The position numbers and the translations under genes are program-made. Below are positions 1 to 64,000 of a stretch of DNA of 64,000 bases, one piece after another. The notes under the pieces are model-generated. The model was not told the origin of the DNA, made no database searches, and saw only the letters and a program-made list of their open reading frames with translations. This DNA is from Neotabrizicola shimadae (GTDB taxonomy: Bacteria > Pseudomonadota > Alphaproteobacteria > Rhodobacterales > Rhodobacteraceae), in contig NZ_CP069370.1 of assembly GCF_019623905.1 (NCBI RefSeq), positions 186,001 through 250,000 on the forward strand, written 5' to 3'. Numbering within the stretch: the stretch's first letter is position 1; each line of letters begins with the position of its first letter.

Positions 1-126
1 GAGCGTCAGGCCGAAGCCCCGCTCCAGCGGTTCGGCGATGACGGTCGCGGTACGCGACGGGTCAGCGCCGGGCTTCACGACCAGCTGGGCCGGCTTGATA
101 AGTTCCTGCCAGTTCTTGTGGATCAT
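1..126 (-). CDS. rpoA: RNA polymerase alpha subunit, N-terminal fragment
   Basis: The first 42 residues of the alpha subunit, beginning [20 protein letters not shown], which is the usual alphaproteobacterial alpha N-terminus. The rest of the gene lies beyond the left window edge, so this is an edge truncation and not a broken gene. Alpha starts assembly of RNA polymerase by dimerising and recruiting beta and beta'. It is the last gene seen of the minus-strand rplO-secY-adk-rpsM-rpsK-rpoA run. A terminator-like hairpin sits between rpsK and this gene, so its expression may be tuned separately from the ribosomal genes. Confidence 0.96.
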
Positions 127-193
127 GCGACTGCCTCCATTCTTGTCTCTGGCCCATGTCCGTAAGCCAGCGACGCCCGAGGATCTTCAATAC

Positions 194-225
194 GAAAATC
201 GGGCCGTGCCACTGGCACAGCCCGA
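194..225 (-). terminator. Attenuator-like hairpin between rpsK and rpoA
   Basis: Read on the minus strand, a 12-pair stem (199-225, including one G-U pair, loop AGT) is followed directly by TTTTCG. This has the form of an intrinsic terminator lying inside the operon, between the rpsK stop and the rpoA start. Since rpoA must be transcribed, it is more likely a partial terminator or processing site than the operon end. Confidence 0.55.
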
Positions 226-241
226 CACCAAACAGCTCGCG

Positions 242-637
242 TCAGACGCGGCGGCGCTTCGGGGGACGGCAGCCGTTGTGGGCAAGCGGCGTCACGTCGC
301 GGATCGAGGTGATGTTGAAACCCACGGCGGCCAGCGCGCGCAGCGCCGATTCGCGGCCCGAACCCGGGCCCTGTACTTCGACTTCCAGCGTCTTCACGCC
401 ATGTTCCTGCGCCTTGCGGCCCGCGTCTTCAGCGGCCATCTGGGCAGCGTAGGGGGTCGACTTGCGCGAACCCTTGAAGCCCATAGTACCGGCGGACGAC
501 CAGGAGATCGCGTTGCCCTGAACGTCAGAAATCAGGATCTTGGTGTTGTTGAAGCTGGAGTTCACATGAGCAACGCCCGCGGCGATGTTCTTGCGCTCTT
601 TCTTCTTGGTGCGGGTGGTCTTGGTATCACGTGCCAT
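242..637 (-). CDS. rpsK: 30S ribosomal protein S11
   Basis: 131 residues, close to full length for bacterial S11, with the typical basic N-terminus and the conserved C-terminal PPKRRRV. S11 sits on the platform of the 30S subunit near the 3' end of 16S rRNA and helps form the mRNA exit channel. The ATG at 637 follows rpsM by 15 bases, so the two are co-transcribed. rpoA follows downstream, as in the alpha operon of most bacteria. Confidence 0.97.
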
Positions 638-652
638 TGATCTGCCCTTCCC

Positions 653-1021
653 TTACTTCTTCTTGCCGGCGATCGGCTTGGCCGGGCCCTTGCGGGTGCG
701 GGCATTGGTATGGGTGCGCTGGCCGCGCACGGGCAGGTTGCGGCGATGGCGCAGGCCGCGATAGCAGCCAAGGTCCATCAGGCGCTTGATGTTCATGGAA
801 ACTTCACGGCGCAGGTCGCCCTCGACGGTGAAGTTCGCATCAATGTACTCGCGGATCGCCAGCACTTCGGCGTCGGTCAGCTGGTTCACGCGGCGGGCAA
901 CGTCGATCTTCAACGCGTCGCAGATCTGCTGCGCAAAGTGCGCGCCGATGCCGTGGATGTACTGAAGCGCAATCGGAACGCGCTTTTGAGTCGGGATGTT
1001 AACGCCGGCAATACGTGCCAA
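653..1021 (-). CDS. rpsM: 30S ribosomal protein S13
   Basis: 122 residues starting [10 protein letters not shown] and ending in the basic tail [12 protein letters not shown]13 lies in the head of the 30S subunit and contacts P-site tRNA and the 50S subunit (bridge B1). The family start (residue M of MARIAG) is encoded by TTG, not ATG: positions 1019-1021 read CAA on plus. An AAAGGAAT ribosome-binding site lies about 8 bases upstream, and no in-frame ATG fits better. Between it and adk is a spacer of about 170 bases containing a GC-rich hairpin (1165-1184). Confidence 0.96.
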
Positions 1022-1194
1022 GGCTTATTCCTTTCGTTGCGGTTCCGTAGCACCAGAACCTTTTTTCACAACCCGCGGTACCTAAGCCCCGCGAACCTTC
1101 TTCCCCGAATGGGGATGCCCGCGACTCGGGAGACCCGCAGGACGCCGTGCTTTATGGGCTTTTCCGCGGCCCGTCAAGGCCGCGAACCCAGGAT

Positions 1195-1845
1195 TCAGGA
1201 CTTGTCAAGAACTTTGGCGATTGCAGCGGAAACCGCGTCCACTTCGCCAAGACCATCGACGGTGGAAAGCTTGCCCTTGGCGTAATAGTAGCCGATCAGG
1301 GGCGAGGTCTTCTTGTAGTATTCCATGAGGCGCGTCTTCAGCGCGTCCTCGTTGTCATCGGCTCGCCGCTTCAGGATGGTCGAACCGCAAACATCGCAGG
1401 AGCCCGTCACCCTGGTCGGACGAGTACGGTCATGATAGACCTCGCCGCAATTGCCGCAGGTAAAGCGACCAGTGATGCGGGCCACGAGCGCCGAGTCGTC
1501 CACCTGCATCTCGATCACGGCGTCCAGCGACTGCCCTGTCTGGGCAAGCAGTTCACCCAAGGCATCTGCCTGCTTGAGCGTCCGCGGGAAGCCGTCGAAT
1601 ATGAAGCCGCCGTGCGACAGGTCATCCAGTCTTTCGCGGATAAGGCCGATCACGATCTCATCCGTCACCAGATCGCCACGGTCCATGACTTCGGCGACGC
1701 GCTTTCCCATCTCTGTGCCGGAGGTGCGGGCATCGCGCAACATGTCACCGGTGGACAGTTGCACCATGCCGCGCTCTTCAACGAGCCGTTTGGCCTGAGT
1801 CCCCTTGCCCGCTCCCGGCGGTCCCAGCAGGATGATGTTCGTCAT
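1195..1845 (-). CDS. adk: Adenylate kinase
   Basis: 216 residues. Adk interconverts ATP plus AMP with two ADP in the cytoplasm. The P-loop GPPGAGKGT is at residues 8-16. The LID carries CGNCG and CDVCG, the four-cysteine zinc-binding form of the long adenylate kinases. Placement between secY and rpsM is conserved in many bacteria. The gene begins 10 bases after the secY stop, consistent with one transcript. Confidence 0.97.
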
Positions 1846-1855
1846 CGGCCCCCCT

Positions 1856-3214
<1,359 letters not shown>

Positions 3215-3326
3215 ATCCGGTCCTTTTCATGGACAACGCCGCCGTCCCGTCTTCCGGGCGGCGGCGCGGGAAAACTGACGGTGATGTAAGCGGTCCTGAG
3301 ACCGCTCACAACCCGATTGTTGGCCC
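3215..3326 (-). other. rplO-secY spacer with two hairpins
   Basis: This 112-base spacer holds a GC-rich inverted repeat (CGCCGCC pairing with GGCGGCG, about 3238-3266) and a compact hairpin AGCGGTC-CTGA-GACCGCT at 3289-3306, directly after the rplO stop. Neither has a U-tract, so they are more likely mRNA-stability or processing structures than terminators. Confidence 0.4.
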
Positions 3327-3800
3327 TTACTCGGCCGAAGCCGCAGCCGCCACGGTCAGAGAACCACCCGCGGCCTTCACCGCCTCGATCGCCGCGGCGG
3401 AAGCGCCGGTGACCTTCAGCGTGATGGCGGTCTTGATTTCACCCTTGGCCAGCACGCGGATGCCGTCGCGCTTGTTCGAGGTCAGGCCAGCCGAAACCAG
3501 AGCGTCCTCGGTGATTTCGGTCTTGGCGTCCAGCTTGCCGGCGGCGATGAACTTTTCGATCAGGCCGAGGTTCACCACGGAATAGTGCAGCTTGTTGGGC
3601 TTGTTGAAGCCGCGCTTCGGAAGGCGGCGGTACAGCGGCATCTGGCCGCCTTCGTAACCACCCAGGGCAACGCCCGAACGGGATTTCTGGCCCTTGATGC
3701 CGCGGCCGGCGGTTTTGCCCTTGCCCGAACCCGGGCCGCGCGCCACGCGCTTCTGCTTGCGGGCCGCGCCGTCGTTGTCGCGCAGTTCGTTCAGTTTCAT
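3327..3800 (-). CDS. rplO: 50S ribosomal protein L15
   Basis: 157 residues from the ATG at 3800, beginning [20 protein letters not shown], with the family motif [20 protein letters not shown] near the N-terminus. The frame stays open further upstream, but this start has a good AAAGGAG site and matches family length. L15 is a late-assembly 50S protein. Upstream on the same strand, rpmD (L30) and rpsE would be expected; instead there is a divergent IclR gene. rplO therefore heads this transcription unit and must have its own promoter in 3801-4013, which I could not identify. Confidence 0.95.
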
Positions 3801-4013
3801 GTCGCATCTCCTTTGGCCGGAAGGGCCCCGCCTGCGACGGATGGGGCCAACTCGGCATTTCTTCTTCTGAAACGTGACCCTCGTTCGAGCCACCGCGGGC
3901 GCTTACACCCTTGGCAGACGTCAGGCAAGGGGTCTGTGCCATCCACAAAGGTGACACGTTGCCAATGCGGGGAAGTGCCTCTACGTTTCATCCATGAAAG
4001 TCGAGACCCGATA

Positions 4014-4814
4014 ATGCCTGAAGACACCCCGCCAAAGTACACGGCCCCTGCTCTTGAGAAGGGCCTCGATATCCTGGAGCACCTTTCGAATTTCGACTCG
4101 GGCCTGTCGCAGAGTGAAATCGCACGCGACCTCAACCGGTCCGTTTCCGAGATATTCCGGATGCTGGTTGTTCTGCAGGCGCGGGGATACATCGCGCAGG
4201 ATCCGGCAACCGACCGGTACGTGTTGACCACCCTGCTGTTCGAGATCGCGCACAGGACCTCGCTGATCCGGCGTCTGACCACGGCTGCGACCCCACTGAT
4301 GCGTGACCTGGCCCATGTCATCAATCAGTCGGTCCACCTGGCGGTACTGACAGACGATTCCGTCCTGATTGCAGGGCAGGTCGATCCGCCCGCCCGTCAC
4401 GTGATGTCGGTCAGGTTGGGCACGCGCGTGGATGTGTGGCGGGCGTCCTCGGGCCGTGTGATGATGGCCTTCGCCGGCGCGCCGGAGCTGGACGAGATGT
4501 TCCGGCGTGCGCCCGTGCCCGATGGCATGACAGAGGCGCAAATCAGGACCGACCTGGAAGCGATTCGCAAGCGCGGGCACGAGATCGTGGACAGCTTTGT
4601 CATCAAGGGCGTGGTCAACATCTCGGCCCCGATCATCGACCACACGGGCCAGGCAATCGCTGCGCTGACCGTACCGCACATCCAGCGTATCCAAGACTCG
4701 GTCAGTTTCGCCGATTGCTGCACCAAGGCCATAGAAACAGCTGCGCGCCTGACGCGCAGTCTGGGGGGCGGCGTTGTGGGGGAGGGCTTGCCCCGCGCAT
4801 TCTCCCGAAGCTGA
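4014..4814 (+). CDS. IclR-family transcriptional regulator
   Basis: 266 residues from ATG 4014. The N-terminal winged helix-turn-helix (about 10-75, ALEKGLDILEHL then LSQSEIARDLNRS) and the C-terminal IclR effector domain (about 85-255) are both present. IclR proteins bind small carboxylic or aromatic effectors and usually control a nearby catabolic operon. The gene diverges from rplO and converges on the Gfo/Idh gene, so the likely targets are the promoters at 6332-6424 and the long operon to the right. The effector cannot be read from sequence. Confidence 0.88.
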   Translation: MPEDTPPKYTAPALEKGLDILEHLSNFDSGLSQSEIARDLNRSVSEIFRMLVVLQARGYIAQDPATDRYVLTTLLFEIAHRTSLIRRLTTAATPLMRDLAHVINQSVHLAVLTDDSVLIAGQVDPPARHVMSVRLGTRVDVWRASSGRVMMAFAGAPELDEMFRRAPVPDGMTEAQIRTDLEAIRKRGHEIVDSFVIKGVVNISAPIIDHTGQAIAALTVPHIQRIQDSVSFADCCTKAIETAARLTRSLGGGVVGEGLPRAFSRS

Positions 4815-4820
4815 AACGCG

Positions 4821-5885
4821 TCAATCGCCTTGCAGTGGAACCGCCGGGGTCTCCATGGCGGTGAAACAGGCTTCAACCAACGCCATGGTATGGAATGCGT
4901 CGTCGGTGCCCGAGAAGAGATGATCATCTTCGCCCGCGTCGAACCGCTGCAGGTTCCGCATCGGCCCCATGAAGGCTTCTGTGAACCAGCTTCCGGTCAG
5001 CGGCACCTGGTGCCATTCGCCGCCGTTCGGGCAGTACCACAACTCGTCCGCTTCGCCGCGCGGATAGTCGAAGCAGACGCCAAGCTTGACCATCATTGCA
5101 CCCGCCGTGCCCTCGATGCGGAACCAGGCTGACTGGAACCGGCGCCCGGCCTGGTGGTTGTGGTTGATGCTCATCACGCCGCGCCGCAAGTCGCCCCAAT
5201 CGAGGATGACCGTCGTGCGGGTCTGGGCAAAGCCCGGCGCACGCGGATCGCCCATCGACCGCGCAAACACTCCCTTCGGCGTGCCGAACAGAGCGCGGAT
5301 CGAATCAAGATAGTGGATGGAATGGACGAGGAGTTCGACCCGCTTCATCGGCAGAAGGAAGGGGAAGAGCGTCCAGGGCGTGAAGATGTTGAGGTGGACC
5401 TCGAGTTCGAGCGGATCGCCGATCAGCCCGGATTCGATCGCCTGCCGTGCCGCCATCATCATTGGCGAAAAGCGCAGCTGGAAGTTGATCGCCGACTTGA
5501 GCCCCTTGTCGCGGCAGATCGCCCGGATTGTGCGGGCATCAGCCAAATTGGCTCCCATTGGCTTCTGGATAAGTACAGCGGAGCCATCTGGCAGGTCTGG
5601 CAAGATGCTGGTGATTGCCCCGGGCGGGACGGCGACATCATAGACGGCGTCCGTGCCATTGGCTGCGACGGCTTCTGATACGCTTTCCCATGTTGCAGGC
5701 AGTCCGAAATCGGCCGCAAGTGCGTTCGACCGCCCAACGTCAAGGTCCGTCGCTCCAGCGACAAGCAGCCCAGCCTTGCGATAGGCCGGGAGGTGGGCAT
5801 CCCTGACGATGCCGCCGGCGCCGATAATGACGATTGGCTTCGGACGCGAGGGGGCGGGCCAGTCTTGGCGGTACTCGAAGCTCAT
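4821..5885 (-). CDS. Gfo/Idh/MocA-family oxidoreductase
   Basis: 354 residues. An N-terminal Rossmann fold ([22 protein letters not shown], residues 18-39) is followed by the C-terminal alpha/beta dimerisation domain. These enzymes are NAD(P)-dependent dehydrogenases of sugars, inositols or related polyols. The usual EKP catalytic-site motif reads QKPMG here, a conservative change at the first position that some family members carry. The ATG overlaps the stop of the MaoC gene by four bases (ATGA), showing translational coupling. Substrate unknown; the context suggests a sugar derivative. Confidence 0.82.
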
Positions 5886-6331
5886 GGGGAGCCCCTCTCT
5901 TGCACAAGAAGGATGTGTTCGCAGTACATCACGGTCTTGCCGTGCTGGTTCACGGTCTCACATATCTCGACGACCTGGCCGAAGCCCGGGCGCTTTGGAT
6001 CATCGACCTTGCGCCCGATGGTCACGGTCGTCCGGATCGTGTCACCGGCAAAAACAGGGTTCGGAAAGCGCAGTCGTTCATAGCCATAGGTCATGGCGCG
6101 CGGGTTGATCTGCGTAGCGGTCAGGCCAATGCCGATCGCGAAGGTCATCGTGCCATGAGCGATCCGCTGGCCAAAGGGCTGGCCCCGACAGAACTCGGCA
6201 TCCATGTGGTGCGGAAAGAAGTCTCCCGAATGGCCGGCATGAAACACGATGTCCGCCTCGGTTATTGTGCGGCCAAGGGTTCTGCGGCTTGCGCCGACTT
6301 CATAGTCCTCGAAGAACTGTTCGACTTCCAT
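5882..6331 (-). CDS. MaoC-family dehydratase (minus strand)
   Basis: 149 residues from ATG 6331, chosen for its GAGGAGG site and family length; a longer start at 6379 would run into the promoter region. It is a hot-dog-fold protein of the MaoC/enoyl-CoA hydratase 2 family with the hydratase-like pattern D-x(4)-[19 protein letters not shown], then GQRIAHGTM. Such enzymes add water to, or remove it from, acyl-CoA thioesters. It is first in a two-gene minus-strand operon with the Gfo/Idh gene and diverges from a second MaoC gene. Confidence 0.85.
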
Positions 6332-6349
6332 TCGGTCCTCCTCGAAAGA

Positions 6350-6369
6350 ATATTTCTCATATGAAATAT
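6350..6369. promoter_or_regulatory. Inverted repeat, candidate operator 1
   Basis: ATATTTC-TCATAT-GAAATAT: perfect 7-bp arms with a 6-bp spacer, in the AT-rich middle of the divergent MaoC/MaoC promoter. It lies 19 bases upstream of the minus-strand start codon. The IclR protein at 4014 is the obvious candidate binder, but this is inferred from proximity only. Confidence 0.5.
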
Positions 6370-6372
6370 ACT

Positions 6373-6413
6373 TTGACAAGTGAAATGACTCACTGCATCG
6401 TCAGATCAGTGAG
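6373..6413 (+). promoter_or_regulatory. Putative promoter and operator 2 for the catabolic operon
   Basis: A perfect -35 hexamer TTGACA (6373-6378) faces the plus-strand MaoC gene; the expected -10 region is poor. Overlapping the spacer is a second inverted repeat CTCACTG-N11-CAGTGAG (6389-6395 and 6407-6413). A binder here would cover the core promoter, fitting repression. The TTGACA is also just 3 bases from operator 1. Confidence 0.45.
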
Positions 6414-6424
6414 GGGGAAGCGCA

Positions 6425-7006
6425 ATGGCCGAGATCGGGGTTCATGCAAGAGGGTTGCCGGGGCTTCCGGCCGACCATGCTGCGGTGCCGGTGTGGAATG
6501 CCGAAGACTGGTACTTCGAGGACTTCAGGATCGGCGACCGCATCCGCTCGGTCCGTCGGACAATCTCCGAGGGCGAGTCGATGCAGTTCAACAGTCTGGT
6601 CATGGACCACCACCCCTATGTGAGTGACGAGCGCTTCGCGGTCGAAGAGGGTGTCTTCGGTCGCAGACTGGTAGCTGGCGCCTTCGTGTTTTCGCTTGGT
6701 CTTGGCCTGTGTGCGACGAACTGCCTGAACTCGTTCAGTTATGGATACGACAGGCTGCGCTTCATCCGGCCTGTGTTCATCGGCGACACAATCTACACGA
6801 TCCGCGAAAACCTTGGGAAAGAGGTGCACGACACCCGGATGGGCAAGCTGCGCGTGTCCTATTCGGTCTACAAGGGCGAGGGCGAGCTGGCGCTTTACGC
6901 CGAACACATCCTGACCGCGCTTTACCGCGATCCTTCGCCCTTTGCGGAGGAAGCGCGTGCGAAGTTGGCGGAGAAGGCCGCGCGCAAGGTGGCGGCGCAT
7001 GGCTGA
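6425..7006 (+). CDS. MaoC-family dehydratase (plus strand)
   Basis: 193 residues, hot-dog fold with a MaoC domain in the second half of the family form ([27 protein letters not shown] and a [14 protein letters not shown] segment). In the paired family motif the catalytic His is not obvious: [23 protein letters not shown] replaces the usual D-x-N-PIH-x-D pattern. The C-terminal 25 residues are a basic alpha-helical extension. First gene of the plus-strand operon; its stop overlaps the next start by 8 bases. Probably a hydratase or dehydratase acting on a CoA thioester made by the CoA transferase two genes on. Confidence 0.8.
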
Positions 7007-8132
7007 TGTGAAGCTACGCGGCATGACATGGGCCCATGCCCGCGGCTTCGACCCCATGGTGGCGACATCGGCCGCCTATGCAGAGACGCATCCCGGTGTG
7101 ACCATCACCTGGGAGAAGCGTACCCTGCAGGCTTTTGCTGACCGGCCCATCTCGGAAATGGCAGAGACCTACGATCTCATGGTCATCGACCACCCTCACG
7201 TGGGAGAGGTCGCGAAGCAGGGAAATCTTCTTGTGCTGGACGGATTGCGCGATGCGGAAATGGCTGCAATCGCCGCAGGTTCGGTTGGCCTGTCCCATCC
7301 GTCGTACGAGTTCGAGGGCCGGCAATGGGCGCTTCCCATAGACGCGGCAACGCCGGTCGCCTGCCTGCGACCGGACAGGCTGGATCGTGCACCTCGGCGC
7401 TGGAGCGAGGTTCTGGCGCTTGCGCGGGTGGGCCAGGTGGCCTTTGCACTGATCCCGATCAACGCGCTGATGACCTTCTTTGGCATGGCACGCAACCTGG
7501 ATTATCCGGTAGCCGAAGAACCGGATCGCCTGATGGTGGCCCATCATGCCGCCCGCGTCCTGGACCTCATGCGCGAGATCGTCGCGCTGATGGACCCGCG
7601 CTGCCTGACGCTGGACCCGATCGGCATCTATGACTGGATGGGCAACCACGCGGATGGTCCCGCCTACTCGCCCTTCGGCTATGGCTATACCAACTATTCC
7701 CGCGCAGGCTTCTGCCCGTTCCCGCTGTCCTTTCGCGATGCGCCCGGCATCGACGCGGACACACCGAGGGGCACCGTCCTTGGTGGTACCGGCATTGCCG
7801 TCTCGGCCTTCACCAAGCATCGCGAGATTGCGGTGGACTATGCCTTCTGGATCGCCGGGGCAGAGTGCCAGAAGGGCCTTTACACAGCCAGTGGCGGCCA
7901 GCCCGGCCATGCCGCGGCCTGGGAAGATGATGCCTGCAACGTGCTAACCGACGACTTCTTCCGCAATACCCGGTCCACGCTTCAATCTTCTTGGTTGCGC
8001 CCACGCTTTGATGGCTACTTGGCGTTGCAGGACCAAGCTGGCGAGATCGTCCACGCTTGCTTGCTGGGCGAGGCGACCGTTCCCGCCACGGTCGATGCGC
8101 TTGACGCCGCCTACCGGAGGAGCCGCGCATGA
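6999..8132 (+). CDS. Signal-less extracellular-solute-binding-like protein
   Basis: 377 residues from ATG 6999, overlapping the MaoC stop. The sequence resembles family 1 carbohydrate-binding proteins of ABC importers: [18 protein letters not shown], then [14 protein letters not shown], then a [12 protein letters not shown] loop and [13 protein letters not shown]. But it opens straight into the mature fold ([16 protein letters not shown]) with no signal peptide or lipobox, so it should stay in the cytoplasm. It sits between MaoC and CoA-transferase genes and is distinct from the true exported binding protein at 9375. The role is unknown; a cytoplasmic ligand carrier or a repurposed enzyme fold is possible. 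Confidence 0.75.
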
Positions 8133-9328
8133 CGCTACCGCTGGAAGGCATTCTTGTCATTGACTTCAGCCAGTTCCTGTCGGGTCCGCTCTGCGCCCTG
8201 AAGCTGGCCGATCTTGGCGCGCGTGTGATCAAGATCGAACGGCCCGGTCAGGGTGACCTCTGCCGTACCCTCTACCTGTCCGATACCGAGATTGGCGGCA
8301 CGAACAGCCTGTTCCATGCAATCAACCGCAACAAGGAAAGCTTCACCGCCGACCTGCGTGACGATGGCGACCGCGAGATGCTCCGCCAGTTGATCTCGCA
8401 GGCCGACGTCGTGATGCAGAACTTCCGCCCCGGCGTGATCGAGCGGCAAGGCTTCGGCTACGAAGCCTGCCGCGCCATCAACTCCGGCATCGTCTATGGA
8501 TCGATCTCGGGCTTCGGGGAGGACGGCCCATGGGTCGACCTGCCCGGCCAGGACTTGCTTGCTCAGGCGCGCTCGGGCCTCCTGTGGCTGACCGGCAGCG
8601 CGGGCGATCCGCCCACGCCCATGGGCCTTGCGGCGGCTGACATGCTGGCGGGCAACGCCCTGGCACAGGGCATCCTGGCGGCGCTGGTCCGAAAGGGGCG
8701 GACGGGCAAGGGCGCACATGTTCAGACCTCGCTTCTCGAGGCGCTGCTCGACTTCCAGTTCGAGGTACTGACGACCCATCTGAACGACGGCGGTCGGCTG
8801 CCGCAGCGATCGGCCGTGAACGGGGCGCACGCCTATCTTGGGGCGCCTTATGGCGTCTATCGCACGGCAGACGGCTGGCTTGCCCTGGCGATGACACCCT
8901 CGTTGGAGCGGCTCGCGATGCTTCTGGGCGTATCGGGCCTGGAAGGCTGGTACGCAGACAAGAGTGCCGCGATGCGCGACCGGGATGCGATCAAGGCGAT
9001 CCTTGCCCAGGCGCTTGCTGGTCAACCGACCGCACACTGGCTGGCGATCCTGCAACCAGCCGACATCTGGTGCGCCGAAGTGCTGGACTGGCCTCAGCTT
9101 TTCGCCTCCGAGGCATTCCGTCGTCTTGGCATGGTTCAGCACATCGAGAGCGCTGGCATCAGCCTCGATACGTTACGGGGACCCATCCGTTTGGACGGCG
9201 CAACTTTGACCAGCCGCCGGGCGGCGCCGGATCTGGGTGCTGACCGCGGGCAGATCATCAAGGAATTCGGCCTCGGGGCAGTGGCCCCTGCCGATGGGGA
9301 AGGCAGGTCGCGAAGCATCGCGAGCTGA
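8129..9328 (+). CDS. CaiB/BaiF family (class III) CoA transferase
   Basis: 399 residues. It carries the family N-terminus (LEGILVIDFSQFLSGPL, ADLGARVIKIERPG) and the catalytic aspartate at residue 142 within GQDLLAQARSG. These enzymes move CoA between organic acids in the cytoplasm. The start overlaps the preceding stop by four bases (ATGA), so the MaoC, binding-like and CoA-transferase proteins are made from one coupled message. It probably activates the acid on which the MaoC dehydratase works; the acid itself cannot be named. Confidence 0.9.
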   Translation: MTLPLEGILVIDFSQFLSGPLCALKLADLGARVIKIERPGQGDLCRTLYLSDTEIGGTNSLFHAINRNKESFTADLRDDGDREMLRQLISQADVVMQNFRPGVIERQGFGYEACRAINSGIVYGSISGFGEDGPWVDLPGQDLLAQARSGLLWLTGSAGDPPTPMGLAAADMLAGNALAQGILAALVRKGRTGKGAHVQTSLLEALLDFQFEVLTTHLNDGGRLPQRSAVNGAHAYLGAPYGVYRTADGWLALAMTPSLERLAMLLGVSGLEGWYADKSAAMRDRDAIKAILAQALAGQPTAHWLAILQPADIWCAEVLDWPQLFASEAFRRLGMVQHIESAGISLDTLRGPIRLDGATLTSRRAAPDLGADRGQIIKEFGLGAVAPADGEGRSRSIAS

Positions 9329-9374
9329 GAGAAACGGCCGTCACGAAAAGGCGGCTCCAGAGGGAGGAAAAGGA

Positions 9375-10694
9375 ATGAAGGTCATCAAGAGACTCGTGCT
9401 CGGCACCGCCTTGACCGCGCTGGCTGCGCCAGTCCTGGCGGACGAAACCTGGGGCGACTTCCCCGGATATACGCTGCGCGTGAAGCTGATTGGCGGCGCC
9501 CAGTACGAACCGCTCTATGCCGAGATCCCGAAATGGGAAGCGGCAACCGGCGCCAAGGTGGAGATCCTCAGCCGGAAGAACCACTTCGAGCTGGACCGCG
9601 AGATCAAGCAGGACATCGCGGCCGGGACGCTGGACTGGTGCGTGGGCTCGAACCACACGTCGTTTGCCCCGCAGTACGGCGACATCTATGCCGATCTGAA
9701 TGGGCTGATCAAACCCGAGGTCATCGCCGAATTCGTGCCGCTGGTGATTCAGCACGGCACGGTGAATGGCCGCCTTGTGCAACTTCCGCGCCATTCGGAC
9801 GTGTCGAACCTGTTCTACCAGAAATCGCTCTACGAAGACCCGGCCAAGCAGGCGGCCTTCAAGGAGAAGTATGGCTATGACCTCGCCCCGCCCGAAACCT
9901 GGGACCAGGTGAAGGACCAGGCGATCTTTTTCGCGGCTCCCCCGGATTTCTACGGCTTCCAGTACGTCGGCAAGGACGAGGCCGTTACCGGGCGCTTCTA
10001 CGAGCTTCTGGTCGCCAACGGCGGGGCGATGTTCGACGACAAGTGGAACCCCACCTTCAACTCGCCCGAAGGCGTGGCGGCACTTCAGTTTTTCGTCGAT
10101 CTCTACAATGCCAAGGCCGTCCCGGCCGGTGTGCCCAACTACCTCTGGGATGACACCGGCCTCGGCTTCGCCAGCGGCACCGTGGCGATGGACTTGGACT
10201 GGGGCGGCTGGTCGGCCTTCTTCAACGATCCGGCCAACTCCAAGGTCGCGGGCAATGTGGGCTTGATCCGCGCGCCCAAGGGCGCTTCGGGCAAGCGCAC
10301 TGGCTGGTCTGGCTCGCACAGCTTCTCGATCACCGAGACTTGTGACAACAAGGATGCGGCGGCAAGTTTCGTCACCTTCCTGACCGACTACGACAACCAG
10401 ATGGTCGAGGCGCGCAAGGGCCTTCTGCCGACCCGCAGCCAAGTTTGGACCGACGCCATCGCCGAGTTCGAGGCCTCGGGCAACACCTTCAACGCCGAGG
10501 TGATGAAGACCTTCCAGACATCGATGGCCGAGGATGCCTTCACGCCACCGCTGATCCCGGAATGGATCGAGGTGTCGAACGTGCTCTGGCCGAAGTTGCA
10601 GGCCGCCATCGTGGGCGACATGACGGCGCAGGCCGCGCTCGATGCCGCCGCGGCCGAAGCCGCGACCGTCATGCACGACGCCGGCTACAACTGA
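9375..10694 (+). CDS. ABC sugar transporter, periplasmic binding protein
   Basis: 439 residues from ATG 9375, which has a strong purine-rich site (GGGAGGAAAAGG). A Sec signal peptide covers residues 1-22 (ending APVLA before DETWG), followed by a family 1 (UgpB/MalE-type) binding fold. It captures the substrate in the periplasm for the two permeases and the ATPase that follow directly. The 46-base gap after the CoA transferase leaves room for an internal promoter, but none is clear. The substrate is likely a sugar, sugar acid or oligosaccharide. Confidence 0.92.
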   Translation: MKVIKRLVLGTALTALAAPVLADETWGDFPGYTLRVKLIGGAQYEPLYAEIPKWEAATGAKVEILSRKNHFELDREIKQDIAAGTLDWCVGSNHTSFAPQYGDIYADLNGLIKPEVIAEFVPLVIQHGTVNGRLVQLPRHSDVSNLFYQKSLYEDPAKQAAFKEKYGYDLAPPETWDQVKDQAIFFAAPPDFYGFQYVGKDEAVTGRFYELLVANGGAMFDDKWNPTFNSPEGVAALQFFVDLYNAKAVPAGVPNYLWDDTGLGFASGTVAMDLDWGGWSAFFNDPANSKVAGNVGLIRAPKGASGKRTGWSGSHSFSITETCDNKDAAASFVTFLTDYDNQMVEARKGLLPTRSQVWTDAIAEFEASGNTFNAEVMKTFQTSMAEDAFTPPLIPEWIEVSNVLWPKLQAAIVGDMTAQAALDAAAAEAATVMHDAGYN

Positions 10695-10752
10695 CGCCCT
10701 GCCGGCGCGGGGTCGCTCCCCCCCGCGCCGGTCCCTTCCGGGACTGACCCTG

Positions 10753-11664
10753 ATGATCCGAGCCTTGCGGACCCGGCGCGTCGAAACCGCGCCCTTCCTG
10801 CTCCTCACGCCCGCGCTGATCACCATGCTGTTCGTGGTGGCGGTGCCATTGGTGTTCTCTCTCTGGGCGTCTCTGACCCCTTATCAGCTGACCAAGCCCG
10901 CCACGCTCTGGCGCTTCATCGGGCTGGAAAACTATCGACGCGCCCTGAGCGACAGCGCCTTCTGGATCGTCTTCGGCCGGACCATCCTGTTCCTGACCAT
11001 CGCGCTGAACGTCGAGCTGCTTCTTGGCCTCGGCATCGCGCTTCTGATCAACCGCATCACGTGGGGCCAGCGGACTCTGCGAACCATCATGATGTTTCCC
11101 ATGATGTTTTCGCCGATCCTTGTGGGGTTCCAGTTCAAGTTCCTGTTCAACGACAACATCGGCATCGTGAACAACGCTCTGCAATCGCTTGGCTTGACCG
11201 ATCAGGCCATACCCTGGCTGGTCGATGCACGCCTCGCCATGTTCTCGATCACCCTGGCCGAAGTCTGGATGTCGACATCTGTCTTCGCGATCCTTCTGCT
11301 TGCAGGCCTTTTCGCCATGCCGCGCGACCCAGTGGAGGCCGCCAAGGTCGATGGCTGCAACGCTTGGCAGGTGTTCCGTCACATCACCCTGCCTTTCCTC
11401 ATGCCCTTCGCCTACATCGCCATGGCGATCCGTTCGCTGGATGTGGCCCGAGCCTATGACATCGTCGCCGTGATGACGGACGGCGGCCCGGCCGGGCGGA
11501 CCGAACTGCTTTGGACTGTGATCGCCCGCGTCGGCTATGAAAACGCCAAGATGGGCCAGGCCAATGCCATCGCCTTCATCTCGACGTTGCTGTCGATCCT
11601 GTTCACTTGGCACTTCTACCGCAAGCTGGTGGCCGCGCGTCGCTACATGGGAGGCGCGACATGA
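10753..11664 (+). CDS. ABC sugar transporter permease, MalF/UgpA type
   Basis: 303 residues with six predicted membrane helices and the cytoplasmic EAA loop (EAAKVDGCNAWQVFRHITLP) that docks the ATPase. ATG 10753 was chosen because the longer frame upstream has no membrane-protein character and overlaps the intergenic stem near the binding-protein stop. It pairs with the second permease, whose start overlaps its stop by four bases. A 58-base GC-rich spacer separates it from the binding protein, a common place for a stem that sets binding-protein excess. Confidence 0.92.
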   Translation: MIRALRTRRVETAPFLLLTPALITMLFVVAVPLVFSLWASLTPYQLTKPATLWRFIGLENYRRALSDSAFWIVFGRTILFLTIALNVELLLGLGIALLINRITWGQRTLRTIMMFPMMFSPILVGFQFKFLFNDNIGIVNNALQSLGLTDQAIPWLVDARLAMFSITLAEVWMSTSVFAILLLAGLFAMPRDPVEAAKVDGCNAWQVFRHITLPFLMPFAYIAMAIRSLDVARAYDIVAVMTDGGPAGRTELLWTVIARVGYENAKMGQANAIAFISTLLSILFTWHFYRKLVAARRYMGGAT

Positions 11665-12530
11665 CCGAAGTCGTGGAAAGCGCCGCATCGAAGCGGCTGA
11701 AACGGGTCGCTCTGACGATGCTGACGTTCCTTCTGATGATCCTGATGTGCCTCCCCGGCCTCTGGGTCGTGCTGTCTGCCTTTCGTCCCAACCGCGAAAT
11801 CCTGGCCAAGCCACCAATCTGGGTGCCGGAGACGCTGACGCTGGACAACTTCGGCAAGATCTTCGGCTGGGGTACGGAACAGGTGGCGATCCCGGTCGGC
11901 AGCTACTTTGCCAATTCACTGATCATTGCCCTGACCTCGACGGTCATCGCATTGCTGATCGGCATGGCGGGTGGCTACGCTTTCGCACGGTACCGCTTCC
12001 GCGGGAAGGGCTCGCTCTTCCTTGGGTTCATGCTGTTCCGCGCCGTGCCCGGCATCGCTCTGTCACTGCCCGTGTTCATGATCTGGAGCCGACTGGGCCT
12101 GATCGACACGAAGGCCGGCCTCATCATTGTCTATGTCAGCCTGAACGTGCCCTTCACCCTGTGGCTGATCGACGGCTTCTTTCGCCAGATCCCCCTGTCT
12201 TTGTCCGAGGCGGCGCAGGTGGACGGTTGCACCCGCTGGCAGGCCTTCTGGAAGATCGAGTTTCCGCTGGCCCGATCAGGCATCGCTGCCGCGGGGGTCT
12301 TCGCTTTCCTCACGTCGTGGAACGAATTCGCGCTGGCCAGCCAGCTGACGCGCTCCACCGATTCAAAGACGTTGCCGGTCGGTCTTCTGGACTTCACCGC
12401 GCAGTTCACCATCGACTGGGCAGGCATGTGCGCCATGGCGGTGATCATCATCATCCCGGCATTGGTCCTGACCTTCATCGTGCAGAAACATCTGATCGCC
12501 GGGCTGACCTTCGGCGGCGTGAAAGGGTAG
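11661..12530 (+). CDS. ABC sugar transporter permease, MalG/UgpE type
   Basis: 289 residues, six membrane helices, EAA loop EAAQVDGCTRWQAFWKIEFP. ATG 11661 overlaps the stop of the first permease (ATGA). A longer upstream start would extend into that gene without a ribosome-binding site. It forms the other half of the inner-membrane channel. Confidence 0.92.
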   Translation: MTEVVESAASKRLKRVALTMLTFLLMILMCLPGLWVVLSAFRPNREILAKPPIWVPETLTLDNFGKIFGWGTEQVAIPVGSYFANSLIIALTSTVIALLIGMAGGYAFARYRFRGKGSLFLGFMLFRAVPGIALSLPVFMIWSRLGLIDTKAGLIIVYVSLNVPFTLWLIDGFFRQIPLSLSEAAQVDGCTRWQAFWKIEFPLARSGIAAAGVFAFLTSWNEFALASQLTRSTDSKTLPVGLLDFTAQFTIDWAGMCAMAVIIIIPALVLTFIVQKHLIAGLTFGGVKG

Positions 12531-12532
12531 TC

Positions 12533-13626
<1,094 letters not shown>

Positions 13627-13627
<1 letters not shown>

Positions 13628-14739
13628 TGGCGAAAATTGCTCGAGCAGAATTGCGCATGGTGGACCTTCAGCCGAAGGTGAAGCGTACCGATGCAATCCA
13701 GAGCTTTGTCAGCCAGGAGACCCCGATCCTGACCCTGACCGACGCCGAGGGCGGGACCGGCACCGGATACAGCTACACCATTGGCACCGGCGGGCCTGCC
13801 GTCATTTCCCTTCTGCGCGACACACTGATCCCCCGCCTGATCGGACGCGAAGCGGAAGAGATCGAGAGTATCTGGCGCGACCTTCTGTTCGTCACCCATG
13901 CCACGGCTGTGGGGGCGATCACCTCGCTGGCTCTGGCCACCATCGACACCGCCCTTTGGGATCTGCGCTGCCGCCGCGCCGGCCTTCCGCTGTGGCGCAT
14001 GGCAGGCGGCGCAAAGCCCGCCATCCCCCTGTATTCCACCGAGGGCGGCTGGCTGCACATCGACACGCCCGCGCTGGTCGAGGATGCGCTTGCGGTGAAG
14101 GCGCTTGGCTTTGCAGGATCCAAGATCAAGGTCGGCCGCCCCACCCTGGCGCAGGATGCCGCGCGTCTGGCGGCGGTGCGCGCGGCTGTGGGCGACGACT
14201 TCCGCCTGATGGTCGATGCCAACCAGTCCTTCGCCTTCCACGAAGCGCTGTTGCGCGCCCGGATGCTGGCCGACCATGGTGTCGTCTGGTTCGAAGAACC
14301 CATGCCCGCCGACGACCTGTCCGGCCATGCCCGTCTGGCCGCGCAATCGCCGGTTCCCATCGCAGTTGGTGAAAGCCTCTACTCCCCCGGCCAATTCGCC
14401 GATTACCTGCGCGCCGGGGCCTGCTCTATCGTCCAGGTCGATGTGGCCCGCGTGGGCGGCATCACGCCTTGGCTCAAGGTCGCTCATATGGCCGAGGCGA
14501 TGAACATTGCCGTCTGCCCGCATTTCCTGATGGAGTTGCACGTCAGCCTCGTTTGCGCTGTGCCGAACAGCTGGATGCTGGAGTACATCCCGCAGCTGGA
14601 TACGGTCACCCATTCGCGGCTCGACCTGCGCGGGGGCCTCGCCCATGCACCAGATGCGCCCGGGCTCGGCATAGATTGGGATTGGGCGGCTATCCGCGGC
14701 CAGACCGTCGAAGGCAGCCATTCAGCAATGGGAGAGTAA
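13627..14739 (+). CDS. Enolase-superfamily dehydratase (mandelate-racemase group)
   Basis: 370 residues. Seen: SKIKVG with the K-x-K pair at 166 and 168, metal ligands D197 (MVDANQ), E223 (FEEP) and E249 (GES), and the acid/base pair D272 and H299. Known: this set defines the mandelate-racemase subgroup, most of whose bacterial members dehydrate sugar acids to 2-keto-3-deoxy acids. Inferred: dehydration of an aldonic or aldaric acid delivered by the adjacent importer or by the lactonase at 18072. The exact sugar acid cannot be assigned; racemisation is a less likely alternative in this setting. Confidence 0.87.
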
Positions 14740-14740
14740 A

Positions 14741-15070
14741 ATGCAACGCATGGGCAGCATCATCGGCATCCAGCCGGACAAGATCGAAACCTACAAGCGC
14801 CTGCACGCGGCTGTCTGGCCAGACGTGCTTCGCATGATCGAAAAGTGCAACATCCGCAACTACTCGATCTTTCTGAAAGAACCCGAGAACCTGATGTTCG
14901 CCTATTTCGAATACCACGGCACCGACTGGGCAGCCGATCAGGCCATGATGGCGGCGGACCCCAAGACACAGGAATGGTGGGCGGTCTGTATGCCCTGCCA
15001 GAAGCCGTTGGACAGCCGCAAGGATGGCGAGTGGTGGGCCATGATGGAAGAGGTCTTCCACAATGACTGA
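14741..15070 (+). CDS. L-rhamnose mutarotase-family protein
   Basis: 109 residues of the RhaM/DUF718 family: KLHAAVWPDV-type segment (YKRLHAAVWPDVLRMI) and conserved aromatic residues. RhaM-type proteins interconvert alpha and beta anomers of L-rhamnose or L-fucose and are small ferredoxin-like dimers. Its presence in the operon favours a deoxyhexose or similar sugar as substrate. The stop overlaps the next start by eight bases. Confidence 0.87.
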   Translation: MQRMGSIIGIQPDKIETYKRLHAAVWPDVLRMIEKCNIRNYSIFLKEPENLMFAYFEYHGTDWAADQAMMAADPKTQEWWAVCMPCQKPLDSRKDGEWWAMMEEVFHND

Positions 15071-15710
15071 CGCCCGCGCGCAGCTTCTGTCCTGCTACAC
15101 CAGCGTCGTGCATGACGTGCTGCGCGCCCTGGGGCGGCGCAACTTCACCCTGCCGCCCCGCCTTCGCCCCCTGAACCCCGAAGGCGTTCTGACCGGACCC
15201 GCCTTCACAGTCGAGGGCCGCATCGACGAAACTGCCGACCCGCATGAAACGCTGCTGGCCTGGACCGGCCTTCTGTCGAAGGCGAAGCCTGGCCATGTCT
15301 GGATCAGCCAGCCGCACAACCACCTTGTTGCGCAGATGGGAGAGTTGTCGGCCGAGACGCTGCACCGCAAGGGCGTGCTTGGCGTCGTCACCGACGGCGG
15401 CCTGCGCGACACGAATTTCATCCTGCGCCTTGGCCTGCCCTGCTGGGGCGCCTTCCACACCCCGCGTGACGTGGTGGGCTGCTGGCTGCCCACCGGCACC
15501 GATGTGCCGATCCTGATGGACGATTGCCTTATCCGCCCTGGCGACTGGCTGCACGGCGACCGCGACGGGATGGTGGTGATCCCAGCAGAAATCGTGGCGG
15601 AAGTGGCCGAAAACGCCGTTGGCGCAATGAACACCGAAAGCCTGGTGCGCAAGGCGATCCTGGAAGGGACCGACCCGCAGGAAGCCTACCTGAAGTGGGG
15701 CAAGTTCTGA
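15063..15710 (+). CDS. RraA-like aldolase/decarboxylase
   Basis: 215 residues of the RraA/HMG-aldolase family. The active-site features GVVTDGGLRD and GDRDGMVVIP are present (the R-D pair and the D for divalent metal). Some members regulate RNase E, but many catabolic-cluster members are metal-dependent aldolases of 4-hydroxy-2-oxo acids or oxaloacetate decarboxylases. In this operon an aldolase that splits the keto acid made by the dehydratases is the more likely role. It overlaps both neighbours (start inside the mutarotase, stop shared with the next ATG). Confidence 0.83.
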   Translation: MTDARAQLLSCYTSVVHDVLRALGRRNFTLPPRLRPLNPEGVLTGPAFTVEGRIDETADPHETLLAWTGLLSKAKPGHVWISQPHNHLVAQMGELSAETLHRKGVLGVVTDGGLRDTNFILRLGLPCWGAFHTPRDVVGCWLPTGTDVPILMDDCLIRPGDWLHGDRDGMVVIPAEIVAEVAENAVGAMNTESLVRKAILEGTDPQEAYLKWGKF

Positions 15711-16006
15711 TGCCGACCGACCCGCGCCTTTTGCTGCTACACCCCGGAGATTCTGTTTACGTCCTGCGCGACCAGATCGCGGCGGGCGAGACCGTTCTGG
15801 TCTCGGGCACCGCAGTGGCCTTTGCGCAACCGCTCGGCCTGGGGCACAAGATCGCACGAGTGGCCGTGGCCGAAGGCGAGCCGGTCATCAAGTATGGCGC
15901 CCCCATCGGGCGCGCGACGCGGGCCATCGCGCCGGGCGACCATGTGCATCTGCACAACCTGGCCAGCGACTACACACCGACCTACGCGCTGGAGGGCAAG
16001 GCATGA
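15710..16006 (+). CDS. UxaA-type dehydratase, small SAF-domain subunit
   Basis: 98 residues of the SAF domain found at the N-terminus of altronate and galactarate dehydratases, ending in the conserved GDHVHLHNLASDY. The start ATG 15710 shares its A with the preceding stop. In this operon the SAF part and the catalytic part are separate genes, as in many Alphaproteobacteria. Together they should form an iron-dependent hydro-lyase for a sugar acid. Confidence 0.88.
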   Translation: MPTDPRLLLLHPGDSVYVLRDQIAAGETVLVSGTAVAFAQPLGLGHKIARVAVAEGEPVIKYGAPIGRATRAIAPGDHVHLHNLASDYTPTYALEGKA

Positions 16007-17184
16007 GGGGCTGGCTCCGGTCTGACGGACGCAAGGGCATCCGCAACGTGGTGGCGGTGGCCTACCTGGTGGAATGCGCCCATCATGTCGCCCGTCAGAT
16101 CGCGGCAGGCGAAGACGAGGCGCATGTCATCGGCTTCCCCGGCTGCTTCCCAAACCCCTACGCCCAGAAGATGATGGAGCGGCTGTGCACCCACCCGAAC
16201 GTGGGTGCGGTGCTGGTGGTCAGCCTCGGCTGCGAAAGCTTCAACCGCTTCCAGCTGGAAAAAGCGGTCGCCGCGACGGGTCGACCAGTGAAGGTGCTGG
16301 TGATTCAGAACGAGGGCGGCACGAAGTCCACCATCGCGGCCGGGCGCGATTGGGTACGGGCACAGGCGGCGGCTCTGGCGGCGGCGCCGACCGAGCCGAT
16401 GTCTGCCTCCGACCTCGTGGTCGGCACAGTGTGCGGCGGGTCGGACGGGACCTCGGGCATCACCGGGAACCCCGCCGCCGGGATCGCCTTCGACAAGCTG
16501 GTAGCCGCTGGCGCGGCCTGCATCTTCGAGGAAACCGGCGAGCTGATCGGCTGCGAGGGCATCATGGAGGCCCGTGCCGCGACACCGGCCCTGGCAGGCG
16601 AAATCCGCGCCAGCGTGGCAAAGGCCGCGCGTTACTATGCCACACTCGGCTATGGCAGCTTTGCCAGCGGCAATGCCGACGGCGGGCTGACCACGATCGA
16701 GGAGAAGTCGCTCGGCGCCTATATGAAATCGGGCCAGTCGCCGATCTCAGGGCTCATCAAGCCAGGGGACATTCCGCCGAAGGGCGGGCTCTACCTCATG
16801 GATGTGGTGCCCGATGGCGAGGTGCGCTTCGGCTTCCCGAACATCTCGGACAATGCCGAGATCGTGGAGATGATGGCCTCGGGGGCGCATGTCACGCTTT
16901 TTGTCACCGGGCGGGGGTCCGTGGTGGGGTCGGCATTGGCGCCTGTCATCAAGATCGCCGCCAACCCGCACATGTATGCCCGGCTGTCCGAGGACATGGA
17001 CGTGAACGCCGGGCGGGTGCTTGCTGGCGAGGCGACGCTGGAGGAGGTCGGGCAGGAGATCTTCGACCTCGTGCTGGACGTGGCGGACGGGCGGCAGACG
17101 AAATCCGAGGAACTGGGGCATCGGGAGTTCATCCTGACCTACAAGAGCTTTGACCCCATCGGGCCGGCGTGTCTGCCGGTGTGA
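16003..17184 (+). CDS. UxaA-type dehydratase, catalytic subunit
   Basis: 393 residues of the UxaA family, opening with the diagnostic GWLRSDGRKGIRN. It keeps the family Cys-rich motifs (GFPGCF near residue 44, SLGCES and GTVCGGSDGTSG), consistent with a metal centre. It overlaps the SAF subunit gene by four bases. Known members dehydrate altronate, galactarate or related acids. This is the second, structurally unrelated, sugar-acid dehydratase in the operon, next to the enolase-superfamily one. Confidence 0.9.
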   Translation: MRGWLRSDGRKGIRNVVAVAYLVECAHHVARQIAAGEDEAHVIGFPGCFPNPYAQKMMERLCTHPNVGAVLVVSLGCESFNRFQLEKAVAATGRPVKVLVIQNEGGTKSTIAAGRDWVRAQAAALAAAPTEPMSASDLVVGTVCGGSDGTSGITGNPAAGIAFDKLVAAGAACIFEETGELIGCEGIMEARAATPALAGEIRASVAKAARYYATLGYGSFASGNADGGLTTIEEKSLGAYMKSGQSPISGLIKPGDIPPKGGLYLMDVVPDGEVRFGFPNISDNAEIVEMMASGAHVTLFVTGRGSVVGSALAPVIKIAANPHMYARLSEDMDVNAGRVLAGEATLEEVGQEIFDLVLDVADGRQTKSEELGHREFILTYKSFDPIGPACLPV

Positions 17185-17203
17185 CATCAGAGAAGGACGG
17201 GAC

Positions 17204-17941
17204 GTGGGACGGCTGGATGGCAAGACGGCGCTGGTGACGGCGGCGGGACAGGGGATCGGGCGGGCATCAGTGCTGGCGATGCGGGCCGAAGGGGCGCGGG
17301 TCTTCGCGACCGACGTGAACCCGGCGGCGCTGGCGGAGCTGGCGGCGATGGGGGTGGAGACGCGGGTGCTGAACGTCCGCGACCCGGCGGCAATCGCGGC
17401 CACGGTCGAGGCGGTTGGGGCGCCGGACGTGCTGTTCAACTGCGCGGGCTTCGTGGCGGCTGGGACGATCCTGGACTGCGACGAGGAGCAGTGGGCCTTC
17501 TCGGTGGACCTGAACATGACCGCCATGTACCGGATGTGCCGGGCGTTCCTGCCGGGGATGATCGCGAAGGGGGGCGGGTCGATCATCAACATGGCCTCGG
17601 TCGCCTCGTCCGTGATCGCGGCGCCCAACCGGTTCGTCTATGGGGCGACGAAGGCGGGGGTGATCGGGCTGACCAAGGCCATCGCGGCGGACTTCGTGGG
17701 AAAGGGAATCCGGGCCAATGCGATCTGCCCCGGCACGGTTGAGAGCCCCTCGCTGGACGAGAGGCTGCGGGCGACCGGGGATTATGAGGCGGCGAAGGCG
17801 GCCTTCATTGCCCGCCAGCCCATCGGCCGGATCGGGCGGGCGGAGGAGATCGCGGCGCTGGTGGTCTATCTGGCCTCGGACGAGAGCGGCTATACCACGG
17901 GGGTCGCCCATGTGATCGACGGGGGCTGGGCCAACCAGTAG
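17204..17941 (+). CDS. SDR oxidoreductase, 2-keto-3-deoxy-L-fuconate dehydrogenase-like
   Basis: 245 residues from GTG 17204 (AGAAGGA site; no suitable ATG). A Rossmann-fold SDR with GQGIG cofactor motif, NCAG, the active-site YGATK and CPGTVESPSL. It reads like the BDH2/DHRS6 branch, which includes 2-keto-3-deoxy-L-fuconate dehydrogenase of Xanthomonas, the known non-phosphorylative fucose route. That assignment is by recalled family similarity and context (mutarotase, dehydratase, lactonase); a 3-hydroxyacid dehydrogenase is the alternative. It ends the tightly packed run that began at 6425. Confidence 0.83.
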   Translation: MGRLDGKTALVTAAGQGIGRASVLAMRAEGARVFATDVNPAALAELAAMGVETRVLNVRDPAAIAATVEAVGAPDVLFNCAGFVAAGTILDCDEEQWAFSVDLNMTAMYRMCRAFLPGMIAKGGGSIINMASVASSVIAAPNRFVYGATKAGVIGLTKAIAADFVGKGIRANAICPGTVESPSLDERLRATGDYEAAKAAFIARQPIGRIGRAEEIAALVVYLASDESGYTTGVAHVIDGGWANQ

Positions 17942-17951
17942 GCTGTCCGAG

Positions 17952-18034
17952 GGCGTCCGAGCTCGGACGCTTCCGGGGGGCAAACGATTTCAATGGGTTA
18001 TCTGCGCGGATTCATGGGCAGTTAACCTTTGGAC
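17952..18034. repeat. Palindromic intergenic element, copy 1
   Basis: An 18-bp perfect palindrome GCGTCCGAGCTCGGACGC (17953-17970) is followed 20 bases later by TCAATGG (17990-17996) and then by GTTAACC and TTTGGAC (18021-18034). The same parts in the same order recur at 52314. It lies between the SDR stop and the amidohydrolase start. The palindrome could be a protein-binding site or an RNA stem; there is no U-tract. Confidence 0.7.
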
Positions 18035-18071
18035 ACCCGGACGGGTGACCGCGCGAGGGAAGGATTGCGAC

Positions 18072-18908
18072 GTGGACCTGATCGACACCCATCTTCACCT
18101 GATCTACCGGGGCCGCATCGGTTATGGCTGGACCGTGGGGATCGAGGCGCTGCAGGGCGATTTTACGCTGGACGACCATGCCCGGCTGACCGCCGGGAAG
18201 GGTGTGGCGGGCACGGTCTTCATGGAAACCGGCGTGGATGATGCCGATTACCAGGCCGAGGCGCGGATGGTGGCAGAGCTTGTGAAGGCCGGGCGGATGA
18301 TGGGTCAGATCGCCTCGATCCGGCCCGAAACCGACGAGGGCTTTGACGCCTGGCTGGAGCAGAGCGACGACCTGGAGATCGTGGGCTATCGCCGGATCCT
18401 GCATGTGATGCCGGACGACACATCCCAGGCGGAAGGATTCCGGCGCAACCTGCGCAAGATCGGCGCGAGGGGCCTGCCCTTCGATCTTTGCTTCCTCGCC
18501 GGGCAATTGCCGCTGGCGGTGGATCTGGTGCGCGCCTGCCCGAACCAGACCTTTGTTCTGGACCATTGCGGTGTGCCCGACGTCGCGGGCGGCGCCTTTG
18601 AAGCCTGGTCTGAAGGGATGAAGGCGGTGGCCGCCCTGCCGCAGGTGAATGTGAAGCTCTCGGGCATCACTGCCTATTGCGCCCCCGGCACCGCCAACCT
18701 GGAGACGGTGCGGCCCTGGGTCGAGCGGGTGGTGGACCTGTTCGGGCCGGAGCGCATTGTCTGGGGCGGCGATTGGCCGGTGGTCAACCTGGGCGTCGGG
18801 CTGCCCGCCTGGATCGACATGACGCGCGCGTTGCTGGCCGGGCTGAGCGCGGCGGAGCAGGACGCCATCGGACAGGGCAACGCGCGGCGCATCTACGGAC
18901 TGGACTGA
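18072..18908 (+). CDS. Amidohydrolase 2 family protein, lactonase-like
   Basis: 278 residues from GTG 18072, preceded by GGAAGGA. The metal-dependent hydrolase signature is intact: HxH in IDTHLHL, a later histidine in VLDHCG and the aspartate in WGGDWP. It belongs to the COG3618 group that includes L-fuconolactonase and L-rhamnono-lactonase, which open sugar lactones to the acids used by dehydratases. It is 130 bases after the SDR and separated by the palindromic element, so it may be controlled apart from the main operon. Confidence 0.83.
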   Translation: MDLIDTHLHLIYRGRIGYGWTVGIEALQGDFTLDDHARLTAGKGVAGTVFMETGVDDADYQAEARMVAELVKAGRMMGQIASIRPETDEGFDAWLEQSDDLEIVGYRRILHVMPDDTSQAEGFRRNLRKIGARGLPFDLCFLAGQLPLAVDLVRACPNQTFVLDHCGVPDVAGGAFEAWSEGMKAVAALPQVNVKLSGITAYCAPGTANLETVRPWVERVVDLFGPERIVWGGDWPVVNLGVGLPAWIDMTRALLAGLSAAEQDAIGQGNARRIYGLD

Positions 18909-18927
18909 GGCGAGAGGGGGGCCTGAG

Positions 18928-20364
18928 TCAAAGCTGGGATTCCAGCGGAAGCCGGCCCATGAACCAGGACAGCGCCCGGCGGGCCGGGGAGACGCCTGGG
19001 TCGCGGCGATGCGGGGTGCCGCTGGTGCCATGCCAGAGGATGCGGTCCCTGTCATCGAGATGGAGCGCGTGGCTGATGCCGGGTGCGGTTTCGGCGGCGA
19101 AGATGTGCTGGATCCCGGCGACAAGGCCGGGTTCGGTGAAGAGAACGCCCATTTCGGTATTGAGCGAGGCCGAGCGAGGATCGAAGTTCAGCGATCCGAC
19201 AAAGCCGGTCTGGCCGTCGATGATGAAGGCCTTGGTGTGCAGGCTGGCATTGGTGCGGCCGCGCAGCGACAGGCGGCGCAGGCGGGCGATGGCGCGCAGT
19301 TCGTAGAGCCGGATGCCGGCCCGCAAGAGCGGTTTGCGATAGCGGGCATAGGCACCATGCACCGCCGCGACATCGGTGGCAGAAAGAGAATTGGTGAGGA
19401 CGCTGATCTGGATGCCCCTTTCGGCGAGGTCGGACAGACGGCGGGTGCCGTTCTGACCCGGAACGAAATAGGGCGAGATGATCGCGATGCGGTCGCGGGC
19501 GGCTTCGAGTTGCGGCAGTAGCCTGGCCATCAGCCAGTTCTGCCCCTTGCGGCCAAGCGCCTTTTCTGGCGGGTCTGCAACCAGGTGCGCCTCGCTGCAC
19601 CAGTTGAGGGCGCCTTCGACCGGCGGCCAGGACAGGCTGGGCAGGCGGTCGAGGTAGCTTTGCGCCTCGGCGCTGGCCGCGAAGCTGCGCAGGGCATTCA
19701 GGATCGGCCTGCGGCGGATCGGGTTCAGGGGCGGGCGCACCGGATGCGTGGGCTCGCTTGTCCAGAAATCCTGGAACAGCGCCCCGGCCTCGGCCACGAC
19801 GGGGCCGAGAGCGATGAGATCGAGGTCGTGGAAGTTGGAGGCCCGCGAGGCGCCGAAATAGGCATCGCCTATGTTGCGGCCGCCCAGGACGGCGGCCTCG
19901 CCATCGGCTATCCAGGCCTTGTTGTGCATCCGCCGGGTCATGGAGAACAGGCGCAGGCCCAGTTCGAGGCCACGGCGCAGGCTGCCCTTGGGCGCGCGGG
20001 TGGGGTTGAACAGCCGGACCGAGATGTTGGGATGGCCGTCAAGCGCCTGAAGCAGCCGGTCCAGGCTGGTGAAGCCGATGTCATCGAGGAGGAGGCGCAC
20101 CTTCACCCCGCGGTCGGCGGCGGCCAGCACCTCGCCCAGAAGGAGGCGGCCTGTGAGGTCTTCTTCCCAGATATAGTACATCAGGTCGAGGCTGTGGCGG
20201 GCTTGGCGCGCGAGACTTCGGCGCGCGGCGAAGGCGGCCGTGTCGGAGGAGATGAGCGCCATGCCCGTGGACCCCGGATGCGCGGCGCAGAGCCGGGCGA
20301 TGGCATCGGGGGATTCTGGAACGGGCTTTTCGGAGGCCCCGGTTTCCGGGTCTAGCGCGTGCAT
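18928..20364 (-). CDS. Phospholipase D-like / cardiolipin synthase-type protein
   Basis: 478 residues from ATG 20364; the frame is open to 20472 and the start is uncertain since no site is strong. Two HKD motifs are complete: H147-N-K with GGRN after it, and H376-T-K followed by GSLNFDPRS. Both are needed for the phosphatidyl-transfer chemistry of this superfamily. No membrane helices are obvious at the N-terminus, unlike classical ClsA. Likely a phospholipid-modifying enzyme. It converges on the amidohydrolase and diverges from the LolA-like gene. Confidence 0.85.
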   Translation of the reverse strand: MHALDPETGASEKPVPESPDAIARLCAAHPGSTGMALISSDTAAFAARRSLARQARHSLDLMYYIWEEDLTGRLLLGEVLAAADRGVKVRLLLDDIGFTSLDRLLQALDGHPNISVRLFNPTRAPKGSLRRGLELGLRLFSMTRRMHNKAWIADGEAAVLGGRNIGDAYFGASRASNFHDLDLIALGPVVAEAGALFQDFWTSEPTHPVRPPLNPIRRRPILNALRSFAASAEAQSYLDRLPSLSWPPVEGALNWCSEAHLVADPPEKALGRKGQNWLMARLLPQLEAARDRIAIISPYFVPGQNGTRRLSDLAERGIQISVLTNSLSATDVAAVHGAYARYRKPLLRAGIRLYELRAIARLRRLSLRGRTNASLHTKAFIIDGQTGFVGSLNFDPRSASLNTEMGVLFTEPGLVAGIQHIFAAETAPGISHALHLDDRDRILWHGTSGTPHRRDPGVSPARRALSWFMGRLPLESQL

Positions 20365-20554
20365 GGCAGGGCGGGCGCGGGGGGACGGGAGTGTGGCCGT
20401 TCGGCGATCATCGGCGGGGCCCCTGCGGCGTTGTGCGCCGCGGAGTCTTGCAGCGGTCGGCATGGATGACAAGGGTGGAGCGCGGGTGGCGGCTCTCGGC
20501 CTGTTGAGCGCGGGCGGGGTCGCGCCGGGGGGCGGGCTGGCCTATATTGCGGCC

Positions 20555-21157
20555 ATGCGCCTGACCCGTCTGCTTCTTGCCCCCGCCCTTCTGGTTGCCC
20601 TGGCCTTGCCGGCCGCGGCCGAGAAGATTCCGCTTTCGACCCTGTCGGCCTATCTGAACGGGCTGACCACGTTGGAAACCGATTTCACCCAGATCAATGC
20701 CGATGGCACGATTTCGACCGGGACGCTTTCGATCCGGCGTCCGGGGCGGGCGCGGTTCGAATATGCGCCGCCCGACAAGAGCCTGGTGATTGCCGGGGGC
20801 GGCCAGGTGGCGATCTTTGACCCGAAATCGAACCAGCCGCCGGAGCAATACCCGCTGCCACGCACGCCGCTGAGCCTGATCCTGGCGGCCAAAGTGGATT
20901 TGGGGCAGGCCCGCATGGTGGTGGGCCATACCGAGGTGGAGAACACGACCCGTGTACGGGCACAGGATCCGGCGCATCCGGAATATGGCCAGATCGAACT
21001 GGTGTTCACGGCCGACCCGGTGGAGCTGCGCCAATGGGTGATCACCGATGACGCGGGAAACCAGACCACGGTGATCCTGGGCGAGCTGAAGAAGGGCGGG
21101 GCCATGCGGCCGAGCCTGTTCGACATCACTGCCGAGACGAAAAAGCGCGGGTTGTAG
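20555..21157 (+). CDS. LolA-family outer-membrane lipoprotein carrier
   Basis: 200 residues. A signal peptide (about 1-22, ending LPAAAE) is followed by the LolA fold (LETDFTQINADGTISTGTLSI, RRPGRARFEYAPPDK). LolA-type proteins ferry lipoproteins across the periplasm from LolCDE to LolB or the outer membrane. ATG 20555 gives a clean signal peptide, so longer upstream starts are unlikely. A 190-base spacer separates it from the divergent PLD gene; I see no clear promoter there. Confidence 0.9.
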   Translation: MRLTRLLLAPALLVALALPAAAEKIPLSTLSAYLNGLTTLETDFTQINADGTISTGTLSIRRPGRARFEYAPPDKSLVIAGGGQVAIFDPKSNQPPEQYPLPRTPLSLILAAKVDLGQARMVVGHTEVENTTRVRAQDPAHPEYGQIELVFTADPVELRQWVITDDAGNQTTVILGELKKGGAMRPSLFDITAETKKRGL

Positions 21158-21241
21158 AGGCGGCTGGCGGGGGCTTGCGCGAGGCTCGCCTCGCGGGCCG
21201 TTTCGCGGTATCGTCGGCGCGATTGCGCACCGGAGATTTCC

Positions 21242-21835
21242 ATGCCGCCGATTTCCAGACGGATGATCCTGGGCACGGGGCTTTTGGCCAGCCTGCCTCT
21301 GCCGCTTCATGCCGGCACTGATGCCGGGCGGGTCGAGCGGGCCGAGGGGCGAGCCTGGGCCGACCCGGACCGGAGGCTGACGGCGGATGCGCCGGTCTAC
21401 ATCGGCGACCATGTGGCGACGGCGCAGGAGTCTCGCCTGGCGATGCTGCTGGCCGGGACGACGCGCATCCTGATGGGGCCGCAGACCGATCTGGTGATCG
21501 ACCGCTTTACCGCCGAGGCAGGGGGCGAACTTGTGCTGGGGTCGGGCGCGATGCTGTTCGACCGGCCCGAGGATGCGCCGAGGACACCGGTGGAGGTGCA
21601 GTCGGTCTTTGGCGTGATCGCGGTGCGCGGGACGCGGTTCTTTGCGGGGCCGAGCAAGGATGTCTTCGGCATCTTCGTCGAGCGCGGCACGGTGCAGGTG
21701 ACCGGGGGCGGCGTGACGGTCGCGGTGGGCGCGGGGCTGGGCACCAACATCGCCGCGCCGGGGGCGCCGCCGACCGAGCCCGCGCCCTGGGGGCAGGCCC
21801 GGATTGACGCGGCGCTGGCTTTGGTGGGCGCCTAG
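21242..21835 (+). CDS. FecR-domain periplasmic protein
   Basis: 197 residues. A Sec/Tat-like leader (MPPISRRMILGTGLLASLPL) is followed by a FecR domain (DAPVYIGDHVATAQESRLAMLLAGTTRILMGPQTDL, then VQSVFGVIAVRGTRFF). FecR domains sense envelope signals; several lie beside CHASE2 cyclases. Its stop overlaps the stop of the convergent CHASE2 cyclase gene by four bases. It may supply that cyclase with a periplasmic signal, but this is inferred from position. Confidence 0.85.
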   Translation: MPPISRRMILGTGLLASLPLPLHAGTDAGRVERAEGRAWADPDRRLTADAPVYIGDHVATAQESRLAMLLAGTTRILMGPQTDLVIDRFTAEAGGELVLGSGAMLFDRPEDAPRTPVEVQSVFGVIAVRGTRFFAGPSKDVFGIFVERGTVQVTGGGVTVAVGAGLGTNIAAPGAPPTEPAPWGQARIDAALALVGA

Positions 21836-23709
21836 GGCGCGGGCGCGTGGATCGCGACGGGGCCGAAGCCTTTCAGCGGGAGTTGGCCGAGGTTCTCCCA
21901 CGGTTCTGATGGCAGGGCGGCGCAGAGCCCTGGGCCTGCGAGGATGGGGCGGTCCAGGTCCTTGCAGGCCTGTTCCAGACGGGCGGCGAGGTTGATGGCG
22001 GGGCCATGGGCCGTGTAGTCGAGCTTTTGACCCTGGCCGACATCGCCCACGACGGCGGGGCCTGTCTCGATCCCGATGCGGGTGCGGCCGAGGCCCGCGT
22101 TCTGCGGGTCGGCGGCGAAGGCGGTGCCGAAGGCGCTGATGGCGCGGGCGCAGTCGAGCGCCTTTTGCGGGTGGCCGGGCAAGTCGAGCGGGGCGTTGAA
22201 CAGCACATGCGCTGCGTCGCCCACGTACTTGTCGATCATGCCGCCGTGGCGGTGGACCAGTGTGGAGAGGCCATCGAAGTAGCGGTCGAGGATGGCGATC
22301 AGCCGGTCGGGCGGCAGCGCGGCGGTCTTCGCCGTGAAGCCTTCCAGATCGGTGAACAGGGCCGTGACCTCGCGCAGCTCGCCAGGCAGACGGACGAGTC
22401 CGGGCGCGGCGGCGAGGCGGGCGACGACGGCGGGGGCGAGGTGGCGTTCGAACCGTTCGCGCAAGCGGGCGGCGCGGCGGCGGGCCTGGATGATGCCGCC
22501 GGCGATGGCCGCGAGGCCGGTGACAAGCACGGTCAGGGCCGGGGCGACGGGGTCGAGGGCGAAGCCGCGCAGGAGGAAGAGCGACAGGGCCAGGGTGCTG
22601 GCCGCAAAGGTCGCGGCGAGGGTGGCAAGGAGGGCCGGTGCCATCGGCAGTGTCAGGGCTGCAGTCAGGACGGCGGCGGCGAGAGTGAGGGCGAGGCCTG
22701 CCTCGGCCAGGCCGGCCCAGGCGGGCCGCAGCAGGGGCTGGCCGGAGGCGAGCGTTTCGACCGCATCGGCCTGGACCTGCACTGAAGGCGCGACGGGGGT
22801 GGCAGCGGTCGGGCGGAAGAGGGCGAATTCGGGGGCGGTGAGGCCCACGAGCACGGTCTTGCCCTGCAGGAGTGCGGGATCGTCCAGCACTGCGCCCAGG
22901 GGCAAGCTGCGTTGCGGCCAGGTCGCCGGATCGGTCGGACGAATGCGGAAATCGGCGGTGGGGCCGAGCGGCATCCTGACCTCTCCCGCCGCGAGAGCGC
23001 CGTCGCCGAGGCGGAGCGCTGTTGCACCCTGACGGATCTGCGCGGCGGCGAGGGCGAAGCCTGCCACGGCGGTGTCGCCTGCCATGACGAGCAGCGGCGC
23101 GCGGCGGACAATGCCGCCCTGTTCGCCTTTCAGCGAGACGACACCGAGCGTTGCCCTGTCGGCCAGCACCGGGAAGGGTGCTTCCAGCCCCGCCGCGCGC
23201 CAGGGATCGACCGGACCGACCGGGCCAGACACCAGCAGGACTGCCGCAGGAACGGGCGACGGCGATGGCAGGTCGGACAGGGACGCTCCCAGGATGGCAG
23301 GAACCTCGGCAAGGGCCTGTGACAGCGGGATGTTGCCATCCGGCAGGCGACTTGCCCCGGCCTCGCCCGGCAGGCCGGCGAGGGCACGGGCCAGATGATC
23401 CGGCCCGGCACGGTCGGGGCCGGAGAGCACCGGTTCCACGGCCAGGACGGCAGGGCCACCTTCGGCAAGACGCGCGACCACCTGCGCCATACGCGCCCGG
23501 GGCCAGGGCCAGGGACCAAAGCGCGCGATGGCCTCGCTGTCGATGGCCACGACGAGGACCTCGCCGGCCGGCGCGGAGGCGGTGAGCGCGAGGGCCTCGT
23601 CCAGCGCCGCCTCGCGAAGGGTCTCGCGCGGCTGCGGCAAGAGCGCGAGCGCCCCGGCCAGCGCCAGCCCCGTGAGCCCCCACCTGAGCGGCGCAGGGTC
23701 AATCGGCAT
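21832..23709 (-). CDS. CHASE2-domain class III adenylate cyclase
   Basis: 625 residues. An N-terminal membrane helix leads to an extracytoplasmic CHASE2 sensor (about 30-320), three membrane helices (about 330-405), then a class III cyclase domain (about 440-615). Metal ligands D454 (FTDLEGF) and D498 (GDAAHVLF) are present, with K494 in IDKYVGD and D-Y-T later, the pattern for ATP over GTP. Inferred product: cAMP. It has no strong ribosome-binding site of its own: the ATG at 23709 lies inside the end of the Crp gene, so it is translated by coupling. Confidence 0.9.
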   Translation of the reverse strand: MPIDPAPLRWGLTGLALAGALALLPQPRETLREAALDEALALTASAPAGEVLVVAIDSEAIARFGPWPWPRARMAQVVARLAEGGPAVLAVEPVLSGPDRAGPDHLARALAGLPGEAGASRLPDGNIPLSQALAEVPAILGASLSDLPSPSPVPAAVLLVSGPVGPVDPWRAAGLEAPFPVLADRATLGVVSLKGEQGGIVRRAPLLVMAGDTAVAGFALAAAQIRQGATALRLGDGALAAGEVRMPLGPTADFRIRPTDPATWPQRSLPLGAVLDDPALLQGKTVLVGLTAPEFALFRPTAATPVAPSVQVQADAVETLASGQPLLRPAWAGLAEAGLALTLAAAVLTAALTLPMAPALLATLAATFAASTLALSLFLLRGFALDPVAPALTVLVTGLAAIAGGIIQARRRAARLRERFERHLAPAVVARLAAAPGLVRLPGELREVTALFTDLEGFTAKTAALPPDRLIAILDRYFDGLSTLVHRHGGMIDKYVGDAAHVLFNAPLDLPGHPQKALDCARAISAFGTAFAADPQNAGLGRTRIGIETGPAVVGDVGQGQKLDYTAHGPAINLAARLEQACKDLDRPILAGPGLCAALPSEPWENLGQLPLKGFGPVAIHAPAP

Positions 23710-24412
23710 CGGGTTCGGCCAGCGCCAGAAGCCGGGTGGTATCGCAACGCCAGGTATCGCCGTCGCGCGTGAGCGCGCCTTCGGCGGTCAGCGTCTGGAT
23801 CACCCGGTTCACCTTTGGCCGGCTGGCACCAAGCACGGCGGCCAGTTCCGACTGGCTGATCTGCAGGCTGAGGCTGGCGACATCCGGCAGACCGTCGCCG
23901 TTCAACTGGCGCAGCGTGAACAGAATGAACCGGGCCATGCGCGCCTCGAGCGGGTAGAGCGCGATGGATTCGAGTTGTTCGGTGGTTTCGCGCAGGCGGC
24001 GCACGAAATAGCGCGCCATCGAGGGCAGAAGGCGGGGGTGACGGTCGGACAGGCGAGCCAAGTCTGCGGCCAGGATCACAAGGCCCGTGGTGGGCACCAG
24101 CGCCACGGCATCGGCCGAGCGCGGTTCGTGATCGAAGACCGCCATTTCGCCAAGCGTGTCGCCCGGCCCCGCGTGGCGCAGGGTCAGCTCCTTCCCGCCC
24201 TGGGTGAGCAGGGACAGGCGGACGCGGCCGTCGTCGATGGCAAGAAGCCAGTCACCCGTATCGCCGCGCTGGAAGATCGTCTCGCCCGCCGTCCAGCCGC
24301 CGGGGCGCGCAATGGTGCCAAGATCACGCAGTGCAGCGTCATCCAGCGCCTCGAACAGCGGGAAGGACCGCCAGAACGATGCCTTCAAGTGCTGGGCCGG
24401 GCTGTTGCCCAC
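23699..24412 (-). CDS. Crp/Fnr-family transcriptional regulator
   Basis: 237 residues from GTG 24412, with GGAGG five bases upstream. N-terminal cyclic-nucleotide-binding domain (about 15-130) containing GEMAVFDHEPRSADAVA, which keeps the G-E and R-S residues that hold the cAMP phosphate in CRP. C-terminal winged helix from about residue 150, with the recognition helix around SQSELAAVLGASRPKVNRVI. No FNR-type cysteine cluster. It is co-transcribed with the CHASE2 cyclase and diverges from the RTX gene, which is therefore a candidate target. Confidence 0.9.
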   Translation of the reverse strand: MGNSPAQHLKASFWRSFPLFEALDDAALRDLGTIARPGGWTAGETIFQRGDTGDWLLAIDDGRVRLSLLTQGGKELTLRHAGPGDTLGEMAVFDHEPRSADAVALVPTTGLVILAADLARLSDRHPRLLPSMARYFVRRLRETTEQLESIALYPLEARMARFILFTLRQLNGDGLPDVASLSLQISQSELAAVLGASRPKVNRVIQTLTAEGALTRDGDTWRCDTTRLLALAEPDAD

Positions 24413-24569
24413 AAGCGCCTCCGTGCCGCCGATGGCGCGAGACTGCCCTTGGGTCAGCCGCCACGCAAGGGGGTGTTCCCTGGGGAACAGCGGGCCGGTC
24501 GGGTTCGGGCGAAAAGGGTTTCACAGAAGGCGACGGACCTTCCCAAACCCTGAACATGGAGACTTGAAA

Positions 24570-26453
24570 ATGGCATCCCTCATCGAAATCCGCGGCACCC
24601 TGGGCAGCGACGCCGAAGTCACCGATGGCACGCTGAACCTTGGCGGCAACCTGATCTCGGGCCTGACCGGCAATGACACGATCTTCGCCTATGCCGGCGA
24701 CGACACCGTTTCGGGTGGCGACGGCAATGACGTGATCAACGACGAAAGCATCGCCGTGTTCGGGTCTGGCAACGACCTGCTGCTTGGCGAGGACGGCAAC
24801 GACATCTTCAACGCCGGCGAAGGCGCTGACACGATGAACGGCGGATCGGGCATCGACTCGGTCTCGTACAGCCGGGCAGGCGGCGCGGTGAACATCGACC
24901 TGAACCGCACCAGCCAGACCGGCAGCATCGCCCAGGGCGACCGTCTGATCAGCATCGAGAACATCACCGGATCGAACTTCTCGGATGCGCTGCGGGGCGA
25001 TGCTAATGCCAACCAGATCGCCGGCCTGAACGGCAACGACAACATCCGAGGCGAGGCTGGCAACGACAGCCTGTATGGCGGGTCGGGCAATGACGTGATC
25101 GACGGCGGCCTGGGCGATGACCGTGCCTATGGCGGATCGGGCAACGACCAGGTCTCGGGCGGTGAAGGCAATGACAGCCTGTCCGCGTCGGATGGCAACG
25201 ACATCCTGCGCGGCGGCAACGGCAACGACACGGCCTTCGGCGATGCGGGCAACGACTCGATCCTGGGCGAGGCCGGCGCGGACAGCCTGTTCGGCGGGTC
25301 GGGCGACGACACAATGAACGGCGGCACCGAGAACGACGTTCTGAGCGGGTCGGACGGCAACGACGTGCTGGATGGCGGCGACGGCAACGACGCGATTTCG
25401 GCCGGTGTGGGCAATGACCGTGTGTTCATCAGCGGGGGCGCCGACACGATTTCGACCGGCGACGGATTTGACACCCTGGACTTTTCGCACATGGGGTCGC
25501 GGTTCCAGCTGCCCGGCACGTTCACCGTGATCGACATGAACTCGGGTGCCTTCGGTTCGACGACCTGGGTGGTGGCCGAAGCGGAGCATGTGCTGGGCAC
25601 GGTCGCTGCCGACCGCATTACCGGCACGACGGGTTCGAACATCCTGGACGGCGGTTTGGGCAGCGACATCCTGAACGGCAACAGCGGGGCGGACTCGCTG
25701 ATTGGCGGGACGGGTTTCGACACGATGGACGGCGGCAGCGGCGCTGACACGCTGTACGGCGGCGCCGACAACGACAGCATGTTGGGCGGCTTCGACAACG
25801 ACGTGCTGAACGGCGGGGACGGCAACGACGTGATGGATGGCGGCTTCGGCCAGGACTTCATGAACGGCGACAACGGCAACGACCAGATGTTCGGCGGCCT
25901 CGACTCGGACCGGCTGCGGGGTCTGGAAGGCGACGACTCGCTGTTTGGCGGGTCCGGCAATGACACCACGGAAGGCGGAAACGGCAACGACAGCCTGGAT
26001 GGCGGGTCCTCGGCCGATTTCCTGACCGGCGGCAGCGGGAACGATACCCTGCTTGGCGGGTCGGAGAACGACCAGCTGTTCGGCGAGATCGGCAACGACC
26101 GGATGATCGGCGGGACCGGGGCCGACCAGATGACCGGTGGTCTGGGGGCGGATACCTTCGTCTTCACCTCGACCGCGGACTCGCTGAACCAGATCGGCGG
26201 GAACGATGTGATCCTGGACTTCTCGGTGGTGGACGATCTGCTGGACTTCTCGGCCATCGACGCGAACACCGCGCTGGCCGGCGACCAGGCCTTCCAGCTG
26301 GTGCTGTCGGGGGTCGGAGCGGGGGCGATGTCCTTCGTGCAGCGGAACGGCGCGACCTTTGTGGAAGGTCACACCAACAGCGACGGGATCGCCGACATCG
26401 TGGTGCAGATCAACGGACTGGTGAACCTGACGCTGAACGACTTCATCCTGTGA
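24570..26453 (+). CDS. RTX calcium-binding protein, probable type I secretion substrate
   Basis: 627 residues from ATG 24570 (GGAGACTT before it). Almost the whole protein is RTX nonapeptide repeats of the GGxGxDxxx type (for example GGSGNDVIDGGLGDD), which fold as a calcium-binding beta-roll. A short non-repeat insert covers about 295-350. The C-terminal 110 residues (GLGADTFVFTS, DVILDFS, ending LNDFIL) resemble serralysin-type C-termini and include the uncleaved secretion signal. There is no N-terminal signal peptide, no catalytic domain, and no HlyB/HlyD/TolC genes nearby. Confidence 0.88.
   Translation: MASLIEIRGTLGSDAEVTDGTLNLGGNLISGLTGNDTIFAYAGDDTVSGGDGNDVINDESIAVFGSGNDLLLGEDGNDIFNAGEGADTMNGGSGIDSVSYSRAGGAVNIDLNRTSQTGSIAQGDRLISIENITGSNFSDALRGDANANQIAGLNGNDNIRGEAGNDSLYGGSGNDVIDGGLGDDRAYGGSGNDQVSGGEGNDSLSASDGNDILRGGNGNDTAFGDAGNDSILGEAGADSLFGGSGDDTMNGGTENDVLSGSDGNDVLDGGDGNDAISAGVGNDRVFISGGADTISTGDGFDTLDFSHMGSRFQLPGTFTVIDMNSGAFGSTTWVVAEAEHVLGTVAADRITGTTGSNILDGGLGSDILNGNSGADSLIGGTGFDTMDGGSGADTLYGGADNDSMLGGFDNDVLNGGDGNDVMDGGFGQDFMNGDNGNDQMFGGLDSDRLRGLEGDDSLFGGSGNDTTEGGNGNDSLDGGSSADFLTGGSGNDTLLGGSENDQLFGEIGNDRMIGGTGADQMTGGLGADTFVFTSTADSLNQIGGNDVILDFSVVDDLLDFSAIDANTALAGDQAFQLVLSGVGAGAMSFVQRNGATFVEGHTNSDGIADIVVQINGLVNLTLNDFIL
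24660..26150 (+). repeat. Tandem nonapeptide coding repeats of the RTX gene
   Basis: Roughly 27-base units coding for GGxGNDxLx recur through most of the gene with drift between copies, broken once around 25450-25610. The repeats give long open frames in the reverse direction that are not genes. They are prone to slippage and to collapse in short-read assembly. Confidence 0.85.
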
Positions 26454-26479
26454 TCTCTGTCCCCTCAGACCTCAGGATG

Positions 26480-26504
26480 GCCCCCCGGACATGGTCCGGG
26501 GGGC
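26480..26504. terminator. Hairpin between convergent RTX and exosortase genes
   Basis: Perfect 11-pair stem GCCCCCCGGAC / GTCCGGGGGGC with an ATG loop, 26 bases after the RTX stop and 17 bases before the exosortase stop. It is positioned to end transcription from both sides, though neither side has a T-run. Confidence 0.6.
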
Positions 26505-26521
26505 GCTGTGCCTTGCGGGGG

Positions 26522-28141
26522 TCAGATCAGCGTCCAGTCCGACCGGGCGAGTGCGACAAGGGCGATGAGGGCGTTGGCTGTCATGTGGGCCTGGATGGCA
26601 TCGGTCACCCGCCCGCGCCGCAGCGCCAGGAGGCCAAACACCAGGCCGGCGGCGGCGGCGGCAAACCAGCGGCCGTGCAGCAGGGCGAAGGTGGCGCTGG
26701 TGATCCCGAGCGCCAGCCAGCGGCGCCAGGGGGCGGGGCCATCGAGGCGGGAGAGGAGGTAGCCGCGGAAGAAGAGTTCCTCGACCACCGGCACAAGGAC
26801 AGCGGTGCCAAGCAGGCGGAAGGCGACCCAAAGGGCGAAGCCCAGGCTGCCGAGGGTGGCGAGGCTGTCGTTCAGGGTGCCGGTTGCGGGCGGGGCGAAG
26901 ATCACCCAGGCCGCGCCCACCACCCCGCCGAGGGCAAGCGACAGGGGATCGGGCGACAGAGGCAGTTGCCGCAGGGCGGGCCAGACGAACCAGAGCGCTG
27001 CGATGAGGACGAACGCCACCAGCGGATAGCCGAGCGCCGGCTCGATCAGGAAGGTCGAGGTCAGGATGCCGGCCAGCATCATGGCGATGAAGGGCAGGAT
27101 CTGGGCTGCCACCGGATCGCGGCGCATGGGCAGGCCAGGACGTGCGATGGCGTTGGTGCGATGCAGCCAGGGGGTCGCCTGCACCACGGCGATGACGGCG
27201 AGCGTCAGGAGCGTAAAGAGGAACCAGCCGGCATAGGAGTGGAAGCCGTTGACCGCCAGGTCGGGCGAGACACGTGCCCCGATCCAGACCAGCGCCGTGA
27301 TGCGCAGGACGTTGAGGATCCAGCTGGCCAGCAGGCCAAGCGGCAGGACGACGAGCCAGTAGCGCGGGAAGCGCAGGTCGGCGCGGAAGAGGTAGCCGTA
27401 GAGCGCGACGAAGGCGGTGATGAGGGCAAAGCCCTCGACGCCGGAACAGGGCTGGCCGATGCGCACGACAATGCCGCCAAGCGCGCTGTTGATGCCGATC
27501 TGGTAGAGCGCGGGATCGGAATAGACCTCGTCGCTGATGAGGTTCAACAGGTGTTCGACGGCGGCGAAGGTGATGCTGGAGAGCGCCGTCCAGTCCCACA
27601 GCGGCCGAACCGTCTCGGCCAGGTCTGGCAGGATGGCGGCGAGCACAAGGACGAGGGCGACGGAATAGCGGTTGTGGGCGATCAGGTGGTGCCAGGCAGA
27701 GCCAGGGGCCACCCAGGCGAGGCCGCCGACCATGGCCAGGGCTGCGCCAGCCAGCCAGTAGGGCAGGGCAGAGGCGAAATGGGCGCCAAGCTCCGGGCCC
27801 CAGCCTCGCAGGATCGGAATGAACATCAGCACGAGGCCGACGAAATGCAGCAGGGCAGGCCAGGTGCGGCGGGGAGCTGCCGCGACCTCGGCGAGGAAAC
27901 GACGCAGGGCATCGGGCCAGGCGACAGCGATCAGGCCGCTGGCGGCAAGGACTACGATGGCACGTCCCATCAGGCTGCGCAGGAGGGTGCAACCGGCGGA
28001 CCAGCCCGTCTGCTGACATTCGATGCTGGCGAAGAACTGGTAAGCGATGGCCAGGACGGCCAGTTCAACTAGGAAAAGCCCGGCAAGCAGGAACACACGG
28101 GACTGTCCGGTCCCGGAGACATCTCTCCTGCCCTGATCCAT
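26522..28141 (-). CDS. xrtE: Exosortase E / CPBP-protease fusion (VPEID-CTERM system)
   Basis: 539 residues from ATG 28141 (GAGGA upstream; a start at 28153 is also open). The N-terminal two thirds is a polytopic exosortase with catalytic C232 in QPCSGVEG, R280 in LRITALVW and H301 in NGFHSYAG. The C-terminal third is a CPBP/Rce1-type membrane protease with EELFFRGYL and FALLHGR. This fusion is the known exosortase E/protease of the VPEID-CTERM protein-sorting system of Rhodobacterales. It should cleave and re-anchor proteins carrying a C-terminal sorting tail. No such target is visible in this window. Confidence 0.87.
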   Translation of the reverse strand: MDQGRRDVSGTGQSRVFLLAGLFLVELAVLAIAYQFFASIECQQTGWSAGCTLLRSLMGRAIVVLAASGLIAVAWPDALRRFLAEVAAAPRRTWPALLHFVGLVLMFIPILRGWGPELGAHFASALPYWLAGAALAMVGGLAWVAPGSAWHHLIAHNRYSVALVLVLAAILPDLAETVRPLWDWTALSSITFAAVEHLLNLISDEVYSDPALYQIGINSALGGIVVRIGQPCSGVEGFALITAFVALYGYLFRADLRFPRYWLVVLPLGLLASWILNVLRITALVWIGARVSPDLAVNGFHSYAGWFLFTLLTLAVIAVVQATPWLHRTNAIARPGLPMRRDPVAAQILPFIAMMLAGILTSTFLIEPALGYPLVAFVLIAALWFVWPALRQLPLSPDPLSLALGGVVGAAWVIFAPPATGTLNDSLATLGSLGFALWVAFRLLGTAVLVPVVEELFFRGYLLSRLDGPAPWRRWLALGITSATFALLHGRWFAAAAAGLVFGLLALRRGRVTDAIQAHMTANALIALVALARSDWTLI

Positions 28142-28162
28142 CGCGTTCCTCATGCCTCGGAC

Positions 28163-29080
28163 CTAGCGGCCTGCCCGGGCACCCTTCAGGCGGGATTCGG
28201 GCGGAACCGCGGCAATCCGACCCTGCCGTCCCCCATGATACAGCGTGAAGAGCCCGGTCGCCACGACGATGCCCGCCCCGATGAGGGTGAGGTGATCCGG
28301 GAAGGTGCCAAACAGCATCCAGCCAAGCAGCAACGCCCAGATAAGCGCCGTATAACGGAAGGGCGCTATGGCGGCGATGCTGCCGACGCGCATCATCTTG
28401 ACCACTGACAGATACCCGATCACCAGGAAGACGGCGGCACCGACGACCAGCGCCATTTCGTGCAGATTGACCGGCTGCCATCCGCGCACAAGCGTCACGC
28501 CAAGGCCGGTCAGCGCCACGGCCGCCGCTGCGAACACGGCCACGATGACAGACGGAAGGGATGCGGGCATCGCGCGGGTCGACAGGTCGCGCACCACGAC
28601 GCAGGCCACGGAGGCCAGACCCATCACCGCCCAGATGTCGAACCCCGCCGTGCCGGGCCGGATGATGAGGAGCACCCCGCCCATGCCGACAAGGATAGCC
28701 ACCAACTGAGCCGGGCTGACCCGTTCGCGGAAGAACACCGCCGCGGCCAGCGTGACCGCCAGCGGCATGGACTGCATGATGGCCGACAGGTTGGCCAGCG
28801 GCATCTGGGTGAGCGCGCCAAGGAAGAACACCGTTCCGCCGATCTCGGCCAGAGTGCGTAGCGAGAGCGAGGCAAGCGCCTTGCCCCTCGGCAGCATCAG
28901 CGCCCCGGTGACAACCGCGAGTGTTGCGAGCGCAGCGGTAGAAAAGGCCCCGCGCAGGGCGATGGCCTGGAACAGGGGGAGCGTCTCGGACACCGCCTTC
29001 ATGCAGGTGTCGTTCAGCGTGAAAGCCAGCATCGCGATGTTCATGTAGATCGCGCCGCGGGTGTTGTCGGACATCGGCAT
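28163..29080 (-). CDS. DMT/EamA-family transporter
   Basis: 305 residues, about ten membrane helices in two EamA repeats (start NTRGAIYMNIAMLAFTLNDTCMKAV). It belongs to the RhaT/SAM-like exporter group; the substrate is not readable. The ATG at 29080 has GGGAG eight bases upstream. The exosortase gene starts about 20 bases after its stop, so the two are probably one operon. Upstream is the rpoC terminator region, about 115 bases away. Confidence 0.85.
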   Translation of the reverse strand: MPMSDNTRGAIYMNIAMLAFTLNDTCMKAVSETLPLFQAIALRGAFSTAALATLAVVTGALMLPRGKALASLSLRTLAEIGGTVFFLGALTQMPLANLSAIMQSMPLAVTLAAAVFFRERVSPAQLVAILVGMGGVLLIIRPGTAGFDIWAVMGLASVACVVVRDLSTRAMPASLPSVIVAVFAAAAVALTGLGVTLVRGWQPVNLHEMALVVGAAVFLVIGYLSVVKMMRVGSIAAIAPFRYTALIWALLLGWMLFGTFPDHLTLIGAGIVVATGLFTLYHGGRQGRIAAVPPESRLKGARAGR

Positions 29081-29196
29081 TTCGGTCTCTCCCGAGGGAA
29101 AGGGCTATCAGCGCCGGTGGGGAAGGACCAGAGGCCGGGAAACAGGAAGCGGGTGGCTGATGTTGTGTTCGCGCCGCCAAGGGGGCGGGGCAAATG

Positions 29197-29226
29197 AAAA
29201 CCCCCGCCGGTCTGGGCGGGGGTTTT
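29197..29226 (-). terminator. Intrinsic terminator of the rpoBC operon
   Basis: Read on minus: 12-pair stem AAAACCCCCGCC / GGCGGGGGTTTT with a 6-base loop, ending in a T-run, 22 bases after the rpoC stop. A textbook intrinsic terminator. It shows the operon ends at rpoC and that rpsL does not follow here. Confidence 0.9.
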
Positions 29227-29248
29227 CCTCTTTCAGGTCAGCCGAGGA

Positions 29249-33493
<4,245 letters not shown>

Positions 33494-33530
33494 TTCATAA
33501 CCTTATGAATGTCGGCGGCGGGGGGGAAGT

Positions 33531-33587
33531 GGTGCGTGAAATCACGCACCCTACGGAGTCGCGGTAGGGTGCGTGCTTGCACGCACC
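33531..33587. repeat. Double GGTGCGTG hairpin element in the rpoB-rpoC spacer
   Basis: Two back-to-back hairpins: GGTGCGTGA-AA-TCACGCACC (33531-33550) and GGTGCGTGC-TT-GCACGCACC (33568-33587). The inner halves also pair with each other over 12 bp (CACGCACCCTAC with GTAGGGTGCGTG), so two exclusive folds are possible. The right half, with its CTACCGC flank, is identical over 27 bases to the element in the groES-groEL spacer, in opposite orientation. Confidence 0.8.
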
Positions 33588-33603
33588 GTTCCGGAAGGCT
33601 CCG

Positions 33604-37737
<4,134 letters not shown>

Positions 37738-37977
37738 GCTCGTCGTCACCTTTTCTCGTGTCGGGGGCGCATACCCGTCGGGTCCCGGGCAGCGCCGCCT
37801 GGCGAAGGGGGGCAGGTTCCATTCGTGCTTGCCCCACCCGAGGGGCCGCTCCCGAACCTGCTACCGCACCTGGGAACGGGCTTTCGCAAAAGCCCCTTCC
37901 AAGACGCGATTTGGCTGGGGATGGAACGCTCCATCCCCAGCCAGAAACCGTGCTGCGGGCAAGGCCCGCAGGCGCGA
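37738..37977 (-). promoter_or_regulatory. rplL-rpoB spacer with attenuator-like hairpins
   Basis: Three stems follow the rplL stop in order of minus-strand transcription: 37953-37971 (8 pairs, CTGCGGGC/GCCCGCAG), 37912-37943 (14 perfect pairs around a 4-base loop) and 37878-37895 (GGGCTTT/AAAGCCC). None has a U-run. In many bacteria this spacer carries a partial terminator and an RNase III processing site that set the ratio of ribosomal protein to polymerase; a similar role is inferred. Confidence 0.6.
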
Positions 37978-38358
37978 TTACTTCAGCTCGACCTTGGCGC
38001 CAGCCTCTTCGAGCTTCTTCTTCATGGCTTCGGCGTCGGCCTTCGAGGCCTGTTCCTTCACCTTGCCACCGGCCTCGACGAGGTCCTTGGCTTCCTTCAG
38101 ACCCAGACCGGTGATCGCGCGAACTTCCTTGATCACGTTGATCTTATTGGGGCCGGCGTCGGTCAGGACGACGTCGAACTCGGTCTTTTCTTCTTCAGCC
38201 GGGGCGGCAGCGCCACCAGCGGCCGGACCAGCAACCATCACAGCGCCGCCAGCGGCGGGCTCGATGCCATACTTGTCCTTCAGGATGGTCTTCAGTTCCT
38301 GAGCCTGCAGCAGGGTCAGGCCAACGATTTCTTCGGCGAGTTTGTTCAGATCAGCCAT
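37978..38358 (-). CDS. rplL: 50S ribosomal protein L7/L12
   Basis: 126 residues: N-terminal dimerisation helix, Ala/Gly/Pro-rich hinge ([20 protein letters not shown]) and C-terminal domain with [25 protein letters not shown]7/L12 forms the flexible stalk that recruits translation GTPases, bound to the ribosome through L10, encoded just upstream. Confidence 0.98.
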
Positions 38359-38427
38359 TTTTCCGTTCCGTTCGTTCAGATGGGTTCCAACGTGCGGGTG
38401 TCAACCCGACGCCGACAAGGGATTGCT

Positions 38428-38943
38428 TCAGGCGGCTTCCCGCTCCTCAAGAGTCTTGAGGATGCCCGCGATGTTTGCAGCAGGCGCGCCAATGGCCCCG
38501 GCGATGTTCGACGCGGGCGCACCGATGCAGGACACGATCTGAGCGATGAGCTCTTCACGCGACGGCATGGCGGCCACGGCTTTCACACCGGCCTGGTCCA
38601 GAACCGCATTGCCCATGGCGCCGCCAAGGATCACGAACTTGTCGTTCGACTTGGCATAGGCCTCGCAGACCTTCGCCGCAGCGACGGGGTCTTCCGAGAA
38701 GGCAAGGACGGTCATGCCCTTGAGGAGGTCACCCATGCCGACGCCGGGCTGTCCTTCAAGAGCGATCTTGGCGAGCTTGTTCTTGGCAACACGGACCGAC
38801 CCCCCGACTTCGCGCATCTTTGCGCGGAGGGTCTGCATCTGAGCAACTGTCATGCCGGTGTAGTGGGCAACCACTACCACGCCAGAGCTTGCGAAGATCT
38901 GGCCGAGTTCCTCGACCACTTTCTCTTTCTGGGCTCTATCCAC
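38428..38943 (-). CDS. rplJ: 50S ribosomal protein L10
   Basis: 171 residues from GTG 38943 ([17 protein letters not shown]), with GGAG seven bases upstream. The open frame runs further up, but that part lies in the operon leader and is not family sequence. L10 anchors L7/L12 dimers to 23S rRNA and, in its complex with L7/L12, classically represses its own translation by binding the leader. The C-terminal Ala-rich helix that binds L7/L12 is present. Confidence 0.95.
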
Positions 38944-39200
38944 AGTTACACTCCAAGTTTGGGGGTTTCCCCCCGGCTCTCTTCTGCCGACCGAATGGTC
39001 GGCGTTTCGGTCCGCGACGGTTCCGAAACCAAGATCGCCCAAGGGCGACTTCAATCCCGTTCCCCATCTCAGGCAGGATATTAAGGCGTTTGCGCGCCAC
39101 CGGCCGTCTCGGACAGGACCGGGCTGGGATCTCTCCTTCGCCCGGCCATCCCCGCGTTGCGGCGGGGAATCTCGTCGGGCGGGTCACCCCGCCCGGATCA
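38944..39200 (-). promoter_or_regulatory. rplJ leader (rplA-rplJ spacer)
   Basis: The longest gene-free stretch in the window, about 257 bases. Just after the rplA stop are two stems: CGGGCGGG-TCAC-CCCGCCCG (39176-39195) and TCCCCGC/GCGGGGA (39149-39168). The remainder is less structured. By analogy with other bacteria it should hold the rplJL promoter and the L10-L7/L12 autoregulatory site. I cannot point to the site itself. Confidence 0.5.
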
Positions 39201-39899
39201 TCAATGCGTCGTGGCCGACGACAGATCCAGGCTCACGCCAGGCCCCATGGTCGAGGACAGCGAGACCTTCTTCAGGTAGGTGCCCTTGGCGCCCGACGGC
39301 TTGGCCCGGCTGACGGCATCGACGAAGGCGCGCACGTTCTGTGCGAGCTTTTCATCATCGAACGACACCTTGCCGACGCCGGCGTGGATCACGCCCGCCT
39401 TTTCGACCTTGAACTGGACTTCGCCGCCCTTGGCATTCGCCACGGCCGTCTTCACGTCCATCGTCACCGTGCCGACCTTGGGGTTCGGCATCAGGTTGCG
39501 CGGGCCGAGGATCTTGCCCAGACGTCCGACCAGCGGCATCATGTCCGGCGTGGCGATGCAACGATCGAACTCGATCTTGCCGGCCTGGATGGATTCCATC
39601 AGGTCTTCGGCGCCGACGATATCCGCTCCAGCCGCCTTGGCTTCATCAGCCTTGGCACCACGCGCAAACACGGCGACGCGGACAACCTTGCCGGTGCCGT
39701 TCGGCAGCTGGACCACGCCGCGGACCATCTGGTCCGCGTGGCGCGGGTCAACGCCCAGGTTCATGGCGATTTCCAGCGTCTCGTCGAACTTGGCCGACGC
39801 GGCGCCCTTGATCAGCTTCACGGCGTCCTCGACCGAGAGGTTCGCCTTGCCTTCGAACTGCGTGCGCGCAGCCTTCGAGCGCTTGCCAACATGTGCCAT
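39201..39899 (-). CDS. rplA: 50S ribosomal protein L1
   Basis: 232 residues, with the family opening [14 protein letters not shown] and the signature near [32 protein letters not shown]1 forms the mobile stalk beside the E site and, in many bacteria, represses the L11-L1 message. It starts three bases after rplK ends, so the two are translated together. Confidence 0.97.
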
Positions 39900-39902
39900 G
39901 GC

Positions 39903-40355
39903 TTACCCCTTGACCTCGATACCGCAGGACTTGGCCGAGCCGAGGATGATGTTCATCGCCGCCTCGATCGTGTTGGCGTTGAGATCCTTCATTTTCGTTT
40001 CGGCGATCTTGCGCACCTGGGCGACGCTGATCGTGCCAGCCACTTCGCGGCCCGGCTTGGTCGAGCCCTTGGCACGGTTGCGCTTGCCCACCGGCGGAAG
40101 GCCGGCAGCCTGCTTCACCAGGAACGACGCCGGCGGCGTCTTCAGTTCAAGGCTGAACGACTTGTCCTGGTAGTAGGTGATGATCACCGGGGTCGGGGTG
40201 CCGGGCGGCAGGTCGGCGGTCTTCGCGTTGAATTCCTTCACGAAGGCCATTATGTTCAGGCCGCGCTGACCCAGGGCCGGGCCCACGGGCGGCGAAGGGT
40301 TGGCTTGCCCCGCCTTAACTTGCAGCTTGAGGCTGCCGATCACTTTCTTGGCCAT
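39903..40355 (-). CDS. rplK: 50S ribosomal protein L11
   Basis: 150 residues, somewhat longer than the E. coli protein. It keeps the proline-rich N-terminal [20 protein letters not shown] and the rRNA-binding C-terminal domain. L11 forms the GTPase-associated centre with 23S rRNA and is needed for RelA-type sensing of uncharged tRNA. It lies between nusG and rplA. Confidence 0.97.
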
Positions 40356-40447
40356 GTGGCCGCTCCTTCTGTCACTGTCCCGATGGGGACGAGTTTAGCG
40401 GTCCGGTCCGAAGGGCATCGCCCCGCTCGCCTCCCGCGCACCACACG

Positions 40448-40981
40448 TCAGATGTTCTTGGACACCTGCGTGAATTCCAGTTCCACGGGCGTCGGACGCC
40501 CGAAGATCGAGACCGAGACCTTCAGGCGGCTGTGCGCCTCGTCCACGTCCTCGACCATTCCGTCGAAGCCCTCGAAGGGCCCGTCGGTGACCTTGACCTT
40601 TTCGCCCACATCGAAGCGGATCAGGTTGCGCGGCGCTTCCTGGCCTTCTTCGACCCGGTTCAGGATCGTGTTGACCTCGCCGTCCCGCATCGGCATCGGC
40701 TTGCCCTGGGGGCCCAGGAAACCGGTGACGCGGTTGATCGACGAGATCAGGTGGTAGCCGCGGTTCGACATTTCCATGTGAACCAGCACATAGCCGGGCA
40801 TGAATCGACGTTCCGAGGTCACCTTCTTGCCGCGGCGGACCTCGATCACTTCCTCGGTCGGCACCAGGACCTCGTCGATCTCGTCCTCGAGACCCGCGTC
40901 CTTCACCGCCGTCCGGATCTGCTCGGCAACCTTCTTCTCGAAGTTCGAGAGAACGGAAACCGAATACCACCGCTTGGCCAT
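40448..40981 (-). CDS. nusG: Transcription elongation/antitermination factor NusG
   Basis: 177 residues from ATG 40981 (MAKRWYSVSVLSNFEKKVAE); the open frame extends to 41098 but lacks family sequence there. NGN domain (RRGKKVTSERRFMPGYVLV) followed by a KOW domain (VKVTDGPFEGFDGMVED). NusG binds RNA polymerase and links it to Rho or the ribosome. It is next to secE, as almost always in bacteria. Confidence 0.97.
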   Translation of the reverse strand: MAKRWYSVSVLSNFEKKVAEQIRTAVKDAGLEDEIDEVLVPTEEVIEVRRGKKVTSERRFMPGYVLVHMEMSNRGYHLISSINRVTGFLGPQGKPMPMRDGEVNTILNRVEEGQEAPRNLIRFDVGEKVKVTDGPFEGFDGMVEDVDEAHSRLKVSVSIFGRPTPVELEFTQVSKNI

Positions 40982-41159
40982 GCGCCCTGAACCCTTCCCT
41001 TGCAGGGTTTCCCCCGCGCCTTGTCGGAGATCGGAACAAAAAACAGCGCGCAGGTCCGAATCGCTGCGCGCCCTTGTCCGGTCAACTCGGGGCGGCACAT
41101 AGCCCCGCTTGATTTCCGTTGCAAGCGGAAACGGCCTATCGCCCTTCCGCAGTCGCGCG

Positions 41160-41363
41160 TCAGCCGTGGAAGAAGCTCAGGACGAAGGTCAGGCCCCAAC
41201 GGATGACAATGTCCACCAAGCTGAAGAAAGCCGCCGTCAATGCAGCCATCAGGAAAACCATCAGCGTGGTCAGCAACACTTCGCGGCGAGTCGGCCAGAC
41301 GACCTTCGCGATTTCACCGCGGGCCTGCTGGAGGAACTGAAAGGGGGTGGTCTTCGTTGCCAT
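41160..41363 (-). CDS. secE: Preprotein translocase subunit SecE
   Basis: 67 residues, the short single-helix alphaproteobacterial form: a cytoplasmic amphipathic segment (FQFLQQARGEIAKVVWPTRRE) and one membrane helix. It clamps SecY. It heads the secE-nusG-rplKAJL-rpoBC run. The tRNA-Trp and tuf genes that often precede secE are not here; upstream is the divergent sqrR gene. Confidence 0.95.
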   Translation of the reverse strand: MATKTTPFQFLQQARGEIAKVVWPTRREVLLTTLMVFLMAALTAAFFSLVDIVIRWGLTFVLSFFHG

Positions 41364-41486
41364 TGCTCGGGGGTCCCGTTACCGCGTTGGGGCGAGATAC
41401 GCGCTTGTTGCGGGAATTTCAAGCGTTGGCACCAAGGCGCGCGGCCTGGCGGCGGGGCCTCGCATTTCCGCGTGCCCATGCTATAT

Positions 41487-41502
41487 ATTCATTGTCCGCA
41501 GT
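41487..41502. promoter_or_regulatory. Degenerate SqrR-type box at the sqrR promoter
   Basis: TATATTC followed by the same spacing as the rhodanese box, but the right half reads CAGT instead of GAAT. The left half (TATATTC) and TTGT in the spacer are shared with the perfect box at 50815. It lies 12 bases before the sqrR ATG. It might be a weak autoregulatory site or just the -10 region. Confidence 0.3.
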
Positions 41503-41514
41503 GTGAGGCGTTCC

Positions 41515-41889
41515 ATGTCCTTCGACAAGCCAATGGCCATCCCCGGCGCGCCGGGTTCGGATGACGATGGTTGCGCGACACTTTCGGCCGATGACATGAT
41601 GGTGCAGGCCACGGCTGCCGCGGCCTTCCTGAAGGCCCTGTCGCATGAAGGGCGGCTGATGATCTTGTGCCATCTGTCCTCGGGCGAGAAGTCGGTGACC
41701 GAGTTGGAGCAGAAGCTGGGCTCGCGCCAGGCTGCCGTCAGCCAGCAGCTGGCGCGGCTGCGGCTGGAGGGTCTGGTCAGTTGCCGCCGCGACGGGAAGG
41801 CAATGTACTACTCGATCCAGGATCCGAAGGTGATCCGCATGATCGACCTCGTCTATGACATGTTCTGCCGCGAACCGCGTCTGGCCTGA
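41515..41889 (+). CDS. sqrR: ArsR-family persulfide sensor, SqrR/BigR-like
   Basis: 124 residues from ATG 41515. A winged helix-turn-helix with LKALSHEGRLMILCHLSSG, recognition helix RQAAVSQQLARLR and wing SCRRDGKAMYYSI. C52 (MILCHL) and C118 (DMFCRE) are 66 apart, as the disulfide/tetrasulfide-forming C41 and C107 of Rhodobacter capsulatus SqrR; C20 matches its C9 by the same offset. An extra C90 is present. SqrR represses sulfide-metabolism genes until polysulfide cross-links the cysteines. It is divergent from secE; the predicted target in this window is the rhodanese gene at 50847. Confidence 0.82.
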   Translation: MSFDKPMAIPGAPGSDDDGCATLSADDMMVQATAAAAFLKALSHEGRLMILCHLSSGEKSVTELEQKLGSRQAAVSQQLARLRLEGLVSCRRDGKAMYYSIQDPKVIRMIDLVYDMFCREPRLA

Positions 41890-41901
41890 AGCCGAGGGCG
41901 G

Positions 41902-42636
41902 TCAGCCCCGCCCGACATACGGCATGTCCCGCGCCATGATGGTCAAGAACGGGATGTTCACGTCCAGCGGCAGCCGCGCCATGTGCAGCACTGCTTCGGC
42001 CACATGGGCCACGTTCATCACGGGCTCGACGCGGACGCTGCCATCGGCCTGAGGAACACCGCGCGTGAACTGTTCGGCCATCGAGGTCAAAGCATTGCCG
42101 ATGTCGATCTGCCCGCAGGCGATATCAAACTTGCGCCCGTCCAGGCCAAGCGTCCTCGTCAGCCCCGTCACGGCGTGTTTCGACATGGTGTAGGGTACCG
42201 ATCCCGGCCGTGGCACATGGGCCGAAATCGAGCCGTTGTTGATGATCCGACCGCCCTGGGGGGCTTGCCGACGCATCTGGCCAAAGGCCGCACGGGCGCA
42301 CAGAAACATGCCGGTGATATTTACGGCATTCACCGCCATCCAGTCCTCGACCGCGATTTCGTCGATGGGCGCGGCCTTTGCGGACATCCCGGCGTTGTTG
42401 AAAAGCACGTCCAGACGACCCCAGGCGGCCACGGCCCTGCCGAACGCTTCCTCGACCTGCGTCGGATCGGTTACGTCGCAGGGCAGGATCAGCGCAGCGG
42501 TGTGGCCCTCGGCGGTTTCCTCCAGCGCGATGGCGCGCCGGCCGATCAGGCCGACTTGCCAGCCCTCACGCAGGAACAGCCGTGCCGTGGACCGGCCGAT
42601 GCCGCTGCCCGCCCCGGTGATCAGGATCGTGGGCAT
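41902..42636 (-). CDS. SDR-family oxidoreductase
   Basis: 244 residues from ATG 42636 (MPTILITGAGSGIG). The cofactor motif TGAGSGIG, the NNAG motif, active-site serine in NNGSIS and YTMSK are all present, so it should be an active NAD(P)-dependent alcohol dehydrogenase or ketoreductase. Substrate unknown. It begins two bases from the stop of the upstream GSCFA gene and is probably co-transcribed with it; it converges on sqrR. Confidence 0.85.
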   Translation of the reverse strand: MPTILITGAGSGIGRSTARLFLREGWQVGLIGRRAIALEETAEGHTAALILPCDVTDPTQVEEAFGRAVAAWGRLDVLFNNAGMSAKAAPIDEIAVEDWMAVNAVNITGMFLCARAAFGQMRRQAPQGGRIINNGSISAHVPRPGSVPYTMSKHAVTGLTRTLGLDGRKFDIACGQIDIGNALTSMAEQFTRGVPQADGSVRVEPVMNVAHVAEAVLHMARLPLDVNIPFLTIMARDMPYVGRG

Positions 42637-42638
42637 GG

Positions 42639-44066
42639 TCAATCCGCGCCCGCCGCGGTGGCAAACTTCTCACGGAACTCGGCCCGGTCAGGGAACAGGC
42701 GGCCATGGCGCGCCAGCAATTCCTCCACCTCGGCCGCCTTGCCGGCCTGGCGCGATACCGTGGCCAGGCGTTCCAGCGCATCGGGCCGCTCGGGCGATAG
42801 AGCAACCGCCTTCACCAGCGCCTCGTGAGACAGGTCGATCCGCCCTTCCTTGCGCGCCGCGCGCGCCTCGAACATCAGGATGTCGCAATCGCGGTCTGCA
42901 ATTTCCCGGTTCTTCACGCAGGTCTGCAGGATCTCGACATTGCGGTTCAGCTTGGCCAGTTCCTTCAGGATCGCCAGAAGACGCCCCACAGGCTGCCGCC
43001 CCGCCCCACGCCCGACCTCGGGCGTGTCTGCCACCGGGGCAAAGGCCACTTCCGCCGGCGCCGGAGCCGCCTTGGCCGCGGGCGCGCCAGCCGAAAGATA
43101 GCGGTCCATCACATTGCCCATGATCCGGTCGACGATCTTGTTGGACACATGGCGATAGTCGTTCTTCGACCAGACCTGCGACGGTTCGGAAAGCGTCACG
43201 AATTCATACGAAGGGAAGTAGTCCACCCCCTCCTTGCCGATCAGGAACTCGTCCAGCGCCGCGCGCTGCACCGACTTGGAATAGGTGTTTGCGATCAGCA
43301 CATCCATGTCGCGGAACGTGGCCAGCAGTGGCACGGGCGATACGGTGACCAGCATCTTCATCGGCTTCTTGCGATGCTTCATCAGCAACGCATGAAGTGC
43401 GTTCAACCCGTCCAGAATGTCATGATAGCTCAGCACCCGGAACTCGAACCGTTCCGGCTCGGCGTTGATCGAGCTCAGCGGCGGCGCGATGTTGAGGTAA
43501 AGCCCCAACTTGCGGTCGAACCACGTCTCCACATAGCCAAGCGTCAAGATGATCACATCGGCTTCGGCCACAGCGGCCATGCCATCCAGGTAGCGGTGGC
43601 GGAAGTCTACGATCTTGTCGACCGGGAATTCCAGTTTTGCCATGCCGAGCTGAAGGTCGAAGAACTTGTCCGTGCCAGCCGGATACAGCACTGCTGCGCC
43701 GGGGAATGTCTCGCGCTCCAGCGCCCAACGGATCTCGTTCAGGACCGAATGGATCGAGTACTTGTTGAAGAAGTTCGCCCCGTCGTCGATCGACTCTCCG
43801 ATCTCGCCCAACTGGAACTCGCGGCTCAGAATGCGCTTGCCGGCGGCCTCAAGCGCCCGCTCCACGTTGCGCGCAAAGCAGGAGCCGATGGCGAAGATCG
43901 TGTCATCCGGGCCGATGCGGAACGAGGGCCGCGCTGCAGGCTGCGCCATGGGGTAAAGCCGGTCGCCATCCTTTTCCGGGGTCGGATAGCGGCGAAGGTC
44001 GTTCTTCCGAGCCCGCTGAAACGCGGTATGCGCGGAAATGCGTTCGATGTTCCGGTCCTCGGACAT
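42639..44066 (-). CDS. GSCFA-domain protein with C-terminal repeat region
   Basis: 475 residues from ATG 44066 (AGAGG upstream); the frame is open further but without family sequence. The GSCFA motif is visible as AIGSCFARNVERAL near residue 62. This is an SGNH/GDSL-like esterase fold often found beside polysaccharide genes. After a Pro/Ala-rich linker (about 325-370) the C-terminal 100 residues are helical with a tetratricopeptide-like look (RPDALERLATVSRQAGKAAE). It diverges from a family 61 glycosyltransferase, which suggests a role in surface glycan modification. Confidence 0.8.
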   Translation of the reverse strand: MSEDRNIERISAHTAFQRARKNDLRRYPTPEKDGDRLYPMAQPAARPSFRIGPDDTIFAIGSCFARNVERALEAAGKRILSREFQLGEIGESIDDGANFFNKYSIHSVLNEIRWALERETFPGAAVLYPAGTDKFFDLQLGMAKLEFPVDKIVDFRHRYLDGMAAVAEADVIILTLGYVETWFDRKLGLYLNIAPPLSSINAEPERFEFRVLSYHDILDGLNALHALLMKHRKKPMKMLVTVSPVPLLATFRDMDVLIANTYSKSVQRAALDEFLIGKEGVDYFPSYEFVTLSEPSQVWSKNDYRHVSNKIVDRIMGNVMDRYLSAGAPAAKAAPAPAEVAFAPVADTPEVGRGAGRQPVGRLLAILKELAKLNRNVEILQTCVKNREIADRDCDILMFEARAARKEGRIDLSHEALVKAVALSPERPDALERLATVSRQAGKAAEVEELLARHGRLFPDRAEFREKFATAAGAD

Positions 44067-44259
44067 ATGAACCTCTCGATGCCTCAAATGCGGACGGTCG
44101 GCGCCACCCGTTCTGCGTTTCGCGGAATGAAACCCCATGCTGTGGCATTTGGAAACCCCTTTCCGGCAAAACTGCGGCGCAAGGGTGCTTGACGCTTCAT
44201 GCATCTGCGCGCGACTGCTAGCCTGCGACGAAAAAGAAGCAGCAGCAGGCACCGGCAGC

Positions 44260-45408
44260 ATGGCCATCCAGTTCGATTACACGGTCCCCGACATCTCGGG
44301 CGGCGTCGGCGACCGCATTGCACTGGTCGAGGGTGCAATCGTCGTGCCGCCCGCCAAGGGTCTGGGCAACCAGTCGGTTCAACGCTCGGGCGTTCTGACG
44401 CCCGATGGCCGTCTGGTCGAGGAAGGCATCACTTGGCGCGGCCAGACCCCGGTCACCATAGCCCCGGCCATGCCCCCGGGCGAACTTGCCGATCTCAAGG
44501 GAACTTGGATGTTCCTCGGGCCGCTCTTTGGCCATTTCGGCCATTTCCTGGTGGAAAGCATCTGCCGCATCTGGGCCTTCGGTCCGCTGAAGGACAAGAT
44601 CGACGGCGTGATCTACGTCCCGAAATTCCAGAACCGGCCAGATCACGTCGCCAATGTCTACCGCCCCTTCCTTCAGGCGCTTGGTGTCACCGCGCCGATG
44701 GTCAACCTGGAAGACCCCACCCGCGTTGAACGGCTGTATGTCCCCGCACAGGGCTTCGGCATGTTCCAGATGATCGAGGGCGCGCCGGAATACCGCGACT
44801 TCGTTCGCGCCCATGCCGGCAAGGGCATCGAACCCAAAGGGGCGGAAAAGATCTACATCTCGCGTTCTGCCCTGCCGGCCATCCGCGGCTCGGTCCTGGG
44901 AGAAAAGCGGCTGGAAGCCCTGCTCGAAGCAGAAGGCTACGAGGTCTTCCATCCCCAGAAGCACCCGCACGACGCGCAGATCGCCGCCTACCGCGCCGCT
45001 CGCCAGATCGTTGGGGTGGACTGCTCGCCCCTGCACCTTCTGGCGCTGGTCGGCGACAAGGAGCAGAAGACCGGCATCGTCGCTCGCCGCGACGGCGACC
45101 TCGACCAGTATTTCGCCCGCCAGATCCGCGCCTTCCAGGGCGCCGAGGCGTGGCCCATGAACTTCCTGATCCGCAACTGGATCGAGGCCGATGCCACGCG
45201 ACCCTCGCGCACCTCCTGGGGCGAGGTTGATTTTACAGCCCTGCATGGTGCGCTTCTGAAGGCCGGGCTTATTGCCAACCCCGAACCATGGCCGCGCCTG
45301 ACCGAAGCCGAAATCGCCGAGGAAGTCGCCCGCATCGGCGCCGGCGCCCAGACCACGTTCAAGCCCTATGAAGGACCAAAGGGAAAGGCCCCCTCCGATG
45401 CCGACTGA
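44260..45408 (+). CDS. Glycosyltransferase family 61 (DUF563) protein
   Basis: 382 residues from ATG 44260. Family 61 features: FGHFGHFLVESICRIWAFG in the first third and the C-terminal block VGVDCSPLHLLAL that stands for the usual G-x-GS-G-x-xN loop. Members transfer xylose, GlcNAc or similar sugars; bacterial ones build extracellular glycans. The gene lacks a strong ribosome-binding site. Its 3' end overlaps the following enolase-superfamily gene by 11 bases, an unusual pairing. Confidence 0.78.
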   Translation: MAIQFDYTVPDISGGVGDRIALVEGAIVVPPAKGLGNQSVQRSGVLTPDGRLVEEGITWRGQTPVTIAPAMPPGELADLKGTWMFLGPLFGHFGHFLVESICRIWAFGPLKDKIDGVIYVPKFQNRPDHVANVYRPFLQALGVTAPMVNLEDPTRVERLYVPAQGFGMFQMIEGAPEYRDFVRAHAGKGIEPKGAEKIYISRSALPAIRGSVLGEKRLEALLEAEGYEVFHPQKHPHDAQIAAYRAARQIVGVDCSPLHLLALVGDKEQKTGIVARRDGDLDQYFARQIRAFQGAEAWPMNFLIRNWIEADATRPSRTSWGEVDFTALHGALLKAGLIANPEPWPRLTEAEIAEEVARIGAGAQTTFKPYEGPKGKAPSDAD

Positions 45409-46516
45409 TGCACCGACGATCAAACGCCTGGAAACCTTCACCGACGATTTCGTCTGCTTCGTCAAGGTGACGGACTGCGAGGGTGGCATCGGCTGGGGCC
45501 AGACATCGACCTATTGCGCCGACATCACCGCGCAGGTCTTCCACCGCCAGGTCGCGCCGCATGTGCTGGGCAAACCCACGGACGACATTCTCGCCCTGGT
45601 GCGCCATGTCGAGGAGAAGGAACACAAGTTCCCCGGCTCCTACCGGTGTCGGGCGCTCGCCGGCCTTGATACCGCACTTTGGGATCTGCTGGGCAAGCGG
45701 CAGGGCAAGCCGGTGGTCAGCCTTCTGGGTGGCACACCGGGCCGTGTGCGCGCCTATGCCTCCTCGATGAAGCGTGACATCACGCCCGTGGACGAAGGCA
45801 CCCGCCTGGCCCGCCTGCGCGACGAAAAGGGCTTCACGGCCTTCAAATGGCGCGTGGGCGCCGAATGCGGCCACGATGTGGACGAATGGCCCGGCCGCAC
45901 CGAAGAGGTCATCCCCGTGGTCTCGAAGATGCTGGGCGATGGCATGGACAAGCTGGTGGACGGCAACTCCGGCTTCTCGCCCACCCGGGCCATTGAAGTC
46001 GGCCGGATGCTGGAACAGCATGGCATCGGCCATTTCGAGGAACCCACGCCCTATTGGGAGCTGGACCAGACAAAGGCCGTCACCGAGGCCCTGGCCATCG
46101 ACGTGACCGGGGGCGAGCAGGACAACGACCTGAACGTCTGGCGCATGATGATTCAGGGCGGCGTGGTGGACGTGGTTCAGCCCGATGTGATGTACATGGG
46201 CGGGATGAGCCGCACACTGCTGGTTTGCGACATGGCCCACCGGGCAGGGATTCCCGTCACGCCCCATGCGGCGAACCTGGGCCTTGTGACCATGTGCACC
46301 ATGCACCTTCTGCGGGCAATCCCGAACCCTGGCAAGTATCTGGAGTTCTCGATCGAGGGGCTGGATTACTATCCCTGGCAGGACGGATTGTTCCTGGGCG
46401 ATCCCTACCGGATCGAGGATGGCGACGCCATCGTGACCGACGCGCCGGGCTGGGGGGTTGGGGTCAGCCCCGACTGGCTGTCCAGATCGCGCTACGCCGT
46501 GTCAGAACGGGGCTGA
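45398..46516 (+). CDS. Enolase-superfamily protein (sugar-acid dehydratase-like)
   Basis: 372 residues from ATG 45398. The first catalytic pair is K150-x-R152 (FKWRVG), then D188 (VDGNS), E214 (FEEP), E240 (GGEQ), D263 (QPDVMY) and H290 (TPHAAN). The metal triad and D-H dyad are intact; R in place of the second lysine is seen in several acid-sugar dehydratase families. It is a different subgroup from the K-x-K enzyme at 13627. A later in-frame ATG at 45408 is possible. Likely dehydration of an aldonic acid; substrate not assignable. Confidence 0.83.
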   Translation: MPTDAPTIKRLETFTDDFVCFVKVTDCEGGIGWGQTSTYCADITAQVFHRQVAPHVLGKPTDDILALVRHVEEKEHKFPGSYRCRALAGLDTALWDLLGKRQGKPVVSLLGGTPGRVRAYASSMKRDITPVDEGTRLARLRDEKGFTAFKWRVGAECGHDVDEWPGRTEEVIPVVSKMLGDGMDKLVDGNSGFSPTRAIEVGRMLEQHGIGHFEEPTPYWELDQTKAVTEALAIDVTGGEQDNDLNVWRMMIQGGVVDVVQPDVMYMGGMSRTLLVCDMAHRAGIPVTPHAANLGLVTMCTMHLLRAIPNPGKYLEFSIEGLDYYPWQDGLFLGDPYRIEDGDAIVTDAPGWGVGVSPDWLSRSRYAVSERG

Positions 46517-46656
46517 TGTAGCTGCCCCGCTGGATCGCCTTGCAATCCGAGTGAAGCCAGGATTCTTCGGATTCCTTTTGTGTTCCAGGGCCTTGTGCGA
46601 CAAGCGCGAGCCTGGACAGCTCCGCAAGCCGCTTCGGGGCAATCGCCGAGCCCTGG

Positions 46657-47688
46657 TCAGGGTGTGAGCGCGGCTATCAGAGCCTCGACATCGGCCTCGG
46701 TCGTGCACCAGGAGGCGACGAGCCGCGCGGCCTCGCGCCTCGGTTCGGCGGGCATGTCGTAATAGACCGCCCCTGCGGCACGGGCGGGGCCGTGCCGACC
46801 TTCGGGCCAGTCGGCAAACACGATGTTGGCTTGCGCCGGATGCAGGAGCCGGGCACCCGGCAGCGCGGCCACCTTTTCGGCCACCAGCCCGCCCATACGG
46901 TTGGCGTGCATCGCCAGCCGCAGCCAGAGCCCTTCGGCGAGATAGGCCTCCATCTGCGCCGAGAGATAGCGGTGCTTGGAAAAGAGATGCCCGGCCCGCT
47001 TGCGCCGCAACTCGAATTCCCAGGCCTTCGCGGGATCGAAGATCACCACCGCCTCGACCCCCATCAGCCCGTTCTTTGTTCCGCCGAAGGAGAGAACGTC
47101 AACGCCGGCTTTCCAGGTCATGCCCGCCGGGCTGCTGGCGGTGGCGACCAGTGCATTGGCGAAACGCGCGCCGTCCAGGTGCACGGGTATGCCCGCCTCG
47201 CGGGCCATCGAGGACAGCGCAGCGATCTCGGCCGGGGTGTAGACCGTGCCGGCTTCGGTGACGTTGGTGAGGGTCAGGATGCCCTTCTGCACCGAGTGCA
47301 CGCCGCCCGCGCCGGTGCGCGCAAGCACGGGCGCCAGGGTTTCAGGCGTCATCTTCCCATGCGCGCCGGGAACCAGAACGAGTTTGGCCCCGGCGGTGTA
47401 GAATTCCGGCGCGCCACATTCGTCCTCGGCCACATGGGCATGGGTATGACAGAACACGGCGCCCCAGGGCGGGCAGAAGGTGGCCAGCGCCAGCGCATTG
47501 GCCGTCGTGCCGGTGGGGACCAGGAAGACGGCGGCTTCGGGTGCCTCGAAGATCTCGCGCAGTCGGGCGGTGACGTGAGCCATGATTTCGTCTGCGCCAT
47601 AGCCGCGGGCATAGCCTTCATTGGCGCGAGCCAGTGCGGCCAGAACCTCGGGCGGCACGGGCGATCCGTTGTCGGAGGCGAAGAACAT
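46657..47688 (-). CDS. Low-specificity threonine aldolase-type PLP enzyme
   Basis: 343 residues from ATG 47688 (GGGAG eight bases upstream). Fold-type I PLP enzyme with the N-terminal SDNGSPVPPEVL, the cofactor-binding histidine region HLDGARFANA and the Schiff-base lysine in LSFGGTKNGLMG. It splits threonine or other beta-hydroxy amino acids into glycine and an aldehyde. A 140-base gap to the convergent enolase gene shows nothing recognisable. Upstream is ycgN, about 107 bases away. Confidence 0.9.
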   Translation of the reverse strand: MFFASDNGSPVPPEVLAALARANEGYARGYGADEIMAHVTARLREIFEAPEAAVFLVPTGTTANALALATFCPPWGAVFCHTHAHVAEDECGAPEFYTAGAKLVLVPGAHGKMTPETLAPVLARTGAGGVHSVQKGILTLTNVTEAGTVYTPAEIAALSSMAREAGIPVHLDGARFANALVATASSPAGMTWKAGVDVLSFGGTKNGLMGVEAVVIFDPAKAWEFELRRKRAGHLFSKHRYLSAQMEAYLAEGLWLRLAMHANRMGGLVAEKVAALPGARLLHPAQANIVFADWPEGRHGPARAAGAVYYDMPAEPRREAARLVASWCTTEADVEALIAALTP

Positions 47689-47795
47689 GGGGTCACTCCC
47701 TTGCAAGGCGGGGGCGAGACTGCACCGACGCGGGCGGAATGGCCAGAGGGCGTGCGGGGAACGAATCTTCTGCCAAAACTCGGGGTGTCGCGGGG

Positions 47796-48266
47796 TCAGC
47801 CGATGCCCTGACCGGTCCAGTCGCCGGGGATGACGTAGTCGTCCCAGTCATCCTCGGGCACCGATCCTTCCGGCAGGGTCCATCCCTTCACCGACTGGCC
47901 GGCCTTGTGGGTGCTGTCGGGGTCGCCTGTCACCAGCGGATGCCAGTCGGGCAGTGTCTCGCCCTGCCAGAGCAAGCGGTAGGCGCAGGTGGCGGGCATC
48001 CAGTAGGCGATCTTCGGCAGGCTTTTCGGCGTGAGCCGCACGCATTCCGGCACATGGGCGAAGCGGTTGCCATAGTCGGAACAGCGGCAGGTCTCGCCAT
48101 CCAGCAGGCGGCAGGCGATGCGGGTGTATTCGACCTCGCCGGTGTCTTCGTATTCCAGCTTGTTCAGGCAGCATTTGCCGCAGCCGTCGCACAGCGCCTC
48201 CCATTCGGCAGGAGTGAGCTTCTTCAGGGGAACGGTTTCCCAGAACCGGGCGCGGAGCTTGGACAT
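47796..48266 (-). CDS. YcgN-family cysteine-cluster protein
   Basis: 156 residues of the UPF0260/YcgN family, with eight or more cysteines, including CDGCGKCCLNK, IACRLLDGETCRCSDY and PATCAYRLLW. The cluster pattern suggests bound zinc or an iron-sulfur centre; the biochemical role is not known. It follows ribF by 40 bases on the same strand. Confidence 0.9.
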   Translation of the reverse strand: MSKLRARFWETVPLKKLTPAEWEALCDGCGKCCLNKLEYEDTGEVEYTRIACRLLDGETCRCSDYGNRFAHVPECVRLTPKSLPKIAYWMPATCAYRLLWQGETLPDWHPLVTGDPDSTHKAGQSVKGWTLPEGSVPEDDWDDYVIPGDWTGQGIG

Positions 48267-48306
48267 GGGGCGGACCCTGCGCCGGGGCAGGGAAAAAGGG
48301 AAGGGG

Positions 48307-49230
48307 TCAGAGTACGGAGAGGATCTCTCGCGCGCGGCTGCAATCGGCCGACATCTGTGCGATGAGGCCGGGCAGGCTGTCGAACTTCATTTCGGGGCGC
48401 AGGTAATCGACGAAGGCCACCGAAAGCTGCTGGTCGTAAAGATCGCCCGAGAAATCGAAGAGGAAGGTTTCCAGGTTCGGACGGTTCTCGCCGAACATCG
48501 GGCGCACACCCAGGCTGGCGGCGCCGATGAAGCTGCCGGTGTAGGGGCCGGTCAGCACATCGACCTTGACGGCATAGACGCCAAGGCGGGGCAAGTGCAG
48601 CCCGTCCACCGACATGTTGGCGGTGGGATAGCCGAGGTCGCGACCGCGCTTTTCGCCGTGGATCACCATGCCTTCGATGCGGTGCCAGTGGCCCAGCATC
48701 GCGGCGGCATCGCGCGGGCGGCCTTCGGTGAGGGCGCGGCGGATCGCGGTGGAGGAGATCTCTTCCCCCGATTCCTTCATCAGGGGAGCGATGGTAACTG
48801 CAAAGCCGTGCTCACGCCCAAGGGCGGCCAGGTCTTCTGCCGAACCGGCCCGGCCCTTGCCAAAGCGGAAATCCTCTCCAACGACGACATGCGCAAGGCC
48901 CAGGCCATCGGCCAGCACTTCGCTGGCGAAGGCTTCGGGGGTCAGGCCGGCCAGAGTGGCGTCAAACGGCAGTTCGAACAGGTGTTGCACACCCAACTTG
49001 GCCAGGCGGCTGGCCCGGGCCTCGGGGTTCATCAGGCGAAAGGCGGGGGCGGTGGGGGCAAAGTACTGCCGAGGATGGGGTTCGAAGGTGACCAGACCCA
49101 GGGGCCCGTGGCCGCGGGCCAGCGCGATGACTGACTGATGGCCGCGGTGGACGCCATCAAAGTTGCCCATGGCAACCGACGTGCCGCGGGTGGCCGGATC
49201 GAGCCCCTGCCAGGTGCGGTGAATCAGCAT
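48307..49230 (-). CDS. ribF: Bifunctional riboflavin kinase / FAD synthetase
   Basis: 307 residues. N-terminal nucleotidyltransferase domain with GNFDGVHRGHQ (the HxGH-type motif) and SSTAIRRAL, C-terminal riboflavin kinase domain (GRDLGYPTANM). It turns riboflavin into FMN and then FAD in the cytoplasm. FMN, its first product, is the ligand of the riboswitch at 62752 that controls the riboflavin importer in this window. It is 39 bases after the MaoC gene. Confidence 0.96.
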   Translation of the reverse strand: MLIHRTWQGLDPATRGTSVAMGNFDGVHRGHQSVIALARGHGPLGLVTFEPHPRQYFAPTAPAFRLMNPEARASRLAKLGVQHLFELPFDATLAGLTPEAFASEVLADGLGLAHVVVGEDFRFGKGRAGSAEDLAALGREHGFAVTIAPLMKESGEEISSTAIRRALTEGRPRDAAAMLGHWHRIEGMVIHGEKRGRDLGYPTANMSVDGLHLPRLGVYAVKVDVLTGPYTGSFIGAASLGVRPMFGENRPNLETFLFDFSGDLYDQQLSVAFVDYLRPEMKFDSLPGLIAQMSADCSRAREILSVL

Positions 49231-49269
49231 GTGTCCCCGGTTTCCGGGGCGTGATCCCCGTTGGTCGCG

Positions 49270-49725
49270 TCAGTCGAACTTGCGGCTTGGCGCCAGAACC
49301 AGCGCCTCGCCCTTGAGGACCATGGTTTTACCCACCGAGCAGTGGGTTTCAAGGGTGACCCGCCGCTTTGCGTGGTCGATGGCCAGCACCTTGACCTCGG
49401 CCGTGACCCGGTCGCCGGGGCGGACGGGGGCGAGGAACTTCAGCGACTGGCCCAGGTAGACAGTGCCATGGCCGGGCAGCTGCTCGCCGATGACGGCGCT
49501 GATCAGCGCGGCGGTAAGCATCCCGTGCGCGATGCGGCCTTCGAAGATGGTGTCCTGGGCATAGCCTTCATCCAGATGGACGGGATTGCGGTCGGTCGAG
49601 ACCTCGGCGAACAGCTGGATGTCGCGGTCCGTCACCTCCTTCGTGAGGCTGCGGGTCATGCCGATTTCAAGATCTTCGATGCAGATCGTGCCGCGCGGCA
49701 GGTTGTGAGTGGTGTCAAGCATCAT
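49270..49725 (-). CDS. MaoC-family (R)-specific enoyl-CoA hydratase-like protein
   Basis: 151 residues, single hot-dog domain with the full hydratase-2 motif: FAEVSTDRNPVHLDEGYA and GRIAHGMLTAALISAVIGEQLPG in separate segments. The catalytic D and H are present, unlike the first plus-strand MaoC gene at 6425. It likely makes (R)-3-hydroxyacyl-CoA, as PhaJ does. It lies between the HAD gene and ribF on minus. Confidence 0.88.
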   Translation of the reverse strand: MMLDTTHNLPRGTICIEDLEIGMTRSLTKEVTDRDIQLFAEVSTDRNPVHLDEGYAQDTIFEGRIAHGMLTAALISAVIGEQLPGHGTVYLGQSLKFLAPVRPGDRVTAEVKVLAIDHAKRRVTLETHCSVGKTMVLKGEALVLAPSRKFD

Positions 49726-49837
49726 GGCTGGTCCCGTCTGGATAGGAGAGTCCTAGCACATGCTGCGGCGCAGCGCAATTCCATCGCGCAAGAATACTTC
49801 GCCTGCTCCACTTTGGTCGTAACAAAGTTGCTTTGGC

Positions 49838-50731
49838 TTAGCGGAGATGGCCGATGGTGAAGGTGGGGGACATCATCTTCTCGTTGAGCCAGGTTTCGAG
49901 CAGGGCCTTGTCGGGGTTGTCGGAATCGGGGCCGAAGGATTCGGCGTCGATGCCGCCCGAGACGTAGAGCGAGTCGATGCCTTCGCCCATGGCGCCCTGG
50001 ATGTCGGTGGCGATGCCGTCGCCCACGGCGAGAAGCTGGGCGTCGTCCTTCAGGCCAAGCCGGGCGAGGCGGCGGCGGGCGAGGTCGTAGATCGGCGGGT
50101 GGGGCTTGCCGAAGTACAGCGCCGAGCCGCCCATTTCCTCGTATTCGCGGGCCAGCGCGCCGGCGCAGTACAGGAGCTTGTCGCCGAAGTGGACCACGAT
50201 GTCGGGGTTGGCGCAAAGGAAGGGCAGGCCGAGGGTCTTTCCCATCAAAAGCTCTCCCCGGTAGTCGGCCGGGGTCTCGGAGAGGTCGTCGCGCAGGCCG
50301 GTGCAGACGATGCCCTCGGCGTCCTGAAGCTTGCTGACGCGCTGGACCTTTGGCTGGCTGGCGGCCAGTTCCGCCAGGTCCTGGGCGAAGTCGGTGTAGA
50401 AGGGTTCATCCTTGGGCGCGCCGATGGGATAGACCTTGCGGCCCACGGCGCCGGACAGAAGCGCATACTGCGCGGCATCGCCCGAGGAGACCACACCATC
50501 CCAGGCGTCGCGCGGCACGCCAAGGCTATCCAACTGGGCGATGACCGAAGAGGCGGGGCGCGGGGCGTTGGTCACGAGCATGACCTTGCCGCCGGTGCGG
50601 CGGAAGCCCTGCAGCGCGGCGACCGCAGCGGGGAAGGGGCGCTTGCCGTCGTGCAGGCAGCCCCAGAGGTCGCACAGGAGCGCGTCGTAGCGGGGGGCGA
50701 TGGCGGCGAGGGAAGGGATGATCTCGGTCAT
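49838..50731 (-). CDS. HAD-superfamily class IIA phosphatase
   Basis: 297 residues from ATG 50731 (AGAGGAG upstream); a longer frame continues into the rhodanese gene on the other strand and is rejected. The nucleophile motif reads YDALLCDLWGCLHDG (first D, with W where many have D+2 = G-x), motif II VTNAPRP and C-terminal VGDGIATDIQGA. This is the NagD-like family often found near ribF in Rhodobacterales. It probably dephosphorylates a small metabolite; substrate unknown. Confidence 0.86.
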   Translation of the reverse strand: MTEIIPSLAAIAPRYDALLCDLWGCLHDGKRPFPAAVAALQGFRRTGGKVMLVTNAPRPASSVIAQLDSLGVPRDAWDGVVSSGDAAQYALLSGAVGRKVYPIGAPKDEPFYTDFAQDLAELAASQPKVQRVSKLQDAEGIVCTGLRDDLSETPADYRGELLMGKTLGLPFLCANPDIVVHFGDKLLYCAGALAREYEEMGGSALYFGKPHPPIYDLARRRLARLGLKDDAQLLAVGDGIATDIQGAMGEGIDSLYVSGGIDAESFGPDSDNPDKALLETWLNEKMMSPTFTIGHLR

Positions 50732-50814
50732 GGCGGGCTCCTCTGTTGCCCCGTTGTGGCCGCTGGCGCGCAGGAAGGGAAGGGCGGGATTGCCTGCCGG
50801 CTGGGCGCACTTAT

Positions 50815-50830
50815 ATTCTTTGTGTCGAAT
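50815..50830. promoter_or_regulatory. SqrR-type operator, ATTC-N8-GAAT
   Basis: ATTC-TTTGTGTC-GAAT, a perfect inverted repeat with the half-sites and 8-base spacing known for Rhodobacter SqrR. It ends 16 bases before the rhodanese ATG, where it would cover the transcription start or ribosome-binding region. It also faces the divergent HAD gene about 84 bases away. Confidence 0.65.
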
Positions 50831-50846
50831 GTGATGGGGGGGGACG

Positions 50847-51242
50847 ATGCGCCTGACTGCCCGGATGCTTCTTGTCGCGGCGCTTGCGCTGCCGGTCCTG
50901 CCTGCCGGCGCGGGCGAGGTCGTGGTGACGCAGATGTCGGTCGAGGAGATGAAGGCCAGTGGCGCGCTGGTGGTGGACATCCGCACGCCCGAGGAATGGG
51001 CAGAGACCGGGGTGATCGAGGGGGCGAAGCTCGTCACCTTCACCGATGCTGAGAGCTTCCTGGCAACGGTGGGGCCGGATCTGGCGGACGGGCGCGACCT
51101 CGTTCTGGTGTGCCGGTCGGGGCGGCGAAGCGGTGCCGCAGCCGAGGCGCTGCAATCGCTGATCCCGAACCGCATCGTCTCGCAGGACGGGGGCATGAAC
51201 GTGTTGATCGGCGAGGGCTACCAGGCGGTGCCGCCGGGCTGA
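50847..51242 (+). CDS. Periplasmic rhodanese-like sulfurtransferase
   Basis: 131 residues. A signal peptide (about 1-22, ending PAGAGE) precedes one rhodanese domain. The catalytic C89 sits in the loop CRSGRRSG, a six-residue loop typical of small-sulfur-acceptor rhodaneses; the earlier DIRTPEEWAETG motif is intact. It should move sulfane sulfur from thiosulfate or persulfides in the periplasm. A SqrR-type operator precedes it and a strong terminator follows, so it is a one-gene unit. Confidence 0.9.
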   Translation: MRLTARMLLVAALALPVLPAGAGEVVVTQMSVEEMKASGALVVDIRTPEEWAETGVIEGAKLVTFTDAESFLATVGPDLADGRDLVLVCRSGRRSGAAAEALQSLIPNRIVSQDGGMNVLIGEGYQAVPPG

Positions 51243-51246
51243 ATGA

Positions 51247-51276
51247 CAAAGGGCCGGGGATGACCCCGGCCCTTTG
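51247..51276. terminator. Bidirectional terminator between rhodanese and ppaC
   Basis: A 13-pair stem CAAAGGGCCGGGG / CCCCGGCCCTTTG with an ATGA loop, five bases after the rhodanese stop and 19 before the ppaC stop. The AAA/TTT ends give a short T-run in both directions. Confidence 0.85.
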
Positions 51277-51294
51277 GCTTCAGTGCGGTGAAAG

Positions 51295-52212
51295 TCAGAC
51301 CTTCAGCGCCGGGATGATCTGCTTCTTGCGGGACATGATGCCCGGCAGGACCACGGTGTCGCCCTTGACGGTGCAGCCGAAGGAGGCTTCGGCGATCTTC
51401 TTCACCAGGTCGTTCGGGACGAGGAGGGTCGCCTCTTCCTTCAGGATGTCGATGACGAACAGGAGGACCTGATCGGCGCCGTCTTCCTTGGCGACGGCGG
51501 GCATCGAGGCCATCAGGCTGGCCTTGCGGTCCAGAAGGACCTTGGGCGCCGTGGTCTCGAGCACCGAGACGCGCAGCTCGGTGCCGTCGACGTTGTACTC
51601 CTTCGAGTCCATCCGCAGCAGGGCGGCGTCGGAGAAGGCGGAGACGTCGGACTTGGCCTCGAACAGCCTGGCCGCGAATTCCGGGATGGAGATGCTCAGG
51701 TCGGCGGCCAGTTTCTCGGCCACGGCCTTGTCATGCGGCGTGGTGGTGGGCGAGCGGAACTCCAGCGTGTCGGAGAGGATGCAGGAGAGCATCGCGCCCT
51801 TGATGGCCTTCGGGGCCTTCGCCAGATCGGCGCCCATCAGGTCGTGAAGGATGGTGGCGGTGCAGGCCAGCGGGCGGATGGTGATGTCGATGGGGGTCTT
51901 GGTCTTGATGCCGCCGACCAGCATGTGGTGGTCGATGATGCCGACGACCTTGGCGTCGTTGATCGAGGGCGGCAGTTCGGCGGGGTTGTTGGTGTCCACG
52001 ATCACGCAGGTGTCGTCGGCCGCGACGTCCGAGATGATCTCGGGCTTGTCCAGACCCCAGTGCTTGAGGACGAAGGCGGCCTCGGTGTTGGGTTCGCCGA
52101 GGAGCACGGGCTTGGCGGGGGTGCCCTTCACCTCGGTCAGGTACCAGGCCCAGATGATGGGCGAGCCGGTGGAATCGGTGTCGGGGGATTTGTGGCCGAA
52201 GACCTTGATCAT
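51295..52212 (-). CDS. ppaC: Manganese-dependent inorganic pyrophosphatase
   Basis: 305 residues of family II (DHH) pyrophosphatases: metal-binding GHKSPDTDST at the N-terminus, DTNN near residue 74, and the DHH motif in GIIDHHMLVGG. The C-terminal DHHA2 domain carries the substrate-binding SRKKQ. It hydrolyses pyrophosphate in the cytoplasm. Its promoter region contains the second copy of the palindromic element. Confidence 0.95.
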   Translation of the reverse strand: MIKVFGHKSPDTDSTGSPIIWAWYLTEVKGTPAKPVLLGEPNTEAAFVLKHWGLDKPEIISDVAADDTCVIVDTNNPAELPPSINDAKVVGIIDHHMLVGGIKTKTPIDITIRPLACTATILHDLMGADLAKAPKAIKGAMLSCILSDTLEFRSPTTTPHDKAVAEKLAADLSISIPEFAARLFEAKSDVSAFSDAALLRMDSKEYNVDGTELRVSVLETTAPKVLLDRKASLMASMPAVAKEDGADQVLLFVIDILKEEATLLVPNDLVKKIAEASFGCTVKGDTVVLPGIMSRKKQIIPALKV

Positions 52213-52313
52213 GGAATGGGTTCCGTGGCTTGGGAGCTATGGCGGGCCTTATAGGCAAGGGGCCGGGCGTTGTCACGGGGCAGGCTTTCGCTGCGCCCGG
52301 CCGGCCCGGCGGG

Positions 52314-52387
52314 GGCGTCCGAGCTCGGACGCTTGCCTCGATTCTGCAATATCAATGGCTTGCCCGGCCGAGTTAACTTGGACTTAA
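52314..52387. repeat. Palindromic intergenic element, copy 2
   Basis: The same 18-bp palindrome (52315-52332) with TCAATGG exactly 20 bases on (52352-52358), then GTTAAC and TTGGAC (52372-52383). It lies between the DMT stop and the ppaC start, palindrome nearest ppaC. The right end also reads TTAA-N7-TTAA (52373-52387), the spacing of alphaproteobacterial CtrA sites. The 21 bases at 52314-52334 are identical to copy 1. Confidence 0.7.
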
Positions 52388-52413
52388 CTTCTGGTGCCGA
52401 GGGGGCCGGCGCG

Positions 52414-53283
52414 TCATGTCGGCGCGGGGCGCCGGTTTTCCGCAAGGATATGGGCGATCACTGCGGCCATGACCACGGTTCCGCCGATCAGCGTCGCCGG
52501 AGCCGGGGTTTCGTTGAACACGAGCCAGACCCAGAGCGGGGCCACCGGCGCCTCGAGCGCACCCAGAAGCGCGGTTTCCACCGGCGGCAGGTGGCGCGAG
52601 CCGATCAGGAACAGGCTGAAGCCGATGGCCGAGTTCACGAGCCCGAAGGCCGCCAGAAGCATGATCTGTTCGCCGGTCGGGTGCAGGGTCGTTGCGAAAG
52701 GCAGGGCGACCACTGCCGCAATCACGCCGGAAAGCGCCCCGGCGGGCAGGGTGGGGATGTCTGGCGAGCGGCGGCCGATGACGATGAGAAAGGCCATGCC
52801 GATGGTCATGCCGAGCGCCATCAGGTCGCCCAGAAGCGTGCCGTCATGGCCGAAGCCCACCATGATCACGGCCCCCGCCAGCGCGGCGGCGCAGGCCAGA
52901 AGGGCGGAAGCTGGTGGTCGTTCGCCCAGCATCAGCCAGCCGAGACCGGCGGCGAGAAAGGGCACGGCGGCATAGATCACCGAGACATGGGCAATCGAGG
53001 TGTTGGTCAGCGCCCCGATGTAGAGGAACATCCCTGCCGTGGAGATGAAGGTGTAGAGCCAGCCGGTGCGTCCGAGGCGCGCAAAGCCCTTGAAGCCCGC
53101 CAGCCCCTGCGTGGCCAGAAGCACCGCCAGCAGCCCCAAAGTGGCAAAGACCCCGCGCCAGACGAGCACGCTGGCGGTATCGAGGTCGATGAAGCGGATG
53201 AAGAGGCCGGCCGTGCTCCATGCCAGGGTCGAGGCCGTCACGATGAGGAAGCCGAGGCGGCGGTCGGGACGGAAGGCGGGCAT
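52414..53283 (-). CDS. DMT/EamA-family transporter
   Basis: 289 residues, ten predicted membrane helices, two EamA repeats (RRLGFLIVTASTLAWSTAGLF; GGTVVMAAVIAHILAENRR at the end). A drug/metabolite exporter-type protein with no readable substrate. It is upstream of ppaC on the same strand but separated by about 200 bases that hold the palindromic element. Confidence 0.86.
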   Translation of the reverse strand: MPAFRPDRRLGFLIVTASTLAWSTAGLFIRFIDLDTASVLVWRGVFATLGLLAVLLATQGLAGFKGFARLGRTGWLYTFISTAGMFLYIGALTNTSIAHVSVIYAAVPFLAAGLGWLMLGERPPASALLACAAALAGAVIMVGFGHDGTLLGDLMALGMTIGMAFLIVIGRRSPDIPTLPAGALSGVIAAVVALPFATTLHPTGEQIMLLAAFGLVNSAIGFSLFLIGSRHLPPVETALLGALEAPVAPLWVWLVFNETPAPATLIGGTVVMAAVIAHILAENRRPAPT

Positions 53284-53426
53284 GGAGAAGAAATCCGGTT
53301 AAGCCCTTGGTGTGGTGGCACGAGGCCACATTGTCAACGACCGGGGGGCCTCGGCAAGGTTGGCAGGTCCGAAACACGCCGGACCATCGCCACGCTTACG
53401 CCCGACGTGTCGCGGAGCCTGTCCGG

Positions 53427-54335
53427 ATGAAGAACTGCATCAAGACACCGATTCCGGAAATCTACGAAGCCGCCGAACAACTTTCGGCGGCGGTAGACGC
53501 GCATCTGGTCGGCGATACGGGCTTGGCGAGGGAGCAGTTCCGTCGCGCTGACTCGCGGATTGTCTGGGAATGGACCAATCCGGCGTGGTCGCGCCCCGAC
53601 AAGAATGTTCTGGTGCCCAAGCCACTTGGAGACAGCCGGACTGTTCCGAAGGCCGAGCGAGTTCCTGACCGAAGCATAGCGCCCCATGTAAGGAAGGCCG
53701 TTCTTCGGCGGGACGGACATCGTTGCCGATACTGCGGGATCCCGGTTGTCGATGCGGCGATCCGCAAGATTGCCCACAGACATTACCCGGAGGTCGTACC
53801 GTGGAATCCGCGCGACAACGCGGCTGAACATGCGGGATTCCAATGCCTATGGCTGCAGTACGATCATGTCGTGCCGCACAGCCACGGCGGCCGTTCGACG
53901 GCGGACAATGTTGTCATCTGCTGCGCGCTTTGCAACTTTGGCAAGGATCGCTTTACCCTTCGCCAACTTGGTCTCGCTGACCCGCGCGACCGCGCCCCGG
54001 TGCGGACAGATTGGGACGGCTTGGAACGCTTGAGGGAAGCAATGTCTGTGCGTGTCGCGGCGCAGTCGCCGCCGGGGACTCCTGGGCGTGACAGCGGGTC
54101 GCCAGGAACTCCTGACGGGGGTGCGCTGGTGTCGCGCTTCCTGCCTGGAGCATGGACCAGCGCAGGATACCTCTTCACCCCGCCTGTGCAGGGCAAGGAG
54201 CGATGGTTCCGACTGGACCAGAGCATCAGTGTTGAGCCCGTCGAGCGGGCTGGAGTGAAAGGCTATCGCCTGCGATGCGATCCGGCGATCTTGCGGCGAC
54301 GGGGCATCGAGCCGGGCTTGCTGGACGAAGCGTGA
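53427..54335 (+). CDS. HNH-endonuclease-domain protein
   Basis: 302 residues from ATG 53427. The middle holds an HNH module with two zinc-type knuckles: CRYCG, then YDHVVPHSHGGRSTADNVV and CALCNFGKDRF. The N-terminal 90 and C-terminal 100 residues are unlike any family I recognise. Codons such as CAA, CGA and AGG and lower GC than the neighbours suggest a recent arrival. No restriction, phage or toxin partners are next to it. It could be a defence nuclease or a remnant of a mobile element. Confidence 0.8.
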   Translation: MKNCIKTPIPEIYEAAEQLSAAVDAHLVGDTGLAREQFRRADSRIVWEWTNPAWSRPDKNVLVPKPLGDSRTVPKAERVPDRSIAPHVRKAVLRRDGHRCRYCGIPVVDAAIRKIAHRHYPEVVPWNPRDNAAEHAGFQCLWLQYDHVVPHSHGGRSTADNVVICCALCNFGKDRFTLRQLGLADPRDRAPVRTDWDGLERLREAMSVRVAAQSPPGTPGRDSGSPGTPDGGALVSRFLPGAWTSAGYLFTPPVQGKERWFRLDQSISVEPVERAGVKGYRLRCDPAILRRRGIEPGLLDEA

Positions 54336-54368
54336 CAGCCAAAGGCCGCGTCCCCGCAAAGGCGCTTC

Positions 54369-54404
54369 TTGACTTGCGGCACGAATCGTAACATTAAAAG
54401 TTAC
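54369..54404 (+). promoter_or_regulatory. Putative promoter/operator of the Rrf2 gene
   Basis: TTGACT (54369-54374) and an AT-rich CATTAA 17 bases on (54392-54397) overlap an inverted repeat GTAAC-N7-GTTAC (54388-54404). The repeat ends one base before the ATG. The start point would fall at or next to the ATG, giving a leaderless transcript. Confidence 0.45.
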
Positions 54405-54848
54405 ATGAACCACGACAGCCGCCTTTCCTCGGTCCTGCACGCGCTCTTGCACATGGCGGAGCGGGAGGGGCCGATGACCTCGGAAGAGTTGGGCAAGTGC
54501 CTAGGCACGCATCCGGTTGTGGTGCGGCGCACGATGGGGTTGTTGCGGGAGGCGGGGCTTGTCGCCTCGGACCGGGGCAAGGCGGGGGGCTGGCGCATCG
54601 TGGCGGATCTGGACCGCGTGACGCTGCGCCAGTTGCACGAGGCCCTGGGCGAGCCGGCGCTGTTTGCCGTGGGAAACCGGAACATGGCGCCGCAATGCCT
54701 GGTGGAGCAGGCGGTGAACGCGGCCCTGGACGGGGCCTTTGCCGAGGCGGAGGCGCTTCTGCTGGAGCGGTTTGGCCGGGTGACGCTGGCGATGCTGGCC
54801 GAGGATTTTGCGCGGCGTCACGCCGCGCGTCGGCAGGACAAGGGATAG
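54405..54848 (+). CDS. Rrf2-family transcriptional regulator
   Basis: 147 residues from ATG 54405. Winged helix-turn-helix (DSRLSSVLHALLHMAE; LGTHPVVVRRTMGLLREAGLV; wing GKAGGWRIV). It has only two cysteines (in GKCLG and PQCLVE) and lacks the three-cysteine iron-sulfur cluster set of IscR or NsrR, so it resembles the YwnA-like branch. It probably represses itself and the flavin oxidoreductase four bases downstream. Confidence 0.87.
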   Translation: MNHDSRLSSVLHALLHMAEREGPMTSEELGKCLGTHPVVVRRTMGLLREAGLVASDRGKAGGWRIVADLDRVTLRQLHEALGEPALFAVGNRNMAPQCLVEQAVNAALDGAFAEAEALLLERFGRVTLAMLAEDFARRHAARRQDKG

Positions 54849-54851
54849 GAC

Positions 54852-55733
54852 ATGCAGGATGTGATCGTGGTGGGCGGCAGCTATGCCGGGATGGCGGCTG
54901 CGCTGCAATTGCTGCGGGCGCGGCGGTTGGTGACCATCGTGGACGAGGGGCTGCGGCGGAATCGCTTTGCCAGCCATTCGCACGGCTTCCTGGGACAGGA
55001 TGGCGTGGACCCGGCGGCGATTGCCGCGCAGGCGCGGGCGCAACTGGCGGCCTATCCGACGCTGACCTGGGTGGAGGGGCGCGCCGTGGCGGCCGGGGGG
55101 CGGAAGGACGCCTTCCGCGTGGACCTGGACGGCGGCGCGGTGCTGGAGGGGCGGCGGATCCTGCTGGCGACGGGCGTTGCGGATGAGTTGCCCGCAGTGC
55201 CGGGGCTGGCGGAGCGGTGGGGGAAATCGGTGTTCCATTGCCCCTATTGCCACGGCTACGAACTGGACCGGGGTCGGATCGGCGTGATCGCCACTGGGCC
55301 GATGTCGGTGCACCAGGCGCAGCTTCTTCCAGAGTGGGGCGAGGTGACGTTTCTATTGAACGGGGCGGCGGAGCCGGACGAGGCCGCGCGGGCGGATCTT
55401 GGCTCGCGCGGGGTGGCGGTGGAGCCGGTGCCGGTGGCGCGGATCGAGGGCCGGGCCGAGGTGGTGCTGGCCGACGGGCGGCGGCTGGAGTTCGCGGGGC
55501 TGTTCACCGCGGCGCGCTGCGTGCCGGCGAGCCCATTGGCGGAAGCGATGGGTTGTGCGCTGAGGGAGACGCCGATGGGGGTCCAGGTGGCGACGGCCGA
55601 CACGAAGGAGACGAGCCTGGCCGGGGTCTTTGCCTGCGGCGACGTCGCGCGTGTGCCGCATTCGGTGTCTTTGGCGGTGGGCGACGGGGCCTGGGCCGGG
55701 GCGCAGTTGCACCGGTCTTTGGTGTGGCCCTGA
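54852..55733 (+). CDS. Thioredoxin-reductase-like FAD/NAD(P) oxidoreductase
   Basis: 293 residues. FAD-binding GGSYAGMAA near residue 8, the redox-active CPYC at about residue 134 (FHCPYCHGYELD) and the C-terminal FAD motif ACGDVAR. Shorter in the NADPH-binding segment than true TrxB. The pair with an Rrf2 regulator recurs in bacteria and is often linked to thiol or electrophile stress. Converges on the TraB/GumN gene nine bases away. Confidence 0.88.
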   Translation: MQDVIVVGGSYAGMAAALQLLRARRLVTIVDEGLRRNRFASHSHGFLGQDGVDPAAIAAQARAQLAAYPTLTWVEGRAVAAGGRKDAFRVDLDGGAVLEGRRILLATGVADELPAVPGLAERWGKSVFHCPYCHGYELDRGRIGVIATGPMSVHQAQLLPEWGEVTFLLNGAAEPDEAARADLGSRGVAVEPVPVARIEGRAEVVLADGRRLEFAGLFTAARCVPASPLAEAMGCALRETPMGVQVATADTKETSLAGVFACGDVARVPHSVSLAVGDGAWAGAQLHRSLVWP

Positions 55734-55742
55734 GGGGGCGGA

Positions 55743-56732
55743 TCAGGGGGCGAGGGCAGTGACAGTCCAGCCGTTGCGCTGAAGCAGGTTCAGCACGCCT
55801 TCGGACCCCGGCAGGTGCAGCGCGCCGAAGGCGGCGACGACCGGGCCCTGGGCGGCGGCCTGCTCGATCACCGGGATCCAGGCCTGGTTGCGGGCGTCGA
55901 TCAGGGTCTTCTGGGTTTCGTCCAGCGCGGTCGCGGCGGCGGTCGGGTCCACGCCCGGCGTGGTGAGCGCGGTGTGGCGGGAAAACTCCCACAGAAGCTG
56001 GCTGTCGCCACGGAAATAGGCCGCAGCCGTGGTGATGGCCTCGTCGCCCGCGTCGCTTTCGACCGCGATGGCGGCATGGAGGAGGGCGACTTCCTCTTCC
56101 GGGGTGAAGCTGTCGAAGAGGCCCAGGATGGTGTCATAGGGCTCCAGCGCCCGGACCGGGACGCCGTGGTCCCCGGCGGCTTCGATGACGCGGGCGTCGA
56201 GGCCGTTCATGCCCTGGTCCATGGGCATCATGCAGGGGGGCACGGCGAGGATGGCGGAGAGATACCAGGGCTTCATCCGCGCACCCATGAAGGCGGGGAC
56301 GCCCCGTTCGGTCAGCGCCTCGGACAGGCGGGCCCAGTCTTCGGGCGGCAGGCGTTCGGGCAGGGTGGGGCCGTCCTGCAGCAGGAGGTCGGGTTCCTTG
56401 GCGAGGCGTGCCTTCAGCGCGGCTTCCTCTTGCGCGCCGGCTTCGACCAGGACGGTGGAGGCTCCGGCGATCAGCGGGTCGAGCCAGGCCATGGTTTCGG
56501 CGTGGCGGGGGTCGTCGAGGTGGAAGGTGCCGACGAGGGTGACGGTCTGGTCGCCGCGGCTGGCCTGCCAGAAGTTGCCGCGGGCAAAGGGCACGGATTC
56601 GGCCCGCGCGGTCAGCTCGGCGCGGGTTTCGGCCGGAAGGGCGGCGATGAGATCGGTGCCCGTGCAGGCGGCCTGGGCCGCGGCAGGCAGGGCGAGGAGC
56701 GCGAGGGCGGCGGCGATGAGGCGGCGGGGCAG
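55743..56732 (-). CDS. TraB/GumN-family periplasmic protein
   Basis: About 329 residues. A signal peptide (LIAAALALLALPAAAQAA) precedes the TraB/GumN (COG3735) domain, with the two metal-site motifs GTFHLDDPRH and FGALHLPGSEG. The family includes Tiki-like metalloproteases. No ATG fits: the frame opens at a TTG at 56801 that has no ribosome-binding site, whereas a CTG at 56732 has AGAGGGA eight bases upstream and begins the signal peptide cleanly. I chose the CTG; the start needs proof. Confidence 0.78.
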   Translation of the reverse strand: MPRRLIAAALALLALPAAAQAACTGTDLIAALPAETRAELTARAESVPFARGNFWQASRGDQTVTLVGTFHLDDPRHAETMAWLDPLIAGASTVLVEAGAQEEAALKARLAKEPDLLLQDGPTLPERLPPEDWARLSEALTERGVPAFMGARMKPWYLSAILAVPPCMMPMDQGMNGLDARVIEAAGDHGVPVRALEPYDTILGLFDSFTPEEEVALLHAAIAVESDAGDEAITTAAAYFRGDSQLLWEFSRHTALTTPGVDPTAAATALDETQKTLIDARNQAWIPVIEQAAAQGPVVAAFGALHLPGSEGVLNLLQRNGWTVTALAP

Positions 56733-56830
56733 GGTGGGACTCCCTCTGGTTTTGGCGAAGGTGGCACCGCTGGCGGCCGAGGCCAAGGGGCGACCCCGCA
56801 AATCGCCGCGATTTCGCGGGGCGGGGGGTG

Positions 56831-56859
56831 TTGACAGACTCGGGGGGAGTGCCTAACTC
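56831..56859 (+). promoter_or_regulatory. groESL promoter
   Basis: TTGACA (56831-56836), a 17-base spacer and TAACTC (56854-56859). The predicted start point falls just before the CIRCE element, the usual arrangement for HrcA-repressed operons. Confidence 0.75.
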
Positions 56860-56866
56860 AGCGGCG

Positions 56867-56893
56867 TTGGCACTCGCCGCCGGTGAGTGCTAA
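56867..56893 (+). promoter_or_regulatory. CIRCE element (HrcA operator)
   Basis: TTGGCACTC-N9-GAGTGCTAA, matching the consensus TTAGCACTC-N9-GAGTGCTAA with one change. HrcA binds this repeat and is released on heat stress. It lies in the leader of groES. Confidence 0.93.
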
Positions 56894-56930
56894 TTCTGAT
56901 TGAACCTGGAACCCAAGGGAGAGTTGCCAG

Positions 56931-57218
56931 ATGGCTTTCAAACCGCTGCATGACCGTGTGCTGGTCCGCCGCGTCCAGTCCGAGGAAAAGACCAAGGGTG
57001 GTCTGATCATCCCCGACACCGCGAAGGAAAAGCCCGCCGAGGGTGAGATCGTCGCCGTGGGCGAAGGCGCCCGCAAGGATTCGGGCGAGCTGATCGCCCC
57101 GTCGGTGAAGGCGGGCGACCGCATCCTGTTCGGCAAGTGGTCGGGCACCGAGGTCACGCTGAACGGCGAAGACCTGCTGATCATGAAGGAAAGCGACATC
57201 CTCGGCATCATCGCCTGA
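56931..57218 (+). CDS. groES: Co-chaperonin GroES
   Basis: 95 residues, full length: [20 protein letters not shown], the mobile loop ([16 protein letters not shown]) and the roof. It caps GroEL to form the folding chamber. It is first in the groESL operon under CIRCE control. Confidence 0.97.
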
Positions 57219-57235
57219 GGTCGCCTTTCCCGTCC

Positions 57236-57260
57236 GGTGCGTGCAAGCACGCACCCTACC
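57236..57260 (+). repeat. GGTGCGTGC hairpin element in the groES-groEL spacer
   Basis: GGTGCGTGC-AA-GCACGCACC followed by CTACC. Together with the next bases it equals the reverse complement of 33561-33587 over 27 bases. It occupies a large part of the 69-base groES-groEL gap. Confidence 0.8.
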
Positions 57261-57269
57261 GCAACATGA

Positions 57270-58925
<1,656 letters not shown>

Positions 58926-58948
58926 TCCATCCCCCATCGGGACTTTGG

Positions 58949-58980
58949 AAGGGGCGGTCTTCGGGCCGCCCCTTTGCTTT
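58949..58980 (+). terminator. groESL intrinsic terminator
   Basis: 11-pair stem AAGGGGCGGTC / GGCCGCCCCTT (one G-U pair) closed by the very stable TTCG tetraloop, then TTGCTTTTC. It lies 23 bases after the groEL stop. Confidence 0.9.
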
Positions 58981-59062
58981 TCGGGCGAATGGGGAGCCGC
59001 AGTGGCGACTTGCACCTGCGCGCCGGGCGGATAGGTTTGACGCGCTTGCGGCAGGAGGGCCG

Positions 59063-60295
59063 ATGCGCGACGGGTCGAGCCTGCTGATCTTTGCGCCGGT
59101 GCAGCTGTACCGGGACGACGATGGCCGGCTGATGCTGGAAAACCAGGCCTGCAACGGGCTGCGGCTATGGGCCGAGAATTTCGAGCATGTGACGGCGGTG
59201 ATGCCGCTGGTCGAGGGGCCGGTGCCGCCGGCCTGGGTGCCGCTGGAGGCGGTGGGGCCGGGGCTTTCGCGCATCCGCATCGAAACGGTGCCGGTGGCCT
59301 GGCGGCTGCGGCCCTTCCTGAAGGCGCTGCCTTCGGTGCGGCGGATGTTCCGGGCGCGGATCGCCGAGGCGGATTACTGCGGGTTTTCCCTGGGCGGGCT
59401 GGTGGGCGACTGGGGGGCGGTGGGCTGCTACGAGGCTCATGCGATGGGGCGGCCGTTCTTCGTGTGGACCGACCGGGTGGAAAGCCAGGTGGAGCGGGGC
59501 ACGGCGCGGACGGCGCCGAGGCTGCGGCGGCGGCTGAAGGCGCGGCTGACCTGGCGGGCGATGGCGGCTCTGGAACGCTGGGCGATCCGGCGCGCGGACC
59601 TGGGGCTGTTTCACGGGCGCGAGACCTATGAGGCCTATGCGCCCTACTCGCGCGATCCGCAGCTGGTGCATGACATCCATATCCGCAAGCAGGACCGCAT
59701 CAGGCCGGAGGCGCTGGCCGCGAAGGTGGCGGCGGCGGGGGCGGGGCCGCTCAGGATCGCCTATGTCGGGCGGGCCGATGCGATGAAGGGGCCCATGGAC
59801 TGGGTGGCGGTGCTGGAGCGGTTGGCGGCGAATGGCGTGGAGTTCCGGGCGGAATGGCTGGGCGATGGCGATGAGGTGCCGGCGATGGCCGCGCGCATCG
59901 CGACGGCGGGTCTGGGTGACAGGGTGGCGCTGCGCGGCTTTGTCGCCGATCGGGCGGCGGTGCTGGAGGCCTATCGCGGGGCGCAGGTCTTCCTGTTCTG
60001 CCACCGCACGCCGGAAAGCCCGCGCAACCTGATCGAGGCGCTGGTGTCGGGCACGGTTCTGGTGGGCCATGACGGCGCCTTTGCGCGCGACCTGATCCAT
60101 CTGCATGGCGGCGGGGTGCTGCGGCCGATGGGCGATGTGGAGGGGCTGGCCGGGGTGCTGGCCGAACTGGCGGGAGACCGGGCGCGGCTGGCCGGGCTGA
60201 TCGAGCGGGCGGCGGCGGATGGGGCGCCGTTCAACGACGAGGACGTGTTCCGCCACCGCAGCGAGCTGATCCGCGGGCACCTGCCGCGGGGCTAG
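59063..60295 (+). CDS. Glycosyltransferase, GT-B fold (family 1/4-like)
   Basis: 410 residues. C-terminal donor domain with LRIAYVGRADAMKGPMDWV, a nucleotide-sugar site region and the acidic motif HRTPESPRNLIEAL (E-x7-E like). N-terminal acceptor domain is less conserved. It likely adds a sugar to an exopolysaccharide or lipid. It stands alone, ends in a four-base overlap with the convergent GNAT gene and has GGAGGG ahead of its ATG. Confidence 0.82.
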   Translation: MRDGSSLLIFAPVQLYRDDDGRLMLENQACNGLRLWAENFEHVTAVMPLVEGPVPPAWVPLEAVGPGLSRIRIETVPVAWRLRPFLKALPSVRRMFRARIAEADYCGFSLGGLVGDWGAVGCYEAHAMGRPFFVWTDRVESQVERGTARTAPRLRRRLKARLTWRAMAALERWAIRRADLGLFHGRETYEAYAPYSRDPQLVHDIHIRKQDRIRPEALAAKVAAAGAGPLRIAYVGRADAMKGPMDWVAVLERLAANGVEFRAEWLGDGDEVPAMAARIATAGLGDRVALRGFVADRAAVLEAYRGAQVFLFCHRTPESPRNLIEALVSGTVLVGHDGAFARDLIHLHGGGVLRPMGDVEGLAGVLAELAGDRARLAGLIERAAADGAPFNDEDVFRHRSELIRGHLPRG

Positions 60296-60783
60296 AGCGC
60301 CTTGCCCAAGCGGTGCGCGATCTGGGTCTTTTGCCCAAGCGTGACCTGGCGGTTGGGGAGTGTGACGCGGAAGCCCTCGCGTTCCCAGAAGGCGCGGCCG
60401 CGGGGGTTGGCGTCCAGCACGGCGAGGTAGAGGGCGGTCTTGCCGCGGGCGCGGGCCTGGGCTTCGAGGTGGCGCAGGAAGCGTTGGCCGGCGCCCCGGC
60501 CGCGGGCGGCGGGCGAGACGATCATCAGGCCAAGATAGGCGTCGGTCGGTTCGGGGTAGTTCCAGCCCATCTCGGCGATGGCGACGAGGCGGCCGCCGTC
60601 GAAGAGGCCGAGGCGGAGGGACTCCGCCGGGTCGGAGTTCGGGGGCGCGTCGGTGAAGAATTCCTCGACCATGCTGTCATCGGGCGGGGTGCCGCGTTCG
60701 ATGTCGATGTAATCGGCGGCCTCGTGCAGGAAGGCGAGGACCAGGGGCCGCTCGGTGTCGGGGTCGAGAGGGCGGATGATCAT
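60292..60783 (-). CDS. GNAT-family N-acetyltransferase
   Basis: 163 residues with the acetyl-CoA pyrophosphate loop RGRGAGQRFLRHLE around residue 94 and the C-terminal ALYLAVLDANPRGRAFWEREGF. The acceptor is unknown. It overlaps the GreB-like gene upstream by four bases (ATGA), and is the last gene of the ribN-NUDIX-GreB-like-GNAT run. Confidence 0.88.
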   Translation of the reverse strand: MIIRPLDPDTERPLVLAFLHEAADYIDIERGTPPDDSMVEEFFTDAPPNSDPAESLRLGLFDGGRLVAIAEMGWNYPEPTDAYLGLMIVSPAARGRGAGQRFLRHLEAQARARGKTALYLAVLDANPRGRAFWEREGFRVTLPNRQVTLGQKTQIAHRLGKAL

Positions 60784-61271
60784 GGGCGCGCGATCGAGAC
60801 GATGTCCAGACTGGTCGGGCCGGAGGGGCGGCGGACGGTGACGGTATCGCCGGGCTCGGCGCCCAGGAGCGCGCGGGCGAGGGGGGAGTGGGGGGCGATG
60901 CGGCCGAGGCTTGCGTCGGCCTCGTCCTCGCCGGTGATCTCGTAGGTGGTCTCATGGCCCTGGTCGTCGGCCACGGTGACGCGGAGGCCGAAGGCTGCGG
61001 ACGTGAGGGGTTGGATGGCCGGGTCGATGGGGATGGCGCTGCGCAGCCGCGCCTCGAGATAGCGGATGTCGCGTTCGGCGGCGGCTTCGGGCAGCTTGTC
61101 CAGCCGGTCGGGGCGGGCGCGCAGGCGGGCGAGATCGGCCTGGGTGGCGGCCAGCCTTTCGCGCAGTGCGGCGAGGCCGCGGGGGGTGACGTAGTTCGGA
61201 TGGGGCGAGATCGGCAGGTCGGGAAGGGGATCAAGCTCGCCCGAGCCTTCCTTGACGAAGGCGCGGCTCAT
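60780..61271 (-). CDS. GreA/GreB-family protein with reduced coiled coil
   Basis: 163 residues. The C-terminal FKBP-like domain (FGLRVTVADDQG, LGRIAPHSPLARALLGAEPGD) matches GreA/GreB, factors that rescue backtracked RNA polymerase. The N-terminal coiled coil is short and the usual acidic tip G-D-x-SENAxY is not visible; that stretch reads LPEAAAERDIRYLEARL. It may therefore bind polymerase without strong cleavage activity, as Rnk-like or DksA-like competitors do. It overlaps both neighbours by four bases. Confidence 0.8.
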   Translation of the reverse strand: MSRAFVKEGSGELDPLPDLPISPHPNYVTPRGLAALRERLAATQADLARLRARPDRLDKLPEAAAERDIRYLEARLRSAIPIDPAIQPLTSAAFGLRVTVADDQGHETTYEITGEDEADASLGRIAPHSPLARALLGAEPGDTVTVRRPSGPTSLDIVSIARP

Positions 61272-61720
61272 GGGACGATCACCTCCAGCGGGTCGTAGAG
61301 GAGGCCCGTGCCCCAGGCGGCCTCAGCCAGGCTGTCGGGCTTGAAGCGGATGCGGCCGAGGGCGAGATCGTCGCGGGTGAAGAAGCGGCGTTCGGTGACG
61401 ATGCCTTCGGGGTCCTTCCAGGCGGGGTCCAGGCTGGCGGAGGCGAGGGTGCAGCGGAAGAAGATCTCGACCTGGTGGAAGCCGGTCCTGGGATCGTGGA
61501 ATTCGTTGATCAAGGCGGGGGCGCCCACGCTGACGGCGAGGCCGGTTTCCTCGTGCACCTCGCGGGCGAGGTTTTCGGGCAGGGGGGCACCGGAGCGGAC
61601 GCCACCGCCGGGCGCGGCCCAGAGGTCGGAGCGGCCGCCGGGGTAGGCGTTCACCAGAAGGAGCCGGTCCTGGTGCAGGATCAGCGCGCGGGCGGCCAGT
61701 CTTGGCGTGCGGTGCTTCAT
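61268..61720 (-). CDS. NUDIX hydrolase
   Basis: 150 residues from ATG 61720. NUDIX box GGVRSGAPLPENLAREVHEETGL: the REVHEETGL half with metal-binding glutamates is intact, but the first glutamate position is alanine. It hydrolyses a nucleoside diphosphate derivative. It starts 40 bases after the ribN stop on the same strand and may share the riboswitch-controlled transcript, which raises the chance of a flavin-related substrate. Confidence 0.86.
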   Translation of the reverse strand: MKHRTPRLAARALILHQDRLLLVNAYPGGRSDLWAAPGGGVRSGAPLPENLAREVHEETGLAVSVGAPALINEFHDPRTGFHQVEIFFRCTLASASLDPAWKDPEGIVTERRFFTRDDLALGRIRFKPDSLAEAAWGTGLLYDPLEVIVP

Positions 61721-61760
61721 GGGCGGCCACGCTGGCGCGGGCCGCCCGGTTTGTCCAGTG

Positions 61761-62675
61761 TCAGGCCGTTTCCTGGGCGGGGCGGGCGGCAAGGCCGGGG
61801 CTGCGGCCTTCGCGTTCGGACCAAAGAAGCCAGGACGAGGCGGCGAGGATCATCGCCACGCCAAGCCAGAGCGTGCCTTCGGGCAGGTAGCCGAAGATCA
61901 GCCAGCCCACCAGGATGTTGGACAGGAGCTTCAGGTCGTCGAAGGGCTGCACGAAGGCCGCATCGGCCGAGGCATAGGCCATGGTCAGCATGTGCTGCGC
62001 GGCCAGCATCAGGACGCCTCCGGCAAGGAGGGCCAGGAGGATGGTGCCCGTGGGCCATTCGAAGCCGGCCTGGACCGAAAGCCCGGCGTTGATGGGTGTG
62101 AGGAGCGCGAGCAGCCAGAGCGTCACGGTCTGTGGCCGCTCGGTGCGGGTGAGCCGCTTGGTCAGGAGCGAGGCGGCGGCCCAGAGAAGGGCGGCGGCCA
62201 GCGGGTAGAGCGCGGCGGGGCTGAAGCCCTGGTCCCAGGGCCTGAGCAGCACCATTGCCCCGGCAAAGCCAAGCGCGGCGGCGCCCCAGCGGTTGGGGCC
62301 GACCCGTTCGCCCAGGAACAGGAAGGCGCCGAGCATGACGAAGAAGGGCGAGGTCATGACAAGCGCGATGACCTGCCAGATCGGCACGCCGTTCGCCAGC
62401 GCCATGACGAAGGCCTGCACGCCGAAGGCCGAGACGATGACGCGCAGAACATGCAGCACGGGGTGGTCCGTGCGGAAGCCCGCCAGCCCCTCGCGCCAGA
62501 CGAAGGGGAAGGCCAGCACCAGCGCGATGGCATATTGCCAGAAGGTGTCGGACTGCGGCTTGAAGCCGAGGTGGAAGGTGACGATCTGCGTCAGCGCATT
62601 GGCCAGCGCAAAGGCGATCCCGGCGGCGATCATGAAGAGCGCGCCCTTGAGGGGATCGGGGTGGGTCTGATTCAT
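61761..62675 (-). CDS. ribN: Riboflavin transporter RibN (EamA family)
   Basis: 304 residues from ATG 62675, with AAAGGAG upstream. About ten membrane helices, two EamA repeats. Known: RibN is an EamA-family riboflavin importer in Alphaproteobacteria, often behind an FMN riboswitch. Seen: an FMN riboswitch lies directly upstream on the same strand. Inferred: this gene imports riboflavin and is shut off when FMN is plentiful. Distinct from the two other DMT genes in this window, which have no riboswitch. Confidence 0.88.
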   Translation of the reverse strand: MNQTHPDPLKGALFMIAAGIAFALANALTQIVTFHLGFKPQSDTFWQYAIALVLAFPFVWREGLAGFRTDHPVLHVLRVIVSAFGVQAFVMALANGVPIWQVIALVMTSPFFVMLGAFLFLGERVGPNRWGAAALGFAGAMVLLRPWDQGFSPAALYPLAAALLWAAASLLTKRLTRTERPQTVTLWLLALLTPINAGLSVQAGFEWPTGTILLALLAGGVLMLAAQHMLTMAYASADAAFVQPFDDLKLLSNILVGWLIFGYLPEGTLWLGVAMILAASSWLLWSEREGRSPGLAARPAQETA

Positions 62676-62722
62676 GGTGTCTCCTTTCAAGAACACGCAT
62701 CAATCAGGGGAAATGCGGCCTT

Positions 62723-62744
62723 CATCCCGGCGGGTGCCGGGATG
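62723..62744 (-). terminator. Expression-platform hairpin of the FMN riboswitch
   Basis: Nine-pair stem CATCCCGGC / GCCGGGATG (loop of four), 8 bases past the aptamer and about 50 before the ribN start. Likely the switching terminator, although its U-run is poor. Confidence 0.55.
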
Positions 62745-62751
62745 GCAGACA

Positions 62752-62878
62752 CATTCTCTTTCATCCGGACTGTGACCGTCGGCCCCGGAGTTCCACCGGA
62801 TCTGCTGACCCTTGCCTTGCGGCAAGGCGCTCGCGGGCTGTGACCGCCGGTGGGGAATTCCGCCCCGCCCTGAGAATG
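62752..62878 (-). promoter_or_regulatory. FMN riboswitch (RFN element)
   Basis: On minus, the conserved RFN parts occur in order: GGCGGGGCGGAATTCCCCACC, ACCGGCGGTCACAGCCCGCG, GGAACTCCGGGGCCGACGG and ACAGTCCGGATGAAAGAGAA. P1 closes by pairing CATTCTC with GAGAATG. The aptamer is about 127 bases, which is normal. It precedes ribN by 76 bases. Confidence 0.96.
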
Positions 62879-62960
62879 CCGGGACGACCCCGGCGGGACA
62901 TGTGCTATGCGAGAGCGGGGGCGGGGGCAAGCGGGGCCGGTCTGCGAAGGTGCAAGGGCG

Positions 62961-63701
62961 ATGTGCAGGAATGTGGTGACGGCGGCGGTGCTGGCGCTGA
63001 TGGCGGGGCCGGCTGCGGCGGGCGATTGCGTCGTGCTGCTGCACGGGCTGGCGCGGACCGAGACATCGCTGATGGCGATGGAGACGGCCTTGGCCGCGCA
63101 GGGCTGGCAGGTGGTGAACGAGGGCTACCCCTCGACCTCGGCCCCGCTGGAGGAACTGGCGGCAGGTGTGGGCGCACGGGTGGCGCAATGCGCGCCGGGA
63201 TCGCGGGTGGATTTCGTGACGCATTCGATGGGCGGCATTCTGCTGCGGGTCTGGCTGATGCAGAACCGCCCGGAAGACCTGGGCCGCGTGGTGATGCTGG
63301 CGCCGCCGAACCATGGGTCGGAGATCGTGGATGCCTTCGGCGAATGGGAGGCGTTCCGCTGGATCAACGGGCCGGCGGGGATGGAACTGGGCACGGGCGC
63401 GGATGGCGTGACGATGACCCTGCCGCCGGTGGATTTCGACCTGGGCGTGATCGCGGGCAGCCGGTCGGTGAACCCGATCCTGTCCTCGGTCCTGCCGGGG
63501 GTGGATGACGGGAAGGTTTCGGTTGAATCCACGAAGGTGGAGGGCATGGCCGACCATATCGTGCTGCCAGTGACCCATACCTTCATGATGTTTTCGCCCG
63601 TGGTGATTGCCGAGACGGTGACCTTCCTGAAGACCGGCGCCTTCGATCACGGGCTGGGGTTGACCGAGGCGGTGGCGATGCTTGCGGGGAACGGCGGATG
63701 A
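62961..63701 (+). CDS. Exported alpha/beta hydrolase (lipase/esterase-like)
   Basis: 246 residues from ATG 62961. A signal peptide ends near GPAAAGDC. Oxyanion region [10 protein letters not shown], nucleophile in THSMGGI (residue S-M-G-G), and a histidine in the C-terminal [12 protein letters not shown]. Resembles triacylglycerol lipase and PGAP1-like hydrolases. It overlaps the next gene by four bases. Confidence 0.83.
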
Positions 63702-64000
63702 GGACGGGGATGGGCCGCTATGCCGGACTTGCGAAGACAGTCTCGCGGTTCATGGGCCGGGCGGGCGTGTTCTTCCTGGCAGTGATGACAATCGTGGTCT
63801 GGCTGGCCACGGGGCCGGTGTTCGGCTTTTCCGACACCTGGCAGCTTGTGATCAACACCGGCACGACGATCGTGACCTTCCTGATGGTGTTCCTGATCCA
63901 GAACACCCAGAACCGCGATACCGCGGCGATCCAGCTGAAGCTGGACGAGCTGATCCGGGCGACGCAAGGGGCGCACAACGCGCTTTTGGACCTTGAGGAG
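63698..64000 (+). CDS. Low-affinity iron permease-family membrane protein, N-terminal part
   Basis: 101 residues to the window edge. Two membrane helices ([21 protein letters not shown] and [21 protein letters not shown] in separate segments) and [20 protein letters not shown] match the small bacterial relatives of yeast Fet4. Such proteins are about 130-150 residues, so a little is missing to the right. Transport of iron in bacteria is not proven for this group. Confidence 0.82.

What the first reader, a model, noticed from the sequence alone, without database searches (positions are those of the whole stretch)
50815..50846. Perfect SqrR operator in front of a periplasmic rhodanese
ATTC-N8-GAAT ends 16 bases before the ATG of a rhodanese with an intact C89. 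The sensor gene is 9 kb away in the same window. This predicts a small sulfide-detoxification regulon reaching the periplasm. The sqrR promoter carries the same left half, TATATTC, with a broken right half.
Basis: partly seen in the sequence, partly recalled or inferred. Interest (0 to 1): 0.6.

Follow-up and report, generated by a model that had tools for sequence, protein, structure and literature searches.

The report
Sulfide-sensor operator before exported rhodanese
A short inverted-repeat DNA switch, almost certainly bound by the bacterium's own sulfide sensor SqrR, sits on the promoter of a sulfur-handling enzyme that appears to be exported, and the same switch recurs at about eight sulfur genes in this genome and in its sister species: a well-supported new member of a known kind of regulon.

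Summary
In detail: ATTC-N8-GAAT at 50815-50830 ends 16 bases before the ATG of a rhodanese (50847-51242) with an intact catalytic Cys89. By itself the 16-mer is not significant (0.64 expected per window), and over ten of the genome's 24 exact copies lie in an unrelated hairpin repeat. Independent evidence makes it convincing. The sister species has a perfect operator at the same gene with a different spacer. Of 27 orthologues at least 57% identical, 18 match CATATTC-N8-GAATATG at 11 or more of 14 positions (0.2 expected). The same site precedes PDO+sulfurtransferase, a second rhodanese, TrxC, a YgaP-like membrane protein, a DUF302 protein, an AhpD-like protein and a dsrE operon, in both species. 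The sensor in the window is a bona fide SqrR (both sensing cysteines) and the only strong one in the genome. Corrections: the conserved operator is CATAT-N10-GAATATGA, not ATTC-N8-GAAT; its left arm doubles as the -10 box; the 9-kb linkage to sqrR is incidental; the sqrR promoter site is weak and not conserved beyond the genus. R. capsulatus already has an SqrR-controlled rhodanese (rcc01557), so this is a new member of a known kind. Binding, induction and export are untested.

The parts
50811..50834 (+). Operator as conserved in evolution: T-TATATTC-tttgtgtc-GAATGTG-A (family consensus CATAT-N10-GAATATGA); strict ATTC-N8-GAAT core at 50815-50830
50790..50817 (+). Sigma-70-like promoter TTGCCT-16-TATATT; the -10 hexamer (50812-50817) is the left arm of the operator
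   Evidence: -35-like TTG at about the same distance in most orthologues
50847..51242 (+). Single-domain rhodanese, 131 aa, with signal-peptide-like N-terminus (MRLTARMLLVAALALPVLPAGAGE) and catalytic Cys89 (CRSGRRS loop)
   Evidence: (PF00581, 40 bits, cut-off 22)
51247..51276 (+). Strong GC hairpin just after the stop codon (stem AAAGGGCCGGGG/CCCCGGCCCTTT); likely two-way terminator, making the rhodanese a single-gene transcript
   Evidence: z -6.8
41518..41889 (+). sqrR: ArsR-family persulfide-sensing repressor; Cys at the positions of R. capsulatus SqrR C9, C41 and C107
   Evidence: 6o8k, E 1e-40; 64% identity, only match at E<=1e-20 in this genome
41484..41506 (+). sqrR promoter: TATATTC-N8-CAGTGTGA; left arm resembles an extended -10 (TGCTATAT), right arm degenerate; possible weak operator
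49841..50731 (-). Divergent neighbour: HAD-IIA family hydrolase (TIGR01459); not part of the sulfur system

Best explanation
The site is an operator of SqrR, the ArsR-type persulfide-sensing repressor encoded in the same window. In the absence of sulfide-derived persulfides the SqrR dimer binds the inverted repeat, whose left arm is the -10 box and whose right arm covers the transcription start, so RNA polymerase is shut out. When sulfide enters, persulfides link Cys41 and Cys107 of SqrR, SqrR leaves the DNA and the rhodanese is made. The rhodanese is exported and moves sulfane sulfur (thiosulfate, persulfide) in the periplasm. It is one of about eight SqrR promoters in this genome that together make a sulfide detoxification and persulfide-repair set: PDO plus Blh-type sulfurtransferase, a cytoplasmic rhodanese, TrxC, a YgaP-like membrane protein, a DUF302 protein, an AhpD-like protein beside sqr, and a dsrE2-plus-molybdoenzyme operon. 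Shown here: sequence, conservation, the shared gene set, the cysteines. Inferred from R. capsulatus work: the switch chemistry. Inferred from sequence only: export and substrate.
For: Exact match to the published RcSqrR site ATTC-N8-GAAT (quoted in PMC9774250). Sister species: perfect TATATTC-GGATCACC-GAATATG at the orthologue, spacer 1 of 8 identical. 18 of 27 orthologues at >=57% identity score >=11/14 against 0.2 expected; N7, N9 and reversed controls give none. The unscored flanking column +22 is A in 20 of 25. Same operator at the same genes in both species: arms 101/112 identical, spacers 29/64, p about 1e-10 (caveat: sites were chosen for their arms). The gene set is coherent. SqrR identity and cysteines. 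R. capsulatus: rhodanese rcc01557 and trxC are induced over 10- and 20-fold by sulfide and by loss of sqrR (PMC9995734, PMC10044876), and a published trxC primer there contains ATATATTC-CGCAACGC-GAATATG directly at the ATG.
Against: No binding or expression data for this organism. The string alone is not improbable. Part of the left-arm conservation could be the -10 box. Nine of 27 close orthologues, and most distant ones, lack a good site, so the control is not universal. Other ArsR proteins in the genome (19 PF01022 matches) could in principle bind similar DNA. Export is judged by eye. The genome's own sqr promoter has only a 9/14 site, conserved as such in the sister species.
Confidence: 0.86

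Rival explanations
1. Only the -10 promoter element is conserved, and the right arm GAAT is chance.
For: The left arm is also a -10 box with a TTG at -35 distance in most orthologues.
Against: The right arm GAATATGA, which no promoter element explains, is at least as well conserved as the left, with fixed spacing (N7/N9 controls give nothing), and the same pair of arms marks the other sulfur genes in two species.
Confidence: 0.05
2. The operator belongs to a different regulator (another ArsR protein, or a factor with a similar inverted repeat) and the gene set responds to something other than sulfide.
For: 19 ArsR-domain matches in the genome; ArsR sites are often alike.
Against: Only one protein at SqrR level, the motif equals the published RcSqrR site and the R. 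capsulatus trxC site, and the genes are sulfane-sulfur genes.
Confidence: 0.07
3. The hit is one more copy of the genome's CAAATTCCTTCGAAGGAATTTG hairpin repeat, which also matches ATTC-N8-GAAT.
For: More than ten of 24 exact ATTC-N8-GAAT sites in this genome are that repeat.
Against: The spacer TTTGTGTC and the flanks do not match the repeat, and no copy of it is in the window at up to 3 mismatches.
Confidence: 0.01

Closest known systems
SqrR regulon of Rhodobacter capsulatus (sqr, rcc01557 rhodanese, trxC and others)
   Same: SqrR with the same sensing cysteines; ATTC-N8-GAAT operator; a rhodanese and trxC among the targets (PMC9995734, PMC10044876)
   Different: Whether rcc01557 is the orthologue of this rhodanese could not be tested (no named R. 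capsulatus genome reached); here a PDO and Blh-type sulfurtransferase carry an operator, while in R. capsulatus the PDO and PDO-rhodanese fusion are reported as not SqrR-regulated
BigR operon of Xylella and Agrobacterium (blh: sulfurtransferase plus persulfide dioxygenase)
   Same: Homologous repressor; controls a persulfide dioxygenase and sulfurtransferase, found here as two separate genes
   Different: The window protein scores 93 bits against the BigR model cut-off of 155; the regulon is scattered over the chromosome rather than in one operon
YgaV-ygaP of Escherichia coli
   Same: SqrR/BigR-type repressor controlling a rhodanese; similar operator (PMC9774250)
   Different: Here the YgaP-like membrane domain and the rhodanese are separate genes with separate operators
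PspE and GlpE thiosulfate sulfurtransferases
   Same: Single-domain rhodaneses; PspE is periplasmic (own knowledge)
   Different: The window protein is far below the PspE and GlpE model cut-offs (27 vs 102 and 23 vs 102 bits)

Membership tests
SqrR/BigR-type persulfide-sensing repressor (window 41518-41889) | Closest relation to SqrR among ArsR proteins | tested here: met
   Best PDB matches are R. capsulatus SqrR structures 6o8k and 13ct/6o8l-6o8o, E 1e-40; next is BigR at 1e-19; 64% identity
SqrR/BigR-type persulfide-sensing repressor (window 41518-41889) | Two sensing cysteines equivalent to Cys41 and Cys107 | tested here: met
   Aligned ILCHL and MFC columns
SqrR/BigR-type persulfide-sensing repressor (window 41518-41889) | NCBIfam BigR equivalog cut-off (155 bits) | tested here: not met
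   92.8 bits; it is therefore not filed as BigR proper
SqrR/BigR-type persulfide-sensing repressor (window 41518-41889) | Persulfide-dependent loss of DNA binding | not testable with these tools
   needs protein
SqrR operator | ATTC-N8-GAAT inverted repeat over a promoter | tested here: met
SqrR operator | Conservation at the same gene in relatives | tested here: met
SqrR operator | SqrR binding in vitro or in vivo | not testable with these tools
   needs gel shift or footprint
Rhodanese sulfurtransferase | Rhodanese domain with catalytic Cys in C-x-x-G-x-R loop | tested here: met
   PF00581 40.4 bits over cut-off 22.2; Cys89, Gly92, Arg94 invariant in 17 homologues
Rhodanese sulfurtransferase | Periplasmic location of this member | tested here: inconclusive
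   Basic start, long hydrophobic stretch and A-G-A before the domain, seen in the sequence; no signal-peptide predictor was run and there is no experiment
Orthologue of R. capsulatus rcc01557 | Reciprocal best match and conserved synteny | not tested
   No R. capsulatus genome was reached

The most novel reading that the evidence does not exclude
SqrR control reaches the periplasm: an exported rhodanese works as the outer end of the sulfide response, taking sulfane sulfur out of circulation or handing it to periplasmic acceptors, and so helps to reset the cytoplasmic sensor, in parallel with TrxC inside the cell. This would give a location and a role to a rhodanese whose acceptor is stated as unknown in R. 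capsulatus.
Probability: 0.3. Interest if true: 0.5.

Novelty: new member of a known kind. Interest (0 to 1): 0.36.

Why it matters
It gives a refined SqrR operator (CATAT-N10-GAATATGA) and an eight-promoter regulon for a bacterium where none was described in the papers reached, including genes of unknown role (DUF302, the AhpD-like protein, the stand-alone YgaP-like membrane domain). It raises a testable question about what an exported rhodanese does in the sulfide response.

Tried and rejected
Plain ATTC-N8-GAAT genome scan as regulon finder: rejected, over ten of 24 exact hits are a hairpin repeat. Chance explanation from the window alone: not excluded by the string but excluded by conservation. 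Functional linkage with sqrR from 9-kb proximity: rejected, about 63 kb apart in the sister species and no SqrR within 5 kb of 80 homologues. Autoregulation of sqrR: not conserved in 30 SqrR genes of the family (mean best score 8.1 vs 7.8 shuffled), partly kept in the sister species; left open. Cytochrome c' (C1:3192550) and fatty acid hydroxylase (C1:359093) sites: dropped, not reproduced in the sister species. A conserved full operator at sqr: not found, 9/14 in both species. Finding R. capsulatus itself to prove orthology with rcc01557: failed. The founding SqrR paper (PMC5338557) is not held.

Full report
WHAT IS THERE. The window (C1:186001-250000 of a 4.39-Mb genome whose relatives are Rhodobacteraceae) holds ATTCTTTGTGTCGAAT at 50815-50830, 16 bases before the ATG of a 131-aa protein at 50847-51242. 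The protein is a single rhodanese domain (PF00581, 40.4 bits over a cut-off of 22.2) with a signal-peptide-like start and an active-site loop CRSGRRS; Cys89 is invariant in 17 homologues. A sigma-70-like promoter TTGCCT-16-TATATT is predicted just upstream; its -10 hexamer (50812-50817) is the left arm of the inverted repeat. A very stable hairpin follows the stop codon. The neighbours are a divergent HAD hydrolase and a convergent DHH/DHHA2 protein, so the rhodanese is probably transcribed alone.

IS IT MORE THAN CHANCE? Not as a string: the 16-mer is expected 0.64 times in a shuffled window, and at one mismatch the window has fewer hits than shuffles (11 vs 14.4). In the whole genome there are 24 exact places, but more than ten of them are copies of a hairpin repeat, CAAATTCCTTCGAAGGAATTTG, often beside a sister hairpin. 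This repeat is commoner still in the sister species and absent from the window. Any plain ATTC-N8-GAAT scan is confounded by it.

CONSERVATION AT THE SAME GENE. The only other genome of the genus (G001) has the orthologue at 90% identity with TTTATATTC-GGATCACC-GAATATGA in front: both arms kept, one of eight spacer bases shared. In 80 named loci from genome contigs the promoter regions were scored against CATATTC-N8-GAATATG. Of 27 orthologues at 57% identity or more, 18 score 11/14 or better against 0.2 expected from dinucleotide shuffles; spacings N7 and N9 and the reversed pattern give none (the N6 and N10 controls are raised, probably because CATATAT can be read in a second register). In the more distant 51 the excess is smaller (8 vs 0.2). 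Aligned sites show TTG at -35 distance, then CATAT, ten variable bases, then GAATATGA; the flanking A, which was not part of the scored pattern, is present in 20 of 25. ATATG. This alignment was made by seeking the pattern, so column values inside the pattern are biased upwards; the shuffle test is the fair measure. The loci are related, so they are not independent.

THE SENSOR. The ORF at 41518-41889 is closest to R. capsulatus SqrR among all solved structures (6o8k, E 1e-40; BigR 1e-19), and the columns of Cys9, Cys41 and Cys107 are cysteines. It is the only protein in the genome that matches SqrR at E<=1e-20 (64% identity), although 19 ArsR-domain matches exist. In the sister species sqrR and the rhodanese lie about 63 kb apart and none of 80 homologous loci holds SqrR within 5 kb, so the 9-kb proximity means little.

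THE REGULON. Sites with at most two mismatches to ATATTC-N8-GAATAT or CATAT-N10-GAATATG that lie directly in front of genes, plus the exact ATTC-N8-GAAT site before the AhpD-like gene, mark: this rhodanese; a Blh-type persulfide dioxygenase with a Blh-type sulfurtransferase behind it; a cytoplasmic rhodanese; thioredoxin 2 (TrxC); a YgaP-like membrane domain; a DUF302 protein; an AhpD-family protein close to a sulfide:quinone oxidoreductase gene; and dsrE2 followed by a molybdopterin oxidoreductase, an FeS protein and a DmsC-like anchor. In G001 the same seven genes, reached by the operator search, carry the operator (tblastn identities 78-94%), and the eighth site lies at the corresponding place beside lgt before a different gene and then a different dsrE-family gene. 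Across the eight pairs the arms are 101/112 identical and the spacers 29/64. Sites in front of a cytochrome c' and a fatty acid hydroxylase were not reproduced and are dropped. The sqr promoter itself has only a 9/14 site, conserved as such.

HOW IT MOST LIKELY WORKS. In R. capsulatus SqrR represses by binding the promoter and leaves it when persulfides make a tetrasulfide link between two cysteines; the rhodanese rcc01557 is induced more than tenfold by sulfide or loss of sqrR, has thiosulfate sulfurtransferase activity, and its deletion prolongs sqr expression; its acceptor is unknown (PMC9995734). TrxC is induced over twentyfold and re-reduces SqrR (PMC10044876); the trxC deletion primer printed there contains ATATATTC-CGCAACGC-GAATATG (read on the other strand) directly at the ATG, the same operator as here. 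ATTC-N8-GAAT as the deduced RcSqrR site is quoted in PMC9774250. By the same logic SqrR here covers the -10 box and the start of the rhodanese transcript. Export of the rhodanese rests on its N-terminus alone. I infer that it handles thiosulfate or persulfide sulfur in the periplasm.

THE sqrR PROMOTER. TATATTC-ATTGTCCG-CAGTGTGA at 41484-41506 shares the left arm, which also resembles an extended -10 (TGCTATAT). The sister species keeps the left arm and part of the right, but 30 SqrR genes of the family show no such site above background. Weak self-control within the genus is possible and unproven.

NOVELTY. The kind of system is known; the gene set, the refined operator and the likely export of the rhodanese are what is added. 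Whether this rhodanese is the orthologue of rcc01557 could not be tested because no R. capsulatus genome was reached.

Noticed in passing
Genome G000, e.g. C1:264865, 278847, 576423/576445, 756355, 881288, 1112903, 2209722, 2276583, 3856311; many more copies in G001; none in window: Dispersed hairpin repeat CAAATTCCTTCGAAGGAATTTG, often paired with CAAGTTTCTTCGAAGAAACTTG about 22 bp away (UUCG-like tips); REP-like or terminator-like, and a trap for motif scans.
   Followed up: partly
L077 (CP059262.1): Public record titled 'Exiguobacterium profundum isolate SSD5' carries the same locus as G001, an alphaproteobacterial genome of the window's own genus (90% identical rhodanese, same operator); the name looks wrong.
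   Followed up: partly
window 54405-55733: Rrf2-family regulator followed by a thioredoxin-reductase-like flavoprotein with a CPYC motif, about 3 kb past the rhodanese; R. capsulatus has an SqrR-induced flavin disulfide reductase (rcc02679), but no operator-like site was found in front of this one.
   Followed up: partly
window 51247-51276: Perfect GC-rich hairpin between the convergent rhodanese and DHH/DHHA2 genes, very stable (z -6.8).
   Followed up: yes
L065, genome C1 about 261063-266522; L237 in G001: dsrE2-led operon with a molybdopterin oxidoreductase, FeS protein and DmsC-like anchor behind an operator-like site; in the sister species the site beside lgt precedes a different gene and a different dsrE, so the content of this locus differs between the two.
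   Followed up: partly
L037, L088, L093 (orthologues): Several orthologous rhodaneses start with RRFL or KRRFL, resembling a twin-arginine (Tat) signal, while the window protein has a Sec-like start; the export route may have switched.
   Followed up: no
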